The position numbers were made by a program, and so were the translations under genes. Below are positions 1-64,000 of a DNA stretch of 64,000 nt, in pieces. This DNA comes from Solwaraspora sp. WMMA2065 (GTDB lineage Bacteria; Actinomycetota; Actinomycetes; Mycobacteriales; Micromonosporaceae), in NCBI RefSeq assembly GCF_030345075.1, contig NZ_CP128361.1, positions 3,410,001-3,474,000 on the forward strand, given 5' to 3'. The number at the start of each line of letters is the position of its first letter. The first letter of the stretch is position 1. The notes beneath the pieces are model-generated. The model made no database searches. It worked only from the letters and a program-made list of their open reading frames with translations, and had not been told where the DNA came from.

Positions 1-1277
1 AGCACCTCGGATTCACCGAACGACCCGGTCAGGAACAGCGCGAACCGGCCGGGGCCGTCGACACCGGTGAAGGTCCAGACGACCGGGCCACGAACCCCGG
101 CCACCACCGACGGATGCTGCGTGTTCCAGCCCGGCCAGACGATCCCGGCGCGCTGCCCCTGCGGCAACAGCCACACCTCGTCACCCGGCGCGCCCAGGAA
201 GTCGGCGTTGTCCGGCACGGTGATCTTCGCATTGTCCTTGACGTGCAGCACCACGTCGGACAGGTCGCGCCACACCGGGGGCGAGACGGTGTCGTCCTTG
301 AGGCGGATCGTCCAGTCCGCACCGGTGAGCTCCGGGCCCATGTCGACGTGACCGTCGTCGATCACCACCCGTGACCCGTCCTGTTGAGCCGCTGCGGCGA
401 GCTGCGACGCGGTGCTGGTCGCCGTCGGTGCGGCAGCCGCCGCCAGCGCCCGCGCGGGGGTGCCGTCCGACGGCGAATCGGCACCGAGCGGTACACCGTC
501 GCCCGGGGCGGCACCGGACGCCCTCGCCAGGTCCGCCGCCGGAGCGGGAGCCGGGGCCGGCACCGGCCGGGTGTCTGCGGGGTCGGGCGGCGCCTCGTCG
601 AGCCGCGGCACCAGCACCCGGTAGTCGGCGTCGGCCGTCACCTCGGCGCCGTTGGCCAGCGTCGCGGCCGCCGACAGCGTCAGCCGGTACTCGCCCGCGG
701 CGTCGAAAAGCCAGACCAGACCGCCGGTCCTGGTCGCTGCCGGCAGCCGGGCGGTACGCGGCATCGCGTCGAGGGTGCCGAACAACGGCGTCGGCTGGCC
801 GAGCCCACCGAGGGTATAGGCGACGAATCCACCCGGGCCGTCGACCTGACGCAGCGACAGCTCGATGGTGTCGCCGCGTACCGCCCCGCGAGGCACTGCC
901 CGGGTGTCCAGATACGGAAACTCGACGTCGCTACCGGTCAGTGCCCACATCGGCCGACCGGCCGGGCCGAGGAACCGGAACGCCGGATGGTCAGGTGTCC
1001 GCACCGCCACGCCGCCTGCCGGTCCGAAGACCGCCGTCGCCGGCTTCCGGTCGGGCCCGGACACCTCGCGAGTGACCAACGACAACGTTGCGCCATCGAG
1101 GGTGACCGCTACCAGGTCGGCACCTGCCGAATTCACTACTGCCGGCGGATCGGTCGCGGGTGCGGCGGTCACCGGCGCCGGCGCGGTCAGGGCCGCAGCC
1201 AGTGCACCGATCGCCAGCACCGCGGCGCACCGGCGACGCGTCGCCGCACCGGTGGGGCGGTGAATCGTCGTCATCAT
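1..1277 (-). CDS. Secreted anchored-repeat protein, two repeats visible, 3' end outside window
   Basis: The reading frame runs from an ATG at 1277 to the window edge without a stop, so the C-terminus is missing. An N-terminal signal segment follows a basic start (TRRRCAAVLAIGALAAALT). Two copies of the surface-anchored repeat domain (TIGR03769) follow. The second has the usual DGHVDMGP start, the WPGWNTQ segment and the VDGPGRF core. The first is degenerate: it keeps FRFLGPAG and VDGPGGF but has TRTGGLVWLF where other copies have the HxHxNWxF histidines. A Pro/Ala-rich linker joins the two. The start overlaps the stop of the upstream gene in ATGATGA, so translation is coupled. By family it matches the ABC transporter-associated repeat proteins (TIGR03773). 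A surface role in metal capture is inferred. Confidence 0.8.
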   Translation of the reverse strand, partial: MMTTIHRPTGAATRRRCAAVLAIGALAAALTAPAPVTAAPATDPPAVVNSAGADLVAVTLDGATLSLVTREVSGPDRKPATAVFGPAGGVAVRTPDHPAFRFLGPAGRPMWALTGSDVEFPYLDTRAVPRGAVRGDTIELSLRQVDGPGGFVAYTLGGLGQPTPLFGTLDAMPRTARLPAATRTGGLVWLFDAAGEYRLTLSAAATLANGAEVTADADYRVLVPRLDEAPPDPADTRPVPAPAPAPAADLARASGAAPGDGVPLGADSPSDGTPARALAAAAAPTATSTASQLAAAAQQDGSRVVIDDGHVDMGPELTGADWTIRLKDDTVSPPVWRDLSDVVLHVKDNAKITVPDNADFLGAPGDEVWLLPQGQRAGIVWPGWNTQHPSVVAGVRGPVVWTFTGVDGPGRFALFLTGSFGESEV

Positions 1278-2392
1278 GAGGTCCCCTGGGTCGTCTTGTC
1301 GTCAGTGGCATCGGTGACCGCGCGGTCGCGTACGGCCTCGGCGCGGCCCTGTTCGCGCGCGGTGGCGACGGCCTGTTCCAGCTGTGCTGCCCGCCGGCGC
1401 CGGGCGCGGCGGCGGCGGGCGACGACCAGCCAGCCGGCCAGCCCGATCACCAGCAGGATCACCAGCTGCGACCACGGGACGGCCCACAGGCCGCTTTCGC
1501 GGGTCACGGTCGCTGGGGGCGGGTCGAGCACCTCGTCGGCGACGGCGGTCGGTGCGACGGTGAGCCGCGCACCGAGCCGGAACATCGGCGGCACGCCGTC
1601 GACCCGGATAGTGGTCCGGTAACTGTCGCCGGGCAGGATCTCCGGCAGCGGATCGCCGTCGACTTTGCGCCCGGCCAGCCCGAACGGTCCGGCGACGGTC
1701 AGCTGCGGCTGCCCGGTAAGTCGTACGTTGCCGGTGTTGCGCACGGTGAAGCTGGCCGTGACGGTGCCACCCGCGACCGGGTTCCAGGTGCCGTCGTACG
1801 TCGCCGACAGATCCCCGACGTCCAGGCCCGGCTGCAGTTCCCCGGTGACCCGTAGATAGATCCGGGAGCCGACCCGGTGGTCGACCGCCACCTGGTTGCC
1901 CTCGCCGTCGGTGCCGGTGGCGGCGAGCGAGGCGACGATGCCGCCGGGGTGGTCGCCGGGGGTGGCGTTGTCCGGCACCGCGATGGTGAACGGCACGTCC
2001 AGCCGCGACGTCGACGGCACGGTGAAGGTGCCGGACTCGAACGTCACCCAGGAACCGACGTCGACCGGTTCTCCGGTCGCCGGTAGCAGGTCGAAGCCGC
2101 CCTGGTCGGTGGTGAACGCGTCGCTGGCGTACACGTCGAGGGTGATCGGCTGGTCGGAGTGGTTCGTGATCGCCACGTAGTCGGTGAGAGTGGCACCCGG
2201 ATCCAGTTTGTACTCGAACGCCGGCCGTCCGTTCGGCCCGTCGGGGCTGGACGGAGCGACGCCCCAGGTGAGCGACTGCGCCGCGAGGGGCGTGTAGCTC
2301 GGCGATGCGACCGTCGCCGGGCCGGTGACCGGGCCCGTCGACACGACGGCGGCGGCGAGGAGTCCGGCGAGCAGGGCTGCTGGCGTACGCAT
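1274..2392 (-). CDS. WxL/DUF916-like surface protein with C-terminal membrane anchor
   Basis: 372 residues. There is an N-terminal signal peptide (residues ~1-29), then an Ig-like beta domain with the LDPGATLTDYVAITNHSDQP pattern typical of DUF916 (WxL peptidoglycan-binding) proteins. A second beta-rich segment (ATYDGTWNPVAGGTVTASF) follows. One transmembrane helix (WSQLVILLVIGLAGWLVVA) near residue 320 is followed by a very basic tail. The protein is therefore probably exposed on the cell surface and tethered by its C-terminus. Its gene sits between two repeat-protein genes of the same operon and overlaps the next start by four bases. In family terms it may link the repeat proteins to the wall, which is an inference. 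No metal-binding motif is obvious. Confidence 0.75.
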   Translation of the reverse strand: MRTPAALLAGLLAAAVVSTGPVTGPATVASPSYTPLAAQSLTWGVAPSSPDGPNGRPAFEYKLDPGATLTDYVAITNHSDQPITLDVYASDAFTTDQGGFDLLPATGEPVDVGSWVTFESGTFTVPSTSRLDVPFTIAVPDNATPGDHPGGIVASLAATGTDGEGNQVAVDHRVGSRIYLRVTGELQPGLDVGDLSATYDGTWNPVAGGTVTASFTVRNTGNVRLTGQPQLTVAGPFGLAGRKVDGDPLPEILPGDSYRTTIRVDGVPPMFRLGARLTVAPTAVADEVLDPPPATVTRESGLWAVPWSQLVILLVIGLAGWLVVARRRRARRRRAAQLEQAVATAREQGRAEAVRDRAVTDATDDKTTQGTS

Positions 2393-2428
2393 GCGGGGTG
2401 GTCCGTTTCGCGGAGGGTGTGGGGCGGT

Positions 2429-2462
2429 CCGGGCGACGACGCGGCACGGTGTCGTCGCCCGG
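2429..2462. terminator. Intra-operon hairpin, 12-bp perfect stem
   Basis: CCGGGCGACGAC and GTCGTCGCCCGG form a perfect 12-bp stem with a 10-base loop. It lies between the stop of the secreted repeat protein (2483) and the start of the DUF916-like gene (2392). No U-tract follows, so it may act as a partial terminator or an mRNA processing barrier that lowers expression of the downstream genes. Confidence 0.5.
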
Positions 2463-2482
2463 CCCGTTCCCTGGTGCGATCC

Positions 2483-3952
2483 TCAGATCGCGGTGAGGGT
2501 GAGGGTCGCGGTGTAGGTGCCGGGCACGGTCTCGGTCGGCAGGCGCAGCTGCAGGCCGGCCGACAGGGTCGCGGTACCCCGGCCCACGCCGGTCGGTGCC
2601 GAGCCGAGCACGGCACTGCTGCCGAGTCCACCGCCGACGCCGACGACGTACGGCTCGACGACCGGGCCCGCGACGACGCCCTGACCGGCGGACTGGTCGA
2701 CCACCTGCGGGGTCCAGCCGAGGTAGCCGGAGCTGAAGGTGGCACCGTCGGGTCCGGTGAAGTTCTCCGGCAGCTGACCGGAGGCGCTCCAGCCGGGAGT
2801 GCCGGCCCGGGTGTCGGTGACGGTGACCGGGCGCAGGCTTCCGGTGCTCTCCCAACTGTCACCACCGCTGGTCAGCTGCGCCGGCGGCAGGACAACGCTG
2901 CGGTCGTCCGGGTCGACGCTGATCACCAGTGCGCCCTGGGTGGGATCGATCGACGCGGTGATGGTCTGCGAGGCCTCCGGGTCGGTCGGGGTGAAGGCCA
3001 CCCAGAGCCAGACCTCCGCGCTGGTCGCGACGACGCTGTGGTTGTCGTCGTAGAGCTTCACCTGGTATTCGCAGGCGTTGAGCTCACGGGTGGCGGTGAA
3101 GCTGTAGGACGCGCCGGCCTCGCCGGCAATGATGGCGAAGTCGTCGCTGCCGGGGCAGCGGCTGAACCAGTGGTAGTGGTCCAGCTCGGTCTGCGGGGTC
3201 TGCACCGCCTGCAGTGTGACGGTGTCGCCGGGCTGGTACTCGTCGGCCATGCCGGCGATGCTCAGCACGGTCTCGGGACCGGTGCCGTCGAGCTCGCCGA
3301 CCACGAACGCGTAGTCGACCGGGCCGGTGCTGACGGTCGTGCCGTCGGTCAGCGTCGCGTCGGCCTGGAAGGTCAGCGTGTAGGCGCCCAGCGCGCTGAA
3401 CGCCCAGTTGGCGTGCGCGTGGGTGCGGATCGGTACGTCGATGGCGTCCGGCAGGCCGTCGTCGCTGCGGAACTTCATGATCGGGCCGCCGAAGCTGTCC
3501 TGGGTGAACACCCAGACGTTTCCTGGTCCGGTGACCTCGACGAGGCTCAACTGGACCTTGTCGCCGGCGAAGACGCCGGAGCCGAGGGTGGTGGTGTTCC
3601 AACCGGGCCAGAGCAGCTCGGGGTCCTGGGTCAGCGGCAGCAGCCAGATCTGCGATCCGGCCGGCCCGAGGAAGGCGAACCGGGGGTCGTCCGGCACCGT
3701 CATGGCCGCTTCGGGCAGCACCTGGAAGGTCACGTCCGCCGGATCACGGTTGACCGACGGGCTGACCGTGTCGTCGTGGACCTCCAGGGACAGTTCGCCA
3801 TCGTGGTAGTGGACGTCGACCGCGTCGGTGTGGCCCTTGGCGAGCACCACCTTCTCGGCTGCGGCCGCGGCGGTCGGCACCAGCAGTACGCCGCCGGCGA
3901 TCACCGCCGCACCGGCCAGGGCCGCGAGCCTGCGGGCACCTGTCGTTCTCAT
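2483..3952 (-). CDS. Secreted anchored-repeat (TIGR03769) protein with long C-terminal beta region
   Basis: 489 residues. The ATG at 3952 is preceded by GAGGGGAGG about 7 bases upstream; upstream in-frame codons lack such a site. A signal peptide ends near residue 32 (PTAAAAAEK). One repeat domain covers roughly residues 33-215 with the landmarks AKGHTDAVDV (His41), FAFLGPAG, WPGWNT, VTGPGN and RTHAHANWAF. A C-terminal part of about 270 residues is Ig-like and holds two Cys (SRCPGSDD, LNACEYQ) that could form a disulfide. No sortase motif or membrane helix is seen at the C-terminus, so it is either free or held by partners. It is first in its transcript, under the Zur-like site at 4029-4049. 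Extracellular zinc binding is inferred from the histidines and regulation. Confidence 0.8.
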   Translation of the reverse strand: MRTTGARRLAALAGAAVIAGGVLLVPTAAAAAEKVVLAKGHTDAVDVHYHDGELSLEVHDDTVSPSVNRDPADVTFQVLPEAAMTVPDDPRFAFLGPAGSQIWLLPLTQDPELLWPGWNTTTLGSGVFAGDKVQLSLVEVTGPGNVWVFTQDSFGGPIMKFRSDDGLPDAIDVPIRTHAHANWAFSALGAYTLTFQADATLTDGTTVSTGPVDYAFVVGELDGTGPETVLSIAGMADEYQPGDTVTLQAVQTPQTELDHYHWFSRCPGSDDFAIIAGEAGASYSFTATRELNACEYQVKLYDDNHSVVATSAEVWLWVAFTPTDPEASQTITASIDPTQGALVISVDPDDRSVVLPPAQLTSGGDSWESTGSLRPVTVTDTRAGTPGWSASGQLPENFTGPDGATFSSGYLGWTPQVVDQSAGQGVVAGPVVEPYVVGVGGGLGSSAVLGSAPTGVGRGTATLSAGLQLRLPTETVPGTYTATLTLTAI

Positions 3953-4028
3953 CGTTGTTCCTCCCCTCGCCCGCACCGCGGACCGGTGCGGGACGTGGTC
4001 GTGACGGGGCGGAAGCCCCACCGCAACG

Positions 4029-4049
4029 TAACGACTATCATTTTCATTA
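4029..4049 (-). promoter_or_regulatory. Zur-like operator A
   Basis: Read on the minus strand the core is TGAAAATGATAGTCG, flanked by TAA and TTA. Ten-base half sites around a central G match each other at 7 of 10 positions. It resembles the actinobacterial Zur box (TGAAAATGATTTTCA). It is centred 87 bases upstream of the 3952 start and touches the stop codon of the permease gene at 4047. Confidence 0.65.
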
Positions 4050-4964
4050 ACCTATCGGCCGTTCGGCCACCTCTGTCAGCACCGGTGTGACCTGCGCCTC
4101 GTCGGGCCCTGCCGGCTGCCGCCGCCAGCGGGCGACCAGACCGTGCCGCGGGGCCAGGAACCAGGCCAGCAGGAACACCGCCGTCGCGACCAGCACGATG
4201 GTGCCGCCCACCGGCAGGTCGTAGCTCCAGGACAGGTACAACCCCACCAGCGCCGAGCCGCCACCGATCAGCGGGGCGAGCAGCATCATCACCGCGAGCC
4301 GGTCGGTCAGCAGCCGCGCCGCCGCCGCCGGCGTGATCAGCAACGCCAGTACCAGAATGTTGCCGATCGTCTGCAGCGAGATCACCACGGCGAGGGTGAC
4401 CAGCACGTACAACACGATGTCCAGCCAGAACACCGGCAACCCGACCGACCGGGCCGACTCCCGGTCGAGACTGACCGCGACCAGCTCCTTGTGCAGCAGG
4501 AACAACGCGGTCAGGATGGCCAGCCCAGTGAAGCCGACCGTGTAGAGATCCCGGTCCGGAATGCCGGTGATCGAACCGAACAGGAACTGCTGCAGCGAAC
4601 CGGCGTACCCTGGTGCCTGCGAGATGATCACGATGCCGAGGGCGAAGGCGGCCACGAAGAACACTCCGATCAACGAGTCCTCCTTGACCCGCCGCCGCTG
4701 CGCGAACACCGCGATCAGCAGCGCGGTCACGATCCCGGCGACCGCACCGCCCAGCACCAGGCTGCCCTGCAGCACGAAGGCGACCGCCAGCCCCGGGAAC
4801 ACCGCGTGCGCCACGGCGTCACCGATGAACGCCATCCCCCGCAGCACCACGTGGCAACCGACCACCCCGCAGACCACACTGGACATGATGGCGATCAGCA
4901 GCGCCTTCGGCAGGAAGGCCAGATCCGGGTTGAACAGGTCGGCGACGAACTCGGTGACCGGCAT
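4047..4964 (-). CDS. Anchored repeat-type ABC transporter permease (ABC-3 family)
   Basis: 305 residues with about eight hydrophobic helices, the size and pattern of ZnuB-type metal permeases. The ABC-3 features GMAFIGDAVAHAVFPGLAVA near residue 43 and LLITPAAAARLLTDRL near residue 229 are present. In family terms it is the TIGR03770 permease. The start ATG shares one base with the stop of the ATPase gene (TGATG), so the two subunits should be made together. It transports the ion delivered by the lipoprotein encoded upstream; zinc or manganese are the usual substrates of the family. Zinc is favoured here by the Zur-like sites and the L32 and CobW neighbours. Confidence 0.9.
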   Translation of the reverse strand: MPVTEFVADLFNPDLAFLPKALLIAIMSSVVCGVVGCHVVLRGMAFIGDAVAHAVFPGLAVAFVLQGSLVLGGAVAGIVTALLIAVFAQRRRVKEDSLIGVFFVAAFALGIVIISQAPGYAGSLQQFLFGSITGIPDRDLYTVGFTGLAILTALFLLHKELVAVSLDRESARSVGLPVFWLDIVLYVLVTLAVVISLQTIGNILVLALLITPAAAARLLTDRLAVMMLLAPLIGGGSALVGLYLSWSYDLPVGGTIVLVATAVFLLAWFLAPRHGLVARWRRQPAGPDEAQVTPVLTEVAERPIG

Positions 4965-5740
4965 CAGCCGCTCCCCTCGCCGACCCCGACGGGCATGGTG
5001 CCGGCGCCGACGATCCGCAGCAACGGCGACCGTTCAGTGATCCCGAACGTACGCATCCACAGCCGCGGATCCCGCAACTCGGTCGGCTTGCCCTCGGCGA
5101 TCACCTGCCGGTTCAGCAGCACCAGCCGGGAACAGGCATCCATCGCCCCGATCAGGTCGTGCGTGGTCATCAACAGCGGCGTACCCTCGGCCGCCAGACC
5201 GGCGAACAGCTCACCGAGCAGCTCCTGGGTCGGCATGTCCAGCCCGGTGAACGGCTCGTCGAGCAGCAGCAACGCCGGCTGCAGCGCCAATGCCCGGGCC
5301 ACCAGCACCCGCTGGCGCTGGCCGCCGGACAACTCGGCGACCGGCCGACGACGCAGGTCTCCCAGGCGTACCCGGTCGATCGCCTCGGCGGTGGCCCGCC
5401 AGTCGGCCCGCCCCGGCCGGCGCAGCAGCCCGATCCGACCGGTCCGGCCGCTGAGCACCGCCTGCTCCACCGAGATCGGGAACTCCCAGGCGAACTCGTG
5501 CCGCTGCGGCACGTACCCGATCGCGCACCGCCCCGGCCGGCTCGGCACCCCGTCGACCAGGATCCGCCCGGACCGGGTCCGGATCAGCCCGAGCACCGAC
5601 CGCAGCAGCGTGGTCTTGCCGGCCCCGTTCGGCCCGATCAGCCCGACCAGCTCCCCCGGGTCGACGTGCAACCGCACACCGCGTAGCACCGGACGGCCGC
5701 CGAGGTCGACGTCGAGATCGTGTACGGCGAGCGCGGTCAT
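4964..5740 (-). CDS. Anchored repeat-type ABC transporter ATP-binding subunit
   Basis: 258 residues. The Walker A motif GPNGAGKTT is at residues ~36-44, the Q-loop lies in YVPQRHEFAWEFP, the signature LSGGQRQRV is followed by Walker B LLLLDEPFTGLD, and the switch histidine is in TTHD. This is a complete cytoplasmic ATPase of the metal-importer (ZnuC-like) type and matches TIGR03771. The ATG overlaps the stop of the anchored repeat protein by four bases. It powers the permease encoded next. Confidence 0.92.
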   Translation of the reverse strand: MTALAVHDLDVDLGGRPVLRGVRLHVDPGELVGLIGPNGAGKTTLLRSVLGLIRTRSGRILVDGVPSRPGRCAIGYVPQRHEFAWEFPISVEQAVLSGRTGRIGLLRRPGRADWRATAEAIDRVRLGDLRRRPVAELSGGQRQRVLVARALALQPALLLLDEPFTGLDMPTQELLGELFAGLAAEGTPLLMTTHDLIGAMDACSRLVLLNRQVIAEGKPTELRDPRLWMRTFGITERSPLLRIVGAGTMPVGVGEGSG

Positions 5741-6660
5741 GAGGCGACACGCTCCTGCTCGACCCGGCGGCGTACCGCCCGGCCGCGCAGCACCACGACG
5801 ACCAGCGCAACCGCCAGCACGACCGCGGCCAGCACAAGGCCGCCGAGCAGCCAGGGGCCGGTGCCGTCGCCGGTGCCGTCGGCTGCGGCCCCCTGGCCGT
5901 CAGCACCGTCGGAGGCGACCGGCGCGGCCGCGACCTCGTCGGGTTGCGCGGCGAACGCGTCGTCGGTGCTGACGGCGTCGCCGACCGCGAACCGCAGGTG
6001 CCGTACCGCGCTCACCTGCTCGCCGCCGACCAGGTCGGCGCTGACCCGGACGGCGACCAGGTACACGCCGGGGACGGTGAACACCCAGTTGGCGTGGGTG
6101 TGGGTGTTGACCTCCACCCACATCGGCTGGCCGGGCGGCTCGGTGGAGCGCCACAGCACCTGCGGTTCGCTGAACGTGCCGGCCTGCAGATACATGGTGA
6201 CCTCGCCAGGTCCTTCGACCCCGGCGAGCTCCAACGTCACGCCCCGGTCGATCGTCTGCATCACCCGTGGGTCCTGGGTGTTCCAGCCGACCCACACCAC
6301 GTCGGGGTGCTGCACCTGCGGCACCACGTGCACCTCGGTGCCGGCCGGCACGTCGAGGAAGCCGTACACCGGATCATCCGGCACGGTCTGCAGCGCGGCG
6401 TCGGTGACCCTCAGCACGGTCCGGTCCGGATCCCGCCACACCGGCTGCGCCGCGTCGTCGTGCAGCAGCAGGGTCCACTCGTCGTCGACGTAGCGCGGTC
6501 CGATGTCGACATGACCGGCCGCCAGCACGGTCATGTCCGCGGCGACCGGCTGGTCCGGGGCGATCGACTGGTCCAGTGCCGGGTCGGGCGATGTCGGCTG
6601 GGCGGCCAGCGTCATCGCCAGCAGCGCGGAGACGGCCGTCGACAGGCCGATCGACTTCAC
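5737..6660 (-). CDS. Membrane-anchored single-repeat (TIGR03769) protein
   Basis: 307 residues from a GTG start; GAGGAGG lies upstream. It has a signal peptide and one repeat domain with AAGHVDIGP (His50), WVGWNTQ, VEGPGEV and NTHTHANWVF (His187, His189). An Ala/Asp-rich linker leads to a single C-terminal helix (LLGGLVLAAVVLAVALVVVV) and a basic tail. The domain is thus held on the outer face of the membrane next to the transporter. The gene lies between those for the binding lipoprotein (10-base gap) and the ATPase (4-base overlap). It is likely to hand metal to the importer; this is inferred from position and histidines. Confidence 0.85.
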   Translation of the reverse strand: MKSIGLSTAVSALLAMTLAAQPTSPDPALDQSIAPDQPVAADMTVLAAGHVDIGPRYVDDEWTLLLHDDAAQPVWRDPDRTVLRVTDAALQTVPDDPVYGFLDVPAGTEVHVVPQVQHPDVVWVGWNTQDPRVMQTIDRGVTLELAGVEGPGEVTMYLQAGTFSEPQVLWRSTEPPGQPMWVEVNTHTHANWVFTVPGVYLVAVRVSADLVGGEQVSAVRHLRFAVGDAVSTDDAFAAQPDEVAAAPVASDGADGQGAAADGTGDGTGPWLLGGLVLAAVVLAVALVVVVLRGRAVRRRVEQERVAS

Positions 6661-6670
6661 TGATGCCTCC

Positions 6671-8254
6671 TCATGGTGCCAGACAATCGAGCAGCGACTC
6701 GGCGTTGAACCGCATCAGCTCGACGTAGCTGGTCACCCGGTCGTCAAAGGTGTCGCCGTAGATATCGCAGACCCGTACGTCGAGGTCGTCGGCGAGTTCG
6801 GTCAATGTCGAGGACCTCGACCGCAGGTTCGGCTCCAGGAACACCGCCGGTACCCGCAGGTTGCGGATCGTCTCGGTGAGCCGACGCCGGTCGGCCAGGC
6901 TCGGCTCGGCCGCCGGGTGCGGGCTGACGAAGCCGGAGATCTGCACGTCGTACGCGGCCCCGAGGTAGCCGAACGCGTCGTGAGTAGTGATCAGGTGCCG
7001 CCGGGCGGGCGGGATCCGCGCGATCGTGTCACGGACGTAGTCGTCCAGCGCGGTCAACTCGGCGATGTACGCCGCCGCGTGCCGCCGGTAGTCGGCGGCA
7101 CCGGCTGGGTCGACGCCGATCAGGGTGTCGCGGATCAGTTCGGTGTACGCGATGACGTTGCGGACGTTCTGCCACAGGTGCGGGTCGATCTCCCCGTGCA
7201 CGTGCTTGCCGAGCACCGCCTGCGGCAGTTGGAAGATCTCGGTGCCCGGTCGGCCGAGGAAGCGGAAGTCCCGACCGGCCGGCACCTGGGCGAGGGCCTT
7301 GTTCGGCACCTCGATGACGGTGTCGGCCGGATCGTGCACATGCTGATGGGCGTCACCGGCGCCGTGCGGGTCGGCGAACAGGTACAGCGACGGCTCGCCG
7401 CGCGCCGCCGCGTCGAGGTCGACGGTGATGTCGGCGTGCCCGCCGCGCAGTACGTCGGCCCCGGCCATCCCGGGCACGCTGTGCGGATCGACGCCGACGG
7501 CAAACGTGAAGGTCTGTTCCCCGAGGGCGACGGGGCGGCTGTCGGTGGTGACCGCCAACCGTGCCGACATGGTGAGCCGGTAGACGCCCGGCTCGGTGAA
7601 AGCCCAGCTCATGTGGGTGTGCGCGTCGGGCGGGAGGGTGGCGGTGTCGTCCCGGTAGCCGGTGGCGGCGTCGAAGCCGTCGGCCGAGTCGAGATAGACG
7701 GCCGGGTTGCCGAACGACTCGGTGAGGTAGGCCGCCATGGCGCCGGGGCCGGTCACGTTGGTGCTCTGCAGCAGGATGTCGGAGACCCGGTCTGCACCAT
7801 AGGTCCCGCCGGTGCCGCGTACCCGCATGCCGAGCCAGATGGTGTCGAGCGAGAAGTCCTCGACCAGCGGGATGATCTCGGCGGCGTACTTGATCGCCCC
7901 CTCGGCGAGCGAGATGTTCGGTACGCTATCCGGCAGGTTGGCGTCGAGCGCCTTGATGATGGCGTGCTCCTCCAGCAGCAGGTAGTTGCTGAAGGCGACG
8001 TCGGCGTAGACGACGTTGCGCACGTCGCGCAGCGACGGCTCGTACGAGTGGGGGTCGGCACCGTCGGGGACGAGCGAGGCGACCGCGACGCGGTCCCCGC
8101 CGACGTTGTCGACCAGGTCCCGCAGAATGCCGGTGGTGGTGACGACCTGGAGACGGTCGTCAGCGGCGCTCAACGTCTCGGGGACGACACAGGCCGCCAG
8201 GTTACCAAGACTGACAGCGAGCAGCGCCGACCCGATGAGCCACCGTGCGCGCAT
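6671..8254 (-). CDS. Anchored repeat ABC transporter substrate-binding lipoprotein (ZnuA-like with inserted repeat)
   Basis: 527 residues, much longer than ZnuA (about 300). The ATG at 8254 has GGAAGGTGGGG upstream. The lipobox LGNLAAC places the lipid on Cys22. ZnuA landmarks are split: the N-terminal half has VVTTTGILRDLVDNVGG and DPHSYEPSLRD (His69), and the C-terminal half has IDPHLWQNVRN (His359), TTHDAFGY (His425) and VFLEPNL. Between residues ~130 and 350 lies repeat-domain sequence in permuted order: the HTHMSWAF half (His212, His214) comes before the GGHADITVDL...FLGRPGTE half (His273). A His-rich stretch, DAHQHVHD, is at 302-309. It corresponds to TIGR03772. It captures metal outside the membrane and delivers it to the permease. 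Confidence 0.9.
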   Translation of the reverse strand: MRARWLIGSALLAVSLGNLAACVVPETLSAADDRLQVVTTTGILRDLVDNVGGDRVAVASLVPDGADPHSYEPSLRDVRNVVYADVAFSNYLLLEEHAIIKALDANLPDSVPNISLAEGAIKYAAEIIPLVEDFSLDTIWLGMRVRGTGGTYGADRVSDILLQSTNVTGPGAMAAYLTESFGNPAVYLDSADGFDAATGYRDDTATLPPDAHTHMSWAFTEPGVYRLTMSARLAVTTDSRPVALGEQTFTFAVGVDPHSVPGMAGADVLRGGHADITVDLDAAARGEPSLYLFADPHGAGDAHQHVHDPADTVIEVPNKALAQVPAGRDFRFLGRPGTEIFQLPQAVLGKHVHGEIDPHLWQNVRNVIAYTELIRDTLIGVDPAGAADYRRHAAAYIAELTALDDYVRDTIARIPPARRHLITTHDAFGYLGAAYDVQISGFVSPHPAAEPSLADRRRLTETIRNLRVPAVFLEPNLRSRSSTLTELADDLDVRVCDIYGDTFDDRVTSYVELMRFNAESLLDCLAP

Positions 8255-8307
8255 GATCCACCCCACCTTCCGTACGCCCTGCGCCCGCGCACCGCACGCT
8301 AGCACGC

Positions 8308-8328
8308 AAACGATAACCGTTGTCATAC
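8308..8328 (-). promoter_or_regulatory. Zur-like operator B
   Basis: Minus-strand core TGACAACGGTTATCG, centred 64 bases upstream of the lipoprotein start at 8254. It aligns with operators A, C and D without gaps. It would control the lipoprotein, anchored repeat protein, ATPase and permease genes. Confidence 0.6.
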
Positions 8329-8337
8329 TCGATCCGG

Positions 8338-8382
8338 CGTGCAGCCGGTGCCGAACGGGTGATGTTCGGCACCGGCTGCACG
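8338..8382. terminator. Strong hairpin terminator, 19-bp perfect stem
   Basis: A perfect inverted repeat of 19 bases with a 7-base loop (GGGTGAT) starts 51 bases after the stop of the repeat protein at 8434. It lies just upstream of operator B and so separates two transcripts. No T-run follows, as is common in high-GC actinobacteria. Confidence 0.75.
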
Positions 8383-8433
8383 GGTCGGCGGGTCGGATCA
8401 ACCGACGAATCAACCACTCGGGTCGAACGGGGG

Positions 8434-9087
8434 TCAGCCGACCTCGAAGGTGAATTCCTCGGTGCTGCTCACCGGCTGCCCGTTCGACGCACGCACGCCG
8501 CTTACCTCGAACGTCGCCACGTAGGTGCCGGCCACGTCGAAGCCCCAGTTGACGTGGGCATGGGTGTTGCGGTTGACGTTCAGGCTGTCCGGCAGACCGT
8601 TGCCGCTGTCGAACAGCACCGTGGGCGTGCCGCCCGAGGCGGTGAAGATGCTGAACCCGCCCGGCCCCTGCACGCCGGTCAGCTTGAACACGACCCGGTT
8701 GAACTGCAACGCCCCGCTGGCCACCCCGGTGGTGTCCCAGCCGGCCCAGAGCAGCCCGGCGGTGTTGGTCTGCGGCAACACGTAGGCGTACCCCCCGCTG
8801 CCGAGGAACGACCAGGCGGAACCGGACGGCACCGCCGTGTGCGCGGCGGCAGGCACCACGAGGACCACGGTGGACGGGTCACGCTCGACGAAGGTAGCGC
8901 CGGTGTCATCGCCAACGGTGACCTCGATCGGCCCACCGGCGACATGATCGACATTGATGACATCGACGTGGCCACTGGTCAGTTCGACGGTCGTGGCCTG
9001 CGCCGGGGTGGGTACGGCGACCGCGAGCACCGCAGCGAGGGCACTCGACGCGATACCGGCAAGCAGCCGGCGGCCAGGAGTCTTCAT
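8434..9087 (-). CDS. Secreted single-repeat (TIGR03769) protein
   Basis: 217 residues; ATG at 9087 with GGAGGGAG upstream. A signal peptide ends at PTPAQA near residue 31. The rest is one repeat domain with LTSGHVDVINV (His40), WSFLGSGG, WAGWDT, VQGPGGF and NTHAHVNWGF near the C-terminus. No anchor is visible, so it is predicted to be released or held by other surface proteins. It follows the 9119 gene by 31 bases in the same transcript and ends before a strong hairpin. A role as a small extracellular metal carrier is inferred. Confidence 0.85.
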   Translation of the reverse strand: MKTPGRRLLAGIASSALAAVLAVAVPTPAQATTVELTSGHVDVINVDHVAGGPIEVTVGDDTGATFVERDPSTVVLVVPAAAHTAVPSGSAWSFLGSGGYAYVLPQTNTAGLLWAGWDTTGVASGALQFNRVVFKLTGVQGPGGFSIFTASGGTPTVLFDSGNGLPDSLNVNRNTHAHVNWGFDVAGTYVATFEVSGVRASNGQPVSSTEEFTFEVG

Positions 9088-9118
9088 CACACTGCTCCCT
9101 CCGGATTCCCGACGCACG

Positions 9119-9805
9119 TCAGGGCAGGACGACGAATCGCAGGTAGACCGAGTCGGACTCGACGACGGTCGTGGTGCCCGCCAGAGTGGCACTGGCCTTC
9201 ACCTTGAGCAGGTAGACGCCCGCCTTGCTGAACGCCCAGTTGACGTGCAGGTGCTCACCGACCGCCAGGTCGACAACGTCCGGCAGCCCGTCGCGGCTGT
9301 TGGCCAGCACGGTCGGCTGCCCGAACAGGTCCTCGGTGTAGACCGCCATCTTGGCGGAGCTGGGGGCGCTGATCAGCTGCTGCACGGTCAGGTCGACCGA
9401 GTCGCCGGCGAAGACGCCCGCTTCGAGCTCCTCGGTGGCGAGGCCGGCGAAGAGCAGTTCCTCGTTCTCGATCTGCGGCAGGATCCACACCGGCGAGCCG
9501 GCGGCGCCGAGGAAGGCGAAGGCCGGGTCACTGGGCACGGTGGCCTTCGCCTGGGGCTTGACGACGAAGATCACGTCGTCGTGGTGGCGGTGCTCACCCG
9601 GCTCGACGGTGTCGTCGTGGACGCCGAGCTCCAGCTCACCGTCCTCGTACTCGACCTCGATGACGTCGACGTGTCCTTCATGCAGGACCACGGGCAGGCC
9701 GGTGCCGTGTGCCTGCGCCGGAGTGGCCGAAACCACCAGAGCGGCAATCATCGCGGCGCTGGCGACGAGCGTACCGGCGGCCCGCCGGCGAGTTGCGGTC
9801 GACAT
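9119..9805 (-). CDS. Secreted single-repeat (TIGR03769) protein, His-rich
   Basis: 228 residues. The ATG at 9805 is preceded by GGGAGGGAG; longer in-frame starts run into the CobW gene. A signal peptide (TRRR...SATPAQA) is cut near residue 32. The single repeat has LHEGHVDVIEV (His45), an added histidine cluster GEHRHHDD, FAFLGAAG and GEHLHVNWAF. No C-terminal anchor is seen. It is first in its transcript, under operator C, and is followed by a second secreted repeat protein. The extra histidines make metal binding likely, but this is an inference. Confidence 0.85.
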   Translation of the reverse strand: MSTATRRRAAGTLVASAAMIAALVVSATPAQAHGTGLPVVLHEGHVDVIEVEYEDGELELGVHDDTVEPGEHRHHDDVIFVVKPQAKATVPSDPAFAFLGAAGSPVWILPQIENEELLFAGLATEELEAGVFAGDSVDLTVQQLISAPSSAKMAVYTEDLFGQPTVLANSRDGLPDVVDLAVGEHLHVNWAFSKAGVYLLKVKASATLAGTTTVVESDSVYLRFVVLP

Positions 9806-9849
9806 GGGACAGACTCCCTCCCGGTGGTCCCTGGTGGACCACCGGGAGC

Positions 9850-9870
9850 TAACGGTAATCGTTTTCAACT
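9850..9870 (-). promoter_or_regulatory. Zur-like operator C
   Basis: Minus-strand core TGAAAACGATTACCG, centred 55 bases upstream of the 9805 start. The box overlaps the stop codon of the CobW gene (9865-9867), so the regulator would bind at the gene boundary. The left half is strong and the right half is weak. Confidence 0.6.
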
Positions 9871-11190
9871 TATCGCGGTAGGGGTGCGACCTGTCTGAGT
9901 CGACACATGTCCATGTTCGTCCAGCTCGCCGACATCCCAGTCGGGAAACGGGTCCGGCAGCTCGCGCCATGCCGCGAGCCCGGCGACCAGCCCCGCTCCG
10001 GCCGCCGCGAGCTCGGCATCGGTGAGCAGCGCGCCGTCCAGCGCCGCCCGTAGCCGCTCGCCATCGAGCCCGATGCCGATGAACACCAGCTCCTGGTGCC
10101 GGTCGCCGAAGACCGGATCCCACCGGGACTCCAGGTCGGCCCGCTCGGCCGGGTCGTCGGGCCACTCACCGGAGCTGGCCACCGGCACCCCCGCCGGGTC
10201 GCACCGCGCCGACGGACCGGCCTGCGACCACAGTGCCTGCACATCGGGCCGGGTCGCCAGCCAGAGAAAGCCCTTCGACCGTACGACGCCGAAGCTGTCC
10301 AGCTCGGCGAGCAGATCCCAGAGCCGCTGCGGATGAAACGGCGCGACCGCCCGGTAGACGATGCTGCTGATGCCGTACTCGATCGTCTCCGGCACGTGCT
10401 CGCCGTTGAGTTCGGCGACCCAACCGGGAGCGGTCTCGGCCGCCTCCAGATCGAACCGCCCGGTGTCGAGCACCTCGCCCAACGGGACCTGCGCCCGCAC
10501 GGTCCGCAGCTGACGGGCCTTCGGGTTCAGCCTGGTCACCAGCGCCTCGACCGTCGCCAACTCGGCCGACCCGACCAGGTCGGTCTTGTTGACCAGGATC
10601 ACGTCGGCGAACTCGATCTGGTCGACCAGCAGGTCGGCGATGGTGCGGTCATCGTCGTCGTACGCGGCCAGCCCACGCTGCTCCAACGACTCGCCGGCCC
10701 GCAACTGGGCGATCAGGTGCGGCGCGTCGACGACAGTGACCATGGTGTCCAGCCGGGCGATGTCGGCCAGCACCCCACCGTCGTCGGTGCCGAAGGCGAA
10801 CGTGGCCGCCACCGGCAGTGGTTCGGAGATGCCGCTGGACTCGATCACCAGGTAGTCGAAGCGGCCCAGCCGAGCCAGTCGGGCGATCTCCACCAGCAGG
10901 TCGTCGCGCAGGGTGCAGCAGATGCAGCCGTTGGTCATCTCGACCAGGCGTTCCTCGGTACGCGACAGGCTACCGCCGTCGCGCACCAGCGCGGCGTCGA
11001 TGTTGATCTCGCTCATGTCGTTGACAATGACCGCGACCCGCCGCCCTTCCCGGTTGGCCAAGATGTGGTTGAGCAGGGTGGTCTTGCCCGCACCGAGGAA
11101 TCCGGACAGCACCGTTACCGGCAGCCGACGGTCACTGGCCACCGCGCCGGCCGTCGCACCGTTCCCCTCGCTGGCCACCGCACCGGTCAT
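9865..11190 (-). CDS. CobW/ZNG1-family GTPase, zinc metallochaperone-like
   Basis: 441 residues. The P-loop GFLGAGKT is at ~30-37, and the family CxCC motif is in [11 protein letters not shown] (Cys89, Cys91, Cys92). Further G-motifs are [10 protein letters not shown] and VNKTDL. A CobW C-terminal domain follows (residues ~290-410). COG0523 GTPases that sit beside Zur sites are thought to hand zinc to client proteins under zinc shortage. Its ATG overlaps the stop of the L32 gene by four bases, so it belongs to the operator D transcript. Clients cannot be told from sequence. Confidence 0.9.
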
Positions 11191-11366
11191 CGCGGATCCT
11201 CGACCTGGCGGCCCCGGTACAGGCCGCAGTGTGCGCAGGCCCGGTGCGGCAGGATCTTCTCCTGTCGCGGGCAGGGGCAGGTCACCAGCATCGGCACCGC
11301 CGCCTTCCACTGGGCGCGCCGGTGGCGGGTGTTCGACCGCGAGGTGCGGCGCTTCGGTACGGCCAT
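11187..11366 (-). CDS. rpmF: Ribosomal protein L32 paralogue (bL32)
   Basis: 59 residues starting [20 protein letters not shown], the standard L32 N-terminus; the start is set by this homology. The C-terminal zinc ribbon is unusual: the first knuckle reads TCPCP (CxC) instead of CxxC, and the second, ACAHCG, is normal. Four cysteines are therefore kept but with altered spacing. Alternative ribosomal proteins under Zur normally replace zinc-loaded copies during zinc shortage. Whether this copy still binds zinc cannot be decided by eye. It is co-transcribed with the CobW gene and lies 40 bases from the centre of operator D. Confidence 0.88.
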
Positions 11367-11395
11367 GGACGGCCTCCTCTCGTCTACCCAGACGA

Positions 11396-11416
11396 TAACG
11401 GAAGCCGTTTTCATTA
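11396..11416 (-). promoter_or_regulatory. Zur-like operator D
   Basis: Minus-strand core TGAAAACGGCTTCCG with TAA and TTA flanks. Half sites around the central G match at 7 of 10 positions. It precedes the L32-CobW pair, whose products are standard members of actinobacterial Zur regulons, which supports the identity of all four boxes. Confidence 0.65.
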
Positions 11417-11476
11417 AGTAGGACCGACGCGGCCGGTTTCGACTCCACCACAGGTGACCGGCCCCGAGCCAGGCGC

Positions 11477-11845
11477 TCACCCGTGGTGATCGGAGACCCG
11501 CTCCCCCGGCCCGTGGTCGGGCAGCTCGCGGTCGGCATGGTCGGCGTGGAACAGCGCCTCGGCCAGCAACTGCCGGACGTGCACGTCTGCGGCCGAGTAG
11601 TAGACGAATGTGCCCTCCCGGCGACCCCGGACCAGCCCGGCGAGCCGCAGCTTGGCCAGGTGCTGGCTGACCGCCGTCGGCGCGGCACCGACCAACTCGG
11701 CCAGGCAGGCGACCGACGACTCACCCTGCAGCAGCGCCCAGAGAATCTTGATCCGGGTGGGGTCGGCGAGCAGGCGGAACGTCTCCGCGGCCAGGTGCAC
11801 CTGCTCCTCGACCGGCATCCGGAAATCCGGAATCGAGGTGTGCAT
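11477..11845 (-). CDS. ArsR/SmtB-family metal sensor, NmtR/CzrA type
   Basis: 122 residues with a winged helix ([32 protein letters not shown]). The alpha-5 metal site is complete: Asp87, His89, His100 and His103, the D-x-H...H-x-x-H spacing of CzrA and NmtR. The C-terminal tail adds His111, His120 and His121, as in the nickel/cobalt sensor NmtR. It is divergent from a P1B-4 ATPase gene, the same pairing as nmtR-ctpJ in mycobacteria. Metal-free protein should bind the shared operator and release it when nickel, cobalt or zinc rises. Which metal is used is not certain. Confidence 0.88.
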
Positions 11846-11885
11846 GCCGGTCAGACTAGTCGAGGCCGCCTACTTGCATATCTGC

Positions 11886-11901
11886 ATAGCTGCGCAGCTA
11901 T
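11886..11901. promoter_or_regulatory. Probable metal-sensor operator, perfect 16-bp palindrome
   Basis: ATAGCTGCGCAGCTAT is a perfect palindrome in the 60-base gap between the divergent sensor and exporter genes, ending 4 bases before the ATPase ATG. The adjacent bases add two further TGCATA-type copies to the left (TGCATATC TGCATAGC). It is the natural binding site for the ArsR-family protein. Confidence 0.6.
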
Positions 11902-11905
11902 TGTA

Positions 11906-13867
11906 ATGGCCGTGCTCATCGATACCCCGCCGTACGCGCCCCCGAAACGCGCCGAGCGCCTGGCCGACGCCACCCGCCGTACCCCGATCTGGGCGCTGCC
12001 CGAGGTCCGCTGGGCGACCGCCGCGACCGCGCTGTTCGCCCTCGGCGGCACGCTGCACCTGGCCGGAGCCCCGGCGTGGAGCTGGTGGGCCGCCTACCTT
12101 GCCTGCTACGTCGCCGGCGGTTGGGAACCAGGCTGGTCCGGGCTGCGCGCACTACGCGAACGCACCCTCGACGTCGACCTGCTGATGGTGGTCGCCGCGA
12201 TCGGGGCCGCCGCCGTCAACCAGGTCTTCGACGGCGCCCTGCTGATCGTCATCTTCGCCACCTCCGGCGCGCTGGAAGCGCTCGCCACTCGACGAACCGC
12301 CGACGCCGTCCACAGCCTGCTCGACCTGGCCCCGCCCCGGGCGACGCGGATCGTCGACGGCACCGAACAGCGGGTCGACACCGTCACACTGCGCGTCGGC
12401 GACGTCATCCTGGTCCGCCCCGGCGAGCGGATCGGCGCCGACGGACAGGTTGTCGACGGCGCCAGCGAGGTCGACCAGGCCACCATCACCGGCGAGCCGC
12501 TACCGGTGGACCGCAGCCACGGCGACGACGTGTACGCCGGCACCCTCAACGGCACCGGAGCGCTACGGGTCCGGGTGACCACCCCGGCAGGCGAGACCGT
12601 CGTCGCCCGGATCGCCGCCATGGTCGAGGAGGCCGCCGCCAGCAAGGCACCCACCCAGCTGTTCATCGAACGGATCGAGCAGCGCTACTCGGTCGGAGTC
12701 GTGGTCGCGACTCTCGCCCTGTTCGGCATCCCGCTCGCCCTCGGCGACAGCCTCACCGACGCCCTGCTGCGGGCGATGACCTTCATGATCGTCGCTTCCC
12801 CCTGTGCCGTGGTGCTGGCGACCATGCCGCCGCTGCTCGCCGCGATCGCCACCGCCGGCAGACACGGCGTACTGGTCAAATCCGCCGGGGTGATCGAACG
12901 CCTCGGCCGTGCCGACCTGGTCGCCTTCGACAAGACCGGCACCCTCACCGAAGGTCGGCCCCGAGTCACCGCCGTCCACCCCGTACCCGGTGATCCGGCC
13001 ACCGGCGACGCGGACCAACTGCTGGCTCTCGCCGCCGCCGCCGAACTGCCCAGCGAACACCCGATCGGTGTCGCCGTGGTCGCCGCCGCCCGCGACCGCC
13101 AGTTGGCGATCGCCGCCACCGACACGTTCGCCGCACTACCAGGGCGCGGCGTCACGGCCCGCGTCGGTGACCGGCAGGTGGCCGTGGCCAGCCCGGCCCA
13201 GCTGCTGACCGCCACCGACGACGGGGCCCGCCGGCTGGTCGCCGAAGTGGAGTCCGCCGGCCAGACCGCCGTCGTGGTCGCCGTCGACGGCACGCCGGCA
13301 GCCGTCCTCGCGCTCACCGACCGGTTGCGACCCGGCGCGGCCCCGGTCACCGCCGCGCTGCGTGCCCTGACCGGGCGGTCGCCGGTGCTGCTCACCGGCG
13401 ACAACCCGCAGGCAGCCGGCGGGCTGGCCGCCGAGGTCGGCATCGACGAGGTACGGGCCGGTCTGCTGCCGCAGGACAAGGTCGCCGCGGTACGGCAACT
13501 GCAGGCCGGCGGCCGGCGGGTGCTGGTGATCGGCGACGGAGTCAACGACGCACCGGCGCTGGCCACCGCGCACACCGGCGTCGCGATGGGTGGCGTCGGT
13601 GCCGACCTCGCCCTGGAGACCGCGGACACCGTCATCGTCCGCGACGACCTGACCACCATCCCCGCGCTTGTCGCCCTCGCCCGGCGGGCCCGGCGCTGCG
13701 TGGTCGCCAACCTGGTCATCGCCGGCACCGTCATCGTGGTCCTGGCGACCTGGGACATCGTCGGCCACCTGCCGCTGCCGCTCGGCGTCGCCGGGCACGA
13801 GGGCTCCACCATCCTGGTCGCGCTCAACGGCATGCGGCTGCTGCGCCGCTCGGCCTGGCAGCAGTGA
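11906..13867 (+). CDS. P1B-4-type heavy-metal exporting ATPase (CtpJ/CoaT-like)
   Basis: 653 residues without an N-terminal metal-binding domain. The ATG at 11906 fits the short N-terminus of the class. The P-type landmarks are an actuator TGE in ITGEPLPVD, the phosphorylation motif DKTGTLTEG (Asp near 342) and GDGVNDAPAL. The metal-site helix has ASPCAVV (SPC, near residues 298-300) and the last helices have HEGST, which together define the P1B-4 group that exports Co, Ni, Fe or Zn. CPC, typical of Zn/Cd/Cu pumps, is absent. Expression is expected to be controlled by the divergent NmtR-like sensor. Confidence 0.9.
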   Translation: MAVLIDTPPYAPPKRAERLADATRRTPIWALPEVRWATAATALFALGGTLHLAGAPAWSWWAAYLACYVAGGWEPGWSGLRALRERTLDVDLLMVVAAIGAAAVNQVFDGALLIVIFATSGALEALATRRTADAVHSLLDLAPPRATRIVDGTEQRVDTVTLRVGDVILVRPGERIGADGQVVDGASEVDQATITGEPLPVDRSHGDDVYAGTLNGTGALRVRVTTPAGETVVARIAAMVEEAAASKAPTQLFIERIEQRYSVGVVVATLALFGIPLALGDSLTDALLRAMTFMIVASPCAVVLATMPPLLAAIATAGRHGVLVKSAGVIERLGRADLVAFDKTGTLTEGRPRVTAVHPVPGDPATGDADQLLALAAAAELPSEHPIGVAVVAAARDRQLAIAATDTFAALPGRGVTARVGDRQVAVASPAQLLTATDDGARRLVAEVESAGQTAVVVAVDGTPAAVLALTDRLRPGAAPVTAALRALTGRSPVLLTGDNPQAAGGLAAEVGIDEVRAGLLPQDKVAAVRQLQAGGRRVLVIGDGVNDAPALATAHTGVAMGGVGADLALETADTVIVRDDLTTIPALVALARRARRCVVANLVIAGTVIVVLATWDIVGHLPLPLGVAGHEGSTILVALNGMRLLRRSAWQQ

Positions 13868-13889
13868 CGGCCCCGGCGCGCAGCGACGC

Positions 13890-14801
13890 TCAGGCTGTCG
13901 GCGACCGCCCCGAAGCTGCCGACGCCAGGTCGCTAGCGCGCCGCCGGGCCGCATCGCGACCTGGCGGTACGCCGTACGCCCGCCGGTACTCGCGGTTGAA
14001 CTGGGTCGCGCTGACGTACCCGACCGTCCTGGCCACTCCAGCGGCGGTGTCGGCGCCAGCGACCAGCAGCCGCCGGGCCTGCTGCAGCCGCAAGGACTTT
14101 TGGAACCGCATCGGGCTCATCCCGGTCACCGCCTTGAAGTGCCGGTGCAGGGTCGCCACGCTCAGGTGGGCCGCCGCCGCGATCTGCTCGACCGTCAACG
14201 GCTCGGCGTACCGGGCCCGGATCAGCCCGGCCGCCGCCCGGACCTGCGACAACCGGGACTCGGCAACGGTGAGCTGACGCAGCGCCGGCCCGAGCGGGCT
14301 GCTCAACAGCCGGTACAGGATCTCGCCCTCCATCCGGGCGGCGAGCGGCCGGATGTCGGCCGGGTCGTCGAGCAGCCGTACCCACCGGGTGACCGCCTCG
14401 ACGATCCCCGGGGTCATCGCCGCCGTGGTCAACGCGGCCGGCTCTGCCGACCCGGCCGGCGGCGACGGTGGCTCGTCCAGCTCCAGCAGCAGATCGGCGA
14501 GCATCCGCCCGTCCAGACGCAGCACCGCCGACCGGTACGGCACCTGCTCGAACACGGCGGTCACCGGCAGCTCCACCGAGCTGAGGAACATCGCCCCCCG
14601 GCCGACCAGCCAGCTGCGCTCACCGGCGGTGCTGCGTTTCGCGCCCCGGGCCACGAAGCAGACCATCGGCTCGTACAGCAGATCGGTCGGCCCGGCCCGC
14701 TCGTCGTCGAAGCGGACCAGCCGCAGCCGGGGCACGGCGGTCTCGACCGCCGGCACCGGGCAGCAGTGCCGGGCGACGACCCGTGCCAGCTCGTCTATCA
14801 T
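13890..14801 (-). CDS. AraC-family transcriptional regulator with AraC_N domain
   Basis: 303 residues. The N-terminal ligand domain has YEPMVCFVARGAKRS and VPYRSAVLRLD, the pattern of the AraC_N family (PF06719). Two helix-turn-helix motifs sit at the C-terminus (EQIAAAAHLSVATLHRHFK and VARTVGYVSATQFNREYRR). The gene is divergent from an aldo/keto reductase with a 90-base gap, so it is the probable regulator of that enzyme. It converges on the P1B-4 ATPase gene with 22 bases between the stops. The effector is unknown. Confidence 0.88.
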   Translation of the reverse strand: MIDELARVVARHCCPVPAVETAVPRLRLVRFDDERAGPTDLLYEPMVCFVARGAKRSTAGERSWLVGRGAMFLSSVELPVTAVFEQVPYRSAVLRLDGRMLADLLLELDEPPSPPAGSAEPAALTTAAMTPGIVEAVTRWVRLLDDPADIRPLAARMEGEILYRLLSSPLGPALRQLTVAESRLSQVRAAAGLIRARYAEPLTVEQIAAAAHLSVATLHRHFKAVTGMSPMRFQKSLRLQQARRLLVAGADTAAGVARTVGYVSATQFNREYRRAYGVPPGRDAARRRASDLASAASGRSPTA

Positions 14802-14891
14802 CGATCGCCCCGCCGTCAGTGAGAGGATCAGGCAAGAGTACGCGGAGCGCGCCCCATGCCGGCACCCCCGGGGCGGACATAGCGTCGGGGC

Positions 14892-15905
14892 ATGACACAG
14901 ACAACGAACGGCCGGCAGCTGCCCCGGCGCGAACTCGGATCGCAGGGGCTCGAAGTCGGTGCGATCGGCCTCGGCACGATGGGCATGACCATGGCGTACG
15001 GTCCGGCCGACCCGGCCAGCGGCATCGCCACCATCGGTCGGGCGTACGAACTCGGCGTCACCATGTTCGACACCGCCGAGCTGTACGGAATGGGCACCGG
15101 CAGCAACGAGCAACTGCTCGGCAAGGCGGTACGCGGCTTCCGTGACGACGTGGTGCTCGCCACCAAGTTCGGCCTCGACCTGACCGACCCGAGCCGGTTC
15201 GGTACCGCGTTCGACAGCCGGCCGGAACACATCCGCGAGGTCACCCACAACAGTCTGCGCCACCTCGGCACCGACCACATCGACCTGCTCTACCAACACC
15301 GGGTCGACCCGAACGTACCGATCGAGGACGTCGCCGGCACTGTCGGTGAGCTGATCGCCGAAGGCAAGGTGCGCTACTTCGGGCTCAGTGAAGCCGGCCC
15401 GGACATCATCCGGCGGGCGCACACCGTCCACCCGGTGTCGGTGCTGCAGACCGAGTACTCGGTGTTCGAGCGGGCGGTGGAGCCGCAGGTGCTGCCGACG
15501 GTCCGCGAGCTGGGCATCGGATTCGTTGCGTACTCGCCGCTCGGCCGCGGCTTCCTGACCGGCGCGGTCCGGCCCGCCGCCGAATACCCGGACGGTGACA
15601 TGCGGACCTGGGACGAACGCTGGCAGCCGGGCAACTACGAACAGAACCTGGCCGCGGTGCGCGAGCTGACCGCGATGGCCGCTGCCAAGGGCGTCGCGGT
15701 CACCCAGCTCGCCCTGGCCTGGCTGCTCGCCCAGGGCGACGACATCGTGCCGATCCCGGGCACCCGCAACCCGCAACGGCTCGCCGAGAACGTGGCGGCG
15801 GCGTCCGTCCCACTCGACCCGGACGAGGTCGACCGGATCCGCGAGATCCTGCCGCACGGCGCGGCCGGCTCCCGCTACCCGGCCGCCCGGATGCCGGTCT
15901 GGTGA
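14892..15905 (+). CDS. Aldo/keto reductase, AKR13/YajO-like
   Basis: 337 residues, a complete TIM-barrel NADPH-dependent reductase. The catalytic tetrad is Asp60 and Tyr65 (MFDTAELYG), Lys92 (LATKFGLD) and His136 (LLYQHRVD). The C-terminal cofactor-binding segment VPIPGTRNPQRLAEN is present. Such enzymes reduce aldehydes and ketones; the substrate cannot be told. It is probably regulated by the divergent AraC-family protein. Confidence 0.9.
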   Translation: MTQTTNGRQLPRRELGSQGLEVGAIGLGTMGMTMAYGPADPASGIATIGRAYELGVTMFDTAELYGMGTGSNEQLLGKAVRGFRDDVVLATKFGLDLTDPSRFGTAFDSRPEHIREVTHNSLRHLGTDHIDLLYQHRVDPNVPIEDVAGTVGELIAEGKVRYFGLSEAGPDIIRRAHTVHPVSVLQTEYSVFERAVEPQVLPTVRELGIGFVAYSPLGRGFLTGAVRPAAEYPDGDMRTWDERWQPGNYEQNLAAVRELTAMAAAKGVAVTQLALAWLLAQGDDIVPIPGTRNPQRLAENVAAASVPLDPDEVDRIREILPHGAAGSRYPAARMPVW

Positions 15906-15981
15906 CAGCCGGCGCGCCACCCGTCCGGGCGACGGCCCGACCTGGTTGACGATCCGACGCGACGCGCGGTCTGCTCGTGGT

Positions 15982-16482
15982 TCAGGCCACGAGCAGGCCG
16001 AGCAGCCACAACCCGGCGATGACGAGCGCGGCACCCAGCTCTATCAGCATCGCCAGGCCCACCGCCAGCACCGCCCGCTTCGTCGCCGGCCAGGCGGCGG
16101 CGAAGTCGCCGAGCCGCTGCCGCTCGGCCAGCCAGACGCCGAGCACGAAGCCGATCACCAGGCCGAGCACCGGAACGACGAAGAAGCCGACCAGGCCCAG
16201 CGCACCGCCGACCAGCAGCGACCGGTTGGGCACGCCGGCCCGTTTCAGGTCCCGCCCCGGCCACAGATACTTGGTCACCGTGCCGGCTACGGCGATCAGG
16301 GTCGCCGCGACGACGATCAGCCACCGACCGCCACCGGCGTCGCTGAAGATCGCCCAGCCGAGCACCCCGGCCCAGCAGAGCAGCAGACCGGGCAGGATCG
16401 GCACGATCACGCCGATCAGCCCGACCAGGATGGCCAGGCCACTGAGCAGGGTGACCAGTGTCTGTGTGTCGTCGAGATCCAC
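15982..16482 (-). CDS. DUF456 membrane protein
   Basis: About 166 residues from a GTG at 16482, with four to five hydrophobic helices and the DUF456 pattern GVIVPILPGLLLCWAGVLGW. The frame stays open further upstream, to an ATG at 16728, but that would overlap the GH67 start region and gives no DUF456-like sequence, so the shorter form is chosen. No clear ribosome binding site is seen at this GTG. The function of the family is unknown. Confidence 0.75.
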   Translation of the reverse strand: MDLDDTQTLVTLLSGLAILVGLIGVIVPILPGLLLCWAGVLGWAIFSDAGGGRWLIVVAATLIAVAGTVTKYLWPGRDLKRAGVPNRSLLVGGALGLVGFFVVPVLGLVIGFVLGVWLAERQRLGDFAAAWPATKRAVLAVGLAMLIELGAALVIAGLWLLGLLVA

Positions 16483-16555
16483 ACCGACAGGGTGACCGAT
16501 GGCCGCCAGCGCCGCGAACCCGGCGACGTCCGAGGGCTGCGATCCGGGTAGGGAT

Positions 16556-16570
16556 CCGGAAGAATTCCGG
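16556..16570. promoter_or_regulatory. Inverted repeat upstream of the alpha-glucuronidase gene
   Basis: CCGGAA-GAA-TTCCGG is a perfect 6-bp inverted repeat, 43 bases before the GTG of the GH67 gene. It may be an operator for that gene; no regulator gene is adjacent. Confidence 0.3.
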
Positions 16571-16612
16571 GCACGGGTCCGGAAGAAGATCGAAAAACTC
16601 AGGGAGGATCGC

Positions 16613-18700
16613 GTGGCCGCTGCCGCACCGGCAACCGATGTCCATCCGGCCTGGCTGCCGGCGCAGGCATGGCGTGCCATCGGGGCACGGCACACCCTGG
16701 TCTCCGGTGACGAGAAGCTCGTCGCCACCGTGCACGCCGAGGTGCGGGCCGCCTGCGACCGGTTCGGCGGATCGGTTACCCGGCTGTCGGTCGACGGCGA
16801 GGCAGACCTGATGCTGGCGTTGACCGGTGCCGGCGGTCCCGGCGGAGCAGCCGGTGCCTCCGACGGAGCAGCCGGTGCCTCCGGCGGGCTCGGCGACGAG
16901 GGCTACACGATCGGCCGCGCCGGCAGCCTCACCACGGTCACCGCCGACACCCCCGCCGGGCTGCTGTACGGGCTGTTCCACGTGGTCCGGCTCGGCGAGT
17001 CGGCGTTCGGCGACGACATCCCGACGCGGACGCACCGGCCGGCGATCGGCCGGCGGATGCTCGACCACTGGGACAACATCGACGTGCACCCGGTGATGGG
17101 GCAGGTGGAGCGGGGCTACTCCGGCGGGTCGATCTTCTGGCGGGACGGCGCGATCACCGACGACCTGGACCGGGTCAGGGCGTACGCCCGGCTGCTCGCC
17201 GCCAGCGGCGTCAACGCGGTCACCGTCAACAACGTCAACGTGGGGCGTACCGAGGCGCGGCTGCTCACCGACCGGCTCGACGACGTCGCCACCTTCGCCG
17301 ACATCTTCCGCCCGTACGGCATCCGGCTGCACCTGTCGGTGACCTTCGCCGCGCCGATGGTGCTCGGGGGCCTGGCCACCGCCGACCCGCTCGACGCGGC
17401 GGTACGCGACTGGTGGGCGACCACCACCGCCCAGGTCTACGCCACGGTGCCCGACTTCGGCGGGTACGTGGTCAAAGCCGACTCGGAGGGCCAGCCCGGC
17501 CCGTTCGCGTACGGGCGCAGCCACGCCGACGGCGCCAACCTGCTCGCCGACGCCCTCGCCCCGCACGGCGGGGTGGTGCACTGGCGGGCGTTCGTCTACA
17601 ACCACCGGCAGGACTGGCGGGACCGCACCACCGACCGCGCGCGGGCGGCGTACGACCATTTCGCCCCGCTCGACGGCCAGTTCCGCGACAACGCGATCGT
17701 GCAGGTCAAGTACGGGCCGATCGACTTCCAGACCCGCGAGCCGGTGTCCCCGGTGATCGGCGCGATGCCGGCGACGCGGCTGTCCGTGGAGCTGCAGGTG
17801 ACCCAGGAGTACACCGGCCACCAGCTGCACGTCTGCTACCTGCCTCCGTTGTGGAGCGAGGTGCTCGGCTTCCGGTTCGACGGCGACAGCCTGGAGGCCG
17901 ACGGGGACGTCAGCGGTGACGCGGGGTCGTCGGTCGCCGCGATCGCCGCGCGGGGCGGCACCCTGGCCGCCGTGTCGAACGTCGGCGACGACCCGTTCTG
18001 GTGCGGGCACCCGCTCGCCCAGGCCAACCTGTACGCGTTCGGCCGGCTCGGCTGGGACCCGACCGCCGACCCGGCCGCGCTGCTCGACGAGTGGATCGAC
18101 CTGACCTTCCCGGCCGGCGCGGTCTCCGATCCGGCGCAGTTGCGGCAGGCACTGCACGCGATGATGGACGGCTCGTGGCGCACCTATGAGCGGTACACCG
18201 CCCCACTGGGTGTCGGCTTCATGGTCAACCCCGGCAACCACTACGGTCCGTCCGTCGACGGGTACGAGTACACCCCGTGGGGCACCTACCACTTCGCCGA
18301 CCGCGACGGCGTGGGCGTGGACCGGACCCTGGCCACCGGCACCGGTTACACCGGGCAGTATCCGAAGCCCTGGTCGCAGGTGTACGAGTCGTTGATCGAC
18401 TGCCCCGACGAGCTGCTGCTGTTCTTCCACCACGTGCCGTACGGCCACCTGCTGCACAGCGGCTCGACGGTCATCCAGCACATCTACGACACCCACTTCG
18501 CCGGGGCCGACGAGGCGATCGCCATGCGGGAACGGTGGCTGGACATCGCTGACATCGGCCTCGACTCCGCCCTGTACGCCCGGGTCGCCGACCGCCTCGA
18601 CGAGCAGGTCCGCTCGGCGCGGGAGTGGCGCGACCAGATCAATACCTACTTCTTCCGCAAGTCCGGCGTCCCGGACGCCCACGGCCGCCGGATCCACTGA
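16613..18700 (+). CDS. aguA: GH67 alpha-glucuronidase
   Basis: 695 residues from a GTG with AGGGAGG 7 bases upstream; longer in-frame starts lack a binding site. The family landmarks are clear: RMLDHWDNIDVH, YGIRLHLSV, KADSEGQPGP, VYNHRQDWRDRTTDRA and QVKYGPIDFQTREP. No signal peptide is seen, so the enzyme is intracellular. It removes 4-O-methylglucuronic acid from the ends of imported xylo-oligosaccharides. It is the only glycoside hydrolase in this part of the window, but fits the xylan/xyloside locus at 33-43 kb. A short Gly/Ala-rich duplication (residues ~80-95) is a minor oddity. Confidence 0.9.
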   Translation: MAAAAPATDVHPAWLPAQAWRAIGARHTLVSGDEKLVATVHAEVRAACDRFGGSVTRLSVDGEADLMLALTGAGGPGGAAGASDGAAGASGGLGDEGYTIGRAGSLTTVTADTPAGLLYGLFHVVRLGESAFGDDIPTRTHRPAIGRRMLDHWDNIDVHPVMGQVERGYSGGSIFWRDGAITDDLDRVRAYARLLAASGVNAVTVNNVNVGRTEARLLTDRLDDVATFADIFRPYGIRLHLSVTFAAPMVLGGLATADPLDAAVRDWWATTTAQVYATVPDFGGYVVKADSEGQPGPFAYGRSHADGANLLADALAPHGGVVHWRAFVYNHRQDWRDRTTDRARAAYDHFAPLDGQFRDNAIVQVKYGPIDFQTREPVSPVIGAMPATRLSVELQVTQEYTGHQLHVCYLPPLWSEVLGFRFDGDSLEADGDVSGDAGSSVAAIAARGGTLAAVSNVGDDPFWCGHPLAQANLYAFGRLGWDPTADPAALLDEWIDLTFPAGAVSDPAQLRQALHAMMDGSWRTYERYTAPLGVGFMVNPGNHYGPSVDGYEYTPWGTYHFADRDGVGVDRTLATGTGYTGQYPKPWSQVYESLIDCPDELLLFFHHVPYGHLLHSGSTVIQHIYDTHFAGADEAIAMRERWLDIADIGLDSALYARVADRLDEQVRSAREWRDQINTYFFRKSGVPDAHGRRIH

Positions 18701-18710
18701 CTGGCCTCCC

Positions 18711-18959
18711 TTACAGGTCGAGTGGCGCGCCGGAGTCGACCCGGAACGGGTACGGCCGCTCGGCGACACTCGGGGGCCACGTCGGGTCCGGCGGCTCCGG
18801 GGCGGCGGTGGTGGCGGTGATCCCACCCCAGCGGTCGCGGCAGACGTAGGCGAGGTCGGCGTGGATCCAGACGCCGTCGTTGTCGCGCAGCACCGGCCGG
18901 CCGCAGTGCCGGCACGGCGCGACCCTGGGGTACGGCGGCGTGGCCGGGGTGTCCGTCAT
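18711..18959 (-). CDS. Small hypothetical protein with CxxC knuckle
   Basis: 82 residues starting MTDTPATPPYPRVAPC. It holds one zinc-knuckle-like pair (CRHCGRPV) and a second lone Cys (YVCRDRWGG) with a nearby His, so a C-C-H-C metal site is possible. The ATG overlaps the stop of the preceding gene by four bases, which shows translational coupling. I do not recognise a family. Confidence 0.6.
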   Translation of the reverse strand: MTDTPATPPYPRVAPCRHCGRPVLRDNDGVWIHADLAYVCRDRWGGITATTAAPEPPDPTWPPSVAERPYPFRVDSGAPLDL

Positions 18960-19540
18960 GGCAGGTTGACGTCGACATCGGCGTCGGCGTCCCCGTCGCC
19001 CCAGCTCAGCCCGCCCAGGCCGGCCGCCCGGTGGAACCCGGCGTGGTAGCGGACCTCCGCGCACACCTCACCGTCCGGTCCACGTACGCCGCAGAACAGC
19101 GGCTCGTTGAAGTTCCACGCCTCTGCCCGCGACAGCAGCGGCGTGTACTCGCCCAGCTCCGGGCACAGGATGGTGAGCCCTTCGGCGTACGCGACGGCCT
19201 GCTCGCGCGCTTCGTCGAAGTCGGCGGCGGCGAAGGTCAGGTGCAGTGTGTACCGGCCGCGCCGGTCGGGCCGTAACCAGTCCGGCAGGTTGCCGCCCCG
19301 GTCCCCGCCACCGCCGTTGACCCGCCCGACCGGACGGCAGCGCTCGCGTTCGTTGAGGTAGCGGTTGACCAGCGCTTCGGCGTGCCCGGCAGGGCCGGCG
19401 TCGGCTCCGAGGGCGTGTGCGACGGCGGCCCGTGCCGGTTCGGACAGGTCAGCCCGATCGAGTACGGCGAACAGGTCCCGGTTGCGCTCGGTCGGGTCGA
19501 GGGTCGGGTCGGTCCAGCGTGCTGAACGGTTGTCGGTCAC
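18956..19540 (-). CDS. Hypothetical protein, 194 aa
   Basis: The start is taken as the GTG at 19540, which has GGAGG 5 bases upstream; a GTG six bases earlier would sit on top of that site. The N-terminal part is helical and charged, the middle has GRYTLHLTFAAADFDEAREQAV, and the tail is acidic (DGDADADVDVNLP). No membrane segment is seen. It is coupled to the small CxxC protein downstream. No family is recognised. Confidence 0.6.
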   Translation of the reverse strand: MTDNRSARWTDPTLDPTERNRDLFAVLDRADLSEPARAAVAHALGADAGPAGHAEALVNRYLNERERCRPVGRVNGGGGDRGGNLPDWLRPDRRGRYTLHLTFAAADFDEAREQAVAYAEGLTILCPELGEYTPLLSRAEAWNFNEPLFCGVRGPDGEVCAEVRYHAGFHRAAGLGGLSWGDGDADADVDVNLP

Positions 19541-19839
19541 GGACACCTCCAAGGGCAGGTACTCGCAGTTCACCGTCGTGGAGCAACTCGCGCGAGGTGG
19601 AGGAAGGCTGCCGTACGGGGAACGACAGCCTTCCTCCGCTCGACCCACCGCCACAGACCCTCGCGTCCCTGACGGCGGGGAGTTACCCGGCGAGACCTCG
19701 ACCTCGCCGCCTAGATCATGATGTGAATCATTCACTTCGACTAACATCTGAACACATCAGTAAGATCAAGACCAGTCCCTATAGGAGAAAACTTTGGACG
19801 GTAGTTGAACCTCGTCATGCAGTCCGCGAGACTTGCTGG
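19541..19839. promoter_or_regulatory. Divergent intergenic region with 13-bp palindrome
   Basis: A 299-base gap between the hypothetical protein and the XRE regulator. Its right part (19715-19800) is far more AT-rich than its surroundings and holds GTGAATCATTCAC, a perfect palindrome around a central C at 19723-19735. It also holds TGATGTG (19719-19725) with its inverse CACATCA (19753-19759). This is the likely promoter and operator area of the XRE gene. No gene is seen in it. Confidence 0.5.
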
Positions 19840-20700
19840 ATGCCAGAGAAGCGAGACCGGCGGACCCCCACCGTGCGCGGACGTCAACTGGGTCTGGAGC
19901 TGAAGCGCCTACGCACCGAGGCGAGGCTGACCGCAGACCAGGTCGCTGAGGAGATCGGCTGCTCGCAGGGCAAGATCTCCCGCATCGAACTCGCCCAGAC
20001 CAGCGTCAGCAAGGGCGACCTCTACCTGATGCTCAACCTGTTCGGCGTCACCGACCCCGCACGACAGGAGCAGTACTGGCGCCTGGCCAAGGAGGCCCGT
20101 GGACGCGGCTGGTGGGAGGACTACCGCGACACCATCACCAGCGAGTTGAGCACCTACATCGCCTTCGAGACTGAGGCATCCGGGCTCCGCACCTGGTCAT
20201 GGGGCACGATCAACGGCCTACTACAGACAGAGGAGTACGCGAGGGCGACCTTCACCGGCGAGCCAGCCGGACGAGACCGGACGCCGCACGACATCGACAA
20301 GCACGTCGAGGCGAGGCTGGCCCGCCAGCACCGGCTCACCGAGGACGCGCTGAAGCAGTGGGCCATCCTGGACGAGTCCGTGCTGCACCGGCCGATCGGC
20401 GGACCGGAGATCTTCAAGGCTCAGCTGGACCGCTTGCTGGCACCGCCCAGCAGCGTGACCATCCAGATCCTCAAGCAGCAGACAGTCTGGCACGCGGGCC
20501 TCAACGGCGCCTTCACGATCATGGACTTCCCTGAGCATCCGTCGGTCGTCTTCGTCGAGACACTGACGGGCGACCTGGATGTGGAAGGCGAGAGAGACGT
20601 CAGGCGGTATAGCCTGGCGTTCGACTACCTACGCGCGACGGCGGCCGGAGTCGAGGAGTCACGAGAGTTGATCGCTCGCGCACGGGACAGCATCGAGTAG
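19840..20700 (+). CDS. XRE-family regulator with DUF5753 (Scr1 family)
   Basis: 286 residues. An N-terminal helix-turn-helix (LTADQVAEEIGCSQGKISRIE) is followed by the DUF5753 domain (residues ~100-280; LRTWSWGTINGLLQTEEYAR, EARLARQHRL, VTIQILKQQTVWHAGLNG, VVFVETLTG). In actinomycetes these regulators are paired with DUF397 proteins, often as toxin-antitoxin-like or developmental (BldB/WhiJ-like) modules. Two DUF397 genes follow directly, so this is a standard set with one extra DUF397 copy. Confidence 0.9.
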   Translation: MPEKRDRRTPTVRGRQLGLELKRLRTEARLTADQVAEEIGCSQGKISRIELAQTSVSKGDLYLMLNLFGVTDPARQEQYWRLAKEARGRGWWEDYRDTITSELSTYIAFETEASGLRTWSWGTINGLLQTEEYARATFTGEPAGRDRTPHDIDKHVEARLARQHRLTEDALKQWAILDESVLHRPIGGPEIFKAQLDRLLAPPSSVTIQILKQQTVWHAGLNGAFTIMDFPEHPSVVFVETLTGDLDVEGERDVRRYSLAFDYLRATAAGVEESRELIARARDSIE

Positions 20701-20702
20701 GG

Positions 20703-20915
20703 ATGGCGGCAATGGACCTCTCCAAAGCGAACTGGCGAAAGAGCAGCCGCTCCAGCGGCGGCGGAAGCGGCGACTGCGTCGAGGTGGCTGACCTTGACAT
20801 CGCCGTAGGCGTACGGGACAGCAAGGACGCCACCGGCCCAGCTCTGCTGTTCAGCCCGGCTGCCTTCACCAACTTCCTGTCCGGCCTCAAGGACTACGAG
20901 TCCGCGGAGGGCTGA
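20703..20915 (+). CDS. DUF397 protein, first copy
   Basis: 70 residues with the DUF397 hallmarks WRKSSRSSGG, CVEVADLD, VGVRDSKD and PALLFSPAAFTNFL. It starts 2 bases after the XRE stop (ATG at 20703, or at 20712 after MAA). It is the probable partner of the regulator. Confidence 0.9.
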   Translation: MAAMDLSKANWRKSSRSSGGGSGDCVEVADLDIAVGVRDSKDATGPALLFSPAAFTNFLSGLKDYESAEG

Positions 20916-20921
20916 TCCAGC

Positions 20922-21152
20922 TTGCTGCAACGATCTCGGACGGACGGACACGACGTAATCGCGCAGGACCTGCCCCGCGCCCACTGGCGCAAGAGCAGCC
21001 GCAGCAGCGCCAGCGGGTCAGACTGCGTCGAGGTGGCCACGCTGGCCGGCGACACGATCGGCGTACGCGACTCCAAGGACCCGAACGGCCCGGCGCTCCT
21101 CTTCCCCGCCAGAGCCTGGACGGCGTTCCTCACCACAGTGTCCAGCCGCTGA
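20922..21152 (+). CDS. DUF397 protein, second copy
   Basis: 76 residues from a TTG at 20922, with GGAGGG some 12 bases upstream; no better start is in frame before the domain. The domain has WRKSSRSSASGSDCVEVA, IGVRDSKDPNGP and FPARAWTAFL. It is about as diverged from the first copy as DUF397 paralogues usually are, so it may answer a different XRE protein. Confidence 0.85.
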   Translation: MLQRSRTDGHDVIAQDLPRAHWRKSSRSSASGSDCVEVATLAGDTIGVRDSKDPNGPALLFPARAWTAFLTTVSSR

Positions 21153-21181
21153 CGCGGCCGGTCTGCCTTCCGACGACGCCG

Positions 21182-21685
21182 GTGCCAGCCAGCTGCCCGT
21201 ACGTGTTCCTCGACGTCGACGGCGTACTCATTCCCTTCGCCGCCGGTGCCACTGGCCGCGCGCCTTCGCCCGTCGCCGCAACCGATCTTGATGTCGGTGG
21301 TAATCCGCTGCTGGATCGGCTCGATCCGGAGGACGGACGCCAGCTGCTGGCGCTCGATTGTCAACTTGTCTGGGCGACCACCTGGATGGCCGAGGCGAAC
21401 GACGTCGTCGCGCCGCTGCTCGGCCTACCGGGGCTGCCGGTCGTTCCGTGGCCGGACTCCGACGACGAGCCCCCGCGCGGCGTGCGCTGGAAGGCGGCGT
21501 TCCTCACCAGCTGGGCGGCCGGGCGTACCTTCGTCTGGCTCGACGACGAGATCACCGACCTGGACCGGCAGTGGGTCACCAGGAACCACCCTGGCAAGGC
21601 GCTACTGCACCGCGTCGACCCGCAACTCGGCCTCACCGACGCCGACTTCTCCACCATCCGCCAGTGGCTCAGGGCTACCACGTAG
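21182..21685 (+). CDS. HAD-superfamily hydrolase-like protein
   Basis: 167 residues from a GTG. Motif I is FLDVDGVLIPF, motif II WATTW, the lysine lies in RWKAAF and motif IV is LDDEITD, so a working HAD fold is likely. It has no cap domain, as in small actinobacterial 'HAD domain-containing' proteins of unknown substrate. Its 3' end overlaps the convergent RHH-like gene by 11 bases. Confidence 0.85.
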   Translation: MPASCPYVFLDVDGVLIPFAAGATGRAPSPVAATDLDVGGNPLLDRLDPEDGRQLLALDCQLVWATTWMAEANDVVAPLLGLPGLPVVPWPDSDDEPPRGVRWKAAFLTSWAAGRTFVWLDDEITDLDRQWVTRNHPGKALLHRVDPQLGLTDADFSTIRQWLRATT

Positions 21686-21881
21686 CGTTGAACTCGGCGT
21701 ACGCCGCAGCGTCCTCGCCGGCAAGGGCGGCGTGCCAGGCAGCAGCAGCATCGACGGCGCGCCGATCCAGGTACTCACGGATCGCCCACGCGATCAGAGC
21801 AAACCGGTTGCCCCCGGTAACAGCAGCGGCAAGTTCCTCGCCGAGGTCATCGTCGGGCGTGATCAGAATGCTCACGGTCAT
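21675..21881 (-). CDS. Small RHH/CopG-like protein, possible antitoxin
   Basis: 68 residues starting MTVSILITPDDDLGEEL. The short N-terminal strand followed by two helices (RFALIAWAIREYLDRRA) resembles a ribbon-helix-helix protein. The Ala-rich tail could bind a partner. No toxin gene lies next to it, so an antitoxin role is only a possibility. Confidence 0.55.
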   Translation of the reverse strand: MTVSILITPDDDLGEELAAAVTGGNRFALIAWAIREYLDRRAVDAAAAWHAALAGEDAAAYAEFNATW

Positions 21882-21940
21882 GCCGCCGACGCTATCAACG
21901 ACCAAGGCCCGAGCACGGCCACGCCGGCTACGGTGGGCGG

Positions 21941-22153
21941 ATGAGCACTCGCCATCTGCCCGCCCAGATCGGTGACCTGCCGCCGATCGGACGGCCTGCC
22001 AACAGTGCCCTGCTGGCAGCCGGCGTCACCACCCTCGCCCAGGTCGCCACCTACCGTCGCGCCGGTCTGCTGGCCATGCACGGGATCGGCCCGAAGGCCG
22101 TCGGCATCCTCGCCACCGCGCTGGCCGAACGCGGCCTCGGCTTCGCCGACTGA
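21941..22153 (+). CDS. Small helix-hairpin-helix protein
   Basis: 70 residues. The sequence LPPIGRPANSALLAAGVTTLAQVATYRRAGLLAMHGIGPKAV (in parts) is one helix-hairpin-helix unit like the C-terminal domain of RNA polymerase alpha. Such small proteins are common in actinomycetes and their role is unknown. It is encoded 15 bases upstream of the GNAT gene. Confidence 0.75.
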   Translation: MSTRHLPAQIGDLPPIGRPANSALLAAGVTTLAQVATYRRAGLLAMHGIGPKAVGILATALAERGLGFAD

Positions 22154-22168
22154 CGGAGGAGACGCCGG

Positions 22169-22831
22169 ATGACCTCGCCTGATGGTGTCCGCCCACCAGC
22201 CCGCCATGATCACTTGACGTTCTGCTGGGAGAGCATCGGCGTGTCGCCCAGCAGAACGTCAAGTGATCATGATGGACCGCGGCCCGCCGACGCACCGGCA
22301 CTCGTACGCGAGGCCACGCTCGCTGATGTCGACCAGCTGACCGAGGTGCACACGCTGGCCCGCACCGCCTACTACACGGCGGCAGGTGGGCTCGACCCGG
22401 CCGACCCGTCGCTGTCGTCCCCCGCTGCGTACGCCGAACGCCGCACCGCTTGGGCGAACGCGGTCACCTCGCCGGAGCTGTTCACCGTCGCCGCTGTCCT
22501 CGACAGCCGGGTCGTCGGCTGCGCGGCGATGGGACCCGCCTTCGCCGGTCATGTCGACCCGGGCCGCGTCGGTCAGCTCTACCAGATCCACGTGCTCCCC
22601 GACTGCTGGGGTCGAGGGATCGGTGGACTGCTGCACGACGCGTTCGTCGCGTACCTGGAGAGGACCGGCCGGACCGGCGGGCTGCTGGAGGCGTGGGAAC
22701 GTAACGGTCGGGCCCAGCGCTTCTACGCCGCTCGGGGCTGGCAGGCCGACGGCCACAGCCGCCCCGGCCCGGGCGACACCCGCTATATCTACCTTCAGCT
22801 CGGCCGGGCAGCGGTACCCTGCCCGGCGTGA
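22169..22831 (+). CDS. GNAT-family acetyltransferase with palindrome-encoded N-terminal insert
   Basis: 220 residues. The ATG at 22169 has GGAGGAG 7 bases upstream, the best site in the region. The acetyltransferase domain starts only near residue 46 (LVREATLADVDQLTEVH) and has LYQIHVLPDCWGRGIGG (acetyl-CoA loop) and AQRFYAARGW. Residues ~13-35 are encoded by a perfect 25-bp inverted repeat and its loop. If this is a later insertion, the native start may be lost or the extension tolerated; a GTG inside the element (22241) is also in frame. The substrate is unknown. Confidence 0.8.
   Translation: MTSPDGVRPPARHDHLTFCWESIGVSPSRTSSDHDGPRPADAPALVREATLADVDQLTEVHTLARTAYYTAAGGLDPADPSLSSPAAYAERRTAWANAVTSPELFTVAAVLDSRVVGCAAMGPAFAGHVDPGRVGQLYQIHVLPDCWGRGIGGLLHDAFVAYLERTGRTGGLLEAWERNGRAQRFYAARGWQADGHSRPGPGDTRYIYLQLGRAAVPCPA
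22205..22271. repeat. 67-bp palindromic element, 25-bp perfect arms
   Basis: Arms 22205-22229 and 22247-22271 are perfect inverse complements (starting CATGATCACTTGACG) around a 17-base loop. The element lies inside the 5' coding part of the GNAT gene. It has no T-run and is not at a gene end, so it is not a usual terminator. It may be a small palindromic mobile or REP-like element. Confidence 0.85.
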
Positions 22832-23502
22832 ACGAGCTCGTCGAGCGGCACACTGTCCTCGCCGTCGTCGTCGGATCCCGGGCGTACGGGCTGCACGGGC
22901 CGGACTCCGACTACGACCGGCGCGGCGTGTACGTGGCCCCGACCCGTGCGTTCTGGCAGCTGGACAAGCCGCCCACCCACCTCGACGGGCCGGCACCGGA
23001 GCAGTTCTCCTGGGAGTTCGAACGCTTCTGCACCCTGGCGCTGCAGGGCAATCCGACCGTCCTGGAGGTGCTCTGGTCCCCGCTGATCGAGACGCTGCGC
23101 GAGGATGGCGAGCAGTTGCTGGCCGTCCGGCAGGCGTTCCTGTCGACGCGGCTGGCCCAGGCGTACGGCGGCTACGCCCGCGACCAGCTCGACCGGGTGG
23201 CGGCCCGCCGGGAACGCACCGGCGAGACCAACCACAAGCAGGCCATGCACATGATCCGGCTGCTGACCGCCGGTGCCCACGTGCTGCGGACCGGGGAGGT
23301 CCTGGTCGACGTGGGACCGTCGCGGGACCGGCTGCTCGCGGTCCGGCGCGGCGAGCTGCCGTGGACGGCGGTCACCCGCTGGGCGGCGGATCTGCTGGCC
23401 GAGCTCGACGACGCGGCGGCCGGCACCGTACTGCCGGAGCAGCCCGACCGGGCCGCCGTCGACCGGCTGCTCATCGGCGTACGGGAAAGAAACCTGCGGT
23501 GA
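22828..23502 (+). CDS. RlaP-type nucleotidyltransferase (DNA polymerase beta superfamily)
   Basis: 224 residues from a GTG that overlaps the GNAT stop by four bases. The nucleotidyltransferase motif VVVGSRAYGLHGPDSDYDRRGVYV gives GS and the DxD metal ligands. The rest matches the predicted RNA-repair nucleotidyltransferase family (PF10127): NPTVLEVLWSP, NHKQAMHMIRLL. Families of this type often accompany RNA ligases; an RtcB gene is present 34 kb away. The true substrate is unknown. Confidence 0.85.
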   Translation: MNELVERHTVLAVVVGSRAYGLHGPDSDYDRRGVYVAPTRAFWQLDKPPTHLDGPAPEQFSWEFERFCTLALQGNPTVLEVLWSPLIETLREDGEQLLAVRQAFLSTRLAQAYGGYARDQLDRVAARRERTGETNHKQAMHMIRLLTAGAHVLRTGEVLVDVGPSRDRLLAVRRGELPWTAVTRWAADLLAELDDAAAGTVLPEQPDRAAVDRLLIGVRERNLR

Positions 23503-23624
23503 CGGGCGCGCGGGGTCGTTGAAGTTTCCCGGAGAGATTCCGCGCCGGCATGTCGAGAACCCGGGAGCGGCTCCGTCCCAGGTGCGAACACGGCCACAAT
23601 GGGCCGTACCTCACCAAGGAGAAC

Positions 23625-24035
23625 ATGATGGCCAAGTACCTGCTGCTCAAGCACTACCGGGGCGCGCCGGCGGCGGTCAACGACGTACCGATGGACAAGT
23701 GGGAGCCGGCGGAGGTCACGGCCCACATCCAGTACATGAATGACTTCGCCGCCCGGCTGGAGGGCACCGGCGAGTTCGTCGACGGTCAGGCGCTCTCCCC
23801 GGAGGGCACCTTCGTCCGCTACGACGGCGAAGGCCGGCCACCGGTCACCGACGGCCCGTTCGCCGAGACCAAGGACCTGATCGCCGGCTGGATGGTGATC
23901 GACGTGGAGAACTACGAGCGCGCGATCGAGCTGGCCGGCGAACTGTCCGCAGCTCCCGGTGCCGGTGGCAAGCCGATCCACGAGTGGATCGAGGTGCGGC
24001 CGTTCTACGCCGAGCAGCCCTCGGCCACCGAGTGA
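23625..24035 (+). CDS. YCII/DGPF-domain protein of ECF42 system
   Basis: 136 residues; AAGGAG precedes the two adjacent ATGs at 23625 and 23628. It is a typical DGPF protein: MAKYLLLKHYRG, YMNDFAARLEGTGEFVDGQ, DGPFAETKDLIAGW and PIHEWIEVRPF. In ECF42 loci this protein is always next to the sigma factor and is presumed to take part in the response it controls. The stop overlaps the sigma gene start (GTGA). Confidence 0.92.
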   Translation: MMAKYLLLKHYRGAPAAVNDVPMDKWEPAEVTAHIQYMNDFAARLEGTGEFVDGQALSPEGTFVRYDGEGRPPVTDGPFAETKDLIAGWMVIDVENYERAIELAGELSAAPGAGGKPIHEWIEVRPFYAEQPSATE

Positions 24036-25180
24036 ACGAGTCCCTGCTGCGGGAGCTGGTGCCCGCGGTGATCGGCGTCCTCGTCCGCCGCGGAGCCGAC
24101 TTCGCGGCGGCCGAGGACGCCGTGCAGGACGCCCTGGTCGAGGCGGTACGCGGATGGCCCGACGACCTGCCGCGCGATCCCAAGGGCTGGCTGGTCACGG
24201 TGGCCTGGCGCAGGTTCCTCGACGCCGTCCGCGCCGACACCTCCCGGCGGCGGCGGGAGGAGCTGGTCGACGCCGAGCCCGCGCCCGAGCAGGGGGCGGC
24301 GGCGACGGATGACACGCTGGCGCTGTACTTCCTGTGTGCGCACCCGGCCCTGACCCCGGCCTCGGCGGTCGCGCTCACGCTGCGCGCGGTCGGCGGGCTG
24401 ACCACGCGGCAGATCGCGCAGGCCTACCTGGTGCCGGAGGCGACCATGGCCCAGCGGATCAGCAGGGCCAAACGGACCGTCGCCGGCGTCCGGTTCGACC
24501 AGCCCGGTGACGTCGCCACCGTGCTGCGCGTGCTCTACCTGGTCTTCAACGAGGGGTACTCCGGTGACGTGGACCTCGCCGCCGAGGCGATCCGGCTCAC
24601 CCGCCAACTGGCAGGCATGATCGACAATACGGAGGTCGCCGGCCTGCTGGCGCTGATGCTGCTGCACCACGCCCGGCGTCCGGCCCGCACCGGTCCCGAG
24701 GGTCGGCTCGTGCCGCTCGCCGAGCAGGACCGCAGCCGGTGGGACACCGCACTCATCACCGAGGGCGTCGACGTGCTCCAGTCCGCCCTCACCCGCGACC
24801 GGCTGGGCGAGTTCCAGGCCCAGGCTGCCATCGCCGCGCTGCACGCCGACGCGCAGACCGCTGAGGAGACCGACTGGGTGCAGATCGTCGAGTGGTACGA
24901 CGAACTGGTACGCCTCACCGACAACCCGGTGGCACGACTCAACCGGGCCGTCGCGCTCGGCGAGGCCGACGGCGGGCGAGCCGGTCTGGCCGCCCTGGCA
25001 GAGCTCGACCCGGCCCTGCCCCGGTACGCCGCCGTTGCGGCACACCTGCACGAGCGCGACGGGGATCCGGCGACCGCGGCACGGCTGTACGCGCAGGCCG
25101 CCCGGTCAGCGCCCAACCTGCCCGAACGCGACCACCTCACGCGACAGGCCGCCCGGCTCAACGCGCAGCTGCGAAGTTGA
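24032..25180 (+). CDS. ECF42-type RNA polymerase sigma factor
   Basis: 382 residues from a GTG. Region 2 (FAAAEDAVQDALVEAVRGWP) and region 4 (LTTRQIAQAYLVPEATMAQRISRAKRTV) are followed by a long C-terminal extension (residues ~180-382; DUF6596 and TPR-like, VARLNRAVALGEADGG) that marks group ECF42. No anti-sigma factor is nearby, as is normal for the group, whose C-terminal domain is needed for activity. Its promoter target is expected upstream of the DGPF gene. Confidence 0.92.
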   Translation: MNESLLRELVPAVIGVLVRRGADFAAAEDAVQDALVEAVRGWPDDLPRDPKGWLVTVAWRRFLDAVRADTSRRRREELVDAEPAPEQGAAATDDTLALYFLCAHPALTPASAVALTLRAVGGLTTRQIAQAYLVPEATMAQRISRAKRTVAGVRFDQPGDVATVLRVLYLVFNEGYSGDVDLAAEAIRLTRQLAGMIDNTEVAGLLALMLLHHARRPARTGPEGRLVPLAEQDRSRWDTALITEGVDVLQSALTRDRLGEFQAQAAIAALHADAQTAEETDWVQIVEWYDELVRLTDNPVARLNRAVALGEADGGRAGLAALAELDPALPRYAAVAAHLHERDGDPATAARLYAQAARSAPNLPERDHLTRQAARLNAQLRS

Positions 25181-25243
25181 CGGTGACCCGCAGTGGCTCC
25201 GGCCTTCCCGACGGCCGCCGCAACTGGCAGAGTCTGCTGCGAC

Positions 25244-26140
25244 ATGACGATGCTCGACCTCTGCTATGACAGTCTTGACGGCCTTTCCGTCGGTGACGCC
25301 CTCGGCGCCCAGTTCTTCGTCCCCGGCACCAGCTCCGCCGCGCTACCTGATGGTGACCCACCGGCCGGGCCGTGGCCGTGGACCGACGACACCGAGATGG
25401 CCTGCTCGATCGTCGCCGAGCTGCGCGAGCGCGACGGTATCGACCAGGACCGCCTGGCGGCCCGGTTCGCCGAGCGCTTCGAGCCGTACCGTGGCTACGG
25501 TGCCGGCGCGGTGGTCCTGCTACGCCAGATCCGGCAGGGCGTCGCCTGGCGGGACGCCGCAGGTGCGGCGTTCGACGGACAGGGGTCGATGGGCAACGGT
25601 GCGGCGATGCGGGTCGCCCCACTCGGCGCCTTCCACGCGGGCGACAACCGTACCGCCGCTCTGCAGGCCTGGCGGTCGGCGGAGGTCACCCACGCCCACC
25701 CCGAGGCGATCCTGGGTGCGGTCGCGGTCGCCGTCGCGGCGGCGGAAGCCGGCTGGTCCCGGCTGACCCGGTCCCGGCCCGAGCCGGCCGAGCTGCTCGA
25801 CGTGGTGCTGGGCCATCTGATCGACGGCCGGCTGATGTCCGGCATCGTCCGGGCCAGGCAGCTGCTGGGGGTCGGCGTCGCCGAGGCGGCGTACGAGTTG
25901 GGCAACGGCTCGCAGGTGCTGGCCTTCGACACCGTCCCGTTCGCACTGTGGGTCGCCGCGACCCGGCTCGACGACTACCCGGCGGCGATCCACGCCTGTG
26001 TCGAGGCCGGCGGCGACGTCGACACGACCGCGGCGATCGTCGGCGGCGTCGTGGCCGCGTACACCTGCTCCGGACCGGGCGGGATCCCGGCGCGGTGGCT
26101 GGCCCGCCGCGAGCCACTCCCCGACCGCGTACGCCGGTGA
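25244..26140 (+). CDS. ADP-ribosylglycohydrolase family protein
   Basis: 298 residues. The metal-binding motifs are WTDDTEMACSIV near the N-terminus and EAGGDVDTTAAIVGGVVAAY near the C-terminus, matching the dinuclear magnesium site of the family. The GDALG motif and GNGAAMRVAPLG are also present. It would remove ADP-ribose from a protein, nucleic acid or small molecule. No ADP-ribosyltransferase is adjacent. A P-loop protein gene overlaps its stop by one base. Confidence 0.88.
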   Translation: MTMLDLCYDSLDGLSVGDALGAQFFVPGTSSAALPDGDPPAGPWPWTDDTEMACSIVAELRERDGIDQDRLAARFAERFEPYRGYGAGAVVLLRQIRQGVAWRDAAGAAFDGQGSMGNGAAMRVAPLGAFHAGDNRTAALQAWRSAEVTHAHPEAILGAVAVAVAAAEAGWSRLTRSRPEPAELLDVVLGHLIDGRLMSGIVRARQLLGVGVAEAAYELGNGSQVLAFDTVPFALWVAATRLDDYPAAIHACVEAGGDVDTTAAIVGGVVAAYTCSGPGGIPARWLARREPLPDRVRR

Positions 26141-26712
26141 TGGGCCTGCCTGTCACACGGCGAGCAGCGGATCCAACCGCCACGGCGGTCAACCATCTCG
26201 TCCTCGTCACCGGCGAGGAGGGTGCCGGCAAATCGACGATTCTGCGGGCGCTGCTCCCCCACACGCCCGGCTGCGCCCGGATCGATGCCGAGGACATCGG
26301 GCAGACCAACCCGTGCCCGATGGACGACGGGTTCTTCGATCTGCTCCGCCGCAACGTCGCAACTCTGGTGACGAACTTCTGGGCTGCCGGCTACGTCAAT
26401 GTCCTCACTGGCAGCTTTCTGCGCGACTACGACGACTACCTCGCGTTCCGTCAACTCCTGCGGCAGCAGACGACCGTGTTCCTGGTCGAGCTGCTGGTCG
26501 ACCGAGACGTACGCGAACACCGCCGACTCACCCGGGCCAAGCAGACGACGCAGCGGTGGCGCGACCGGGTCGACCTGATCCCGGAGGATCGGACCCTCCG
26601 CGAGGCACTCGACCCGGACTACCGCTACATCGGCGTCGACACCAGCGCGTTGAGCGTCGCCGCGACCGTACAGTCGATCATGGATTCGATCCCGGAGATC
26701 TACGTCCGGTAG
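26140..26712 (+). CDS. P-loop kinase-like ATP-binding protein
   Basis: 190 residues. The Walker A motif is VTGEEGAGKSTILRALL near residue 22, and an acidic RIDAEDIG motif follows. The lid-like segment has RRLTRAKQTTQRWRDRVDLIP. The size and layout suggest a small-molecule or nucleic-acid kinase of the AAA/zeta-toxin-like group. Its ATG shares a base with the stop of the ADP-ribosylglycohydrolase gene, so the two work in one operon. The substrate is not known. Confidence 0.75.
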   Translation: MGLPVTRRAADPTATAVNHLVLVTGEEGAGKSTILRALLPHTPGCARIDAEDIGQTNPCPMDDGFFDLLRRNVATLVTNFWAAGYVNVLTGSFLRDYDDYLAFRQLLRQQTTVFLVELLVDRDVREHRRLTRAKQTTQRWRDRVDLIPEDRTLREALDPDYRYIGVDTSALSVAATVQSIMDSIPEIYVR

Positions 26713-26736
26713 GACGCGTGGGGTTGGCCGCCGTGA

Positions 26737-27468
26737 TCAGGATCCTCGTGCGACGGGTGTAGCGCTGGGCGGTTGTCCGCCGGCGTGGCGGGCGTCGGCC
26801 GCGGCGAGCCCGACGCGTAGCGCCTTCTGTGCACCGGGCGGCCAGGGGCCGGAGGCGGCCAGCGGGATCTCGGTCATGAACCGCCGCTCGGTCTCGGGGA
26901 TCAGCGCGACGACGAGATCCGGGTCCGTTGCCGCTGTCGCGTACAGGTTCGGGCCGTCGGCGTAGAACAGGTCGACGGCGACGAGCCGCCCGTCCACCGT
27001 ACGCATGACGTTTGTCGGGTTGTGGTCCAACGGCCCGCACCAGGGCAGTTCCCGTCGGGCCCGGTCGTGGATCCGGCGCACGACGTCGACGAGGTCGGCG
27101 ACGTCCGGATCATGCCTGGCGATCGCCCGGTGGAACGCGACAGCTTCGTCCTGACTCACCGGTCGAAGCCATTCGAGCAGCTGAAGGTCACCTCCGCCGG
27201 GCAGACGGCGGTGCGCGAACAGTTCCGGCACCTGCCGGGTGTGCGCGGCCTCACGGTAGAGCGCTGCGGTGTACGGTCCCGTCGGGTCGAACGGGCTGAT
27301 CCGGGCGGCCATTGTGCCGTCGGGCGAGCGGAGCGCGATGGCCCAGTCGCCAGCGCCAGCGGGCGTCCAGCCGGCGGCACGCAGCGTCTCTTCGGCCTGT
27401 CGATGGTTGGCCTGCCGGCCGAGCAGATCGAGCACCGCGTGGTGGGAGGCTGCGTCGGGTGCCGCCAC
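26737..27468 (-). CDS. APH-like phosphotransferase (kinase-fold) protein
   Basis: 243 residues from a GTG. The catalytic loop LDHNPTNVM resembles the HxDxxxxN of aminoglycoside/choline kinases, and VAVDLFYADGPNLY stands for the DFD-type metal motif. The N-lobe is short and the ATP-binding lysine is not obvious. The substrate is unknown; resistance to a drug should not be assumed. Confidence 0.65.
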   Translation of the reverse strand: MAAPDAASHHAVLDLLGRQANHRQAEETLRAAGWTPAGAGDWAIALRSPDGTMAARISPFDPTGPYTAALYREAAHTRQVPELFAHRRLPGGGDLQLLEWLRPVSQDEAVAFHRAIARHDPDVADLVDVVRRIHDRARRELPWCGPLDHNPTNVMRTVDGRLVAVDLFYADGPNLYATAATDPDLVVALIPETERRFMTEIPLAASGPWPPGAQKALRVGLAAADARHAGGQPPSATPVARGS

Positions 27469-27554
27469 GGTGTCGTGGATAGGTCACCGTAGGCACCGCC
27501 GGCGGGTTGTTACCGTCGGCGGGACAGTTGCGTACCGCAGTCACTGGAGGGCGC

Positions 27555-28151
27555 GTGCCGGGCCGATTCGTGTACTGGATGAACGTGTCCGTGGATATGA
27601 AGATCGAGCACGCCCCGGGTGAGAACGGCGGCGGCGACTGGATGCGTATCGGGGAGTCGCTGCACCGGGAGTTCAACGCGCGGGCGCGGGCGCTGTCCCA
27701 GATGGTGCAGGGGCGGAAGGTCTACGAGATCATGGAGGCGTTCTGGCCGGGCGCGCGCGACGACGACTCGCTGCCGGACTTCCTACGCGAGTACGGCGAG
27801 ATCTGGACGTCGGTCCCGAAGGTGCTGGTGTCGCGTACCCGCGTCGACGCCGGACACGACACCCGCGTCGTCGGCCGCGACGGTGACGCCGTGGCGGCGC
27901 TCGCCGAGCTACGGGCGCGGGCCGACGGTGACATCGGCATCGGTGGGGCCACCGTCGCCACCCAGTTGCTGCAGGCCGGCCTGCTCGACGAGTTGATGCT
28001 CTTCGTCCATCCGGTGGTCCTCGGCGCCGGCCGGCCGTTGTTCGACGGCCACGACTGCCCGGTCGAGCTCGACCTGCTTGAGCACCGCGCCTTCGAGCAG
28101 GGCGTCACCCTGCACCGGTACGCCGTTCGAGGCGCCCGCCAACTGGCATGA
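27555..28151 (+). CDS. Dihydrofolate reductase/RibD C-terminal family protein
   Basis: 198 residues from a GTG closely preceded by GGAGGG. RibD_C landmarks are YWMNVSVDMKIE, QGRKVYEIMEAFWP, IGIGGATVATQLLQAGLLDEL and HPVVLGAGRPLFDG. The family contains NADPH-dependent reductases; this group has no assigned substrate. It stands alone upstream of the furA promoter. Confidence 0.85.
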   Translation: MPGRFVYWMNVSVDMKIEHAPGENGGGDWMRIGESLHREFNARARALSQMVQGRKVYEIMEAFWPGARDDDSLPDFLREYGEIWTSVPKVLVSRTRVDAGHDTRVVGRDGDAVAALAELRARADGDIGIGGATVATQLLQAGLLDELMLFVHPVVLGAGRPLFDGHDCPVELDLLEHRAFEQGVTLHRYAVRGARQLA

Positions 28152-28200
28152 CCTGTGGTTTTGCTGGTCGCCGCAGGTCGGCGACACCTCCGTACCGAAA

Positions 28201-30965
<2,765 letters not shown>

Positions 30966-30983
30966 GCCGGCATGTTCGACAGA

Positions 30984-31021
30984 CGTGGCCCCGCTGGCCG
31001 GTACCGGCCAGCGGGGCCACG
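30984..31021. terminator. Bidirectional hairpin terminator, 19-bp perfect stem
   Basis: A perfect 38-base palindrome (arms begin CGTGGCCCCGCTGG) without loop bases beyond the central GGTACC. It lies between the convergent katG and FAD-oxidase genes and can serve both strands. Confidence 0.8.
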
Positions 31022-31039
31022 TCGGGTTCCGGTCCGAGG

Positions 31040-32749
31040 TCAGCGGGGACACCACTGGTTGGCGTAGCCGTCGACGGCGCCGCAGGACCCGATGCCCTGC
31101 GGGTAGGTGAAGAAGCCGGTCGGGTCGTACTTGCGCTTGACCTCGACCAGCCGCGGGTAGTTCCCGCCGTAGTAGGCGTGTCGCCAGTCGGCCAGGTGGG
31201 GATCCGGCAAGTTCTGGTACGCCCCCGCCGGAGGGTGGCCGGCGAACACCTCGTCGAAGAACTCGGTCAGCCAGAGTTCGTTGGCGACGGCGACCTCCGG
31301 CGGATCGTCGTCTGCCCAGGTCGCCTCGGCGGCCATGATGAAGGTGACGTCGCGGTGCACGAACGCGGTGGCGTCCGGCTGTACCTCGTTCACCTGCCCA
31401 CCCAGGCAGAACAACGCGATCCCGGCCCCGTCCGGGTTGCGGCTGCCCGGCCACCGGTGCAGGCCGTCGAGCACTGCCTGCAGTTGCCGCCGGTTCAACG
31501 ACTCGGGCAGCGCCGCCGACTTGACCGCGAACTGCTGCGCCGGGGTGTTCGCCGACAGCAACACGCTCGCCTCGGCCGGCGACACCGCCCGGACGCCGTC
31601 CCGGTTGGCTTCACGTTCGGCCGGCGTCCCGACGCGCAGTACCGGCTCGAGGATCTCGGTCAGCTCGTCGACGGTGCCGTAGAACTGGCCGAGCGCGTCG
31701 GCGTACACCTGCTGCTCGCCGGCGGCCAGCGTGGTGCCGGCACCGATGCGGCAGTCCAAGCGCCGATCGCTGCGGTAGGCGGTCGCGACGTCCTGCAAGG
31801 CCAGCATGGCCGGGGTGACGCTGGCCGCCGACCAGCGGAACCGAAAGAACGACACCAGACCCTGCAGCTGTACGTAGCGGAAGGTGAACGAGGTGTTGAC
31901 GCCGAAGTTGTTGCCGGCGCCGCCCCGGCAGGCCCAGAACAGGTCCGGATCGTTGGTCTCGTCGCAGGCCGTCACCGTGCCGTCGGCCAGCACCACCTCG
32001 GTCGATACCAGCCGGTCACAGGTCAGGCCGAACATCTTGTCGCTGAAGCCGATCCCGCCGCCGAGCACCAGCCCGGCCACACCGACCGTCGGGCACCGTC
32101 CGGCGGGGACGAAGACACCCTGGTCGCGCAGGATCGGCAGCAGGTCGGCGTTGACCACGCCGGCCTGCACGGTGATGGTGCCGGCATCGTCGGTGACCTC
32201 GACCGACCCGTACCGCCGCGGCGGTGCCGGCCAACGGTTCGGCGTGACCTCGATCCCCCGCAGCCGGCTCATCACCATCAGCAGGCCGGTCGTGGTGGAG
32301 TAGCCGGCGTAGTTGTGGCCGAGGCTGGACCGGGGCACCAGCGGCATCCCGACATCATGTGCCCAGCTGACTGCCACCGCGACGTCGTCGGGTGTGCCGG
32401 GTGTCAGGATCGCGGCTGGTTGCACGTTGGCGTACCGGTGGTTGTACGGGATGCTGAGTGCCTCGTAGCTCGCCCCGCCGGGGCGGTACAGGGTGGCATC
32501 CGCCGACAGCTGCCCCTGCAGCTCGACCCACTGCCGGTCCGGCAGATCCCGCCACGGACGATCGTCCCGGCCAGCGCCGGGCCCGATGTCCGGGTCCTGG
32601 GGCCTGACCTGCGTCGGTTGTTCGGCCGGGGTACGCGTCGGCTCCTCGGCCGGCGTCGGTACGGCCGTGGCTGGTCGCCCGATCAGACCGACCGCTGGGA
32701 CCAGCCCGGCGACCGCGCCTGCCCGCAACGCCGTACGTCTGCTCACCAT
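31040..32749 (-). CDS. Secreted FAD-linked oxidase, berberine-bridge-enzyme family
   Basis: 569 residues; ATG with GGGGGAG upstream. The N-terminus has a twin-arginine signal (VSRRTALRAGAVAGLV), which suits a folded flavoprotein. The FAD domain has PRSSLGHNYAGYS (covalent His) and AGRCPTVGVAGLVLGGG (covalent Cys), so bicovalent flavin is likely. The C-terminal BBE motif is YYGGNYPRLVEVKRKYDP. Such enzymes oxidise sugars, alkaloids or other alcohols; with glycoside hydrolases next door an oligosaccharide oxidase is plausible but unproven. Confidence 0.88.
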   Translation of the reverse strand: MVSRRTALRAGAVAGLVPAVGLIGRPATAVPTPAEEPTRTPAEQPTQVRPQDPDIGPGAGRDDRPWRDLPDRQWVELQGQLSADATLYRPGGASYEALSIPYNHRYANVQPAAILTPGTPDDVAVAVSWAHDVGMPLVPRSSLGHNYAGYSTTTGLLMVMSRLRGIEVTPNRWPAPPRRYGSVEVTDDAGTITVQAGVVNADLLPILRDQGVFVPAGRCPTVGVAGLVLGGGIGFSDKMFGLTCDRLVSTEVVLADGTVTACDETNDPDLFWACRGGAGNNFGVNTSFTFRYVQLQGLVSFFRFRWSAASVTPAMLALQDVATAYRSDRRLDCRIGAGTTLAAGEQQVYADALGQFYGTVDELTEILEPVLRVGTPAEREANRDGVRAVSPAEASVLLSANTPAQQFAVKSAALPESLNRRQLQAVLDGLHRWPGSRNPDGAGIALFCLGGQVNEVQPDATAFVHRDVTFIMAAEATWADDDPPEVAVANELWLTEFFDEVFAGHPPAGAYQNLPDPHLADWRHAYYGGNYPRLVEVKRKYDPTGFFTYPQGIGSCGAVDGYANQWCPR

Positions 32750-32913
32750 CGTCCGTGCTCCCCCGCTGGCACCGTCCGGATCAGCCGGTCGGTTCCGCCC
32801 CGGCCACCGCACCGACCCTGCCACCGGTCAGGCGCCGCTCAGGTCCCTCAGGCACACGTCACCCATCCGGCGTACACCGGTTCTGGGTCATCGTGTCGGC
32901 GCGGCGGGCTGAG

Positions 32914-32951
32914 GGTGGTGCACCCTAGCTGGCGCGATAGGGTGCACCACC
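32914..32951. terminator. Hairpin with 14-bp perfect stem
   Basis: GGTGGTGCACCCTA and TAGGGTGCACCACC face each other around a 10-base loop. It lies 48 bases after the GH42 stop and about 165 bases before the FAD-oxidase start. It is read as the terminator of the polysaccharide operon; an operator for the oxidase is the alternative. Confidence 0.6.
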
Positions 32952-32998
32952 TTCGACCCGCCGCGTGACACGACGTCCCGACGGACGGCGGCGCGGCG

Positions 32999-35035
32999 TC
33001 AGGTGTCCTCGCGGAGCACGAGTACGCCGTACCGGTCCAGGCGCAGCGGCGCACCGGCGGTGACCCGTTCCCCGGTCAGCAGGTCGACCCCGGCGGCACA
33101 GGCCGGCAGCTCCACTTGCTCCTCGCCGTGGTTGAGCAGGAACCGGATCCGGGTGCCGTCCGGCGCGACCCGTACCGCCGACTCCAGATCCGGCACGTGT
33201 GCGTACGGGCCGAGCAGTCCGTGCCGGTCCAGGATTCGGCGTACCACCCAGAAAACCCCCGCCAGGTCGAGCCCGGCGGCGACGTACCACCCCTCGCCGG
33301 CGCCGAACCGGTTGCGGGTGACCGCCGGCGTGCCGGCGTAGAAGTCGGCCTGGTAGGTGCCGATCACCTCGGCGCCCTGCGGGATGACCAGCTCGAACAG
33401 CAGCGTGGCGGCGGAGACGACCGACCGGGCACCGTCCGCCGCCAGGGTGACCGGGTTGACCACGTCGGCCTCCCGGGCGTCCCATTCGTCGATCCGGATC
33501 CCCATCAGTTGGGCCAGCGGCCCCGGCACATCGGCCAGGAACGCCTGATCGTTCTCGTCGACCCGCCCGGAGAGATACGTTGCCAGCACGGTGCCACCCC
33601 GCTGGGCGACCCCCTCCAGGCGGGCGGCGAGATCGTCTTTGACCATGTGCAGAGCCGGGGCCACCACGACGTCGTAGCCGGTCAGCTCGGCGGTCACCGG
33701 CGCCACGTCGACGTCCACCCCCGCGTCCCACAGTGCCCGGTGATAGGCGAGCACCACCTGCTGGTAGCGGACCAGCCGGGACGGACCGTCGGAAATCTCC
33801 AACGCCCACCAGCTGTCCCAGTCGAAAAGCACCGCCACCCGGGCCGGGGTGCGGGCACCGAGCGTCACGCCGCCGAGCTGCGCCAGCTCCGCACCCAGCT
33901 CAGCGACCTCGGTGAAGACCCGGGTGTCGGATCGGCCGGCGTGGCCGATGACCGCCCCGTGGTACTTCTCGCTGGCCCCCCGGCCGGCGCGCATCTGGAA
34001 GAACAGCACCGCGTCGGCGCCGTGCGCCACCGCCTGCCAGCTCCACAGCCGCATGACGCCGGGCCGTTTCAGCGGGTTGACGTCGCGGCAGGCGGTGACG
34101 CTCGGCGTCTGCTCCATCAGCCAGAACGGCTGGCCGCCTTTCAACCCGCGGATCAGATCGTGGGTGAACGCCATCCGGGCCGCCGACCGGTCGTCGGGTG
34201 GGTAGTTGTCCCAGGAGGCGAAGTCGAGATGCTCGGCCCACCGGTGGTAGTCGATCGGCCGGTACATGCCCATGAAGTTGGTGGTCACCGGGGTGTCCGG
34301 GCTGGACTCGCGGATCGCCGCCTTCTCGTCGACGAAGTTCGCCAGCATCGCGTCCGACATGAACCGCAAATAGTCGAGGGTGATGCCCTGGAACGCGGTG
34401 TGGTCGGGCCCGCGCCAGTGTTCGGTCAACGCCGACGGCGGCTCGATCTGCCCCCACTCGGTGAAGGTGTGCGACCAGAAGGTGGTGTACCAGGCGGCGT
34501 TGAGCGCGTCGAGGCTGCCGTACCGCTCGCGCAGCCAGAGCCGGAAGTTGGCGGCGCACAGCTCGCAGTAGCAGGCACCGCCGTACTCGTTGTTGACGTG
34601 CCAGGCGACCAGGCCGGGGGTGCGCGCGTAGCGATGCGCGACCCGCCGGGCCAGCTCCGTGGCGAGTCGGCGGTACGTCGGTGAGCTGGGGCAGGAGTTG
34701 TGCCGTTGGCCGAACCGGTGCCGGCGGCCCTCGAAGTCGACGCGGGTGACGTCGGGATGGGCACGGGCTATCCAGGCCGGATGCGCTCCGGTGCCGGTGG
34801 CCAGGCAGATCTGCCGGCCCTCGGTGACCGCCCGCTCGACGATGCGGTCCAGGGTGGAGAAGTCGTAGACACCGGGACCGGGCTGGGTCAGCCCCCAGGT
34901 GAAGACGCCGACCGTGACGGTGTCGATCCGGGCCGCGTCGAACAGCCGGTAGTCGTCCTTCCAGACGTCCTCGGGCCACTGCTCCGGGTTGTAGTCCCCG
35001 CCGTACGGGATCTTCGCGACGTCGGGCAGCGTCAC
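32999..35035 (-). CDS. GH42 beta-galactosidase
   Basis: 678 residues from a GTG that overlaps the DUF624 stop by four bases. The acid/base is Glu150 (HVNNEYG) and the nucleophile is Glu308 (WLMEQTPS). The family zinc site is complete: Cys115, Cys155, Cys157 and Cys160, with the same spacing as in thermostable GH42 enzymes. No signal peptide: it acts on imported oligosaccharides. It is the last gene of the ABC/GH39 operon. GH42 enzymes also act on arabinosides and plant oligosaccharides, so the exact substrate is open. Confidence 0.93.
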   Translation of the reverse strand: MTLPDVAKIPYGGDYNPEQWPEDVWKDDYRLFDAARIDTVTVGVFTWGLTQPGPGVYDFSTLDRIVERAVTEGRQICLATGTGAHPAWIARAHPDVTRVDFEGRRHRFGQRHNSCPSSPTYRRLATELARRVAHRYARTPGLVAWHVNNEYGGACYCELCAANFRLWLRERYGSLDALNAAWYTTFWSHTFTEWGQIEPPSALTEHWRGPDHTAFQGITLDYLRFMSDAMLANFVDEKAAIRESSPDTPVTTNFMGMYRPIDYHRWAEHLDFASWDNYPPDDRSAARMAFTHDLIRGLKGGQPFWLMEQTPSVTACRDVNPLKRPGVMRLWSWQAVAHGADAVLFFQMRAGRGASEKYHGAVIGHAGRSDTRVFTEVAELGAELAQLGGVTLGARTPARVAVLFDWDSWWALEISDGPSRLVRYQQVVLAYHRALWDAGVDVDVAPVTAELTGYDVVVAPALHMVKDDLAARLEGVAQRGGTVLATYLSGRVDENDQAFLADVPGPLAQLMGIRIDEWDAREADVVNPVTLAADGARSVVSAATLLFELVIPQGAEVIGTYQADFYAGTPAVTRNRFGAGEGWYVAAGLDLAGVFWVVRRILDRHGLLGPYAHVPDLESAVRVAPDGTRIRFLLNHGEEQVELPACAAGVDLLTGERVTAGAPLRLDRYGVLVLREDT

Positions 35036-35721
35036 CTGGTGAACTCCTTCTCGATCGCCGTGATCATCGATCGGCTGGTGCGCAGCAGCAGCAACGCCAG
35101 CACCGAGCCGGCCAGCGCCAGCACCGCCTCGGAGGCGTACGCGGTAATTCCGGCCGCCACGACCCCGAGCGCCAGCACTCCGAGGGAGGTGCCGGGCGTA
35201 CGGGTCAGGAAGTGCGCGGCGAGCCGGGCCACGTCGCGGGCGCGGAACGCGAACAGCGAGGTGATCACCAGCGCGATGCCACCCCAGACGGTCGCCGCGA
35301 CCGCGACGAGGACCAGCAGCGCCGCCCACCAGCGCGGCACCCCGGCCGCGTCGAAGTAGGCCAGGTTGACTGCGACGATGGTCAGCCCGGCCAGCAGCGG
35401 CAGCCAGATCCGCAGCACCCCGCCGAGGTTGGCCCGGTAGCCGCGCCGGAAGTCGACGGCCGGGTTCAGGTCGGTGATGTCGGGACGGTGCCGGGCGATG
35501 GCGTACAGGCCGGCGGACAGCGCCGGGCCGACCGGGACGGCGCAGGCGGCGTAGAGCGCAATGTTGCTGGAGTCCCGGGCCAGCAGCAGCGCGGGCACCA
35601 GACCGGGCAGTACGCCGGCGAGCAGCAGCAGCTCGACGACGGTCAGCCGGTAGACTATCGCCGCGACCCGCGACAGCGGGCCGGTGCCGAACTGCCGCTG
35701 CGCGGCGCCGAGGTCACTCAT
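35032..35721 (-). CDS. DUF624 (YesL-like) membrane protein
   Basis: 229 residues with about five transmembrane helices and the YesL pattern RHRPDITDLNPAVDFRRGYRANL. Such proteins are encoded with LplB/LplC-type oligosaccharide importers and are thought to assist them. The ATG lies 8 bases inside the GH39 gene. Confidence 0.8.
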   Translation of the reverse strand: MSDLGAAQRQFGTGPLSRVAAIVYRLTVVELLLLAGVLPGLVPALLLARDSSNIALYAACAVPVGPALSAGLYAIARHRPDITDLNPAVDFRRGYRANLGGVLRIWLPLLAGLTIVAVNLAYFDAAGVPRWWAALLVLVAVAATVWGGIALVITSLFAFRARDVARLAAHFLTRTPGTSLGVLALGVVAAGITAYASEAVLALAGSVLALLLLRTSRSMITAIEKEFTR

Positions 35722-37243
35722 CGCGGCCGCCCTGCCCGAGCAGCCGCCGATCGTCGCACCACGGCGGCGTCTCGTCGACCACCGGGGTGATCTCGACCAG
35801 GGTGACCTCGTGCCGGGTCAGGGTCAGGTCGACGTCGACCCGGCCGTCGACGACCGGCAGCGAGCGGTGGGTGCGGGCCGGTTCGGCGGCGGTACGCAGC
35901 GCGTCGAGCTGCGCCGGCCGGGGTGAGCGGGGGCGGCCGAGCTCGCACCAGGCCCGCCAGGCGTTGCCGGCGTCGTCGCTGACCGACGAGCGCAGCAGGA
36001 ACACCGAGCCGGCTGGTGCGGTGGCCGGGACAGACAGGTCGACGGTGTGCCGGTCCGGTGCCGCCGTGACGTCGGCGACGTCGACCGGCGCCCAGGCCAG
36101 CACGGTGACCCGGCCGGTGTCGTCGTCGCGGGTGATCAGGTGGTCGGCGCCCCGGGCGAGCACCTGACGGCCCATCCGGGCCATGAACGCGTACAGGTGG
36201 TAGGTGGGTTTTCTGATCTGCCTATGGGTGAGCAGACCGAAGCCGCCGTGGAAGATCGCGGCCGGGATGCCGACCTCCTCGAAGACGTCGCTGAACGTCC
36301 AGTAGGAGAACGAGTCGACCAGGTCGCCGCCGGCCGCGACGACCGGGGCCAGGTAGGCGGCGTGGAACGCGGTGTCGTGGACCGGGTTGTCCGGCCGGTA
36401 GGAGGAGTTGAACTCGGTGATGTGCACCGGCAGGTCGGCCAGGGCGGTGCCGGCCAGGTGTTTACGCGGGCTGGCGAACTGTTCCAGCAGGTGGCCGGCG
36501 GGCATCAGGGTCTGGTAGGTGCCGAACGGCACGTGCTGGGCCGGCCCCGAGGTGTACGCGTGCCGGCTGACGAAGTCGATCGGCACATCGCGGTCGGTGA
36601 CGTACTCGGCGAACGGCACCAGCCACTCGTCAGCACCGGGTGAGATCGCCGGCCCGCCGACCTGCAGGTCGGCGTCGACCTCCTTGACGGCGTGCGCGGT
36701 CACCTCGTACAGCCGGTGGTAGGCGGCCTGGTCGGCGCCTTGCCAGAAGATGTCCAGGTTGGGTTCGTTCCACACCTCGATCGGCCAGCTGCGGACCTGC
36801 GCCAGGCCGTACCGGTCGACGAGGTTGCCGATCGTGGCCCGGACCAGGTCGGCCCACTCGGACTCGCAGCGGGGCGGGGTGACGTTGCCGCGCCACCAGA
36901 AGACGGTCTGGTCGCCGGAGGCGAGTGCTCCGGGCATGAAGCCGAGCTCGATGAAGGGGGCGATGCCGAGGTCGAGGTAGGTGTCGACGATCTGGTCGGC
37001 GTAGGTGAACGAGTGGTGCACGCCGCGTCGGCCGGCGTGTTCGTACGGTCGGTGGATGCCGACGCCGTCGCTGAGCAGCCCGTGCCCCCGGATGTAGCGG
37101 AAGCCGATCTCCCGTTGGACCAGCGCCAGGGACTCCTGGTAGTCGCTGCGCAGCGCGAGGTCGAGCCGGCCGGTGCCGACGCAGGCCCGCCAGGCGTCTG
37201 GCAGGGTGCCGGTGCCCTGCTGCGGTACGGCGATCCGGGTCAT
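35714..37243 (-). CDS. GH39 beta-xylosidase-like glycoside hydrolase
   Basis: 509 residues. The acid/base sits in IEVWNEPNLDIFW and the nucleophile in HITEFNSSYRPD. FRYIRGHGLLSDGVG and FWQGADQAAYHRLYEVTAHAVK are family landmarks. A C-terminal beta-sandwich follows. There is no signal peptide, so it cleaves imported xylosides. An ATG six codons upstream (37261) is possible; the shorter start is chosen because GGAG lies before it. A hairpin separates it from the binding-protein gene. Confidence 0.9.
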   Translation of the reverse strand: MTRIAVPQQGTGTLPDAWRACVGTGRLDLALRSDYQESLALVQREIGFRYIRGHGLLSDGVGIHRPYEHAGRRGVHHSFTYADQIVDTYLDLGIAPFIELGFMPGALASGDQTVFWWRGNVTPPRCESEWADLVRATIGNLVDRYGLAQVRSWPIEVWNEPNLDIFWQGADQAAYHRLYEVTAHAVKEVDADLQVGGPAISPGADEWLVPFAEYVTDRDVPIDFVSRHAYTSGPAQHVPFGTYQTLMPAGHLLEQFASPRKHLAGTALADLPVHITEFNSSYRPDNPVHDTAFHAAYLAPVVAAGGDLVDSFSYWTFSDVFEEVGIPAAIFHGGFGLLTHRQIRKPTYHLYAFMARMGRQVLARGADHLITRDDDTGRVTVLAWAPVDVADVTAAPDRHTVDLSVPATAPAGSVFLLRSSVSDDAGNAWRAWCELGRPRSPRPAQLDALRTAAEPARTHRSLPVVDGRVDVDLTLTRHEVTLVEITPVVDETPPWCDDRRLLGQGGRDE

Positions 37244-37275
37244 CTCTGCTCCGCTCCTCATGATGGTGCCGGCTG

Positions 37276-37310
37276 TGCCGGTCACGTCCCTGCCACGGAC
37301 GCGACCGGCA
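37276..37310. terminator. Intra-operon hairpin between binding protein and GH39
   Basis: TGCCGGTC-A-CGTCC pairs with GGACG-C-GACCGGCA around a 7-base loop, 13 bp with one internal mismatch. It is placed just after the solute-binding protein stop. Such elements commonly let binding protein mRNA accumulate over downstream enzyme mRNA. Confidence 0.55.
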
Positions 37311-37322
37311 CCCCCCAGGTGG

Positions 37323-38972
37323 TCAGCCGTGCTCTTCCTGGTATCGCTGGTACGCCCCGTTGACCAGGTCGATGTACTGCTGGGCGTTCTTGCCCTCGAC
37401 CTCGGCGACGTAGGCGTCCCATTCGGACAGGTCACGCTGGCCGAGGATGAACTGCAGGGTCTGCTGCTGGACGTAGTCCTTCAACGGGGTCTCCCACAGG
37501 GTGGCCTGCTCGCGCTCCTCCCCGCTGAACGGCCTCGGCGGCGAGACCGGCAGGGTCTCCTTCTGCCCCATCGCCTCCTGGAACTTCAGCTCCTCTTCGG
37601 AGAAGGTCGACTGCAGCAGTTCGGTGGTGCCGCCGTAGGCGAACACCCCGTTGCTGAAGCCGAAGTCCTTCTGCAGGTGCTTGCTGGCGTCGGGGTTGAT
37701 TCCGATGAAGTCGATGTCGGAGTCGAGGACCCACTTGTCGGCGGCGTCCTTGGTGTAGGTGACGCCTTCGACTCCCCACTTGGCGAACTCCTGGCCTTCG
37801 TCGGAGTACCAGAGCCAGTCGATGAACTGCATCATCGCGACGAAGTTCTCGCTCTCCCGCGCCTTGCTGGAGATCATGATTCCGTTCTCCAGGCGGGAGC
37901 CGGCCTTGACCGAGCCGACCGGGCTGTCCGGCCGGGTGATCTTGGCGATGGTGGCGTTCGGGTTGTTCTGTGCCAGCGCCGGCCGGTAGTCGTTGACCAG
38001 GGTCTGCGCATTGGTGCTGATGACGAACGACTTGCCGGTGGCGAGCTTCTGGATCGCGGTGTCGTCGTCCTGGGTCAGGCTCTCCGGGTCGAAGAGACCC
38101 TCGGCGACCAGCGAGTGCAGGAACTCCACCATCTCCTTGTACTCCGGCATCGTGCCGGTGAAGACGAACTCCTGGGCCTGCCGGTTGAACGAGGCGTTCT
38201 GGTAACCCCAGCCGCCCATCGTGTCGTAGCCGTACGACGGGCCGATGATGTTCTGCAGCGCGCCCAGCGGGGTGGGGATGCTCCACCGGTCCGACATCGG
38301 GTAGACCTCCGGGTACGCGGCCTTCATCGCCCGCAGCATGTCCCGGAACTCGTCCCAGGTGGCCGGCTCCTCGAGGCCGAGCTCGGCGAGGATGTCGGTG
38401 CGTACGGCGATGGTGTAGTCGGTCCAGACGTCCTCGTGCAGACCGGGCAGCAGGTAGTACTTGCCGTCCTGCTGGCGCAGCGAGTCGATGTCACCCTGCA
38501 GGTTCCACTTGGCGACCTTGTCCTGGAAGTGCGGCATCAGGTCGACGTAGTCGCTGATCGGCAGGATCGCTCCGCTGGAGACGTACGCCGATTCCTGGCC
38601 GGGGTAGGTCTTCGGGATGATGAACGGCGCGTCGCCGGCGCCGATCAGCAGGCCTCGCTTCTGCTCGTAGTCGCTCAGCGGCACCTCGACCGTTTCGAGC
38701 GACACGTTGGTGCGCTCGGTCAGTTCGTCCCAGAACATCCACTCCTTGTCGATCTGATAGTTGGGGTGGTTGTTGTAGAGCAGCGAGAAGCTCAGCGCCT
38801 CGGTGGCGGTGAACTGGTCACCGAGGCCGTAGCTCTCCATGGCTCCGACCCTGTTGCCGTCCAGGTCCGCTGTCTCGGTGTCGCCGTCGCTGCCACAGGC
38901 GGCGATACCGAGTGTGAGGGCAAGGACGCCGGCGGCGACCGCTGCGTGGCGGTGCCGAGATCGTTGGAACAT
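37323..38972 (-). CDS. Extracellular solute-binding lipoprotein (LipO/YtcQ family)
   Basis: 549 residues. The ATG has AAAGGAAG upstream. The lipobox is LGIAAC with Cys26. The size and features (YAVRTDILAELGLEEPATWDEFRDML, partly conserved TYPGQESAYVSSGAILPISDY) match family 1 binding proteins that work with LplB/LplC permeases on oligosaccharides. With GH39 and GH42 downstream the ligand is probably a plant-derived xylo- or galacto-oligosaccharide. Confidence 0.9.
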   Translation of the reverse strand: MFQRSRHRHAAVAAGVLALTLGIAACGSDGDTETADLDGNRVGAMESYGLGDQFTATEALSFSLLYNNHPNYQIDKEWMFWDELTERTNVSLETVEVPLSDYEQKRGLLIGAGDAPFIIPKTYPGQESAYVSSGAILPISDYVDLMPHFQDKVAKWNLQGDIDSLRQQDGKYYLLPGLHEDVWTDYTIAVRTDILAELGLEEPATWDEFRDMLRAMKAAYPEVYPMSDRWSIPTPLGALQNIIGPSYGYDTMGGWGYQNASFNRQAQEFVFTGTMPEYKEMVEFLHSLVAEGLFDPESLTQDDDTAIQKLATGKSFVISTNAQTLVNDYRPALAQNNPNATIAKITRPDSPVGSVKAGSRLENGIMISSKARESENFVAMMQFIDWLWYSDEGQEFAKWGVEGVTYTKDAADKWVLDSDIDFIGINPDASKHLQKDFGFSNGVFAYGGTTELLQSTFSEEELKFQEAMGQKETLPVSPPRPFSGEEREQATLWETPLKDYVQQQTLQFILGQRDLSEWDAYVAEVEGKNAQQYIDLVNGAYQRYQEEHG

Positions 38973-39031
38973 CGGACTTCCTTTCGTGTGCGGAAGGCAT
39001 TCAGTCGAATGGGGCGGACCTGTCCGCAGCG

Positions 39032-39958
39032 CTACCCCTTGACCGCGCCGAGCATGATGCCCGACACGAAGTAACGCTGAATGAATGGATAGACCATGAT
39101 GATCGGTAGTACGGTCAGGATGATGGTGACGGCCTGGATGTTCGCGGCTGCCTGGGCGAGGCTGTCGCTGCTGCTTCCGGTGGAGGTCGCGGTGGTTGCC
39201 CCGGCGATCAGATTGCGCAGGTAGACGGTCACCGGAAAGAGTTCGGAGCGGTCCATGTAGAGGAACGCGGTGAACCACGAGTTCCAGAACGAGACCGCAT
39301 AGAAGAGCACCATCGTGGCGATGATCGCCTTTGACAGCGGGATGACGATGCGCCAGAGGATGCCGTACGTGTTGAGCCCGTCGACGGCGGCAGCTTCCTC
39401 CAACTCGGTTGGCAGGCTTTCGAAGAAGGCCTTCATGACCAGCAGGTTGAACACGTTGATCGCGTTCGGCAGCACGATCGCCCAGATGCTGTTCTTCAGC
39501 CCGAGGCTGGTGATCAGCACGTAGTTGGGGATCAGGCCACCGGAGAAGAACATGGTGAAGACGGCGATACCGACCAGCGCGCCCCGACCCTTCAGATCCT
39601 TTTTGGACAGAACGTAGGCGTAGCAGGTGGTTAGCACGATTGAGATGACGGTGGCGGTGACCGTGTAGACGATGGTGTTACGGTAGTTGGTCCAGAACAT
39701 CGAGTCGGACATCACCAACCGGTAGGTGTCCAGGTTGAACCCGCGCGGGATAATGTTGACCTGGCCGGATCGGATGTAGCCCTCGTCGCTGAGCGATCGG
39801 GCGACGATGTTGGCGAACGGGTAGAGCGTGACGATCACGACGCCGGTCAGGATGATGCCGTTGACCGCCCGGAAGATCTGGTAGCCGCGGGTGTCGTCGG
39901 GCCGTCGGGGGCGGCGTCGGGTCGGTTGGAACAGCTTGCGGGAGGCGTCGACGGTCAC
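39032..39958 (-). CDS. Carbohydrate ABC transporter permease, LplC/YtcP type
   Basis: 308 residues with six transmembrane helices. The EAA loop is ELEEAAAVDGLNTYGILWRIVIPLS. It ends SGIMLGAVKG, the typical LplC C-terminus. The GTG at 39958 overlaps the stop of the partner permease by four bases. No ATPase gene is present in the locus; such systems share an MsmK-type ATPase from elsewhere. Confidence 0.92.
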   Translation of the reverse strand: MTVDASRKLFQPTRRRPRRPDDTRGYQIFRAVNGIILTGVVIVTLYPFANIVARSLSDEGYIRSGQVNIIPRGFNLDTYRLVMSDSMFWTNYRNTIVYTVTATVISIVLTTCYAYVLSKKDLKGRGALVGIAVFTMFFSGGLIPNYVLITSLGLKNSIWAIVLPNAINVFNLLVMKAFFESLPTELEEAAAVDGLNTYGILWRIVIPLSKAIIATMVLFYAVSFWNSWFTAFLYMDRSELFPVTVYLRNLIAGATTATSTGSSSDSLAQAAANIQAVTIILTVLPIIMVYPFIQRYFVSGIMLGAVKG

Positions 39959-40947
39959 CACAGGCTTGTCCCCACCGTGCGACGGGCGATCAGGTTGGCG
40001 GACAGCACCAGGGTCAGCCCGATCAGCGCCTCGAACAGGCCGATGGCGGCGGCGTAGCTGAAGTTGCTGGAAACGACACCCATCCGGTAGAGGTACGTCG
40101 ATATGACGTCGGCGGTGGGGTAGGTCAGCGGGTTGTACAGCAGCAGGATCTTCTCGAAGCCGACCGCCATGAAGGTGCCGATGTTGAGGATCAGCAGGGT
40201 GATCATGGTGGGCCGGATGCCGGGCAGCGTCACGTGCCAGGTCTGCCGCCACCGGTTCGCCCCGTCGATCCGGGCCGCCTCGTAGAGGTCCTCGTCGATC
40301 GTGGTGAGGGCGGCCAGGTAGAGGATCGTCCCCCAGCCGACGGTCTGCCACACCTCGGAGGAGACGTAGATGGTGCGGAACCAGCCCGGCTGCTGCAGGA
40401 ACGGGATCGCGTCACCGCCGAACGCCCGGATGATCGAGTTGACCGTGCCGTCGACCGAGAGGATCTGCATCACCATCGCCGCGACGATCACGATCGACAG
40501 GAAGTGCGGCAGGTAGGACACCGACTGGACGAACCGCTTCACCCGGCGGGCGCGGACCTCGTTGAGCAGCAGGGCCAGCACGATCGGCAGTGGAAACACC
40601 ACGACCAGGGTGAGCGTGCCGAGGATCAGGGTGTTGGTGAAGACCTGCCAGAACGTGGGGTCGGCGAGGAACATCCGGACGTAGCGCAGGCCGACCCAGT
40701 ACTCACCGAAGACGCTGCCGCCGGGCTGGAACCGGCGGAACGCGATGACGTTTCCCAGCATCGGCAGATAGCGGAAGATCAGGAAGAAGACCAGCGGCAG
40801 GACGACCAGTGAGTAGAGCTGCCAGTCGCGGCGCAGCGCCCGCCGCCAGGTACGGGTCCGACTCCGGCCGCGTCGCGGTAGGTCGCCGACCGGCGGCAAG
40901 GGCACCTGCGCCTGCGGCGACGCATCGACCGTGCTGGGTGTGCTCAT
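39955..40947 (-). CDS. Carbohydrate ABC transporter permease, LplB/YtcQ-partner type
   Basis: 330 residues with six helices and the EAA loop DLYEAARIDGANRWRQTWHVTLPG. The ATG at 40947 is preferred over a GTG at 40959, whose ribosome site would be too close. It is the first gene of the ABC/GH39/DUF624/GH42 operon and lies behind a good promoter with a LacI-type operator in its leader. Confidence 0.92.
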   Translation of the reverse strand: MSTPSTVDASPQAQVPLPPVGDLPRRGRSRTRTWRRALRRDWQLYSLVVLPLVFFLIFRYLPMLGNVIAFRRFQPGGSVFGEYWVGLRYVRMFLADPTFWQVFTNTLILGTLTLVVVFPLPIVLALLLNEVRARRVKRFVQSVSYLPHFLSIVIVAAMVMQILSVDGTVNSIIRAFGGDAIPFLQQPGWFRTIYVSSEVWQTVGWGTILYLAALTTIDEDLYEAARIDGANRWRQTWHVTLPGIRPTMITLLILNIGTFMAVGFEKILLLYNPLTYPTADVISTYLYRMGVVSSNFSYAAAIGLFEALIGLTLVLSANLIARRTVGTSLW

Positions 40948-41025
40948 CCCAGTTGCCACCCCTCACGTCCGGCCCGCCACCGGCCCCCTGCCGGCAGCAG
41001 GGAACGCCTCGCGGGACACGTTCCT

Positions 41026-41036
41026 CGAAACTTTCG
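41026..41036. promoter_or_regulatory. LacI-type operator 1, CGAAACTTTCG
   Basis: A perfect 11-bp palindrome around a central C, located about 20-30 bases after the predicted start of the permease transcript. It matches the CGAA-TTCG type operators described for xyloside repressors such as BxlR in streptomycetes. The divergent LacI-family protein is its likely ligand. Confidence 0.7.
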
Positions 41037-41061
41037 GAAATATGTGCGTTACCTTGCGGGG

Positions 41062-41090
41062 AACCTAAACTCCCCGGCATGGTGTGTCAA
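41062..41090 (-). promoter_or_regulatory. Housekeeping-type promoter of the sugar ABC operon
   Basis: On the minus strand a consensus -35 TTGACA (41085-41090) is followed by exactly 17 bases and a -10 TAGGTT (41062-41067). The start would lie near 41055, giving a leader of about 110 bases that contains operator 1. Confidence 0.7.
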
Positions 41091-41212
41091 GGGTCACTGA
41101 ACCGGACCTTCAACTGCATAGAGTGCGCTTGACGACGCCCAGATGTCACCAAAGCCCTACTCATCGCCACCCCTGACACACACTGACCCCGGGTTACCAG
41201 CAGGTTCAGCAC

Positions 41213-41223
41213 CGGAAGTTTCG
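41213..41223. promoter_or_regulatory. LacI-type operator 2, CGGAAGTTTCG
   Basis: Differs from the inverse of operator 1 at a single base. It lies 21 bases before the LacI gene start, so the repressor probably controls its own gene as well as the divergent operon. Confidence 0.6.
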
Positions 41224-41244
41224 GTTACCTTACGTGAGGTACGC

Positions 41245-42318
41245 ATGACAGAAGCGCCGCCGCTGCCCCCAGCACCGTCGACTCCCACACCCGTCCCGAC
41301 CACCGACCCGCCGTCTCCGACGACCATCGCCACCATCGCCGACGAGGTCGGCGTCTCGATCACCACCGTATCCAAGGTTCTCAATGGTAAGGCAGACGTG
41401 GCGCCGCAGACCCGGGCCCGGGTGGAGGCCAGCCTGGCCCGGCACCAGTACCGGCGGCGGGCCCGACGCCCGCCGATCCGGCACGACCAGATCGACCTGG
41501 TCTTCCACGAGTTCGACTCACTCTGGGCGATGGAAATCATCCACGGGGTGGAGACCATCGCCAGCGCCGCCGGCATCGGTCTCAACCTGACCCAGCTCGG
41601 CGGCCGGCACAGCCCGTCGGAGGACTGGCTCGACGGCGCGGTGGTCCGGCGCCCGCTCGGCGTGCTCTTCGTCCTGTGCCACCTCACCGAGCGGCAGCAG
41701 GAACTACTCGCCCGCCAGCTCATTCCCTTCGTGGTGATCGACACCGACAGCGCCACGTCGGCGTCAGTGCCGACCGTCGGATCCAACAACTGGAACGGCG
41801 GGCTGATCGCCACCCGGCACCTGCTGCAGCTCGGGCATCGACGGATCGCCATCATCTCCGGGCCACGGGACGTACTGTGCGCTCAGGCCCGTACCGCCGG
41901 ATTCCGGTCGGCCCACGACGAGGCCGGCCTGCCGGTCGCGGCCGACCTTGTCCGGCACGGCGACTTCTACGTCGACGCCGGCTTCGCCCACGGGATGGCA
42001 CTGCTGGACCGCCCGGACCGGCCGACCGCGATCTTCGCCGGATCCGACATGCAGGCGCTGGGCGTGCTCCGGGCAGCCCGCCAACTCGGCCTGGATGTCC
42101 CACACGACCTGTCGGTGATCGGGTACGACAATGTGCCGGTCGCCGCCTGGACGGTGCCCGCGCTGACCACCGTCAACCAGCCGCTGCGCGACATGGCCGG
42201 CACCGCCGCGCAGATGTTGCTGGACCTGGCCCGCGGTGCCGAGTTGTCGACCAGCCGCATTGACCTGGTCACCGAGTTGGTGATCCGGGAGAGTACCGCC
42301 CCGCCACCGCCTGCCTGA
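41245..42318 (+). CDS. LacI-family transcriptional repressor
   Basis: 357 residues; ATG with GAGGT upstream. A Pro-rich leader precedes the helix-turn-helix (TIATIADEVGVSITTVSKVLNGK, near residue 33) and hinge. The sugar-binding domain has IDTDSATSASVPTVGSNNWNG, HLLQLGHRRIAIISGP and SVIGYDNVPVAAWTVPALTTV. It probably represses the divergent ABC/glycosidase operon and itself through the two CGAAACTTTCG-type sites, and releases them on binding a xyloside-like sugar. Confidence 0.92.
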   Translation: MTEAPPLPPAPSTPTPVPTTDPPSPTTIATIADEVGVSITTVSKVLNGKADVAPQTRARVEASLARHQYRRRARRPPIRHDQIDLVFHEFDSLWAMEIIHGVETIASAAGIGLNLTQLGGRHSPSEDWLDGAVVRRPLGVLFVLCHLTERQQELLARQLIPFVVIDTDSATSASVPTVGSNNWNGGLIATRHLLQLGHRRIAIISGPRDVLCAQARTAGFRSAHDEAGLPVAADLVRHGDFYVDAGFAHGMALLDRPDRPTAIFAGSDMQALGVLRAARQLGLDVPHDLSVIGYDNVPVAAWTVPALTTVNQPLRDMAGTAAQMLLDLARGAELSTSRIDLVTELVIRESTAPPPPA

Positions 42319-42356
42319 GCATTTGTCCACCGTGCATCTGTCTCCTGGGAGATTCA

Positions 42357-43349
42357 ATGCCCTCGTTTGATCTGCCGTTGCCGCAACTTGCGACGTACAA
42401 CCCATCTGTGGTCGAACCAGCCGACTTCGCGATGTTCTGGAAGTCGACCCTGGACGATGCCGCCAGCCGTGAGGTGCTGATCGACGTCCGCTTGGAGCCA
42501 ACGGACCTGCGCCTACTGGACACCTGGCAGGTGACGTTGCGCGGGTTCGGCGGCGACCCGGTCAACGCCTGGTACACCCGCCCGGCCGGGGTGGACAGGC
42601 CGCTGCCGGCGGTCGTCGAGTATCTCGGCTACGGGCGGGGCCGGGGCCTGCCGCATGAACGGCTGATCTGGCCGGTCGCCGGCTACGCGCACCTGTTGAT
42701 GGACACCCGCGGCCAGGGCGACCAGTACGGCAACGGCGGGGACACCCCGGATCCGCACCCCGCCACGGCCGGCGGCCCCGGGCCGGTGACCCGGGGGATC
42801 CTCGACCCGGCCGACTACTACTACCGCCGGCTGATCACCGACGCGGTCCGCGCGGTGGCTGCGGTGCGTGCGCTGCCCGGCGTCGATCCGTCCCGGGTGG
42901 TCGCGGCCGGCAACAGCCAGGGCGGCGGGCTCGCCCTGGCGGTCGCCGGCCTGGTCGACGACCTGGCCGCGCTGATCTGCACCGCGCCGTTCGGCTGCCA
43001 CTGGCAGCGGGCGATCGAGATCACCGACAACGAGCCGTACGGCGACATCGCCCGGTACCTCGCCGTGCACCGCGACGCCGAGCCGGCGGTACGCCGCACC
43101 CTGTCCTACTTCGATGGAGTGTTGTTCGCCCGCACCGCGGTGGCTCCGGCGCATTTCGGTATCGGGCTGCGCGACACCACCTGCCCACCGAGCACGGTTT
43201 TCGCCGCGTACAACCAGTACGGCGCCGGAAACGGGCGTTTGGAGCCACCGGCTCGGGAGATTCACCCGTATCCGTTCAACGGCCACGAAGGCGGTGAGTC
43301 GGAGCAGGTCCGCAGACAGTTGCGCTGGCTGCACGAACTGTTCCACTGA
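42357..43349 (+). CDS. CE7 acetyl xylan esterase / cephalosporin-C deacetylase family
   Basis: 330 residues, typical length. Catalytic residues: Ser187 (AGNSQGGGLA), Asp273 (GLRDTTCPP) and His310 (YPFNGHEGG). MDTRGQGDQYGNGGDT and the dimer loop are standard. It is intracellular and removes acetyl groups from imported short xylo-oligosaccharides. It follows the LacI gene by 38 bases in the same direction. Confidence 0.93.
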   Translation: MPSFDLPLPQLATYNPSVVEPADFAMFWKSTLDDAASREVLIDVRLEPTDLRLLDTWQVTLRGFGGDPVNAWYTRPAGVDRPLPAVVEYLGYGRGRGLPHERLIWPVAGYAHLLMDTRGQGDQYGNGGDTPDPHPATAGGPGPVTRGILDPADYYYRRLITDAVRAVAAVRALPGVDPSRVVAAGNSQGGGLALAVAGLVDDLAALICTAPFGCHWQRAIEITDNEPYGDIARYLAVHRDAEPAVRRTLSYFDGVLFARTAVAPAHFGIGLRDTTCPPSTVFAAYNQYGAGNGRLEPPAREIHPYPFNGHEGGESEQVRRQLRWLHELFH

Positions 43350-43395
43350 AACCGTCACCGGACCGGAGCAACAGTTCCACTCGAACCTCTGCCAG

Positions 43396-43635
43396 CTAGT
43401 CGAAATCCCGTACCATTGCATCGCCGAATGCGGCGTTCATGAAGACAATTCGACGCTCGACCGCGTCCGACGGCTGCATCGGCAGGTTCCGGCGCACCTC
43501 ATCGAGGATCAGGTTCGACCAACGCGGGACGTAGAGCTCTTCCTCCGCGAGCCGGAGTAACAGATTACACAGAGCATTGGGGATGAGGACGTTGGCATCC
43601 AGGATAGCGGTGAGCGGCACGCTACGCGACGTCAC
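43396..43635 (-). pseudogene. Truncated PIN-domain toxin
   Basis: The reading frame (GTG at 43635 or 43620) gives about 75-80 residues: LTAILDANVLIPNAL with the first PIN aspartate, then YVPRWSNLILDEVRRNL and FGDAMVRDFD, then a stop. Full-length relatives continue for about 60-100 residues with the second and third acidic clusters, which are missing here. The toxin should be inactive. It is directly downstream of its probable HTH antitoxin and overlaps its end. Confidence 0.7.
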
Positions 43636-44083
43636 GCTCGTCAGAGTTTGCCGGAGTGCCGTACATCCCGGAATCCACCGCATCCGCAGTCATCTCGGCT
43701 AGCAGTTGGCGTCGCGCGTGGCTCCGCTGTTGCTTGTAAGCGAGCAGACCACCTAGCGGAATCCGCCGGGAGGAGTTGGGTCTGGAATAGGGGATCTCCC
43801 CATCGTCCAGCAGCTTGATGAGAGTCGGCCGGGACACACCGAGCAGCTCAGCCGCTTCTCTTGTGGTCAACTCCTGGTCGACCGGCACAATTGCCACGCC
43901 CCTCCCAGAGGCAAGCACCTGCACCAGACGCGCGAATACCTCGCGCACCGACCCGGGAAGCTCCGTCTCGATGCCGTCGCGAACCAGCGCCAGCTCACGT
44001 CCCTCGGCCGTCTCGAGCAGATCAGCAAGTCGCGCCAGCTCCGCGCGCTCGTCCAGACCGGGCACAATCGCATCCCCGTTCAT
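43622..44083 (-). CDS. Excisionase-type helix-turn-helix protein, probable antitoxin
   Basis: 153 residues. The middle part LTTREAAELLGVSRPTLIKLLDDGEIPYSRPNSSRRIP is the MerR-like/excisionase helix-turn-helix used to bind DNA. An acidic helical N-terminus and a basic C-terminal tail flank it. This HTH with a PIN gene downstream is a frequent actinobacterial toxin-antitoxin pair. The partner here is truncated, so the protein may be left over. Confidence 0.8.
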   Translation of the reverse strand: MNGDAIVPGLDERAELARLADLLETAEGRELALVRDGIETELPGSVREVFARLVQVLASGRGVAIVPVDQELTTREAAELLGVSRPTLIKLLDDGEIPYSRPNSSRRIPLGGLLAYKQQRSHARRQLLAEMTADAVDSGMYGTPANSDERDVA

Positions 44084-44161
44084 GGCCCTCCTCTACGCTC
44101 TCAGACCATCAGCATCGCGCGAAAGCGCAAGAAGTGCAACCCAAAACCGACATATATGCCG

Positions 44162-44854
44162 TTAGTCGCGCAGGGCGTCGTCGAGGCTGGTCTCGGGTGG
44201 GCCGGGCAGCGCCGGATCCCGGCCCACCAGCACGTCGTACGCGGCCTTGACCGAGGCAAACCGTTCCCGGAACGCACCCCAGCGCCAGGCCCGCTCGAAG
44301 CGGCGTACCGAATCGTCACCGACGCCGACCGCGTCCACGCCGACCCGCCGGCAGACCGTGACCGCCCGCTCGATGTGGAAGCTCTGCGTCACCACGATCG
44401 CCTGCTCCACGCCGAAGACGCGGCGCGCCCGCAGGCACGAGTCGTAGGTGTCCAGACCGGCGTGGTCCTGCACGATCCGGTCCGCCGGCACGCCACGATC
44501 GATCAGCCAGCGCCGCATCGCGCCCGGCTCGTCGTAGTCCCACTCCCGATGGTCGCCGGAGACCAGCACCGCCCGGACCCGGTCGGCTTCGACCAGCCGC
44601 CGGGCCACCTCCAGCCGACCGGCCAGGAACTCCGACGGCGTGCCGTCCGGCCGGACCTGCGCCCCGAGCACCAGGGCGACCGGAGCGGCCGGCACGTCGG
44701 CCAGCTCGTAGACATGCTCGGCCGCCGACGCGCGGACCCAGTAGCCGCTGCCGGTGACCAGCAGCGCGACCGTGACCGCCGCCGCCGCGCAGACAACCAG
44801 TTTGCGGCGCAGCCACCTGGTTCGACGGGTCGGATGAGCCGGGGCGTCGTCCAT
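44162..44854 (-). CDS. SanA/YdcF-family (DUF218) membrane protein
   Basis: 230 residues. A single N-terminal helix (LVVCAAAAVTVALLVTGSGYWV) is followed by the DUF218 domain: APVALVLGAQVRPDGTPSEFLAGRLEVA, VLVSGDH, DTYDSCLRARRVFGVEQAIVVTQSFHIERA. SanA proteins act in envelope barrier function. A CATAAT -10-like box ends 6 bases before the ATG, with no Shine-Dalgarno, suggesting leaderless translation. Confidence 0.85.
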   Translation of the reverse strand: MDDAPAHPTRRTRWLRRKLVVCAAAAVTVALLVTGSGYWVRASAAEHVYELADVPAAPVALVLGAQVRPDGTPSEFLAGRLEVARRLVEADRVRAVLVSGDHREWDYDEPGAMRRWLIDRGVPADRIVQDHAGLDTYDSCLRARRVFGVEQAIVVTQSFHIERAVTVCRRVGVDAVGVGDDSVRRFERAWRWGAFRERFASVKAAYDVLVGRDPALPGPPETSLDDALRD

Positions 44855-44919
44855 GCCGTAATTATGGTCGACGGGCACGTCGCGCCCGCCGCTGGACACC
44901 GGCCGCGACAGGGAAGAGT

Positions 44920-46311
44920 GTGGAGCACATGGTCATCGAGCTGGGTCTGGCCAGCCACCCCGAGGCGCCGCCGCAGGCACCGGCCGGACGCTGGTGGCGG
45001 ACACCACGACGGGTACGGCTGGCCGCCGGCCGGGCCCGTCCGCTCGCCGCCGTCGCCGGCCTGGCGCTGCTGGCCGGCCTGTCCGGCGCGGCCCCGCCCA
45101 GCGGCCCGCTGCTCGTCCAGGTCGCCAGCCATCAGGTGAAGGCCCGGGACATCGTGCTCGCCGGGGACCGGCTGCTGGTCACCTCGGCTGCCGCGCAGGG
45201 CGCGGCGACCACCTGGCAGTTGTCCGCGTACGGCGTACCGGACGGCGCGCTGCGGTGGACGGTACCGTTCGACTCGGCGAGTTGGCGGCTGCGCCAGGTG
45301 CGCCGGACCGGTGACGTGGTGCTGGTCGACCCGAGGTCCGGTCCCGGCACCGGCTCGACGGTCATCCTGGACGCGCAGACCGGGCAGACCCGGTGGGTGG
45401 CACCGGACGGGCTGGTGCTGACCGACGACGGGCGTACCGCGCTGATCGACGAGCCGGACGACGCCGGCGCCACCTCGTCGACGCTGCGTGCGGTCGACGT
45501 GGCGACCGGCGACGAGCTGTGGCGGGCCGACCTGTCCGTGCCGACCGAGGTGCTGGCCGGGACCGCCGGGCAGGCGCTGCTGGTCGGCACCGACGGCCGG
45601 GCCCAGGTACGCGACGGGCGCGACGGCACGATGCTGCGTACCGCCGATCTGGGTGAGGTGTCCCGGCCGGACACCATGGCCGGCACGCTGCTGCTGCGCC
45701 AGTGGCGCGGCGGTGAGCTGGGGGTCACCGGCTACGACCCGGCGACGTTGCGGCAGCTGTGGCACCGGCCGGTGCGGTACGGACCGGGCCGGATCACCGG
45801 GTGCGGCGAGCTGATCTGCTTCCCGGACGACACCCGGATCGAGGCGGTCGACCCGTTGACCGGCCGGACGGTGTGGCGGGTGCCGGCTGACCTGGTGGTC
45901 GACTTCGACAGCTACCTGGTGGCGTACAGCGTCTCGGCCGACGGCGGGTCCGGCGCCGCAGCGGACGGCGACGGTCGCGGGTATCCCGCGTCGGTGGCGG
46001 TGGCGGATGCCAGCGCCGAGGCAGGTTCGGGCAGCGGGCGGATCATCGACCCGCGGACCGGGCGGACCCTGCTGCCGTTGAGCGCCTGGGAGATTGAGTT
46101 GGAGGGGCGCGGCGACGCGACGTTCGTCGGCTACCGGCAGCTGACCGAGACCGGACCGGCGTGGCTTGCGGTACTGGCGCCGGCCGGTCCGGAGACGGTA
46201 CGCATGGTCGGTAGCGTTCCCGGACCGGTCGGCGGCTGTGTCGGCGACCGCGGCACGATCGTCTGCCGGCTGGGTGCCGACGCGATCAGCATCTGGCACT
46301 ACGAGCTCTGA
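44920..46311 (+). CDS. PQQ-like beta-propeller repeat protein, membrane anchored
   Basis: 463 residues from a GTG (an ATG three codons later is possible). One N-terminal helix (PLAAVAGLALLAGLSG) anchors an extracytoplasmic propeller with repeated blades such as LDAQTGQTRWVAPDG, VDVATGDELWRADL, YDPATLRQLWHRPV and VDPLTGRTVWRVPADL. No cofactor or enzyme motif is visible. Role unknown. Confidence 0.8.
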   Translation: MEHMVIELGLASHPEAPPQAPAGRWWRTPRRVRLAAGRARPLAAVAGLALLAGLSGAAPPSGPLLVQVASHQVKARDIVLAGDRLLVTSAAAQGAATTWQLSAYGVPDGALRWTVPFDSASWRLRQVRRTGDVVLVDPRSGPGTGSTVILDAQTGQTRWVAPDGLVLTDDGRTALIDEPDDAGATSSTLRAVDVATGDELWRADLSVPTEVLAGTAGQALLVGTDGRAQVRDGRDGTMLRTADLGEVSRPDTMAGTLLLRQWRGGELGVTGYDPATLRQLWHRPVRYGPGRITGCGELICFPDDTRIEAVDPLTGRTVWRVPADLVVDFDSYLVAYSVSADGGSGAAADGDGRGYPASVAVADASAEAGSGSGRIIDPRTGRTLLPLSAWEIELEGRGDATFVGYRQLTETGPAWLAVLAPAGPETVRMVGSVPGPVGGCVGDRGTIVCRLGADAISIWHYEL

Positions 46312-46338
46312 CCCGGGGGGCCGGGCCGGCCCGGGTCA
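46309..46338. terminator. Hairpin terminator between convergent genes
   Basis: TGACCCGGG and CCCGGGTCA form a 9-bp stem around 12 GC-rich bases. The left arm begins in the stop codon of the propeller gene. It also lies after the stop of the convergent siderophore-binding protein. Confidence 0.55.
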
Positions 46339-46366
46339 GGCGAACCGACCCGGGCCGGGTAGCCGT

Positions 46367-47401
46367 TCAGGAAGCGGCGTCGACCTTGTCGGCGGCTTCG
46401 GCGAGTGCGGCGACGTACTCGTCGAGGCCCCAGGTGACCGACAACGCGGTGGGCGGCGACACCGAGGCGATGAACTCGGCACCGACCAGCGAGGCGACCG
46501 CCCCGGACCGGATCTGCGGCATGGTCTGGGCGGCCTGCGAGGACAGGAACGCGTCCTGTTCCTCCTGAGTGGTGGCGAACGACACCAGCACGTCCGAGGT
46601 GAGCTGGTCGAGTTGCTCGTAGCTCATGGTGAAGTAGAACGTCGACTCGTCGGTGCCGAGGTCGTTGACGCTGGGCGCGCCGGTCATCCCGAGGTCGAGG
46701 GCGAACTCGACCCGCGGGTCGGCCTCCTTGTAGACGTAGAAGGTGCCGGCGGAGTCCCAGACCATGGCGACGCTCTTGCCGGCCAGTTGCGGGTTCTCCT
46801 CAGCCTTGTTGGCGACCCGCGCGTCGATGTCGTCCAGAAGCGCCTGTGCTTCGTCGCTCTTGCCGAGCGCGGTGCCGACGGTGGTGATCAGGTCACGCCA
46901 CGGGGTGGCCCACGCCTCGCCCGGGTGGGCGACCGTCGGCGCGATTTGACTGAGCAGGTCGTACTGTTCCTGGTCGATGCCGGAGTAGACGGCGAGGATC
47001 AGGTCCGGGTCGGCTGCGGCGATCTCGTCGAACGGCGGATCCTGGGCGTCCGGCAGTACGGTGGGCACCTCGGCGCCGGTCTCGTCGAGCTTCTCGGCGA
47101 TCCACGGCAGTACGCCGTTGGCGTCACCGCCGTAGCTCTGGAACGGGATGGCCACCGGCACCACGTCGAGCGCGATGGCGGCGTCGGCGCTGCCCCATCC
47201 CCAGGCGACCACCCGGGTCGGAGTGTCCTCGATAGTGGTCTCACCGAGGGCGTGCTCGATGGTCACCGGGAAACCGGCCGAGCTGCCACCGGTCGCGGGG
47301 TCATCGGCGCTGGAGTCGTCGCCGGAACCGCACGCGGTCAGGCCGATGGCGAGGGCAAGCGGAGCGGCGAAAAGGACGCGGCTGAGTTCTCTGCTGATCA
47401 C
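46367..47401 (-). CDS. Iron-siderophore ABC transporter substrate-binding lipoprotein
   Basis: 344 residues; the GTG at 47401 has GGAGAG upstream. Lipobox AIGLTAC, Cys24. FepB/FecB features are VTIEHALGETTIEDTPTRVVAWGWGS (in parts), DLILAVYSGIDQEQYDLLSQIAPTV and ALLDDIDARVA. It binds a ferric siderophore outside the membrane. It has its own iron box upstream, separate from the permease genes, so it can be expressed more strongly. Confidence 0.9.
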   Translation of the reverse strand: MISRELSRVLFAAPLALAIGLTACGSGDDSSADDPATGGSSAGFPVTIEHALGETTIEDTPTRVVAWGWGSADAAIALDVVPVAIPFQSYGGDANGVLPWIAEKLDETGAEVPTVLPDAQDPPFDEIAAADPDLILAVYSGIDQEQYDLLSQIAPTVAHPGEAWATPWRDLITTVGTALGKSDEAQALLDDIDARVANKAEENPQLAGKSVAMVWDSAGTFYVYKEADPRVEFALDLGMTGAPSVNDLGTDESTFYFTMSYEQLDQLTSDVLVSFATTQEEQDAFLSSQAAQTMPQIRSGAVASLVGAEFIASVSPPTALSVTWGLDEYVAALAEAADKVDAAS

Positions 47402-47460
47402 TGTCTCTCCTACGAGCGCGGGGTCGTCCGCGAAGGTCAGCACATGCAACCACGGCTAAG

Positions 47461-47479
47461 TTAGGTTTGGCTAGCCTAT
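47461..47479 (-). promoter_or_regulatory. Iron box (DmdR/IdeR type)
   Basis: The 19 bases TTAGGTTTGGCTAGCCTAT match the IdeR/DmdR1 consensus TTAGGTTAGGCTAACCTAA at 16 of 19 positions. The site is 60 bases before the binding-protein start and overlaps the stop of the permease gene (47476). Confidence 0.85.
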
Positions 47480-48531
47480 GTAATCCTGGTTACCGAGCCG
47501 TGATTCCGGCCGGCGGTGGCGAGCAACCACAGCAGGTACGGCCCGCCGATCACCGCGGTGACGATGCCGACCGGGGTCTTGATGTTGCCGGGCAGCAGGT
47601 GCTGGGCGACCAGGTCCGCCCCGGTCACCACCACCACTCCGACCAGAGCGGCGGGCAGCAGCACCGGGGCGCCGGAACGCATCATCCGCCGGGCGATCGG
47701 CATGGCGACGAACGCCACGAACGCGATCGGCCCGGTCACCGCGGTCGCCACCGCGGCGAGGGCCACCGCGATCGCCAGCAGACTGATCCGGCTGCGCTCC
47801 AGCCGCACCCCCAGGCCGGTTGCGGTGTCGTCGCCGAACTGCAGCAGCCCGAGCGCCGGACGCAACGCCAACAGCGCCGGGGTCAGCACGCCGAGCAACG
47901 TCGCCAGGACGGCGATCTCCGGCCAACGGGCGCTGCCCAGGCTGCCGACCATCCACGACAATGCCATCTGCGCCTCGCGTACCTCCCCCCGGGTCAGCAG
48001 GTAGCCGAGGACACCGTGCGCCATGAACGCGGCGGCGATGCCGACCAGCACGAACCGGTACCCGGTCAGCCCGCCCCGCCAGGAGAGCAGGTAGACGGCG
48101 GTCGCCGTACCGGCCGCACCGACGAACGCGGCGACCGACACGCCGAGGCTGCCGGCGCCCAGCATGACCAGCGCGAACACCGCGGCGGCGCTGGCCCCGC
48201 CAGTGACGCCGATGATGTCCGGGCTGGCCAGCGGGTTGCGCAGCAGGGTCTGGAAGATGCCACCGGCCAGGCCGAACGCGGCACCGGCCAGAATCCCGGC
48301 GACCAGTCGGGGCAGCCGCAGGCTGAGGATGATGAAGTCGTCGCGGCCGTCGCCCTGCCCGATCAGCGTGCGGAATACCCCGTCCACCGAGATCCGGTAG
48401 GCACCGAGACCGAGGCTGAGCAGGGCGAAGACGGCGACGACCCCGACCAACCCGGCCAGCACGACGGTGGTCCGGCGGCGTTGGCGACGCCGCAGCCGGC
48501 CCAGCGCGGGAAGCCCGAGACCGGCGGTCAC
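47476..48531 (-). CDS. FecCD-family siderophore permease, second subunit
   Basis: 351 residues with about nine to ten helices. FecCD landmarks: ISVDGVFRTLIGQGDGRDDFIILSLRLPRL (in parts), GAAFGLAGGIFQTLLRNPLASPDIIGV and GPIAFVAFVAMPIARRM. The ATG overlaps the stop of the first permease gene by four bases. It forms the channel with that subunit. Confidence 0.92.
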   Translation of the reverse strand: MTAGLGLPALGRLRRRQRRRTTVVLAGLVGVVAVFALLSLGLGAYRISVDGVFRTLIGQGDGRDDFIILSLRLPRLVAGILAGAAFGLAGGIFQTLLRNPLASPDIIGVTGGASAAAVFALVMLGAGSLGVSVAAFVGAAGTATAVYLLSWRGGLTGYRFVLVGIAAAFMAHGVLGYLLTRGEVREAQMALSWMVGSLGSARWPEIAVLATLLGVLTPALLALRPALGLLQFGDDTATGLGVRLERSRISLLAIAVALAAVATAVTGPIAFVAFVAMPIARRMMRSGAPVLLPAALVGVVVVTGADLVAQHLLPGNIKTPVGIVTAVIGGPYLLWLLATAGRNHGSVTRIT

Positions 48532-49598
48532 ACGCTGGCCAATCGGGAGCGGCGGACCAGGGCGATCAGCACCGGTGCGCCGAGGAAGGCGACGACCAGG
48601 CCGGCCTCGACCTCACCGGGCGGGGCGACCAGCCGGCCGAGCACGTCGGCCGCGATCAGCAAAGCGGCACCGAGCACCGCGCTGTACGCGAGGATCCACC
48701 GGTAGTCCGGCCCGGTCACCCAGCGGGCGGCGTGCGGCACGACCAGCCCGACGAAGACGATCGGTCCGGTGAGCGCCGTCGCCGAGCCGCAGAGCAACAC
48801 GGTCGCGGTCATGATGACCGCCCGGTCCCGAACCACGTGCTGGCCGAGCCCGTGGGCGACGTCGTCGCCGAGGCTGAGCGCGTTGAGCACCCGGCCGGAG
48901 ACCAGCGCCAGCAGGGTGCCGACGGCGATGAACAGCAGCACCGTACGGGCGGTGTCGAGGTCCCGCCCGACCAGCGAGCCGACCTGCCAGAACCGGTAGC
49001 GTTCCAGGGTCTGCAGGTTGGTCAGCAGCACCAGGGTGATCAGCGAGGTGAGCACGGCGGTGAGCGCCGAGCCGGCGATGGCGAGTTTCACCGGAGTCGC
49101 GCCGTCGCCGCCCATCGACCCGATGCCGTAGACGAGCAGCGCAGCGAGGGTCGCGCCGCCGAACGCGAACCAGATGTAGCCGGCGGTGGTGCCGATGCCG
49201 AGCCAGGTGATCGCGACGACGACGGCGAGCGAGGCTCCGGCGTTGATGCCGAGCAGCCCAGGGTCGGCGATCGGGTTCCGGGTCAGTCCCTGCATGAGCC
49301 CGCCGGAAAGTCCGAGTGCCAGACCGGCGAGCAGTCCGATCACGGTCCGGGGCAGCCGCAGGTCCCAGATGACCACGTGGTCGTTGACCGCCGGGTCGCG
49401 GTCGACCAGCGCCTCGACCACCACCGGCAGCGCGATGTCGCGGGATCCGAGGGCGAGGCTGGCGAAGACGGTCAGGGCCAGCAGCAGTACGGCAACGAGC
49501 AGCCCACCAAGCCGCCGACGTGTCGTAAAGCTACGACCACTTTGGGTAACATCCCGTCCGACACGCTCACCCCGACCGGCCCGAAGTGAGGTAAGCAT
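48528..49598 (-). CDS. FecCD-family siderophore permease, first subunit
   Basis: 356 residues. It has LRLPRTVIGLLAGLALGLSGGLMQGLTRNPIADPGLLGI and GPIVFVGLVVPHAAR (both family hallmarks). The ATG at 49598 has no ribosome site; a CATACT -10 box ends 6 bases upstream, so the mRNA is probably leaderless. An iron box overlaps the start. The gene begins 3 bases after the GH95 stop, so its promoter lies inside the GH95 coding end. No ATPase gene is present; it must come from elsewhere. Confidence 0.9.
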   Translation of the reverse strand: MLTSLRAGRGERVGRDVTQSGRSFTTRRRLGGLLVAVLLLALTVFASLALGSRDIALPVVVEALVDRDPAVNDHVVIWDLRLPRTVIGLLAGLALGLSGGLMQGLTRNPIADPGLLGINAGASLAVVVAITWLGIGTTAGYIWFAFGGATLAALLVYGIGSMGGDGATPVKLAIAGSALTAVLTSLITLVLLTNLQTLERYRFWQVGSLVGRDLDTARTVLLFIAVGTLLALVSGRVLNALSLGDDVAHGLGQHVVRDRAVIMTATVLLCGSATALTGPIVFVGLVVPHAARWVTGPDYRWILAYSAVLGAALLIAADVLGRLVAPPGEVEAGLVVAFLGAPVLIALVRRSRLASV

Positions 49599-49605
49599 CG
49601 CCTAA
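49587..49605 (-). promoter_or_regulatory. Weaker iron box over the permease start codon
   Basis: TGAGGTAAGCATCGCCTAA matches the IdeR/DmdR consensus at 13 of 19 positions, with both outer arms kept. It spans the start codon of the first permease gene and the predicted transcription start. Confidence 0.5.
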
Positions 49606-51857
49606 GTATGCAGGGAAAGCTCCACCGGCTCATCGGCGGGCAGGTCCACCGCCCTCGCACCGTACGGGCTGCGTACTGCCACCTGTTGGCTGAGCGCCGA
49701 GCGGAGCCGGACCCGCAGCGTCGTGGCGTCCCAGGTCAGCTCCTCGACGGTGATCCGGCCCCGGCAGGTAACCCCGCGCAGGGTGCCGCCGGGCAGCTCG
49801 CCCGGCCAGGCCGGCAGCAGGTGCAGCGACCCGGGGCGCGAATCGACCAGCATCTCGATCAGGACGCCGGGCAGCGTGTGCACGGCGTCGGCGTTGTACG
49901 TCTGCAGACCCGGGTTGTGGGCGCTCATCAACGACCGGAAGAACATGTCCGCGCAGATGATCTTCCGCAGGTTGGCGGCGGCCCGGTCGGCGTCGCGCAG
50001 CCGGGCGGCGACCAGCGCACGGTGCAGGCTGCCGTGCGCGGACAGGTTCTCGTCGCCGCGTACCGCCAGTGCCCGGTGGGCCGCGCGGGCCAGCTCCGGG
50101 GTGCCGTCCGGGGTGATCTCGTGCAGCGGCCAGACCGGGTAGAGGTGGCTGATGTGCCGGTGGTCGTCGTCGGCGCGGTATCCGGGCCACGCCCACTCGG
50201 CCAGCGCGCCCCGCTCGTCCACCAGGTATCCGGGCAGCCGCGCGGCCAGATCGGCCCACCGGGGCGCACCGGTCAACCCGCCCGCGACCCGCATCGCGTG
50301 CCGGGCGGCGGCGATGTCCATGGTGGCGTTCACCGCCGGGTAGACCGGCTCGTCGTGCTCGTCGGGCGGCCCGGTCTCGGCGGAGAACGACGGCACGATC
50401 ATGTACCGGCCGTCGTCGTCGACCCGGGTCAGAAAATCCTCGAAGAACTCGGCCGCCTCGACCAGCCAACCGGCCACCTCCCCCAGCGGCTCCCCGGTGA
50501 CCAGGTGGTGCTCCCACAGCGGGTACAGCAGCCAGTGCGCGCCGGGCAGCCAGGCCGGCCAGGGCCACTCGTCGCAGAAGTGGAACAGGTGCCCGTGTTC
50601 GCCGTCGGTGCGCCCCGGCGCGAGCAGGCCTCGGCCGCCGTACACCGCCCGCGCGTTGCGTCGCCAGTCGTCGACCTGGCCGGCGATCAACCGTCGGTGC
50701 GCAGCGGTCACCTCCGGCAGCGCGCCGATGTTCGCCCCGGACAACTGCAAATTCAGGTTGGCGTCGGTGGTGAAGTCGCCGGCCCAGGCGGCGTCCCAGG
50801 AGCCGAGCCAGAGCCCGGTCAGCCGGGGCGGCAGCACCCCGCTGGAGCTGATCAGCAGGTACCGGCCGGCGTGGAACAGCCGTTCCAGCAGCGCCGGTGA
50901 CAGTCGCTGGTCGTCGGCGCGCTGGGCGTCGAGCAGCTCACCGACCGGACGGCGCCGGTCGGCCTCGTCGACCCGCAACCGCAGCTCGACCCGCTGGTAC
51001 ATCGGCCGGTGCAGGGCGACGTGCCGAACCAGCAGCCGCTGGTAGTCGGCGCCCGGCTGCTGATCGGCCAGCCCGGCGAGCCGCGCGTGCAGCACCCCGG
51101 TGCCCCAGCCCGGCGCGTCGTAGCGGTCCAGCACGGTCAGCGCCAGCGCGTCCCCGCCGATCAGGATCCGGTCGCCGAGGATCTCGGTGTCGCCGGTCAC
51201 CAGGGTCAGTCCTTCGAAGCCGTACGCCCCGAGGCCGGCCGGATAGCTGCCCCGGACCCGCAGGAACGCGTACCCGTCGCGCCGGTAGGCGGTGATGTCG
51301 TAGCTGACGTCGGCCGGCCGGCCGGGCAGGTCGCCGGTCGCGCCGAGCAGGCATGGGCCGGCAGCCAGCCGGACCACGGCGACCCGGTCCGCGCGGGAGA
51401 CGAAGGCTTGCCGGGTTCCGCCGCCGGCCCACCGCACGGTGATCTCACCGGTGGTGAAGTCAGTGGTACGCAGGTAGTCGGCGGGCAGCGGCGCCGGCTC
51501 GGCGGCCCGGCCAGCCGGCGCGTCGACGGTCAGGTCGTCGACGGTCAGGTCGTCGACGGTCAGCGCGTATCCGGGGTGGAACGACTGGGTCCACTCCAGC
51601 TGCCGGCCGGCGGCGAGCAGCCGACCGGCCTCGGTCCGTCGGCCGGCCAGGATCAGGTCCCGGACCTGCTCGATGACCCCCGCCAGCTCCGGTGGCCGCA
51701 GGCCGCGGGTGCCGTTGGGCAGCACGAACCGGTGATGGTCGACCACGATCCGTTCGGCGGTCGGGTCGCCGTACACCATCAGCCCGTACTCGCCGTTGCC
51801 GGTGAGGAACGCGTCTTCCCAGCGCGCCGCTGGCGCCGTGTCGTCGATCCGGTGCAT
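49602..51857 (-). CDS. GH95-family glycoside hydrolase (alpha-L-fucosidase/galactosidase-like)
   Basis: 751 residues, close to the GH95 norm. Landmarks: ARWEDAFLTGNGEYGLMVYGDP, VVDHHRFVLPNGTRG, RYLLISSSGVLPPRLTGLWLG, DFTTDANLNLQLSGANIG, AWLPGAHWLLYPLWEHHLVTGE, MDIAAARHAM and HRHISHLYPVWPLHEITPDG. No signal peptide, so it is intracellular. Residues near 105-118 contain a short tandem repeat (LTVDDLTVDDLTVD). It follows the nucleoside hydrolase gene by 23 bases. Confidence 0.9.
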   Translation of the reverse strand: MHRIDDTAPAARWEDAFLTGNGEYGLMVYGDPTAERIVVDHHRFVLPNGTRGLRPPELAGVIEQVRDLILAGRRTEAGRLLAAGRQLEWTQSFHPGYALTVDDLTVDDLTVDAPAGRAAEPAPLPADYLRTTDFTTGEITVRWAGGGTRQAFVSRADRVAVVRLAAGPCLLGATGDLPGRPADVSYDITAYRRDGYAFLRVRGSYPAGLGAYGFEGLTLVTGDTEILGDRILIGGDALALTVLDRYDAPGWGTGVLHARLAGLADQQPGADYQRLLVRHVALHRPMYQRVELRLRVDEADRRRPVGELLDAQRADDQRLSPALLERLFHAGRYLLISSSGVLPPRLTGLWLGSWDAAWAGDFTTDANLNLQLSGANIGALPEVTAAHRRLIAGQVDDWRRNARAVYGGRGLLAPGRTDGEHGHLFHFCDEWPWPAWLPGAHWLLYPLWEHHLVTGEPLGEVAGWLVEAAEFFEDFLTRVDDDGRYMIVPSFSAETGPPDEHDEPVYPAVNATMDIAAARHAMRVAGGLTGAPRWADLAARLPGYLVDERGALAEWAWPGYRADDDHRHISHLYPVWPLHEITPDGTPELARAAHRALAVRGDENLSAHGSLHRALVAARLRDADRAAANLRKIICADMFFRSLMSAHNPGLQTYNADAVHTLPGVLIEMLVDSRPGSLHLLPAWPGELPGGTLRGVTCRGRITVEELTWDATTLRVRLRSALSQQVAVRSPYGARAVDLPADEPVELSLHT

Positions 51858-51880
51858 CGGATCGACCTTAGCCAACGTCT

Positions 51881-52783
51881 TCAGCCGTACGCGAGGGTCA
51901 GCTTCGCGTACAGGTCCTCCAGCACGAACCGGGAGTCCACGCGGTGGTAGACCCGAATCGTCCGCGAGCGGTCCTGCCGGTGCCGATAGCTCAGATCGGG
52001 CCGGACGATCGGTGCCGGAATCTGGCGGTGATCCATCCAGTGCTCGTCCAGCAGCACCCCGACGGCAGGGGAGTCGCCGAGGACCCACGACTCCCCTGCC
52101 GGCCAGTTCGCATTGTCACCCATCGCGTCGTTGAATTCGACGAGTTGCCGGAACAGGTACGCACCGACCGGCCCACGCGGCGCCACCCGGACCGCGAGTT
52201 CGCTGAGACCGACCCGCATCATGCCGTACGCCGCGTTGGGGATCTGCCACAGCTCCACCTCGGAGTCGAACACCTCGTTGGCGGCGTCGACGTCGTTACC
52301 CAGGTTGAACTCGGCACCACCGTCCGGGTACGGGCCACCGCCGATCCAGACGGCGGTCAACCGCCCGGCAATCCTCGGCTCGACCCGCAGCGCGGCGGCG
52401 AGATCGGTCAGCGGCCCGAGAAAGGCCACGAACAGCGGCAGTGGATCGTCGCGCATGGCTTCGGCGACGATCAGGTCGACCCCGGGTGCTCCGCCGACCG
52501 CGTCCCGCAGCGGACGGCTGACCCCAGCGGCCACCGGCGGCGGAGCCGGCAGTCGCATCAGCTCCAGCAGGTGGTGGATCTCGGCGACGCTGGCGGCAGC
52601 GGTGTCCAGGCCGTTTCGGACGCCGAAGTGCGCGCCGACCAGCCCGCGCACGTCGAACCGGGGGGTGAGCAGTGCGTGCACGATCGCGTACTGGTCGTCG
52701 GCCTCATTGCGCGCGTCGCTGTCGACCACCAGCCGGATCCGCTTGGACCGCGGCACGGTGAGTGGATGTCGCCGAGAGTCCAT
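51881..52783 (-). CDS. Nucleoside hydrolase-like protein
   Basis: 300 residues. The calcium site reads VVDSDARNEADDQYAIVHAL, a longer-spaced version of the usual DTDxxxDDxxA, known from a subgroup of the inosine-uridine hydrolase superfamily. PLFVAFLGPLTDLAAAL and IGGGPYPDGGAEFNLGNDVDAANEV are further landmarks. With GH95 downstream it may act on a glycoside or nucleoside released from plant matter; this is inferred from position. Confidence 0.82.
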   Translation of the reverse strand: MDSRRHPLTVPRSKRIRLVVDSDARNEADDQYAIVHALLTPRFDVRGLVGAHFGVRNGLDTAAASVAEIHHLLELMRLPAPPPVAAGVSRPLRDAVGGAPGVDLIVAEAMRDDPLPLFVAFLGPLTDLAAALRVEPRIAGRLTAVWIGGGPYPDGGAEFNLGNDVDAANEVFDSEVELWQIPNAAYGMMRVGLSELAVRVAPRGPVGAYLFRQLVEFNDAMGDNANWPAGESWVLGDSPAVGVLLDEHWMDHRQIPAPIVRPDLSYRHRQDRSRTIRVYHRVDSRFVLEDLYAKLTLAYG

Positions 52784-53059
52784 CTGGACATAGTGTCAGC
52801 CGGCGGCCCGAACCGTAACTGGGTCGGGTAGCCGTTGTGGACGGGACGGGGCAGAGAAAAGCAGGTGCGTTCGAGGCGAGATCAGCCGCTGCGGAGTGTG
52901 GTGCTGACGACGGCGCTAACGGGGCGCGGTACCGCACCGGCGGAGCAACTGTGGCAGCCGCCGGGCGCGGCCGGCGGGCAGGTCGCCGCCGCAGAACCAC
53001 CATCATGATCAACCTGCGCCGCTGGCTGCAGACCACTGATCGGGACGGTGTTCTGACCG

Positions 53060-54070
53060 TCACCGGCCGCCGACCCGCAGCGGTTCGGACCGGTCGGCCG
53101 GCCGGTCCGGCTCACGCAGCTCGGTACGGGCCAGCGCGGGCAGGCCGTGCCGGCGGCGGGCGGCCATCCAGCCGAGTGACCCGGCGACCACGACGGCGGC
53201 GAGGGCCACCAGCAGCGGGATGTCCGGCACGCCGAGCAGTTTCATGGCGCTGGCCAGCAGTACCAGGGTCAACGCCCGGCGGACCAGGCCGCCGGGTGCC
53301 CGCGACGACAGTTGTGCGCCGAGCCACGCGCCGGGCACCGCGCCGAGCAGCAGCGAGGTGGTCAGGTCGAGGCGGAAGTCACCGAAGAGCAGGTGCCCGA
53401 CGGCGGCGGCGATCACCAGCGGTACCGCCTGCACCAGGTCGGTGCCGACGAGAAAGGCGGGCCGCAGCAGCGGGTAGAGCATCAGCAACGCGATGATGAT
53501 CAGCGAACCGGAGCCGACGCTGGTCATCCCGACGATCAGACCGCCGACGGCACCGATCAGCACGGTGGGCAGCGGCCGGGCCCGCAGCGCCGGCTCGGCC
53601 GGTGCGGCATCATCCGCGCGATGGTCTGCGGCGCCGGCCCGGCGGCGGGTGGCGTGCTCGGCCATCCGGGTGTAGGTGCGGAAGACCAGACCAGCGGCGG
53701 CCAGTACCAGCGCCACCCCGAGCGCCACCTTGATGCCCTGCTGCAGTCGCTCGCCGTCGCCGAGCGAGCGCAGCAGCAGGACGCCGGCGAACGCGCTCGG
53801 CACGCTGCCCAGGCAGAGCCAGCCGACCAGCGACCAGTGCACGGTACGCCGCCGGATGTGCACCAGCCCGCCGACCGGTTTCATCACCGCGCTGACCACC
53901 AGGTCGCTGGAGACGGCGGCGAGCGGCGGCACGCCGAAGAAGATCACCAGCATCGGGGTCATCAGCGCCCCGCCGCCCATGCCGGTCAGCCCGACGATGA
54001 TCCCGATGCCGCAACCGGCCAGCACCAATACCCAGTCCACCCTGTCGAGGGTGCCGGACCGGACCGGCAA
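53060..54070 (-). CDS. TSUP-family (TauE/SafE) membrane transporter
   Basis: 336 residues with about eight helices and both TSUP repeats: GIIVGLTGMGGGALMTPMLVIFFG and GLIVGMTSVGSGSLIIIALLMLYP. The start is uncertain: a TTG at 54070 gives the full length, a GTG at 54040 starts ten codons later, just before the first helix. Family members export sulfite, sulfonates or other anions. The substrate is not known here. Confidence 0.87.
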   Translation of the reverse strand: MPVRSGTLDRVDWVLVLAGCGIGIIVGLTGMGGGALMTPMLVIFFGVPPLAAVSSDLVVSAVMKPVGGLVHIRRRTVHWSLVGWLCLGSVPSAFAGVLLLRSLGDGERLQQGIKVALGVALVLAAAGLVFRTYTRMAEHATRRRAGAADHRADDAAPAEPALRARPLPTVLIGAVGGLIVGMTSVGSGSLIIIALLMLYPLLRPAFLVGTDLVQAVPLVIAAAVGHLLFGDFRLDLTTSLLLGAVPGAWLGAQLSSRAPGGLVRRALTLVLLASAMKLLGVPDIPLLVALAAVVVAGSLGWMAARRRHGLPALARTELREPDRPADRSEPLRVGGR

Positions 54071-54169
54071 TGTCTAGCATGTCGATCGGAATTATCAGGT
54101 CGATAGGTGAACCGAATCCGGGCAGTTCGCGGTCAGCGGCTGGCCGGCAGTGCCGGGGCGACCGGCACC

Positions 54170-54189
54170 ACCGGGCCGACCGGCCCGGT
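54170..54189. terminator. Short hairpin after the GH1 gene
   Basis: ACCGGGCC and GGCCCGGT form a perfect 8-bp stem with a GACC loop, starting at the first base after the stop codon of the GH1 gene on the minus strand. Confidence 0.5.
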
Positions 54190-55607
54190 CAGCGGGCGGT
54201 CGGCAGCGCGTTAGCGGCCACCACCCGCCGGTACCAGTGCGCGCTCTCCTTCCAGGTACGCCGCATCGTCTGCCGGTCGACGTGCACGATGCCGAACGTC
54301 TTGCCAAACCCGTGCGCCCACTCGAAGTTGTCCATCAGCGACCACACGAAGTACCCGCGCACGTCGGCGCCGCCGTCGATCGCCTCGGCCACCGCGGTCA
54401 GGTGCCGGTGCAGGTAGTCGACCCGGCGCGGGTCACGGACCCGGCCGTCGTCGTCGAGCACGTCGTCGAACGCCGCCCCGTTCTCGGTGATCATCATCGG
54501 CAGCCCCGGGTAGTCGCGGTGCAGCCGCAGCAGCAGCTCGGTCAGCCCGGTCTCGTCGATGTTCCAGCCCATCTGGGTGTACGGGCCGGGCTGGGTGACG
54601 AACTCGACGTCGGTGACACCGATCCACGGCGAGGCCGCCCCGTCGGCGTGCCCGTCGGCGGTCGACCGTGGCGACACCCCGTCCCACTGGCGGACCAGCA
54701 CCGGGTTGTAGTAGTTCACCCCGAGCAGGTCCAGCGGGGCGTGCGCGGCCGCCTCGTCGCCGTCGCGCACGAACGACCAGTCGGTCACCGCCGCGGTGTC
54801 GTCGATCAGGTCCCGTGGGTACGCCCCGTCCAGCATCGGCCCGAGGAACGCCCGGTTGGCCAGCGCGTCGATCCGGCGTACCGCCTCGGCGTCGCCGGGC
54901 GACTCGCCCCGCACGTGGTGCAGGTTCAACGTCACGCTGACCCGGGCCGCCGGGTCGATGCCCGCCCGCAGCGCGCGTACCGCCAGACCGTGGCCGAGGT
55001 TGAGGTGGTGCACGGCGGCCAGCGCGGCGGCCGGCTCGGTACGCGCCGGGGCGTGCACGCCGGAGCCGTAGCCCAGGTACGCCGAGCACCACGGCTCGTT
55101 GAGGGTGATCCAGGTGTGCACCCGGTCGCCGAACACCTCGCCCATCCGGCCGGCGTACTCGGCGAACCGCTCGGCGGTGTCCCGGTGCGGCCAGCCGCCG
55201 GCGTCCTCCAGCTCCTGCGGCAGGTCCCAGTGGTAGAGGGTGGCGACCGGCGCGATCCCCCGGGCCCGCAGCCCGTCGACCAGCGCCGAGTAGAAGTCCA
55301 CGCCCCGCTGGTTGAGCTGGCTGCCGGCCCCTGGCAGCACCCGGGACCAGGAGATCGAGAACCGGTACGCGCCGACGCCGAGCTCGGCGAGGATGTCCAG
55401 GTCCTCCTCCAGCCGGTGGTAGTGGTCGCAGGCCACGTCACCGGTGTCGCCGTTGGTGACCAGACCGGGGGTGTGCGCGAAGGTGTCCCAGATGGACGGT
55501 GTGCGGCCGTCCACCGCAGCGGCCCCCTCGACCTGGTACGAGGCGGTCGCCGTACCCCAGAGGAAGTTGCCGGGAAAGACAGGGCCGGACGGTAATGATA
55601 CGGACAT
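54189..55607 (-). CDS. GH1 beta-glucosidase
   Basis: 472 residues. The ATG has AAGGAG 9 bases upstream. Acid/base Glu171 (ITLNEPW) and nucleophile Glu375 (MITENGAAF) are in place, as are [25 protein letters not shown] and [23 protein letters not shown] (in parts). No signal peptide. It cleaves beta-glucosides or related short sugars in the cytoplasm. No transporter or regulator is adjacent, which is unusual for this family in actinomycetes. Confidence 0.95.
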
Positions 55608-55935
55608 GTCGGGATTCTCCTTACGCGCTGAGCACGATCTCAATCTGGCGGGTGTCCGGGTCGGCGGTGACCCGACCGCCCCCCTCGGTGGCCTCCGGGC
55701 AGGGCCTGTACCGGACACCCGCGTCGGCGACGCCGCACGATCAACAGGCTCCAGCATGCCTGCTGGTCGCCGATCCGACGCGGCCGGACCCGGCGACGGA
55801 CCTGGCAACGGACCCGGCCGGCCGGTGAGCGCCGCAGCTGGCGGCCGCCGGGAGCAGCAGCCGGGAGACCGGCCGGACAGCCCTGACGCCGACCATCGGC
55901 GGTAGATCGCCCCGAACCTGGGTACGCCTTTCGCC
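55608..55935. other. Intergenic region, 328 bases
   Basis: This divergent gap between the GH1 gene and the catalase-like gene should hold both promoters. I see no LacI/CelR-type palindrome, no convincing gene and no repeat beyond common GC-rich short inverted motifs. Open frames here have no family resemblance. Confidence 0.5.
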
Positions 55936-56622
55936 GTGACCTTCGGAGCCTGGCTGGCGCATGTGCGGGGCGGTCGGCTGCTGCACCCGCGCGGCTGCTC
56001 GTTCACCGGCGAGGTCCAGCTCTGGGGCCCGCTCGCCGACTGGTTCCTGCCAGCGGGGCGCTGGCCGGCCGTCATCCGGTTCTCCCGGGGCACCCCGACC
56101 CCGCCCGGCTGGCCGGACATCCTCGGCCTTGCGGTCCGGATCCAGGTCCCGGACCGCCCGGTCGACCTGCTGGTGTCCAGCGCCGGCCGAGCGCCGGTCC
56201 TGCGCCACCTTCCGCTACCCCGGCGCGACTTCGCCACCACGTACGGCAGCATCCTGTCGTTGCGGCACGGTCGGCACCGGATCTACCTGGCCGCGTTTCC
56301 GGCCGCCCCGGGTCGCCTCGGCGGCGCGGTCGAGCAGCTCGCCGAGGTCGCCGCCCGTCGCCCAATCGCGCTGCGGCTCGCGGCGGCCACCGCCACCAGT
56401 CACTGGCGGACGTTCGGTCGGATCGACGTCGGCGAGCCGCTGCCGTCCGCCGTTGACGCCGCCCTCGCCTTCGACCCGACCGGTCACCCTCCGCTGCGGC
56501 TGCGAACGGGTGGGCTGATCCAACGGCTCCGTACCGTCACCTACGCCGCCTCCCGGCGCGCCCGGGGCGCCCGCACCGACGACAATCCGATTGTCGCCGC
56601 CGGTCAGCGGCCGCTAGCGTGA
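55936..56622 (+). CDS. Small catalase-superfamily-like protein
   Basis: 228 residues from a [18 protein letters not shown] and [25 protein letters not shown] recall the catalase fold (HPKGxxxxG and VRFSxxxGxxxxPDxxRDxRG). It is less than half the length of a classical catalase, and a distal histidine-asparagine pair is not evident. Haem binding and activity are therefore uncertain. It stands alone. Confidence 0.6.
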
Positions 56623-56651
56623 GCGGCACCGTGACGACCGAGGAGCGACCG

Positions 56652-56693
56652 ATGCGACCGCTGGCGAAACCTGCCACCGCCCGACGAGGCTGA
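56652..56693 (+). CDS. Possible 13-residue leader ORF upstream of rtcB
   Basis: ATG to TGA encodes MRPLAKPATARRG and has AGGAG with a 6-base spacer. It sits between the catalase-like gene and rtcB, with 123 bases to the rtcB ATG. The good ribosome site on so short a frame suggests a leader peptide, but chance is possible. Confidence 0.35.
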   Translation: MRPLAKPATARRG

Positions 56694-56816
56694 GCCGCGC
56701 CCACCGGCAGTCCCGCTGATCCTCGCCGATCCCTCCGGCGATGCACGCCGGTCCCTTCCCGGTGCCGCCGGCCGGCACCGGATCACCGTCGCGTTTCCCC
56801 TACCGAGGAGTTTCCG

Positions 56817-58016
56817 ATGAGTCATGCCCTGCTGCCCGGGACCCGGGCCCCGGTCAAGGTCTGGACCGATCCGGCGACCATCGAGCCGCACGCCAGCCAG
56901 CAGCTGCGCAACATCGGCACGCTGCCGTGGGTGCACGGCGTCGCGGTGATGCCCGACGTGCACTACGGCAAGGGCGCCACCGTCGGCTCGGTGATCGCGA
57001 TGCGTCAGGCGCTGGCCCCGGCGGCGGTCGGCGTCGACATCGGCTGCGGCATGTCCGCGGTGCGGACCAGCCTGACCGACGCGCAGTTGCCGGACGACCT
57101 GGGCGCGCTGCGTACCGCGATCGAGGCCGCGGTCCCGGTCGGCTTCCAGGCCCGCGACACCCCGGTCGACCCGCGCCGGGTGCACGGTCTGCCGACCGCC
57201 GGCTGGGACCGGTTCTGGTCCGGCTTCGCCGGCCTGCACCCCGGGGTCGCCGCGCTGGAGTCCCGGGCGCAGCGTCAGCTCGGCACGCTCGGCGGCGGCA
57301 ACCACTTCATCGAGGTCTGCGTCGAGCAGGGCGGTCCGGACGCCGGCCAAGTCTGGCTGATGCTGCACTCCGGCTCCCGCAACATCGGCAAGGAGCTGGC
57401 CGAGCGGCACATCGCGGCGGCCCGGAAGCTGCCGCACAACGCCGACCTGCCCGACCGCGACCTGGCGGTCTTCCTCGCCGACACGGCGGAGATGACGGCG
57501 TACCGGCGGGACCTGGCCTGGGCGCAGGAGTACGCGGCCCGCAACCGGGCGGTCATGCTGGCGCTGCTCTGCCGGGTGCTGCGCACGGCGGTGCCGGCGG
57601 TCCGCTTCGACGAGCCGATCTCCTGCCACCACAACTACGTGGCCGAGGAGGTCTACGACGGGGTGCCGCTGCTGGTGACCCGCAAGGGGGCGATCCGGGC
57701 CGGGCGGGGCGAACTGGGCATCATCCCCGGGTCGATGGGGACCGGCTCCTACATCGTGCGGGGTCGGGGCAGCGAGGCGGCGTACTGCTCGGCGTCGCAC
57801 GGTGCGGGTCGGCGGATGTCGCGGTCGAAGGCGAAGAAGACCTACACCGTCGACGACCTGGCCGAGCAGACCGCCGGGGTGGAGTGCCGCAAGGACGCCG
57901 GTGTGGTCGACGAGATCCCGGCGGCGTACAAGGACCTGGACCAGGTGCTCGCCGAGCAGGCCGACCTGGTCGAGGTGGTGGCGCACCTGCGGCAGGTGGT
58001 CTGCGTCAAGGGTTGA
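56817..58016 (+). CDS. rtcB: RNA-splicing ligase RtcB
   Basis: 399 residues; GAGGAG lies 8 bases before the ATG. RtcB metal and nucleotide motifs are present: VMPDVHYGKGATVGSV, GVDIGCGM, GTLGGGNHFIEV, LHSGSRNIG, CHHNY and SASHGAGRRMSRSKA, which holds the GMP-accepting histidine. It joins 2',3'-cyclic phosphate or 3'-phosphate RNA ends to 5'-OH ends using GTP and Mn. No RtcA or archease gene is next to it. It ends before a strong hairpin. Confidence 0.95.
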   Translation: MSHALLPGTRAPVKVWTDPATIEPHASQQLRNIGTLPWVHGVAVMPDVHYGKGATVGSVIAMRQALAPAAVGVDIGCGMSAVRTSLTDAQLPDDLGALRTAIEAAVPVGFQARDTPVDPRRVHGLPTAGWDRFWSGFAGLHPGVAALESRAQRQLGTLGGGNHFIEVCVEQGGPDAGQVWLMLHSGSRNIGKELAERHIAAARKLPHNADLPDRDLAVFLADTAEMTAYRRDLAWAQEYAARNRAVMLALLCRVLRTAVPAVRFDEPISCHHNYVAEEVYDGVPLLVTRKGAIRAGRGELGIIPGSMGTGSYIVRGRGSEAAYCSASHGAGRRMSRSKAKKTYTVDDLAEQTAGVECRKDAGVVDEIPAAYKDLDQVLAEQADLVEVVAHLRQVVCVKG

Positions 58017-58046
58017 CCACCGGATGGGCGACCGGGGCGCGCACCG

Positions 58047-58082
58047 GGGCGGGCCGACCCTCCCAGCAGGGTCGACCCGCCC
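58047..58082. terminator. Strong hairpin terminator after rtcB
   Basis: Arms 58047-58061 and 58068-58082 pair at 14 of 15 positions around the loop CCCAGC. It lies 30 bases after the rtcB stop and also downstream of the convergent xylanase remnant. Confidence 0.75.
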
Positions 58083-58128
58083 ACGATGTTTCCTGTCGAC
58101 AGTGGTTGCTATCGACGGTCGGTCGGGG

Positions 58129-58670
58129 TCATGTTCGACAGGTGACCGTCGGCCAGGTCCAGTTGCCGCCGTGCATGATCGTCACTCCGAAGTTGTTACC
58201 GCTACCGTTCGGCCTGGCGGTGATGTTCCCGGTCGTGCCGCTGACCGAGGCGTTCCAGCTGTTCTGCAGGCTCTGTCCGCCGTGCAGGCTGAGGGTGACC
58301 GTCCAGTTGCTGACGTTCTGCACCGAGACGTTGAGGTTGAACCGGTCGCCGAACTGCTGGCCGGCCGACAGCACGGCGGTGCAGTTGCTCTGGCCCGGGT
58401 CACCCGGGTTGCCAGGGTTGCCGGTCGGGGACGGTCCGGGGTTGCCGCTGCTGCCCCCCAGACGTTGATGTCGGAGCTCCCCTGGCTCTGGTAGCCCTCG
58501 GTCGCCATCACCTGGTAGCTGTGGTTGGAGCCGGGCTGTATCCCGGCGCGCGCCCAGGCGTCGAAGTGGTTGGCGGTGGTGATGGTGCCGCCGGTTCGCT
58601 TCTGCTGCCGGACGCTCCAGTACTGCCAGAACGTCTGGGTGCCGTCGATCGACGGCGCGTTGAGCGCGCA
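58129..58670 (-). pseudogene. Remnant of GH11 xylanase with CBM2 domain
   Basis: The first part reads [38 protein letters not shown] and [21 protein letters not shown]. This is the C-terminal half of a GH11 xylanase with its second catalytic Glu in MATEGYQ. The N-terminal half with the nucleophile Glu is absent upstream of 58670. At a run of six C (58454-58459) the frame changes by one base. The other frame gives a Gly/Pro/Asn linker and a CBM2-like domain ([37 protein letters not shown]). The gene is both truncated and frameshifted. Confidence 0.85.
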
Positions 58671-58771
58671 TCTGCTGGCGTCCGGTGTCGTGCCGGGTGC
58701 CGAGGGTGGGACGCACGCCGGTTGACCGGCCCGACTAGCCTGCCGACCGGGACGAGACGGGGGAGGTCGCG

Positions 58772-59791
58772 GTGGGTGACACGGCGGTGGGTAGCGCGGC
58801 GGGTGACCGGGCGTCCGGGTGCCTGTTCGGGCTGGCGTACGGTGACGCACTCGGCAAGCCGACCGAGTTTCTGACGGTCGCCGAGATCCACCACCGGTAC
58901 GGCCAGGCCGGGCCGCGTGAGCTGACCGGCGAGCCGGCGCTGGTCACCGACGACACCCAGATGACCCTCGCGGTCGGCTGGGCGCTGCATGACGCCCCGG
59001 CCGCCACCCCGGACGGGCTGGAACCGCTGCTCCGGGCCCGGTTCCTGGCCTGGGCGGCCAGCCCGGACAACAACCGGGCCCCGGGGATGACCTGCCTGCG
59101 GGCCTGCGGCGAACTGGCCACCGGGGTGGCCTGGCAGCAGGCCACCGTAGCCGGGTCGAAGGGCTGCGGGGCGAACATGCGGGTCGCCCCGGTCGGTCTG
59201 GTCGACGCCTACGACGACGACACCGTGGCCGGCGTCGCGCAACTGCAGGCCGGGCTGACCCACGGACACCCGACCGCGCTGGCCGCGAGCGAGTTGACCG
59301 CCGTCGCGGTCCGGCTGCTGCGCGCGGGTACGCCGCTACCGGCGCTGCCGGGCCTGCTGCGTGAGCACTGTCGCGGGCAGCGGGAGGTGTACCGCGACGA
59401 CTGGCTCGGCCCGCTGTGGCAGCGGCCGGGAACGGACAGTCCGACGGGGTTCATCTCCCGGGGCTGGGATGAGTGTCTCGACGCACTGGACCGGCTCGAC
59501 TCGGCGTTGGCGGCCGGGGACGACGGCGGCGACGCCTGCCGGGTCACCGGGGAGGGCTGGATCGCGGAGGAGGCCCTGGCCACCGGGCTGCTCTGCGCGC
59601 TGTGGCATGCCGACGACCCGGTGGGCGGGTTGGCCCGCGGGGCGGCCACCTCCGGTGACTCGGACTCGATCGCCTGTCTGGCCGGGGCGTTCCTCGGCGC
59701 GGCGTACGGAACGGCGGCCTGGCCGACGACGTGGCCGGACCGCATCGAGTACGCCGACCAACTGCACGCCCTCGGCCAAGCCTGGGACTGA
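58772..59791 (+). CDS. ADP-ribosylglycohydrolase family protein, second copy
   Basis: 339 residues from a GTG with GGGGGAGG upstream. Metal-site motifs: [16 protein letters not shown] at the N-terminus and [21 protein letters not shown] at the C-terminus. [14 protein letters not shown] and [13 protein letters not shown] are family landmarks. It is only distantly similar to the copy at 25244. No transferase or phage gene is near. Its target is unknown. Confidence 0.9.
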
Positions 59792-59977
59792 CTGGGCCGA
59801 GCAGCATCGACCCACTGCACCACCAGCAGCACCAGCCAGCCACCCGGCAACGTCAGCTGCACGGCCGGATGAACCCGCAAGCTGCGGAGTTCCCGGGCCG
59901 GCTGCCGACGCCGACGGCTGACCGGGCCCGGAGACTCCGCTCCTACCGCCAAGCACCGGCCTGGCGGACGGCCGGTG

Positions 59978-62487
59978 TCACGACACGCAGCAGTCGCGGT
60001 CGACGGCGGACAGCGGCGACGTCCGCAGGATCCGGACCTGGCCCAGGTCGCCGCCGAGCGGGTCGGCGAAGCTTCCGTTCGGCTCCGGCAGCACCTCGAC
60101 GACGAGCACGCTGACCGGTAGCCCGGGCGGCAACCCGGCCGCCTCCAGTGCCGCCCGCACGTCCGCCCCCGACCAGGTCGTCTCCCCCTCCACCGGCAAC
60201 GGCACCGAACGTGGACCGGGCTGTCGTCGGGGTAACCACAACGGGCGCAGGCCGACCTGCACGTTGCGCCGCGTACTCGCGTCGGCCTGCATCACCCGGG
60301 CGTAGAGCACCGCCCACAGCTGGGTGTTCGGCGGGTCCGGCAACACCCGGCGCAGCCCGAGGTACGGGACGGCGTACGGGGCCCGGACCCGCACCGCACC
60401 GTCCGGTTCGGCGAGCACCGTGGCGGCCAGCTCCGGTGCCGGATGCGCCACCCCTTCCAAGGTCAGTGGCTCGCCGTACCGGCCCTGGGCGGTGGACCAG
60501 AGCGGATCGTCGAGCGGGCCACAGTCGTGGCCGACGCGGATCTCGTAGGTGTAGAACGAGAACAGCTCCGGCGAGCCGGGGTCGGTGTTGGGCGGCAGCG
60601 GCACCAGGAAGTGCCGGTCGCTGTCGGCCGCCGGTTCGAGGCGCTGCATGGTGGCGTATCCCGCCAGGTCCTGCACCTGGCCCGGGGTGATCACCCGGAC
60701 CGGTTCCGGGTCCAGCGGCAGGGTCGGCACGGTGGCCGGGTCGGCGACCGGTTCGGTGTCGGGCAGCAGCATCGGGTCCGGGGTGACGGTCAACGGCCGG
60801 ACGAAGTAGGCGTCACGCGGGTCGGCCAGCGGTTCGACGAACTCCAGCCAGAGTCGCCGGATCCGGGGCGTGGTCGCCGCGTACGACGCGTCGGTGCCGT
60901 ACGGGGTGAGCGCGATGCCGGCGGCGACCACCCGGGGCACCTGCCTCGGCGGCGTGACGATCGGCAGCGTCGACGAGATCACCTGCCGCACCACCTCGCC
61001 GGTTTCGAGGCGGAACTCCAGGTCGTAGTCGACCTGCGGCTCGTACGGCAGCCCGTCGGGACCCAGCGGTGCCGCCACCGCGTCGAGGAAGACCATCCGG
61101 ACGAAGCCGCGATCGGGGTCGCCGGTGCCGGCCTGCACGTTGACCGAGTCGACCAGTTCGATCACGCCGACGTCGGTGACGGTCTGCGGTGCATCGGGGG
61201 CGTCCGGCAGCCGTACGGTGCGCCGCAGCGTCAGCGTCGGTGAGCCGGCGCCGCGCCACGTCCAGTCCCGGTCCACCACCGCCTGTACGGCGTGCAGCCA
61301 CCGTCCGGCGAGTTCGGTCGGATCGGTGAACTCGACGCTGCCGCCATCCGGGGCGAGGTGGTGGCCGAGCCCGGCGCAGCCGAACACCACCCACTCCCCC
61401 GGCGCCCCGAGCAGAGTCGGGCCGTCGGCGACCAGGTCGAGCGCGCCGGCCAGCCGGCCGAGCAGCGCCGGGGTGGGCGCGGTCTGGCACCGATCACCAT
61501 CCACGCGCTGTCCAGCGGGTGTTCCCGCGGGTCCGGGGCGTACCAGCGGGCGGCCAGGCCGGTGACCCGCAGCAGCCAGGTCGCCGCAGTGGACGCCTCG
61601 CCGAGAATCGCCGGGTCGGTGACGACGACGACCGGCAGGCCGAGCCCGGCGTCGCGGATGGTGCCGGTGCCGGTGAAGTCGGTCAACGGGTTGCCGGCCG
61701 GGTCGGCACCGACTCCGGTGGCGTCCACGGTGGTCGGTTCGACGGTGTAGCCGAGCATCAGCGTCCAGAGCTGTTCGACGAACGTCCGGTCCCCGGTGGC
61801 CGGGCCGAACCGGAACTGCTGTCCCCAGGCCGTGGCGGCGCCGGGGTCGCCGACGATCTCGACTACGCCGGACCTGAAGCGGAAGGTCACCGAGGTGGGC
61901 AGGGTGCTGGCGGTCCCGGCGCTGTGGCAGCCGCCGACGCCGCCGGCCGGCGGCGGGTCGGGTGCGGGGTCGAGTCGCAGTACGGCGCTCAGCGGCGCGG
62001 GCACCTCGACGACGTCGCCCGGTACCGTCGCGGTGCCCAGCGTCAGCGTCCCACCGGTGACGAGCAGCCCGGCGTACGCGTCGACGGGCAGCCCGCCGAA
62101 CAGGTCGCCGCGGATCCAGACGGTGCCGGCTTCGATGTCGACGACGGTGCCGGTACGTTGCACGGTCGGCGGCCGGGCCTGGGTGACCACGAACGCGGGT
62201 GCGGCGGCACCGGCCTCGCGGACCTGGAGCCGGCGGGCGGCGACGAACGTTTCGTACCAGACGTCGACGCCGCCGGGGGTGCGGTACGGGCCGACTCTGC
62301 GGGTCGGGGTCAGCCCGGTGCGGCTGTCGACGAACCGGCCGGCGAGGAGCTCTTCGCGTTCGTCACGGCGGTGCACCAGCCGGGTGTCGCGGGGCAGATC
62401 GGCGGTGGCACGCTGAGCGGCCGACGCGGCAAGACTGGTCAGGACGGTACGGACGACGGGGAGATCTCCACGGACTGGCTCTGACAC
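59978..62487 (-). pseudogene. Large unknown protein split by a frameshift
   Basis: A frame from a GTG at 62487 (AGGAGG just upstream) runs to about 61500, where LDSAWMVIGA breaks off. A second frame then carries on in the same style (TPALLGRLAGALDLVADG) to the stop at 59978. Joined, the product would be about 835 residues, rich in beta strands, Pro, Asp and Val, without signal peptide, membrane helix or enzyme motif. The first frame meets a stop only at 61231. The second frame could also start on its own at a GTG (61504). A one-base loss, a sequencing error or frameshifting could explain it. No family is recognised. Confidence 0.6.
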
Positions 62488-62633
62488 GCGCTCCTCCTCG
62501 GAGGCTGCTGCAGCCGGACTCGGACCGGTCTGCAGCGTGCGCCACGTCACACTCCGTGTTCAATCAGATCTTGGATAGTTACCGACCTTCGGAGGTCAGC
62601 GCTGGCCGTCCGGATGAGCCCGGGCCACGGCCG

Positions 62634-63458
62634 TCACCCTGTGACATCCCAGTCGGCTTCGTCGGCCGACCGGCCCACGTCGGTCGGCGGCCGGCCGGCG
62701 GCCCAGCGGATCGCGCCGAGCAGGTGGGCGCGGAACGCCGGTTCGGCGTACGCCTCGACGGTGTGGCCGCCGCCGGTGTAGAAGGTGCGGCCGCCGGCGT
62801 ACGTCCGGCACCAGGCGTGCGGGTGCGGCTGCCCCATCTGCCCGCCGGTGTAGCTGGTTTCGTCGAGCACCGCGAGGATCCGGGCGTCGGTCGGCCGGGT
62901 CCGGTAGTCGTACCACTCGTCGGTGCGCGCCCAGCGGGTCGGCAGGTGCGCGGTGGCCGGGTGGGTCCGGTCGACGACCTCGACGGTGGCCGGCTGCACC
63001 GGCGGGTGCTGGGCGAAGTACGCCCCGACAAGTTCGCCGTAGAACGGCCAGTTGTGCTCGGTGTCGGCGGCCGCGTGCACGCCGACGAATCCGCCGCCAC
63101 CGTTGATGTAGCCCTCGAACGCGGCCCGGCCGGCGTCGTCGAGCACGTCGCCGGTGGTGTTGAGGAAGACGACGGCGGCGTACCGGCTCAGGTTGTCCGG
63201 GGTGAAGACGGCCGGGTCCTCGGTGGCGTCGACGGCGAAGCCGTGCTCCGCGCCGAGTTCGCCGACGGCCTCGACACCGGCCGGGATGGAATCGTGCCGG
63301 TACCCGGTGGTGCGGCTGTAGATGAGCACCCGGTACCCGGTCTCGGCGCTCGACTCGGTGCAGCCGGTGGTCACCAGCGCCACGATACCGCCGAGCAGGC
63401 CGGTGCCGACCACCCGTCGGGTGAGGCCGGCACGGGGCCGGACCGGTTCGCCGGTCAC
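62634..63458 (-). CDS. ThuA-domain lipoprotein
   Basis: 274 residues from a GTG overlapping the regulator stop by four bases. A lipobox VALVTTGC puts the lipid on Cys33. The ThuA (glutamine amidotransferase-like) domain has YRVLIYSRTTGYRHDSIPAGVEA, YAAVVFLNTTGDVLDD, GGGFVGVHAAADTEHNWPFY and DEWYDYRTRP. Family members act in sugar metabolism; the reaction is unknown. Confidence 0.88.
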   Translation of the reverse strand: MTGEPVRPRAGLTRRVVGTGLLGGIVALVTTGCTESSAETGYRVLIYSRTTGYRHDSIPAGVEAVGELGAEHGFAVDATEDPAVFTPDNLSRYAAVVFLNTTGDVLDDAGRAAFEGYINGGGGFVGVHAAADTEHNWPFYGELVGAYFAQHPPVQPATVEVVDRTHPATAHLPTRWARTDEWYDYRTRPTDARILAVLDETSYTGGQMGQPHPHAWCRTYAGGRTFYTGGGHTVEAYAEPAFRAHLLGAIRWAAGRPPTDVGRSADEADWDVTG

Positions 63459-64000
63459 CGGACCGGCTCCGCGACGGCGGTGGGCGCATCCGGCTGCGGC
63501 GGCAGACCGCGGGTGGACAGGAACGCCTGCCACTCGGCGGTGATCCGCTCGACGTCCCGGCAGACCAGCCCGAAGAACTCGCCCATCAACTGCAGCCGGT
63601 CCCCGGCGGGGGTGTCCGGCCCGAGTACGGCGGCACCGTGGGTCGCCGCGTCCGCCCAGGTCCGGAAGACGTGCACCCGCAGCGACCAGGCCCGGTACCA
63701 CAGGCCGTCGTCGACGGCGTAGCGGTCGCGCCGCTGCCCCGGCTCGCGTCGCCGGGCGACGAAGCCGATCCGCTCCAGGAAGGCTATCGACTTGGAGATC
63801 GACGCCGGGCTGACCCGCAGCCGGTCGACCAGCTCGGCGGCGGTGAGTGAACCGCCGTCGCTGACGAAGAGGCTGACCAGCACCCGGGCGGTCATCCGGG
63901 GGAAGCCGGACTGGATCATCAGGGCGGCGAACTGCTGCTCGAAGGCCTGCACGGCGGCCGTGTCCCGGCCGTACCCGGTGGCCTGGTCGGCCGGTGGCCG
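63455..64000 (-). CDS. GbsR/MarR-family regulator, 5' end at window edge
   Basis: The frame is open to the window edge; a GTG at 63952 is an internal candidate, but the upstream codons (DQATGYGRDTAAVQAFEQQF) look coding, so the start is probably outside. The winged helix is GSLTAAELVDRLRVSPASISKSIAFLERIGFVARRREPGQRRDRY. It is coupled to the ThuA gene and may control it. Confidence 0.85.
   Translation of the reverse strand, partial: RPPADQATGYGRDTAAVQAFEQQFAALMIQSGFPRMTARVLVSLFVSDGGSLTAAELVDRLRVSPASISKSIAFLERIGFVARRREPGQRRDRYAVDDGLWYRAWSLRVHVFRTWADAATHGAAVLGPDTPAGDRLQLMGEFFGLVCRDVERITAEWQAFLSTRGLPPQPDAPTAVAEPVR

Follow-up and report, generated by a model that had tools for sequence, protein, structure and literature searches.

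Gene content of the locus

The analysed window covers 64,000 nucleotides of Solwaraspora sp. WMMA2065 (GCF_030345075.1, NZ_CP128361.1, positions 3,410,001-3,474,000 of the forward strand). Four transcripts were found on its minus strand, each preceded within the window by one Zur-type operator (Table 1). The first encodes an L32 protein and a CobW GTPase, the second the two secreted repeat proteins RptA1 and RptA2, and the third the binding protein, RptB, the ATPase and the permease of an ABC transporter. The fourth is a three-gene surface operon (RptC, RptD, RptE) and extends beyond base 1. NCBIfam and Pfam models confirmed the gene identities proposed by the initial annotation and specified them as L32, a CobW/ZigA-like GTPase, a TIGR03772 binding protein, a TIGR03771 ATPase and a TIGR03770 permease. 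They also confirmed its five repeat proteins, with NF038134 detected in RptA1, RptA2, RptB, RptC and RptE. A sixth surface protein, RptD, is also present.

Table 1. Genes and operators of the island with their positions in the window.
Feature	Position	Strand	Evidence
Zur-type operator 1	11397-11413	-	17-base core, about 30 bases before L32
rpmF-type second L32, 59 aa	11187-11366	-	TIGR01031 70.3 bits, cutoff 22.6
CobW/COG0523 GTPase, ZigA-like, 441 aa	9865-11190	-	NF038288, PF02492, PF07683
Zur-type operator 2	9851-9867	-	17-base core, before RptA1
RptA1, secreted, single HxD/HxH repeat, no visible anchor (by eye)	9119-9805	-	NF038134 158.4 bits
RptA2, secreted, single HxD/HxH repeat, no visible anchor (by eye)	8434-9087	-	NF038134 159.2 bits; AF2 pLDDT 96.4
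Zur-type operator 3	8309-8325	-	17-base core, before binding protein
Binding lipoprotein, 527 aa, ZnuA family with embedded HxH...HxD repeat	6671-8254	-	TIGR03772 780.5 bits, cutoff 350.45; PF01297 219 bits
RptB, ZnuE-like, one HxD/HxH domain, C-terminal membrane stretch by eye	5737-6660	-	NF038134 194 bits
ABC ATPase	4964-5740	-	TIGR03771 370.5 bits, cutoff 268.8
ABC permease	4047-4964	-	TIGR03770 468.9 bits, cutoff 296.8
Zur-type operator 4	4030-4046	-	17-base core, before RptC
RptC, one HxD/HxH domain (aa 36-218), linker, WxL-like tail	2483-3952	-	NF038134 193.5 bits
WxL-like C-terminal domain of RptC	2486-2977	-	PF13731 in relatives; AF2 pLDDT 88.6
RptD, WxL-interacting protein (DUF916), no repeat, C-terminal membrane stretch by eye	1274-2392	-	PF06030 46.5 bits, cutoff 27.3, E 4.6e-12
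RptE, 547-aa sortase-anchored surface protein, runs past base 1	1-1277	-	TIGR03773 370.5 bits, cutoff 190.3

Two L32 genes of the genome exceeded the TIGR01031 cutoff, one of them being the window copy. Its four cysteines are kept with an altered spacing (CPCP..CAHC, compared to CPQC..CTVC in the main L32). The GTPase scored 558.9 bits with the ZigA metallochaperone model NF038288, which has a cutoff of 600, and is hence termed ZigA-like only. Among the anchored-repeat families TIGR03769-TIGR03773, the curated cutoffs were exceeded by all three transporter subunits (TIGR03772, TIGR03771, TIGR03770) and by RptE, while RptA1, RptA2, RptB and RptC all stayed below the TIGR03773 cutoff. The embedded repeat of the binding protein matches TIGR03769, and RptB is placed between binding protein and ATPase, like ZnuE.

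The initial annotation had described the surface repeat proteins as anchored. A candidate anchor was seen in RptE (sortase signal), RptB (membrane stretch, by eye) and RptC (WxL-like tail), but none by eye in RptA1 and RptA2. A sortase signal was assigned to RptE only (TIGR01167 16.9 bits, cutoff 15.9), with a Pfam PF00746 score of 13.2 under the cutoff of 20. All five repeat proteins contain at least one copy with both HxD and HxH; RptE has two copies, the first of which has lost both motifs. The HxD/HxH residues were retained without exception by the single-domain repeat proteins picked regardless of the motif (151 of 151 and 86 of 86). An earlier count of 34 out of 34 was partly given by construction, with 30 rows chosen by motif. 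Published models of ZnuE and ZnuG bring the HxD and HxH motifs together in the fold (PMC12445094). For the two new domains, neither sequence nor fold searches against solved structures gave a clear result, and therefore we claim no structural homology.

Zur-type operators and the counterpart in C. diphtheriae

Leaving out one operator at a time, the matrix of the other three ranked each site first among 127,956 positions, its own training sites excepted. As a foreign matrix, five published C. glutamicum Zur sites were employed, four from regulated genes and one candidate before adhA. The four operators took ranks 1 to 4 with this matrix (26.5, 25.2, 25.0 and 18.5; next-best score in the window 10.5), in agreement with the earlier notice of four Zur-like operators ahead of four transcripts on one strand. 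A loose 15-base pattern was dropped with over two thousand matches. Using the four-site model for the whole 6.74 Mb genome, E values of 0.007 to 0.04 were obtained for the four sites, which are low by construction, because these sites trained the model. At least two further matches up to E 10 were found; 150 of 213 first-look candidates were scored in this search, and weaker sites can be missed. One of the next two matches lies ahead of L057, which encodes a repeat protein (NF038134 142 bits), and the other ahead of L058, which encodes a CobW GTPase. More sites lie ahead of the ordinary znuABC which the genome also encodes together with a Fur-family gene (L052), and ahead of another Fur-family gene (L053).

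Related clusters gave the same picture. With the window matrix, all 40 family clusters and 69 of 80 named clusters had a site of at least 18 bits; the C. glutamicum matrix gave 39 and 72, respectively. Shuffled sequence yielded zero sites at 18 bits. The 80 named clusters contained 203 sites, of which 163 were located in the 700 bases ahead of a homologous gene and 1 inside one. No 18-bit site was found with the window matrix in 11 of the 80, including all five Solirubrobacter and Conexibacter records. The genome encodes five Fur-family proteins. Two candidates scored 38.2 and 35.9 bits, far under the NCBI Zur cutoff of 167, so that Zur is the putative regulator reading the sites. The Fur-family gene of the window (28237-28689) was ruled out for this role, as it directly precedes a catalase-peroxidase gene in a stretch without a site (best 3.9).

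For C. diphtheriae, binding of Zur and derepression upon zinc loss were shown (PMC6711530), and the zinc idea is not new: the arrangement was published for this organism as Zur-regulated in 2019 and as a zinc-uptake locus in 2025. The view that the anchored-repeat transporters have no proven substrate was thus outdated (PMC12445094). The likeness was drawn from published descriptions of the locus. As described, the C. diphtheriae znu cluster (ZnuAECB, ZnuF-ZnuG-DIP0444-DIP0445) has in common with the island the gene order binding protein, membrane repeat protein, ATPase, permease and a second Zur-controlled surface operon after the importer (PMC12445094, PMC6711530), furthermore an embedded reversed HxH/HxD motif in the binding protein and a sortase-anchored repeat protein (PMC12445094). 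Compared to these descriptions, Solwaraspora adds the L32-CobW genes and the two-gene secreted repeat operon. RptC consists of one repeat and a WxL-like tail, whereas two repeats and a membrane tail are reported for the C. diphtheriae counterpart, and the WxL-interacting protein RptD is a further difference. Zur regulation, support of growth at low zinc, zinc-dependent thermal shifts and wall location are documented for the C. diphtheriae system (PMC6711530, PMC12445094).

Genes, operators, motif conservation and the co-occurrence of the RptC tail with its partner were observed in the sequence; zinc as substrate, its hand-over and a clamp for RptC are inferred. We estimate a probability of about 80% that the island, including this clamp, serves Zur-repressed zinc scavenging and corresponds to ZnuAECB/ZnuFG of C. 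diphtheriae. Zur would leave the four operators under falling zinc, and the alternative L32 and the zinc-handling CobW GTPase would then be made together with the high-affinity ABC importer and RptB as its membrane-held partner, like ZnuE. Secreted or wall-held HxD/HxH proteins would bind zinc outside the membrane, and the bound zinc might either be raised in local concentration or be handed to the binding protein. A zinc-uptake system known from one pathogen would by this be extended to many environmental actinomycetes, and the operator signal is directly testable.

The surface repeat proteins might instead be stores or sponges for zinc which compete with the importer and form no relay. RptA1 and RptA2, anchorless by eye, could leave the cell. 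According to the C. diphtheriae report (PMC12445094), plasmid-borne overproduction from znuF or znuG slowed growth at low zinc, deletion of the znuF operon restored the peak density of a znuAECB mutant, and single loss of znuF or znuG was harmless, but the membrane-held ZnuE, bearing the same motif, was required for growth at low zinc. Triple-alanine motif mutants still shifted with zinc in that study (PMC12445094). To our analysis, surface capture or storage would fit these growth data for ZnuE, ZnuF and ZnuG at least as well as a relay does. However, the repeat proteins share their operators with an importer whose binding protein has the same domain, which fits supply better than pure storage, and we regard a mere store as rather unlikely.

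The RptC tail and RptD

The domain behind PF06030 is a peptidoglycan-binding one, and by this model RptD is a WxL-interacting protein; no match to the second domain, DUF3324, was obtained in RptD up to E 1. For the RptC tail, PF13731 was matched by 20 of 24 aligned rows (best E 2.2e-5), but not by the tail of the window itself. Scored singly, 9 of 10 relatives matched PF13731 with E values of 1.7e-4 to 0.033, all under the cutoff. Comparison with the tails of other WxL-type proteins gave a probability of 99.7%. The paired W-x-L signature is missing, the invariant first Trp being followed by x-Ala and the second place reading L-T-L. Because two Trp-x-Leu motifs were not found, the tail was named WxL-like. 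None of the solved structures was clearly similar to it (best E 1.5e-3).

Tail and partner were both present in 32 of 40 family clusters and both lacking in 7; in the remaining one, cut at the contig start, the partner was found alone. It appears unlikely to us that the tail is a generic immunoglobulin-like wall domain, with RptD as an unrelated neighbor and the pairing as inherited linkage. The PF13731 results for the window copy and for the singly scored relatives as well as the structure search would agree with such a domain, and, with the two genes adjoining in nearly all clusters, linkage could by itself account for a large part of their joint presence. Nevertheless, over 40 and 80 clusters tail and partner were present or absent together, contig-edge cases and one weak partner match aside, and three clusters (L115, L136, L161) possess both without their being neighbors on one strand. 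Moreover, a second WxL-type pair at 3.54 Mb of the genome carries a different cargo, an HtaA haem-type domain, beside a haem/siderophore-type ABC transporter.

The new aspect of the locus is the pair of the WxL-interacting RptD and the WxL-like tail of RptC, encoded just upstream, which suggests that a zinc-binding domain is anchored to the wall without sortase. Probably the tail of RptC is clamped by RptD, which would act via its peptidoglycan-binding domain and membrane stretch. For wall attachment independent of sortase, a concrete candidate is thereby named. We lean toward the broader view that in Actinomycetota a WxL-like domain with a WxL-interacting clamp provides sortase-free wall display of metal and haem receptors beside ABC importers (RptC for zinc, HtaA for haem), and that clamp or sortase varies by lineage within one zinc-uptake family. 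If true, a single display module would serve zinc and haem receptors, new for the phylum as far as the open-licence literature shows; no report tying the WxL clamp to zinc or HtaA was found there.

Work on the WxL clamp has so far centred on lactic-acid bacteria and related groups. Firmicutes hold over 91% of the known WxL sequences (PMC9772566). Described WxL/DUF916-DUF3324 clusters have DUF916, a membrane stretch and an adjoining WxL-type partner in common with Solwaraspora, which differs in the missing DUF3324 match and the degenerate W-x-L pair; the domain carried is of zinc or haem type here and host-binding there (PMC10599100, PMC9772566). For C. diphtheriae, the sortase-free route of ZnuF to the wall is stated as an open question (PMC12445094). 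We rejected the clamp as its explanation, since ZnuF is described with a membrane tail; in relatives the clamp would solve the problem in another way, and it does not prove how ZnuF comes to its wall location (PMC12445094).

Substrate of the importer

The predicted metal ligands of the binding protein, H69, H359, H425 and D501, were invariant in 9 of 9 aligned binding proteins. With the PF01297 family and three His ligands the protein is of ZnuA type, with predicted metal binding. The anchored-repeat model descriptions name no substrate, while the Solwaraspora set stands under Zur-type operators. Zinc is probably the substrate, judged from the sequence. Zinc and Zur, as first proposed for this DNA, are well supported by the operators, the related clusters, the 3His-1Asp ligands, the kept HxD/HxH residues and the published gene set (PMC6711530, PMC12445094). 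An importer for manganese or another divalent metal, with the sites read by a different Fur-family regulator, is very unlikely: the solved binding proteins closest by sequence are manganese proteins and the two Fur-family candidates of five miss the Zur cutoff, but the third ligand is His and not Glu as in manganese proteins, the published C. glutamicum matrix finds exactly these sites, and L32 and CobW genes lie under the same operators, with rpmF being controlled by Zur in S. coelicolor (PMC5472717).

Two further systems show a functional likeness only, the streptococcal Pht proteins with AdcAII (PMC12445094) and Paracoccus AztD with AztC (PMC6689063). In these, surface or periplasmic proteins for zinc accompany a zinc binding protein; the motif of Pht is a different one.

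Gene content and operators of the zinc island

The island holds eleven genes, ten of them whole and the last cut by the window edge, named using NCBIfam and Pfam. In order of transcription they encode an L32 copy, a CobW-family GTPase, the HxD/HxH repeat proteins RptA1 and RptA2, a binding lipoprotein, RptB, an ATPase, a permease, RptC, the WxL-interacting protein RptD and RptE. As RptE crosses the first base of the window, its full protein was read by extending into the neighboring part of the contig. The genome is a single 6.74 Mb contig (99.37% complete). Among the best 80 of 321 relatives of the binding protein, Micromonospora and its allies were the best named ones.

Features and their locations (window positions, stretches L and whole genome G000)
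Feature	Location	Observation
Zinc island	1-11366, minus strand	
L32 copy	11187-11366	Four Cys kept, C-P-C spacing
ArsR/SmtB-type regulator divergent from metal-exporting P-type ATPase	11477-13867	Adjoins zinc island; SPC and HEGS motifs
Fur-family gene	28237-28689	Immediately ahead of catalase-peroxidase; FurA-KatG type pair, no relation to zinc
HxD/HxH surface protein	L057:2192-4501 (G000 ~6.054 Mb)	After strong Zur-type site; frame appears to shift along the way
Second CobW-family GTPase	L058:2022-3293 (G000 ~3.566 Mb)	After strong Zur-type site
Second Zur-like Fur-family gene	L053:2005-2457 (G000 ~1.764 Mb)	Zur-type site at own start
Another Zur-like Fur-family gene	G000 2.84 Mb	After znuABC operon
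Second WxL pair	G000 3541448-3548243 (L189:5449-12244)	

Four sites of the form TGAnAAyGnnnnnCGTT were found upstream of the genes for L32, RptA1, the binding protein and RptC. The initial annotation had proposed four Zur-like operators before four transcripts, and three approaches were used to test this. In a leave-one-out analysis each site was ranked first in the window by the matrix of the remaining three. A model of all four sites was applied genome-wide up to E 10 (150 of 213 first-look candidates scored); the four came back, as they must being its training sites, together with two further hits. One precedes the L057 gene, whose product has another HxD/HxH repeat domain (NF038134, 142 bits), the other the second CobW GTPase, which matched the model of the hibernation-factor-recruiting GTPase MRF (240 bits, cut-off 375) better than ZigA (186 bits, cut-off 600). 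Finally, a C. glutamicum matrix was built solely from five published sites (PMC2823685), of which the one before adhA is a candidate. It placed the four operators at ranks 1-4 in the window; they scored between 18.5 and 26.5, the fifth place 10.5. With the same matrix the L057 site scored 32.2 and the L058 site 32.6, a site in front of znuABC and its accompanying Fur-family gene (L052) 19.6, and one before the second Fur-family gene 19.8, which suggests that the latter controls itself. These are genuine operator signals of the Zur type, and we infer that Zur binds at the four operators. For the neighboring P-type ATPase, which we take from its motifs to be of the cobalt/iron/zinc type, and its divergent regulator, no strong Zur-type site was found with the C. 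glutamicum matrix (top place 9.3).

TIGR03772, the model of the binding protein, scored above cut-off in 47 of 150 sampled genomes of the same family. Clusters from 40 of these, excluding the window's own and six others, formed the family set, and 80 clusters across Actinomycetota (best 80 of 321 relatives) the named set; both overlap in some genomes and are not independent. Using a cutoff of at least 18 bits, the window matrix found a site in 40/40 family and 69/80 named clusters, the C. glutamicum matrix in 39/40 and 72/80, and shuffled sequence yielded none. The eleven named clusters without such a site by the window matrix (L117, L150, L157, L158, L163, L164, L166, L173, L179, L180, L183) include three from Solirubrobacter, two from Conexibacter and several records ending near the gene. 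A total of 203 sites were found in the named clusters, 1 inside a homologous gene and 163 up to 700 bases upstream of one, with homologous genes occupying 690,464 of 1,634,197 bases. CobW-family and L32 matches were present in 37 and 5 of the 80 named clusters, so both are companions in some clusters and not core. The C-P-C spacing of the L32 copy recurs in L069, L071, L119 and L162. In L153 and L182 a pattern search turned up further L32 copies, which have no Cys.

Metal ligands and the C. diphtheriae counterpart

Proteins of the RptA1/RptA2/RptB type were collected by tblastn (above 100 bits, 180-420 aa) without reference to the motif. All 151 from the named and all 86 from the family clusters carry HxD near the repeat start and HxH near its end. 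In the 151-row alignment the four motif residues belong to twelve fully conserved positions; a separate 34-row alignment agrees, 30 of its rows being motif-selected. For the repeat domain a beta-rich fold was confidently predicted (pLDDT 96.4). Among solved structures the fold search gave no hit with an E of 0.001 or less, and the sequence search likewise found no clear relative. In one lineage (L092-L097) the repeat genes include an additional one, whose secreted product bears a variant of the motif, S-H-H-H-P-T-W (or T-H-H-H). In the binding protein, H69, H359, H425 and D501 were kept in 9/9 aligned proteins. Its top PDB sequence matches are manganese proteins, which counts against zinc; the closest of these solved proteins have Glu at the position of H425. 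The zinc-type proteins TroA and AztC have His there.

In C. diphtheriae, the troA/znuA-dip0445 cluster has the gene order of the island and is repressed by zinc via Zur, according to PMC6711530. PMC12445094 reports that the transporter sustains growth at low zinc, that ZnuE is needed, that ZnuE, ZnuF and ZnuG show zinc-dependent thermal shifts, and that the HxD/HxH histidines are important in vivo. Some of its results do not favor a simple relay: triple-alanine mutants that still showed the zinc shift, unreduced growth without ZnuF or ZnuG, and slowed growth with plasmid-borne copies of either. The earlier premise that the transporter family has no proven substrate is outdated, and the island adds a member to a system that has been tested before. 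Zinc scavenging under Zur is very likely its function.

A WxL-like tail on RptC and its partner RptD

The new element of the island is the RptC/RptD pair. RptD scores 46.5 bits (cut-off 27.3) with PF06030, the domain by which WxL-interacting proteins bind peptidoglycan, and, judged by eye, has a membrane stretch. RptC is encoded directly upstream. Its C-terminal domain was aligned from the window, 22 relatives and one HtaA-type tail. With an E limit of 10, PF13731 was matched by 20 of these 24 rows, the best at 2.2e-5. Scored singly, nine of ten relatives' tails gave matches that stayed under the 25-bit cut-off (E 1.7e-4 to 0.033). The window's own tail has no PF13731 match and has lost the second W-x-L, for which reason we call it WxL-like. 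What merits testing at the bench is the proposed clamp, in which a zinc receptor would be held by its WxL-like tail.

Among the 40 family clusters, 33 have the partner (above 60 bits), 32 the tail, 32 both, 7 neither and none the tail alone; the sole cluster with partner and no tail (L061) ends at the contig start. In at least three of the seven (L089, L090, L098) the RptC-type proteins end, by eye, in a sortase-like signal. Of the 80 named clusters 46 have the partner. Of these, 42 have the tail as well, and the other 4 (L109, L110, L112, L146) run into the end of their record. L165 has the tail with a weaker partner match only, and 33 have neither. The tail search was restricted to frames matching a window protein, so an unlike tail carrier could be missed.

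Only one other WxL-interacting gene was found in the genome. The product of the gene ahead of it combines an HtaA domain (PF04213, E 7.5e-40) and a WxL-like tail (PF13731, E 7.2e-4, 20 bits, under cut-off); this gene is divergent from a binding protein, a FecCD permease and an ATPase of haem or siderophore type. In one comparison, the profile of eight HtaA-type tails and that of the RptC tails aligned over 153 columns, at a probability of 99.7%. By sequence, HtaA would be a second cargo for the same proposed wall clamp. A WxL-interacting gene was found in 34/61 family genomes. We inspected 31 such loci (30 from this survey and L100), and 26 have an upstream protein fitting the tail pattern. 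The pattern fails in the remaining five: L200 and L202 have an HxD/HxH protein first, and L204, L206 and L212 look similar. By eye, the upstream gene in L205 encodes a metallophosphatase-looking protein with a WxL-like tail beside the WxL-interacting gene.
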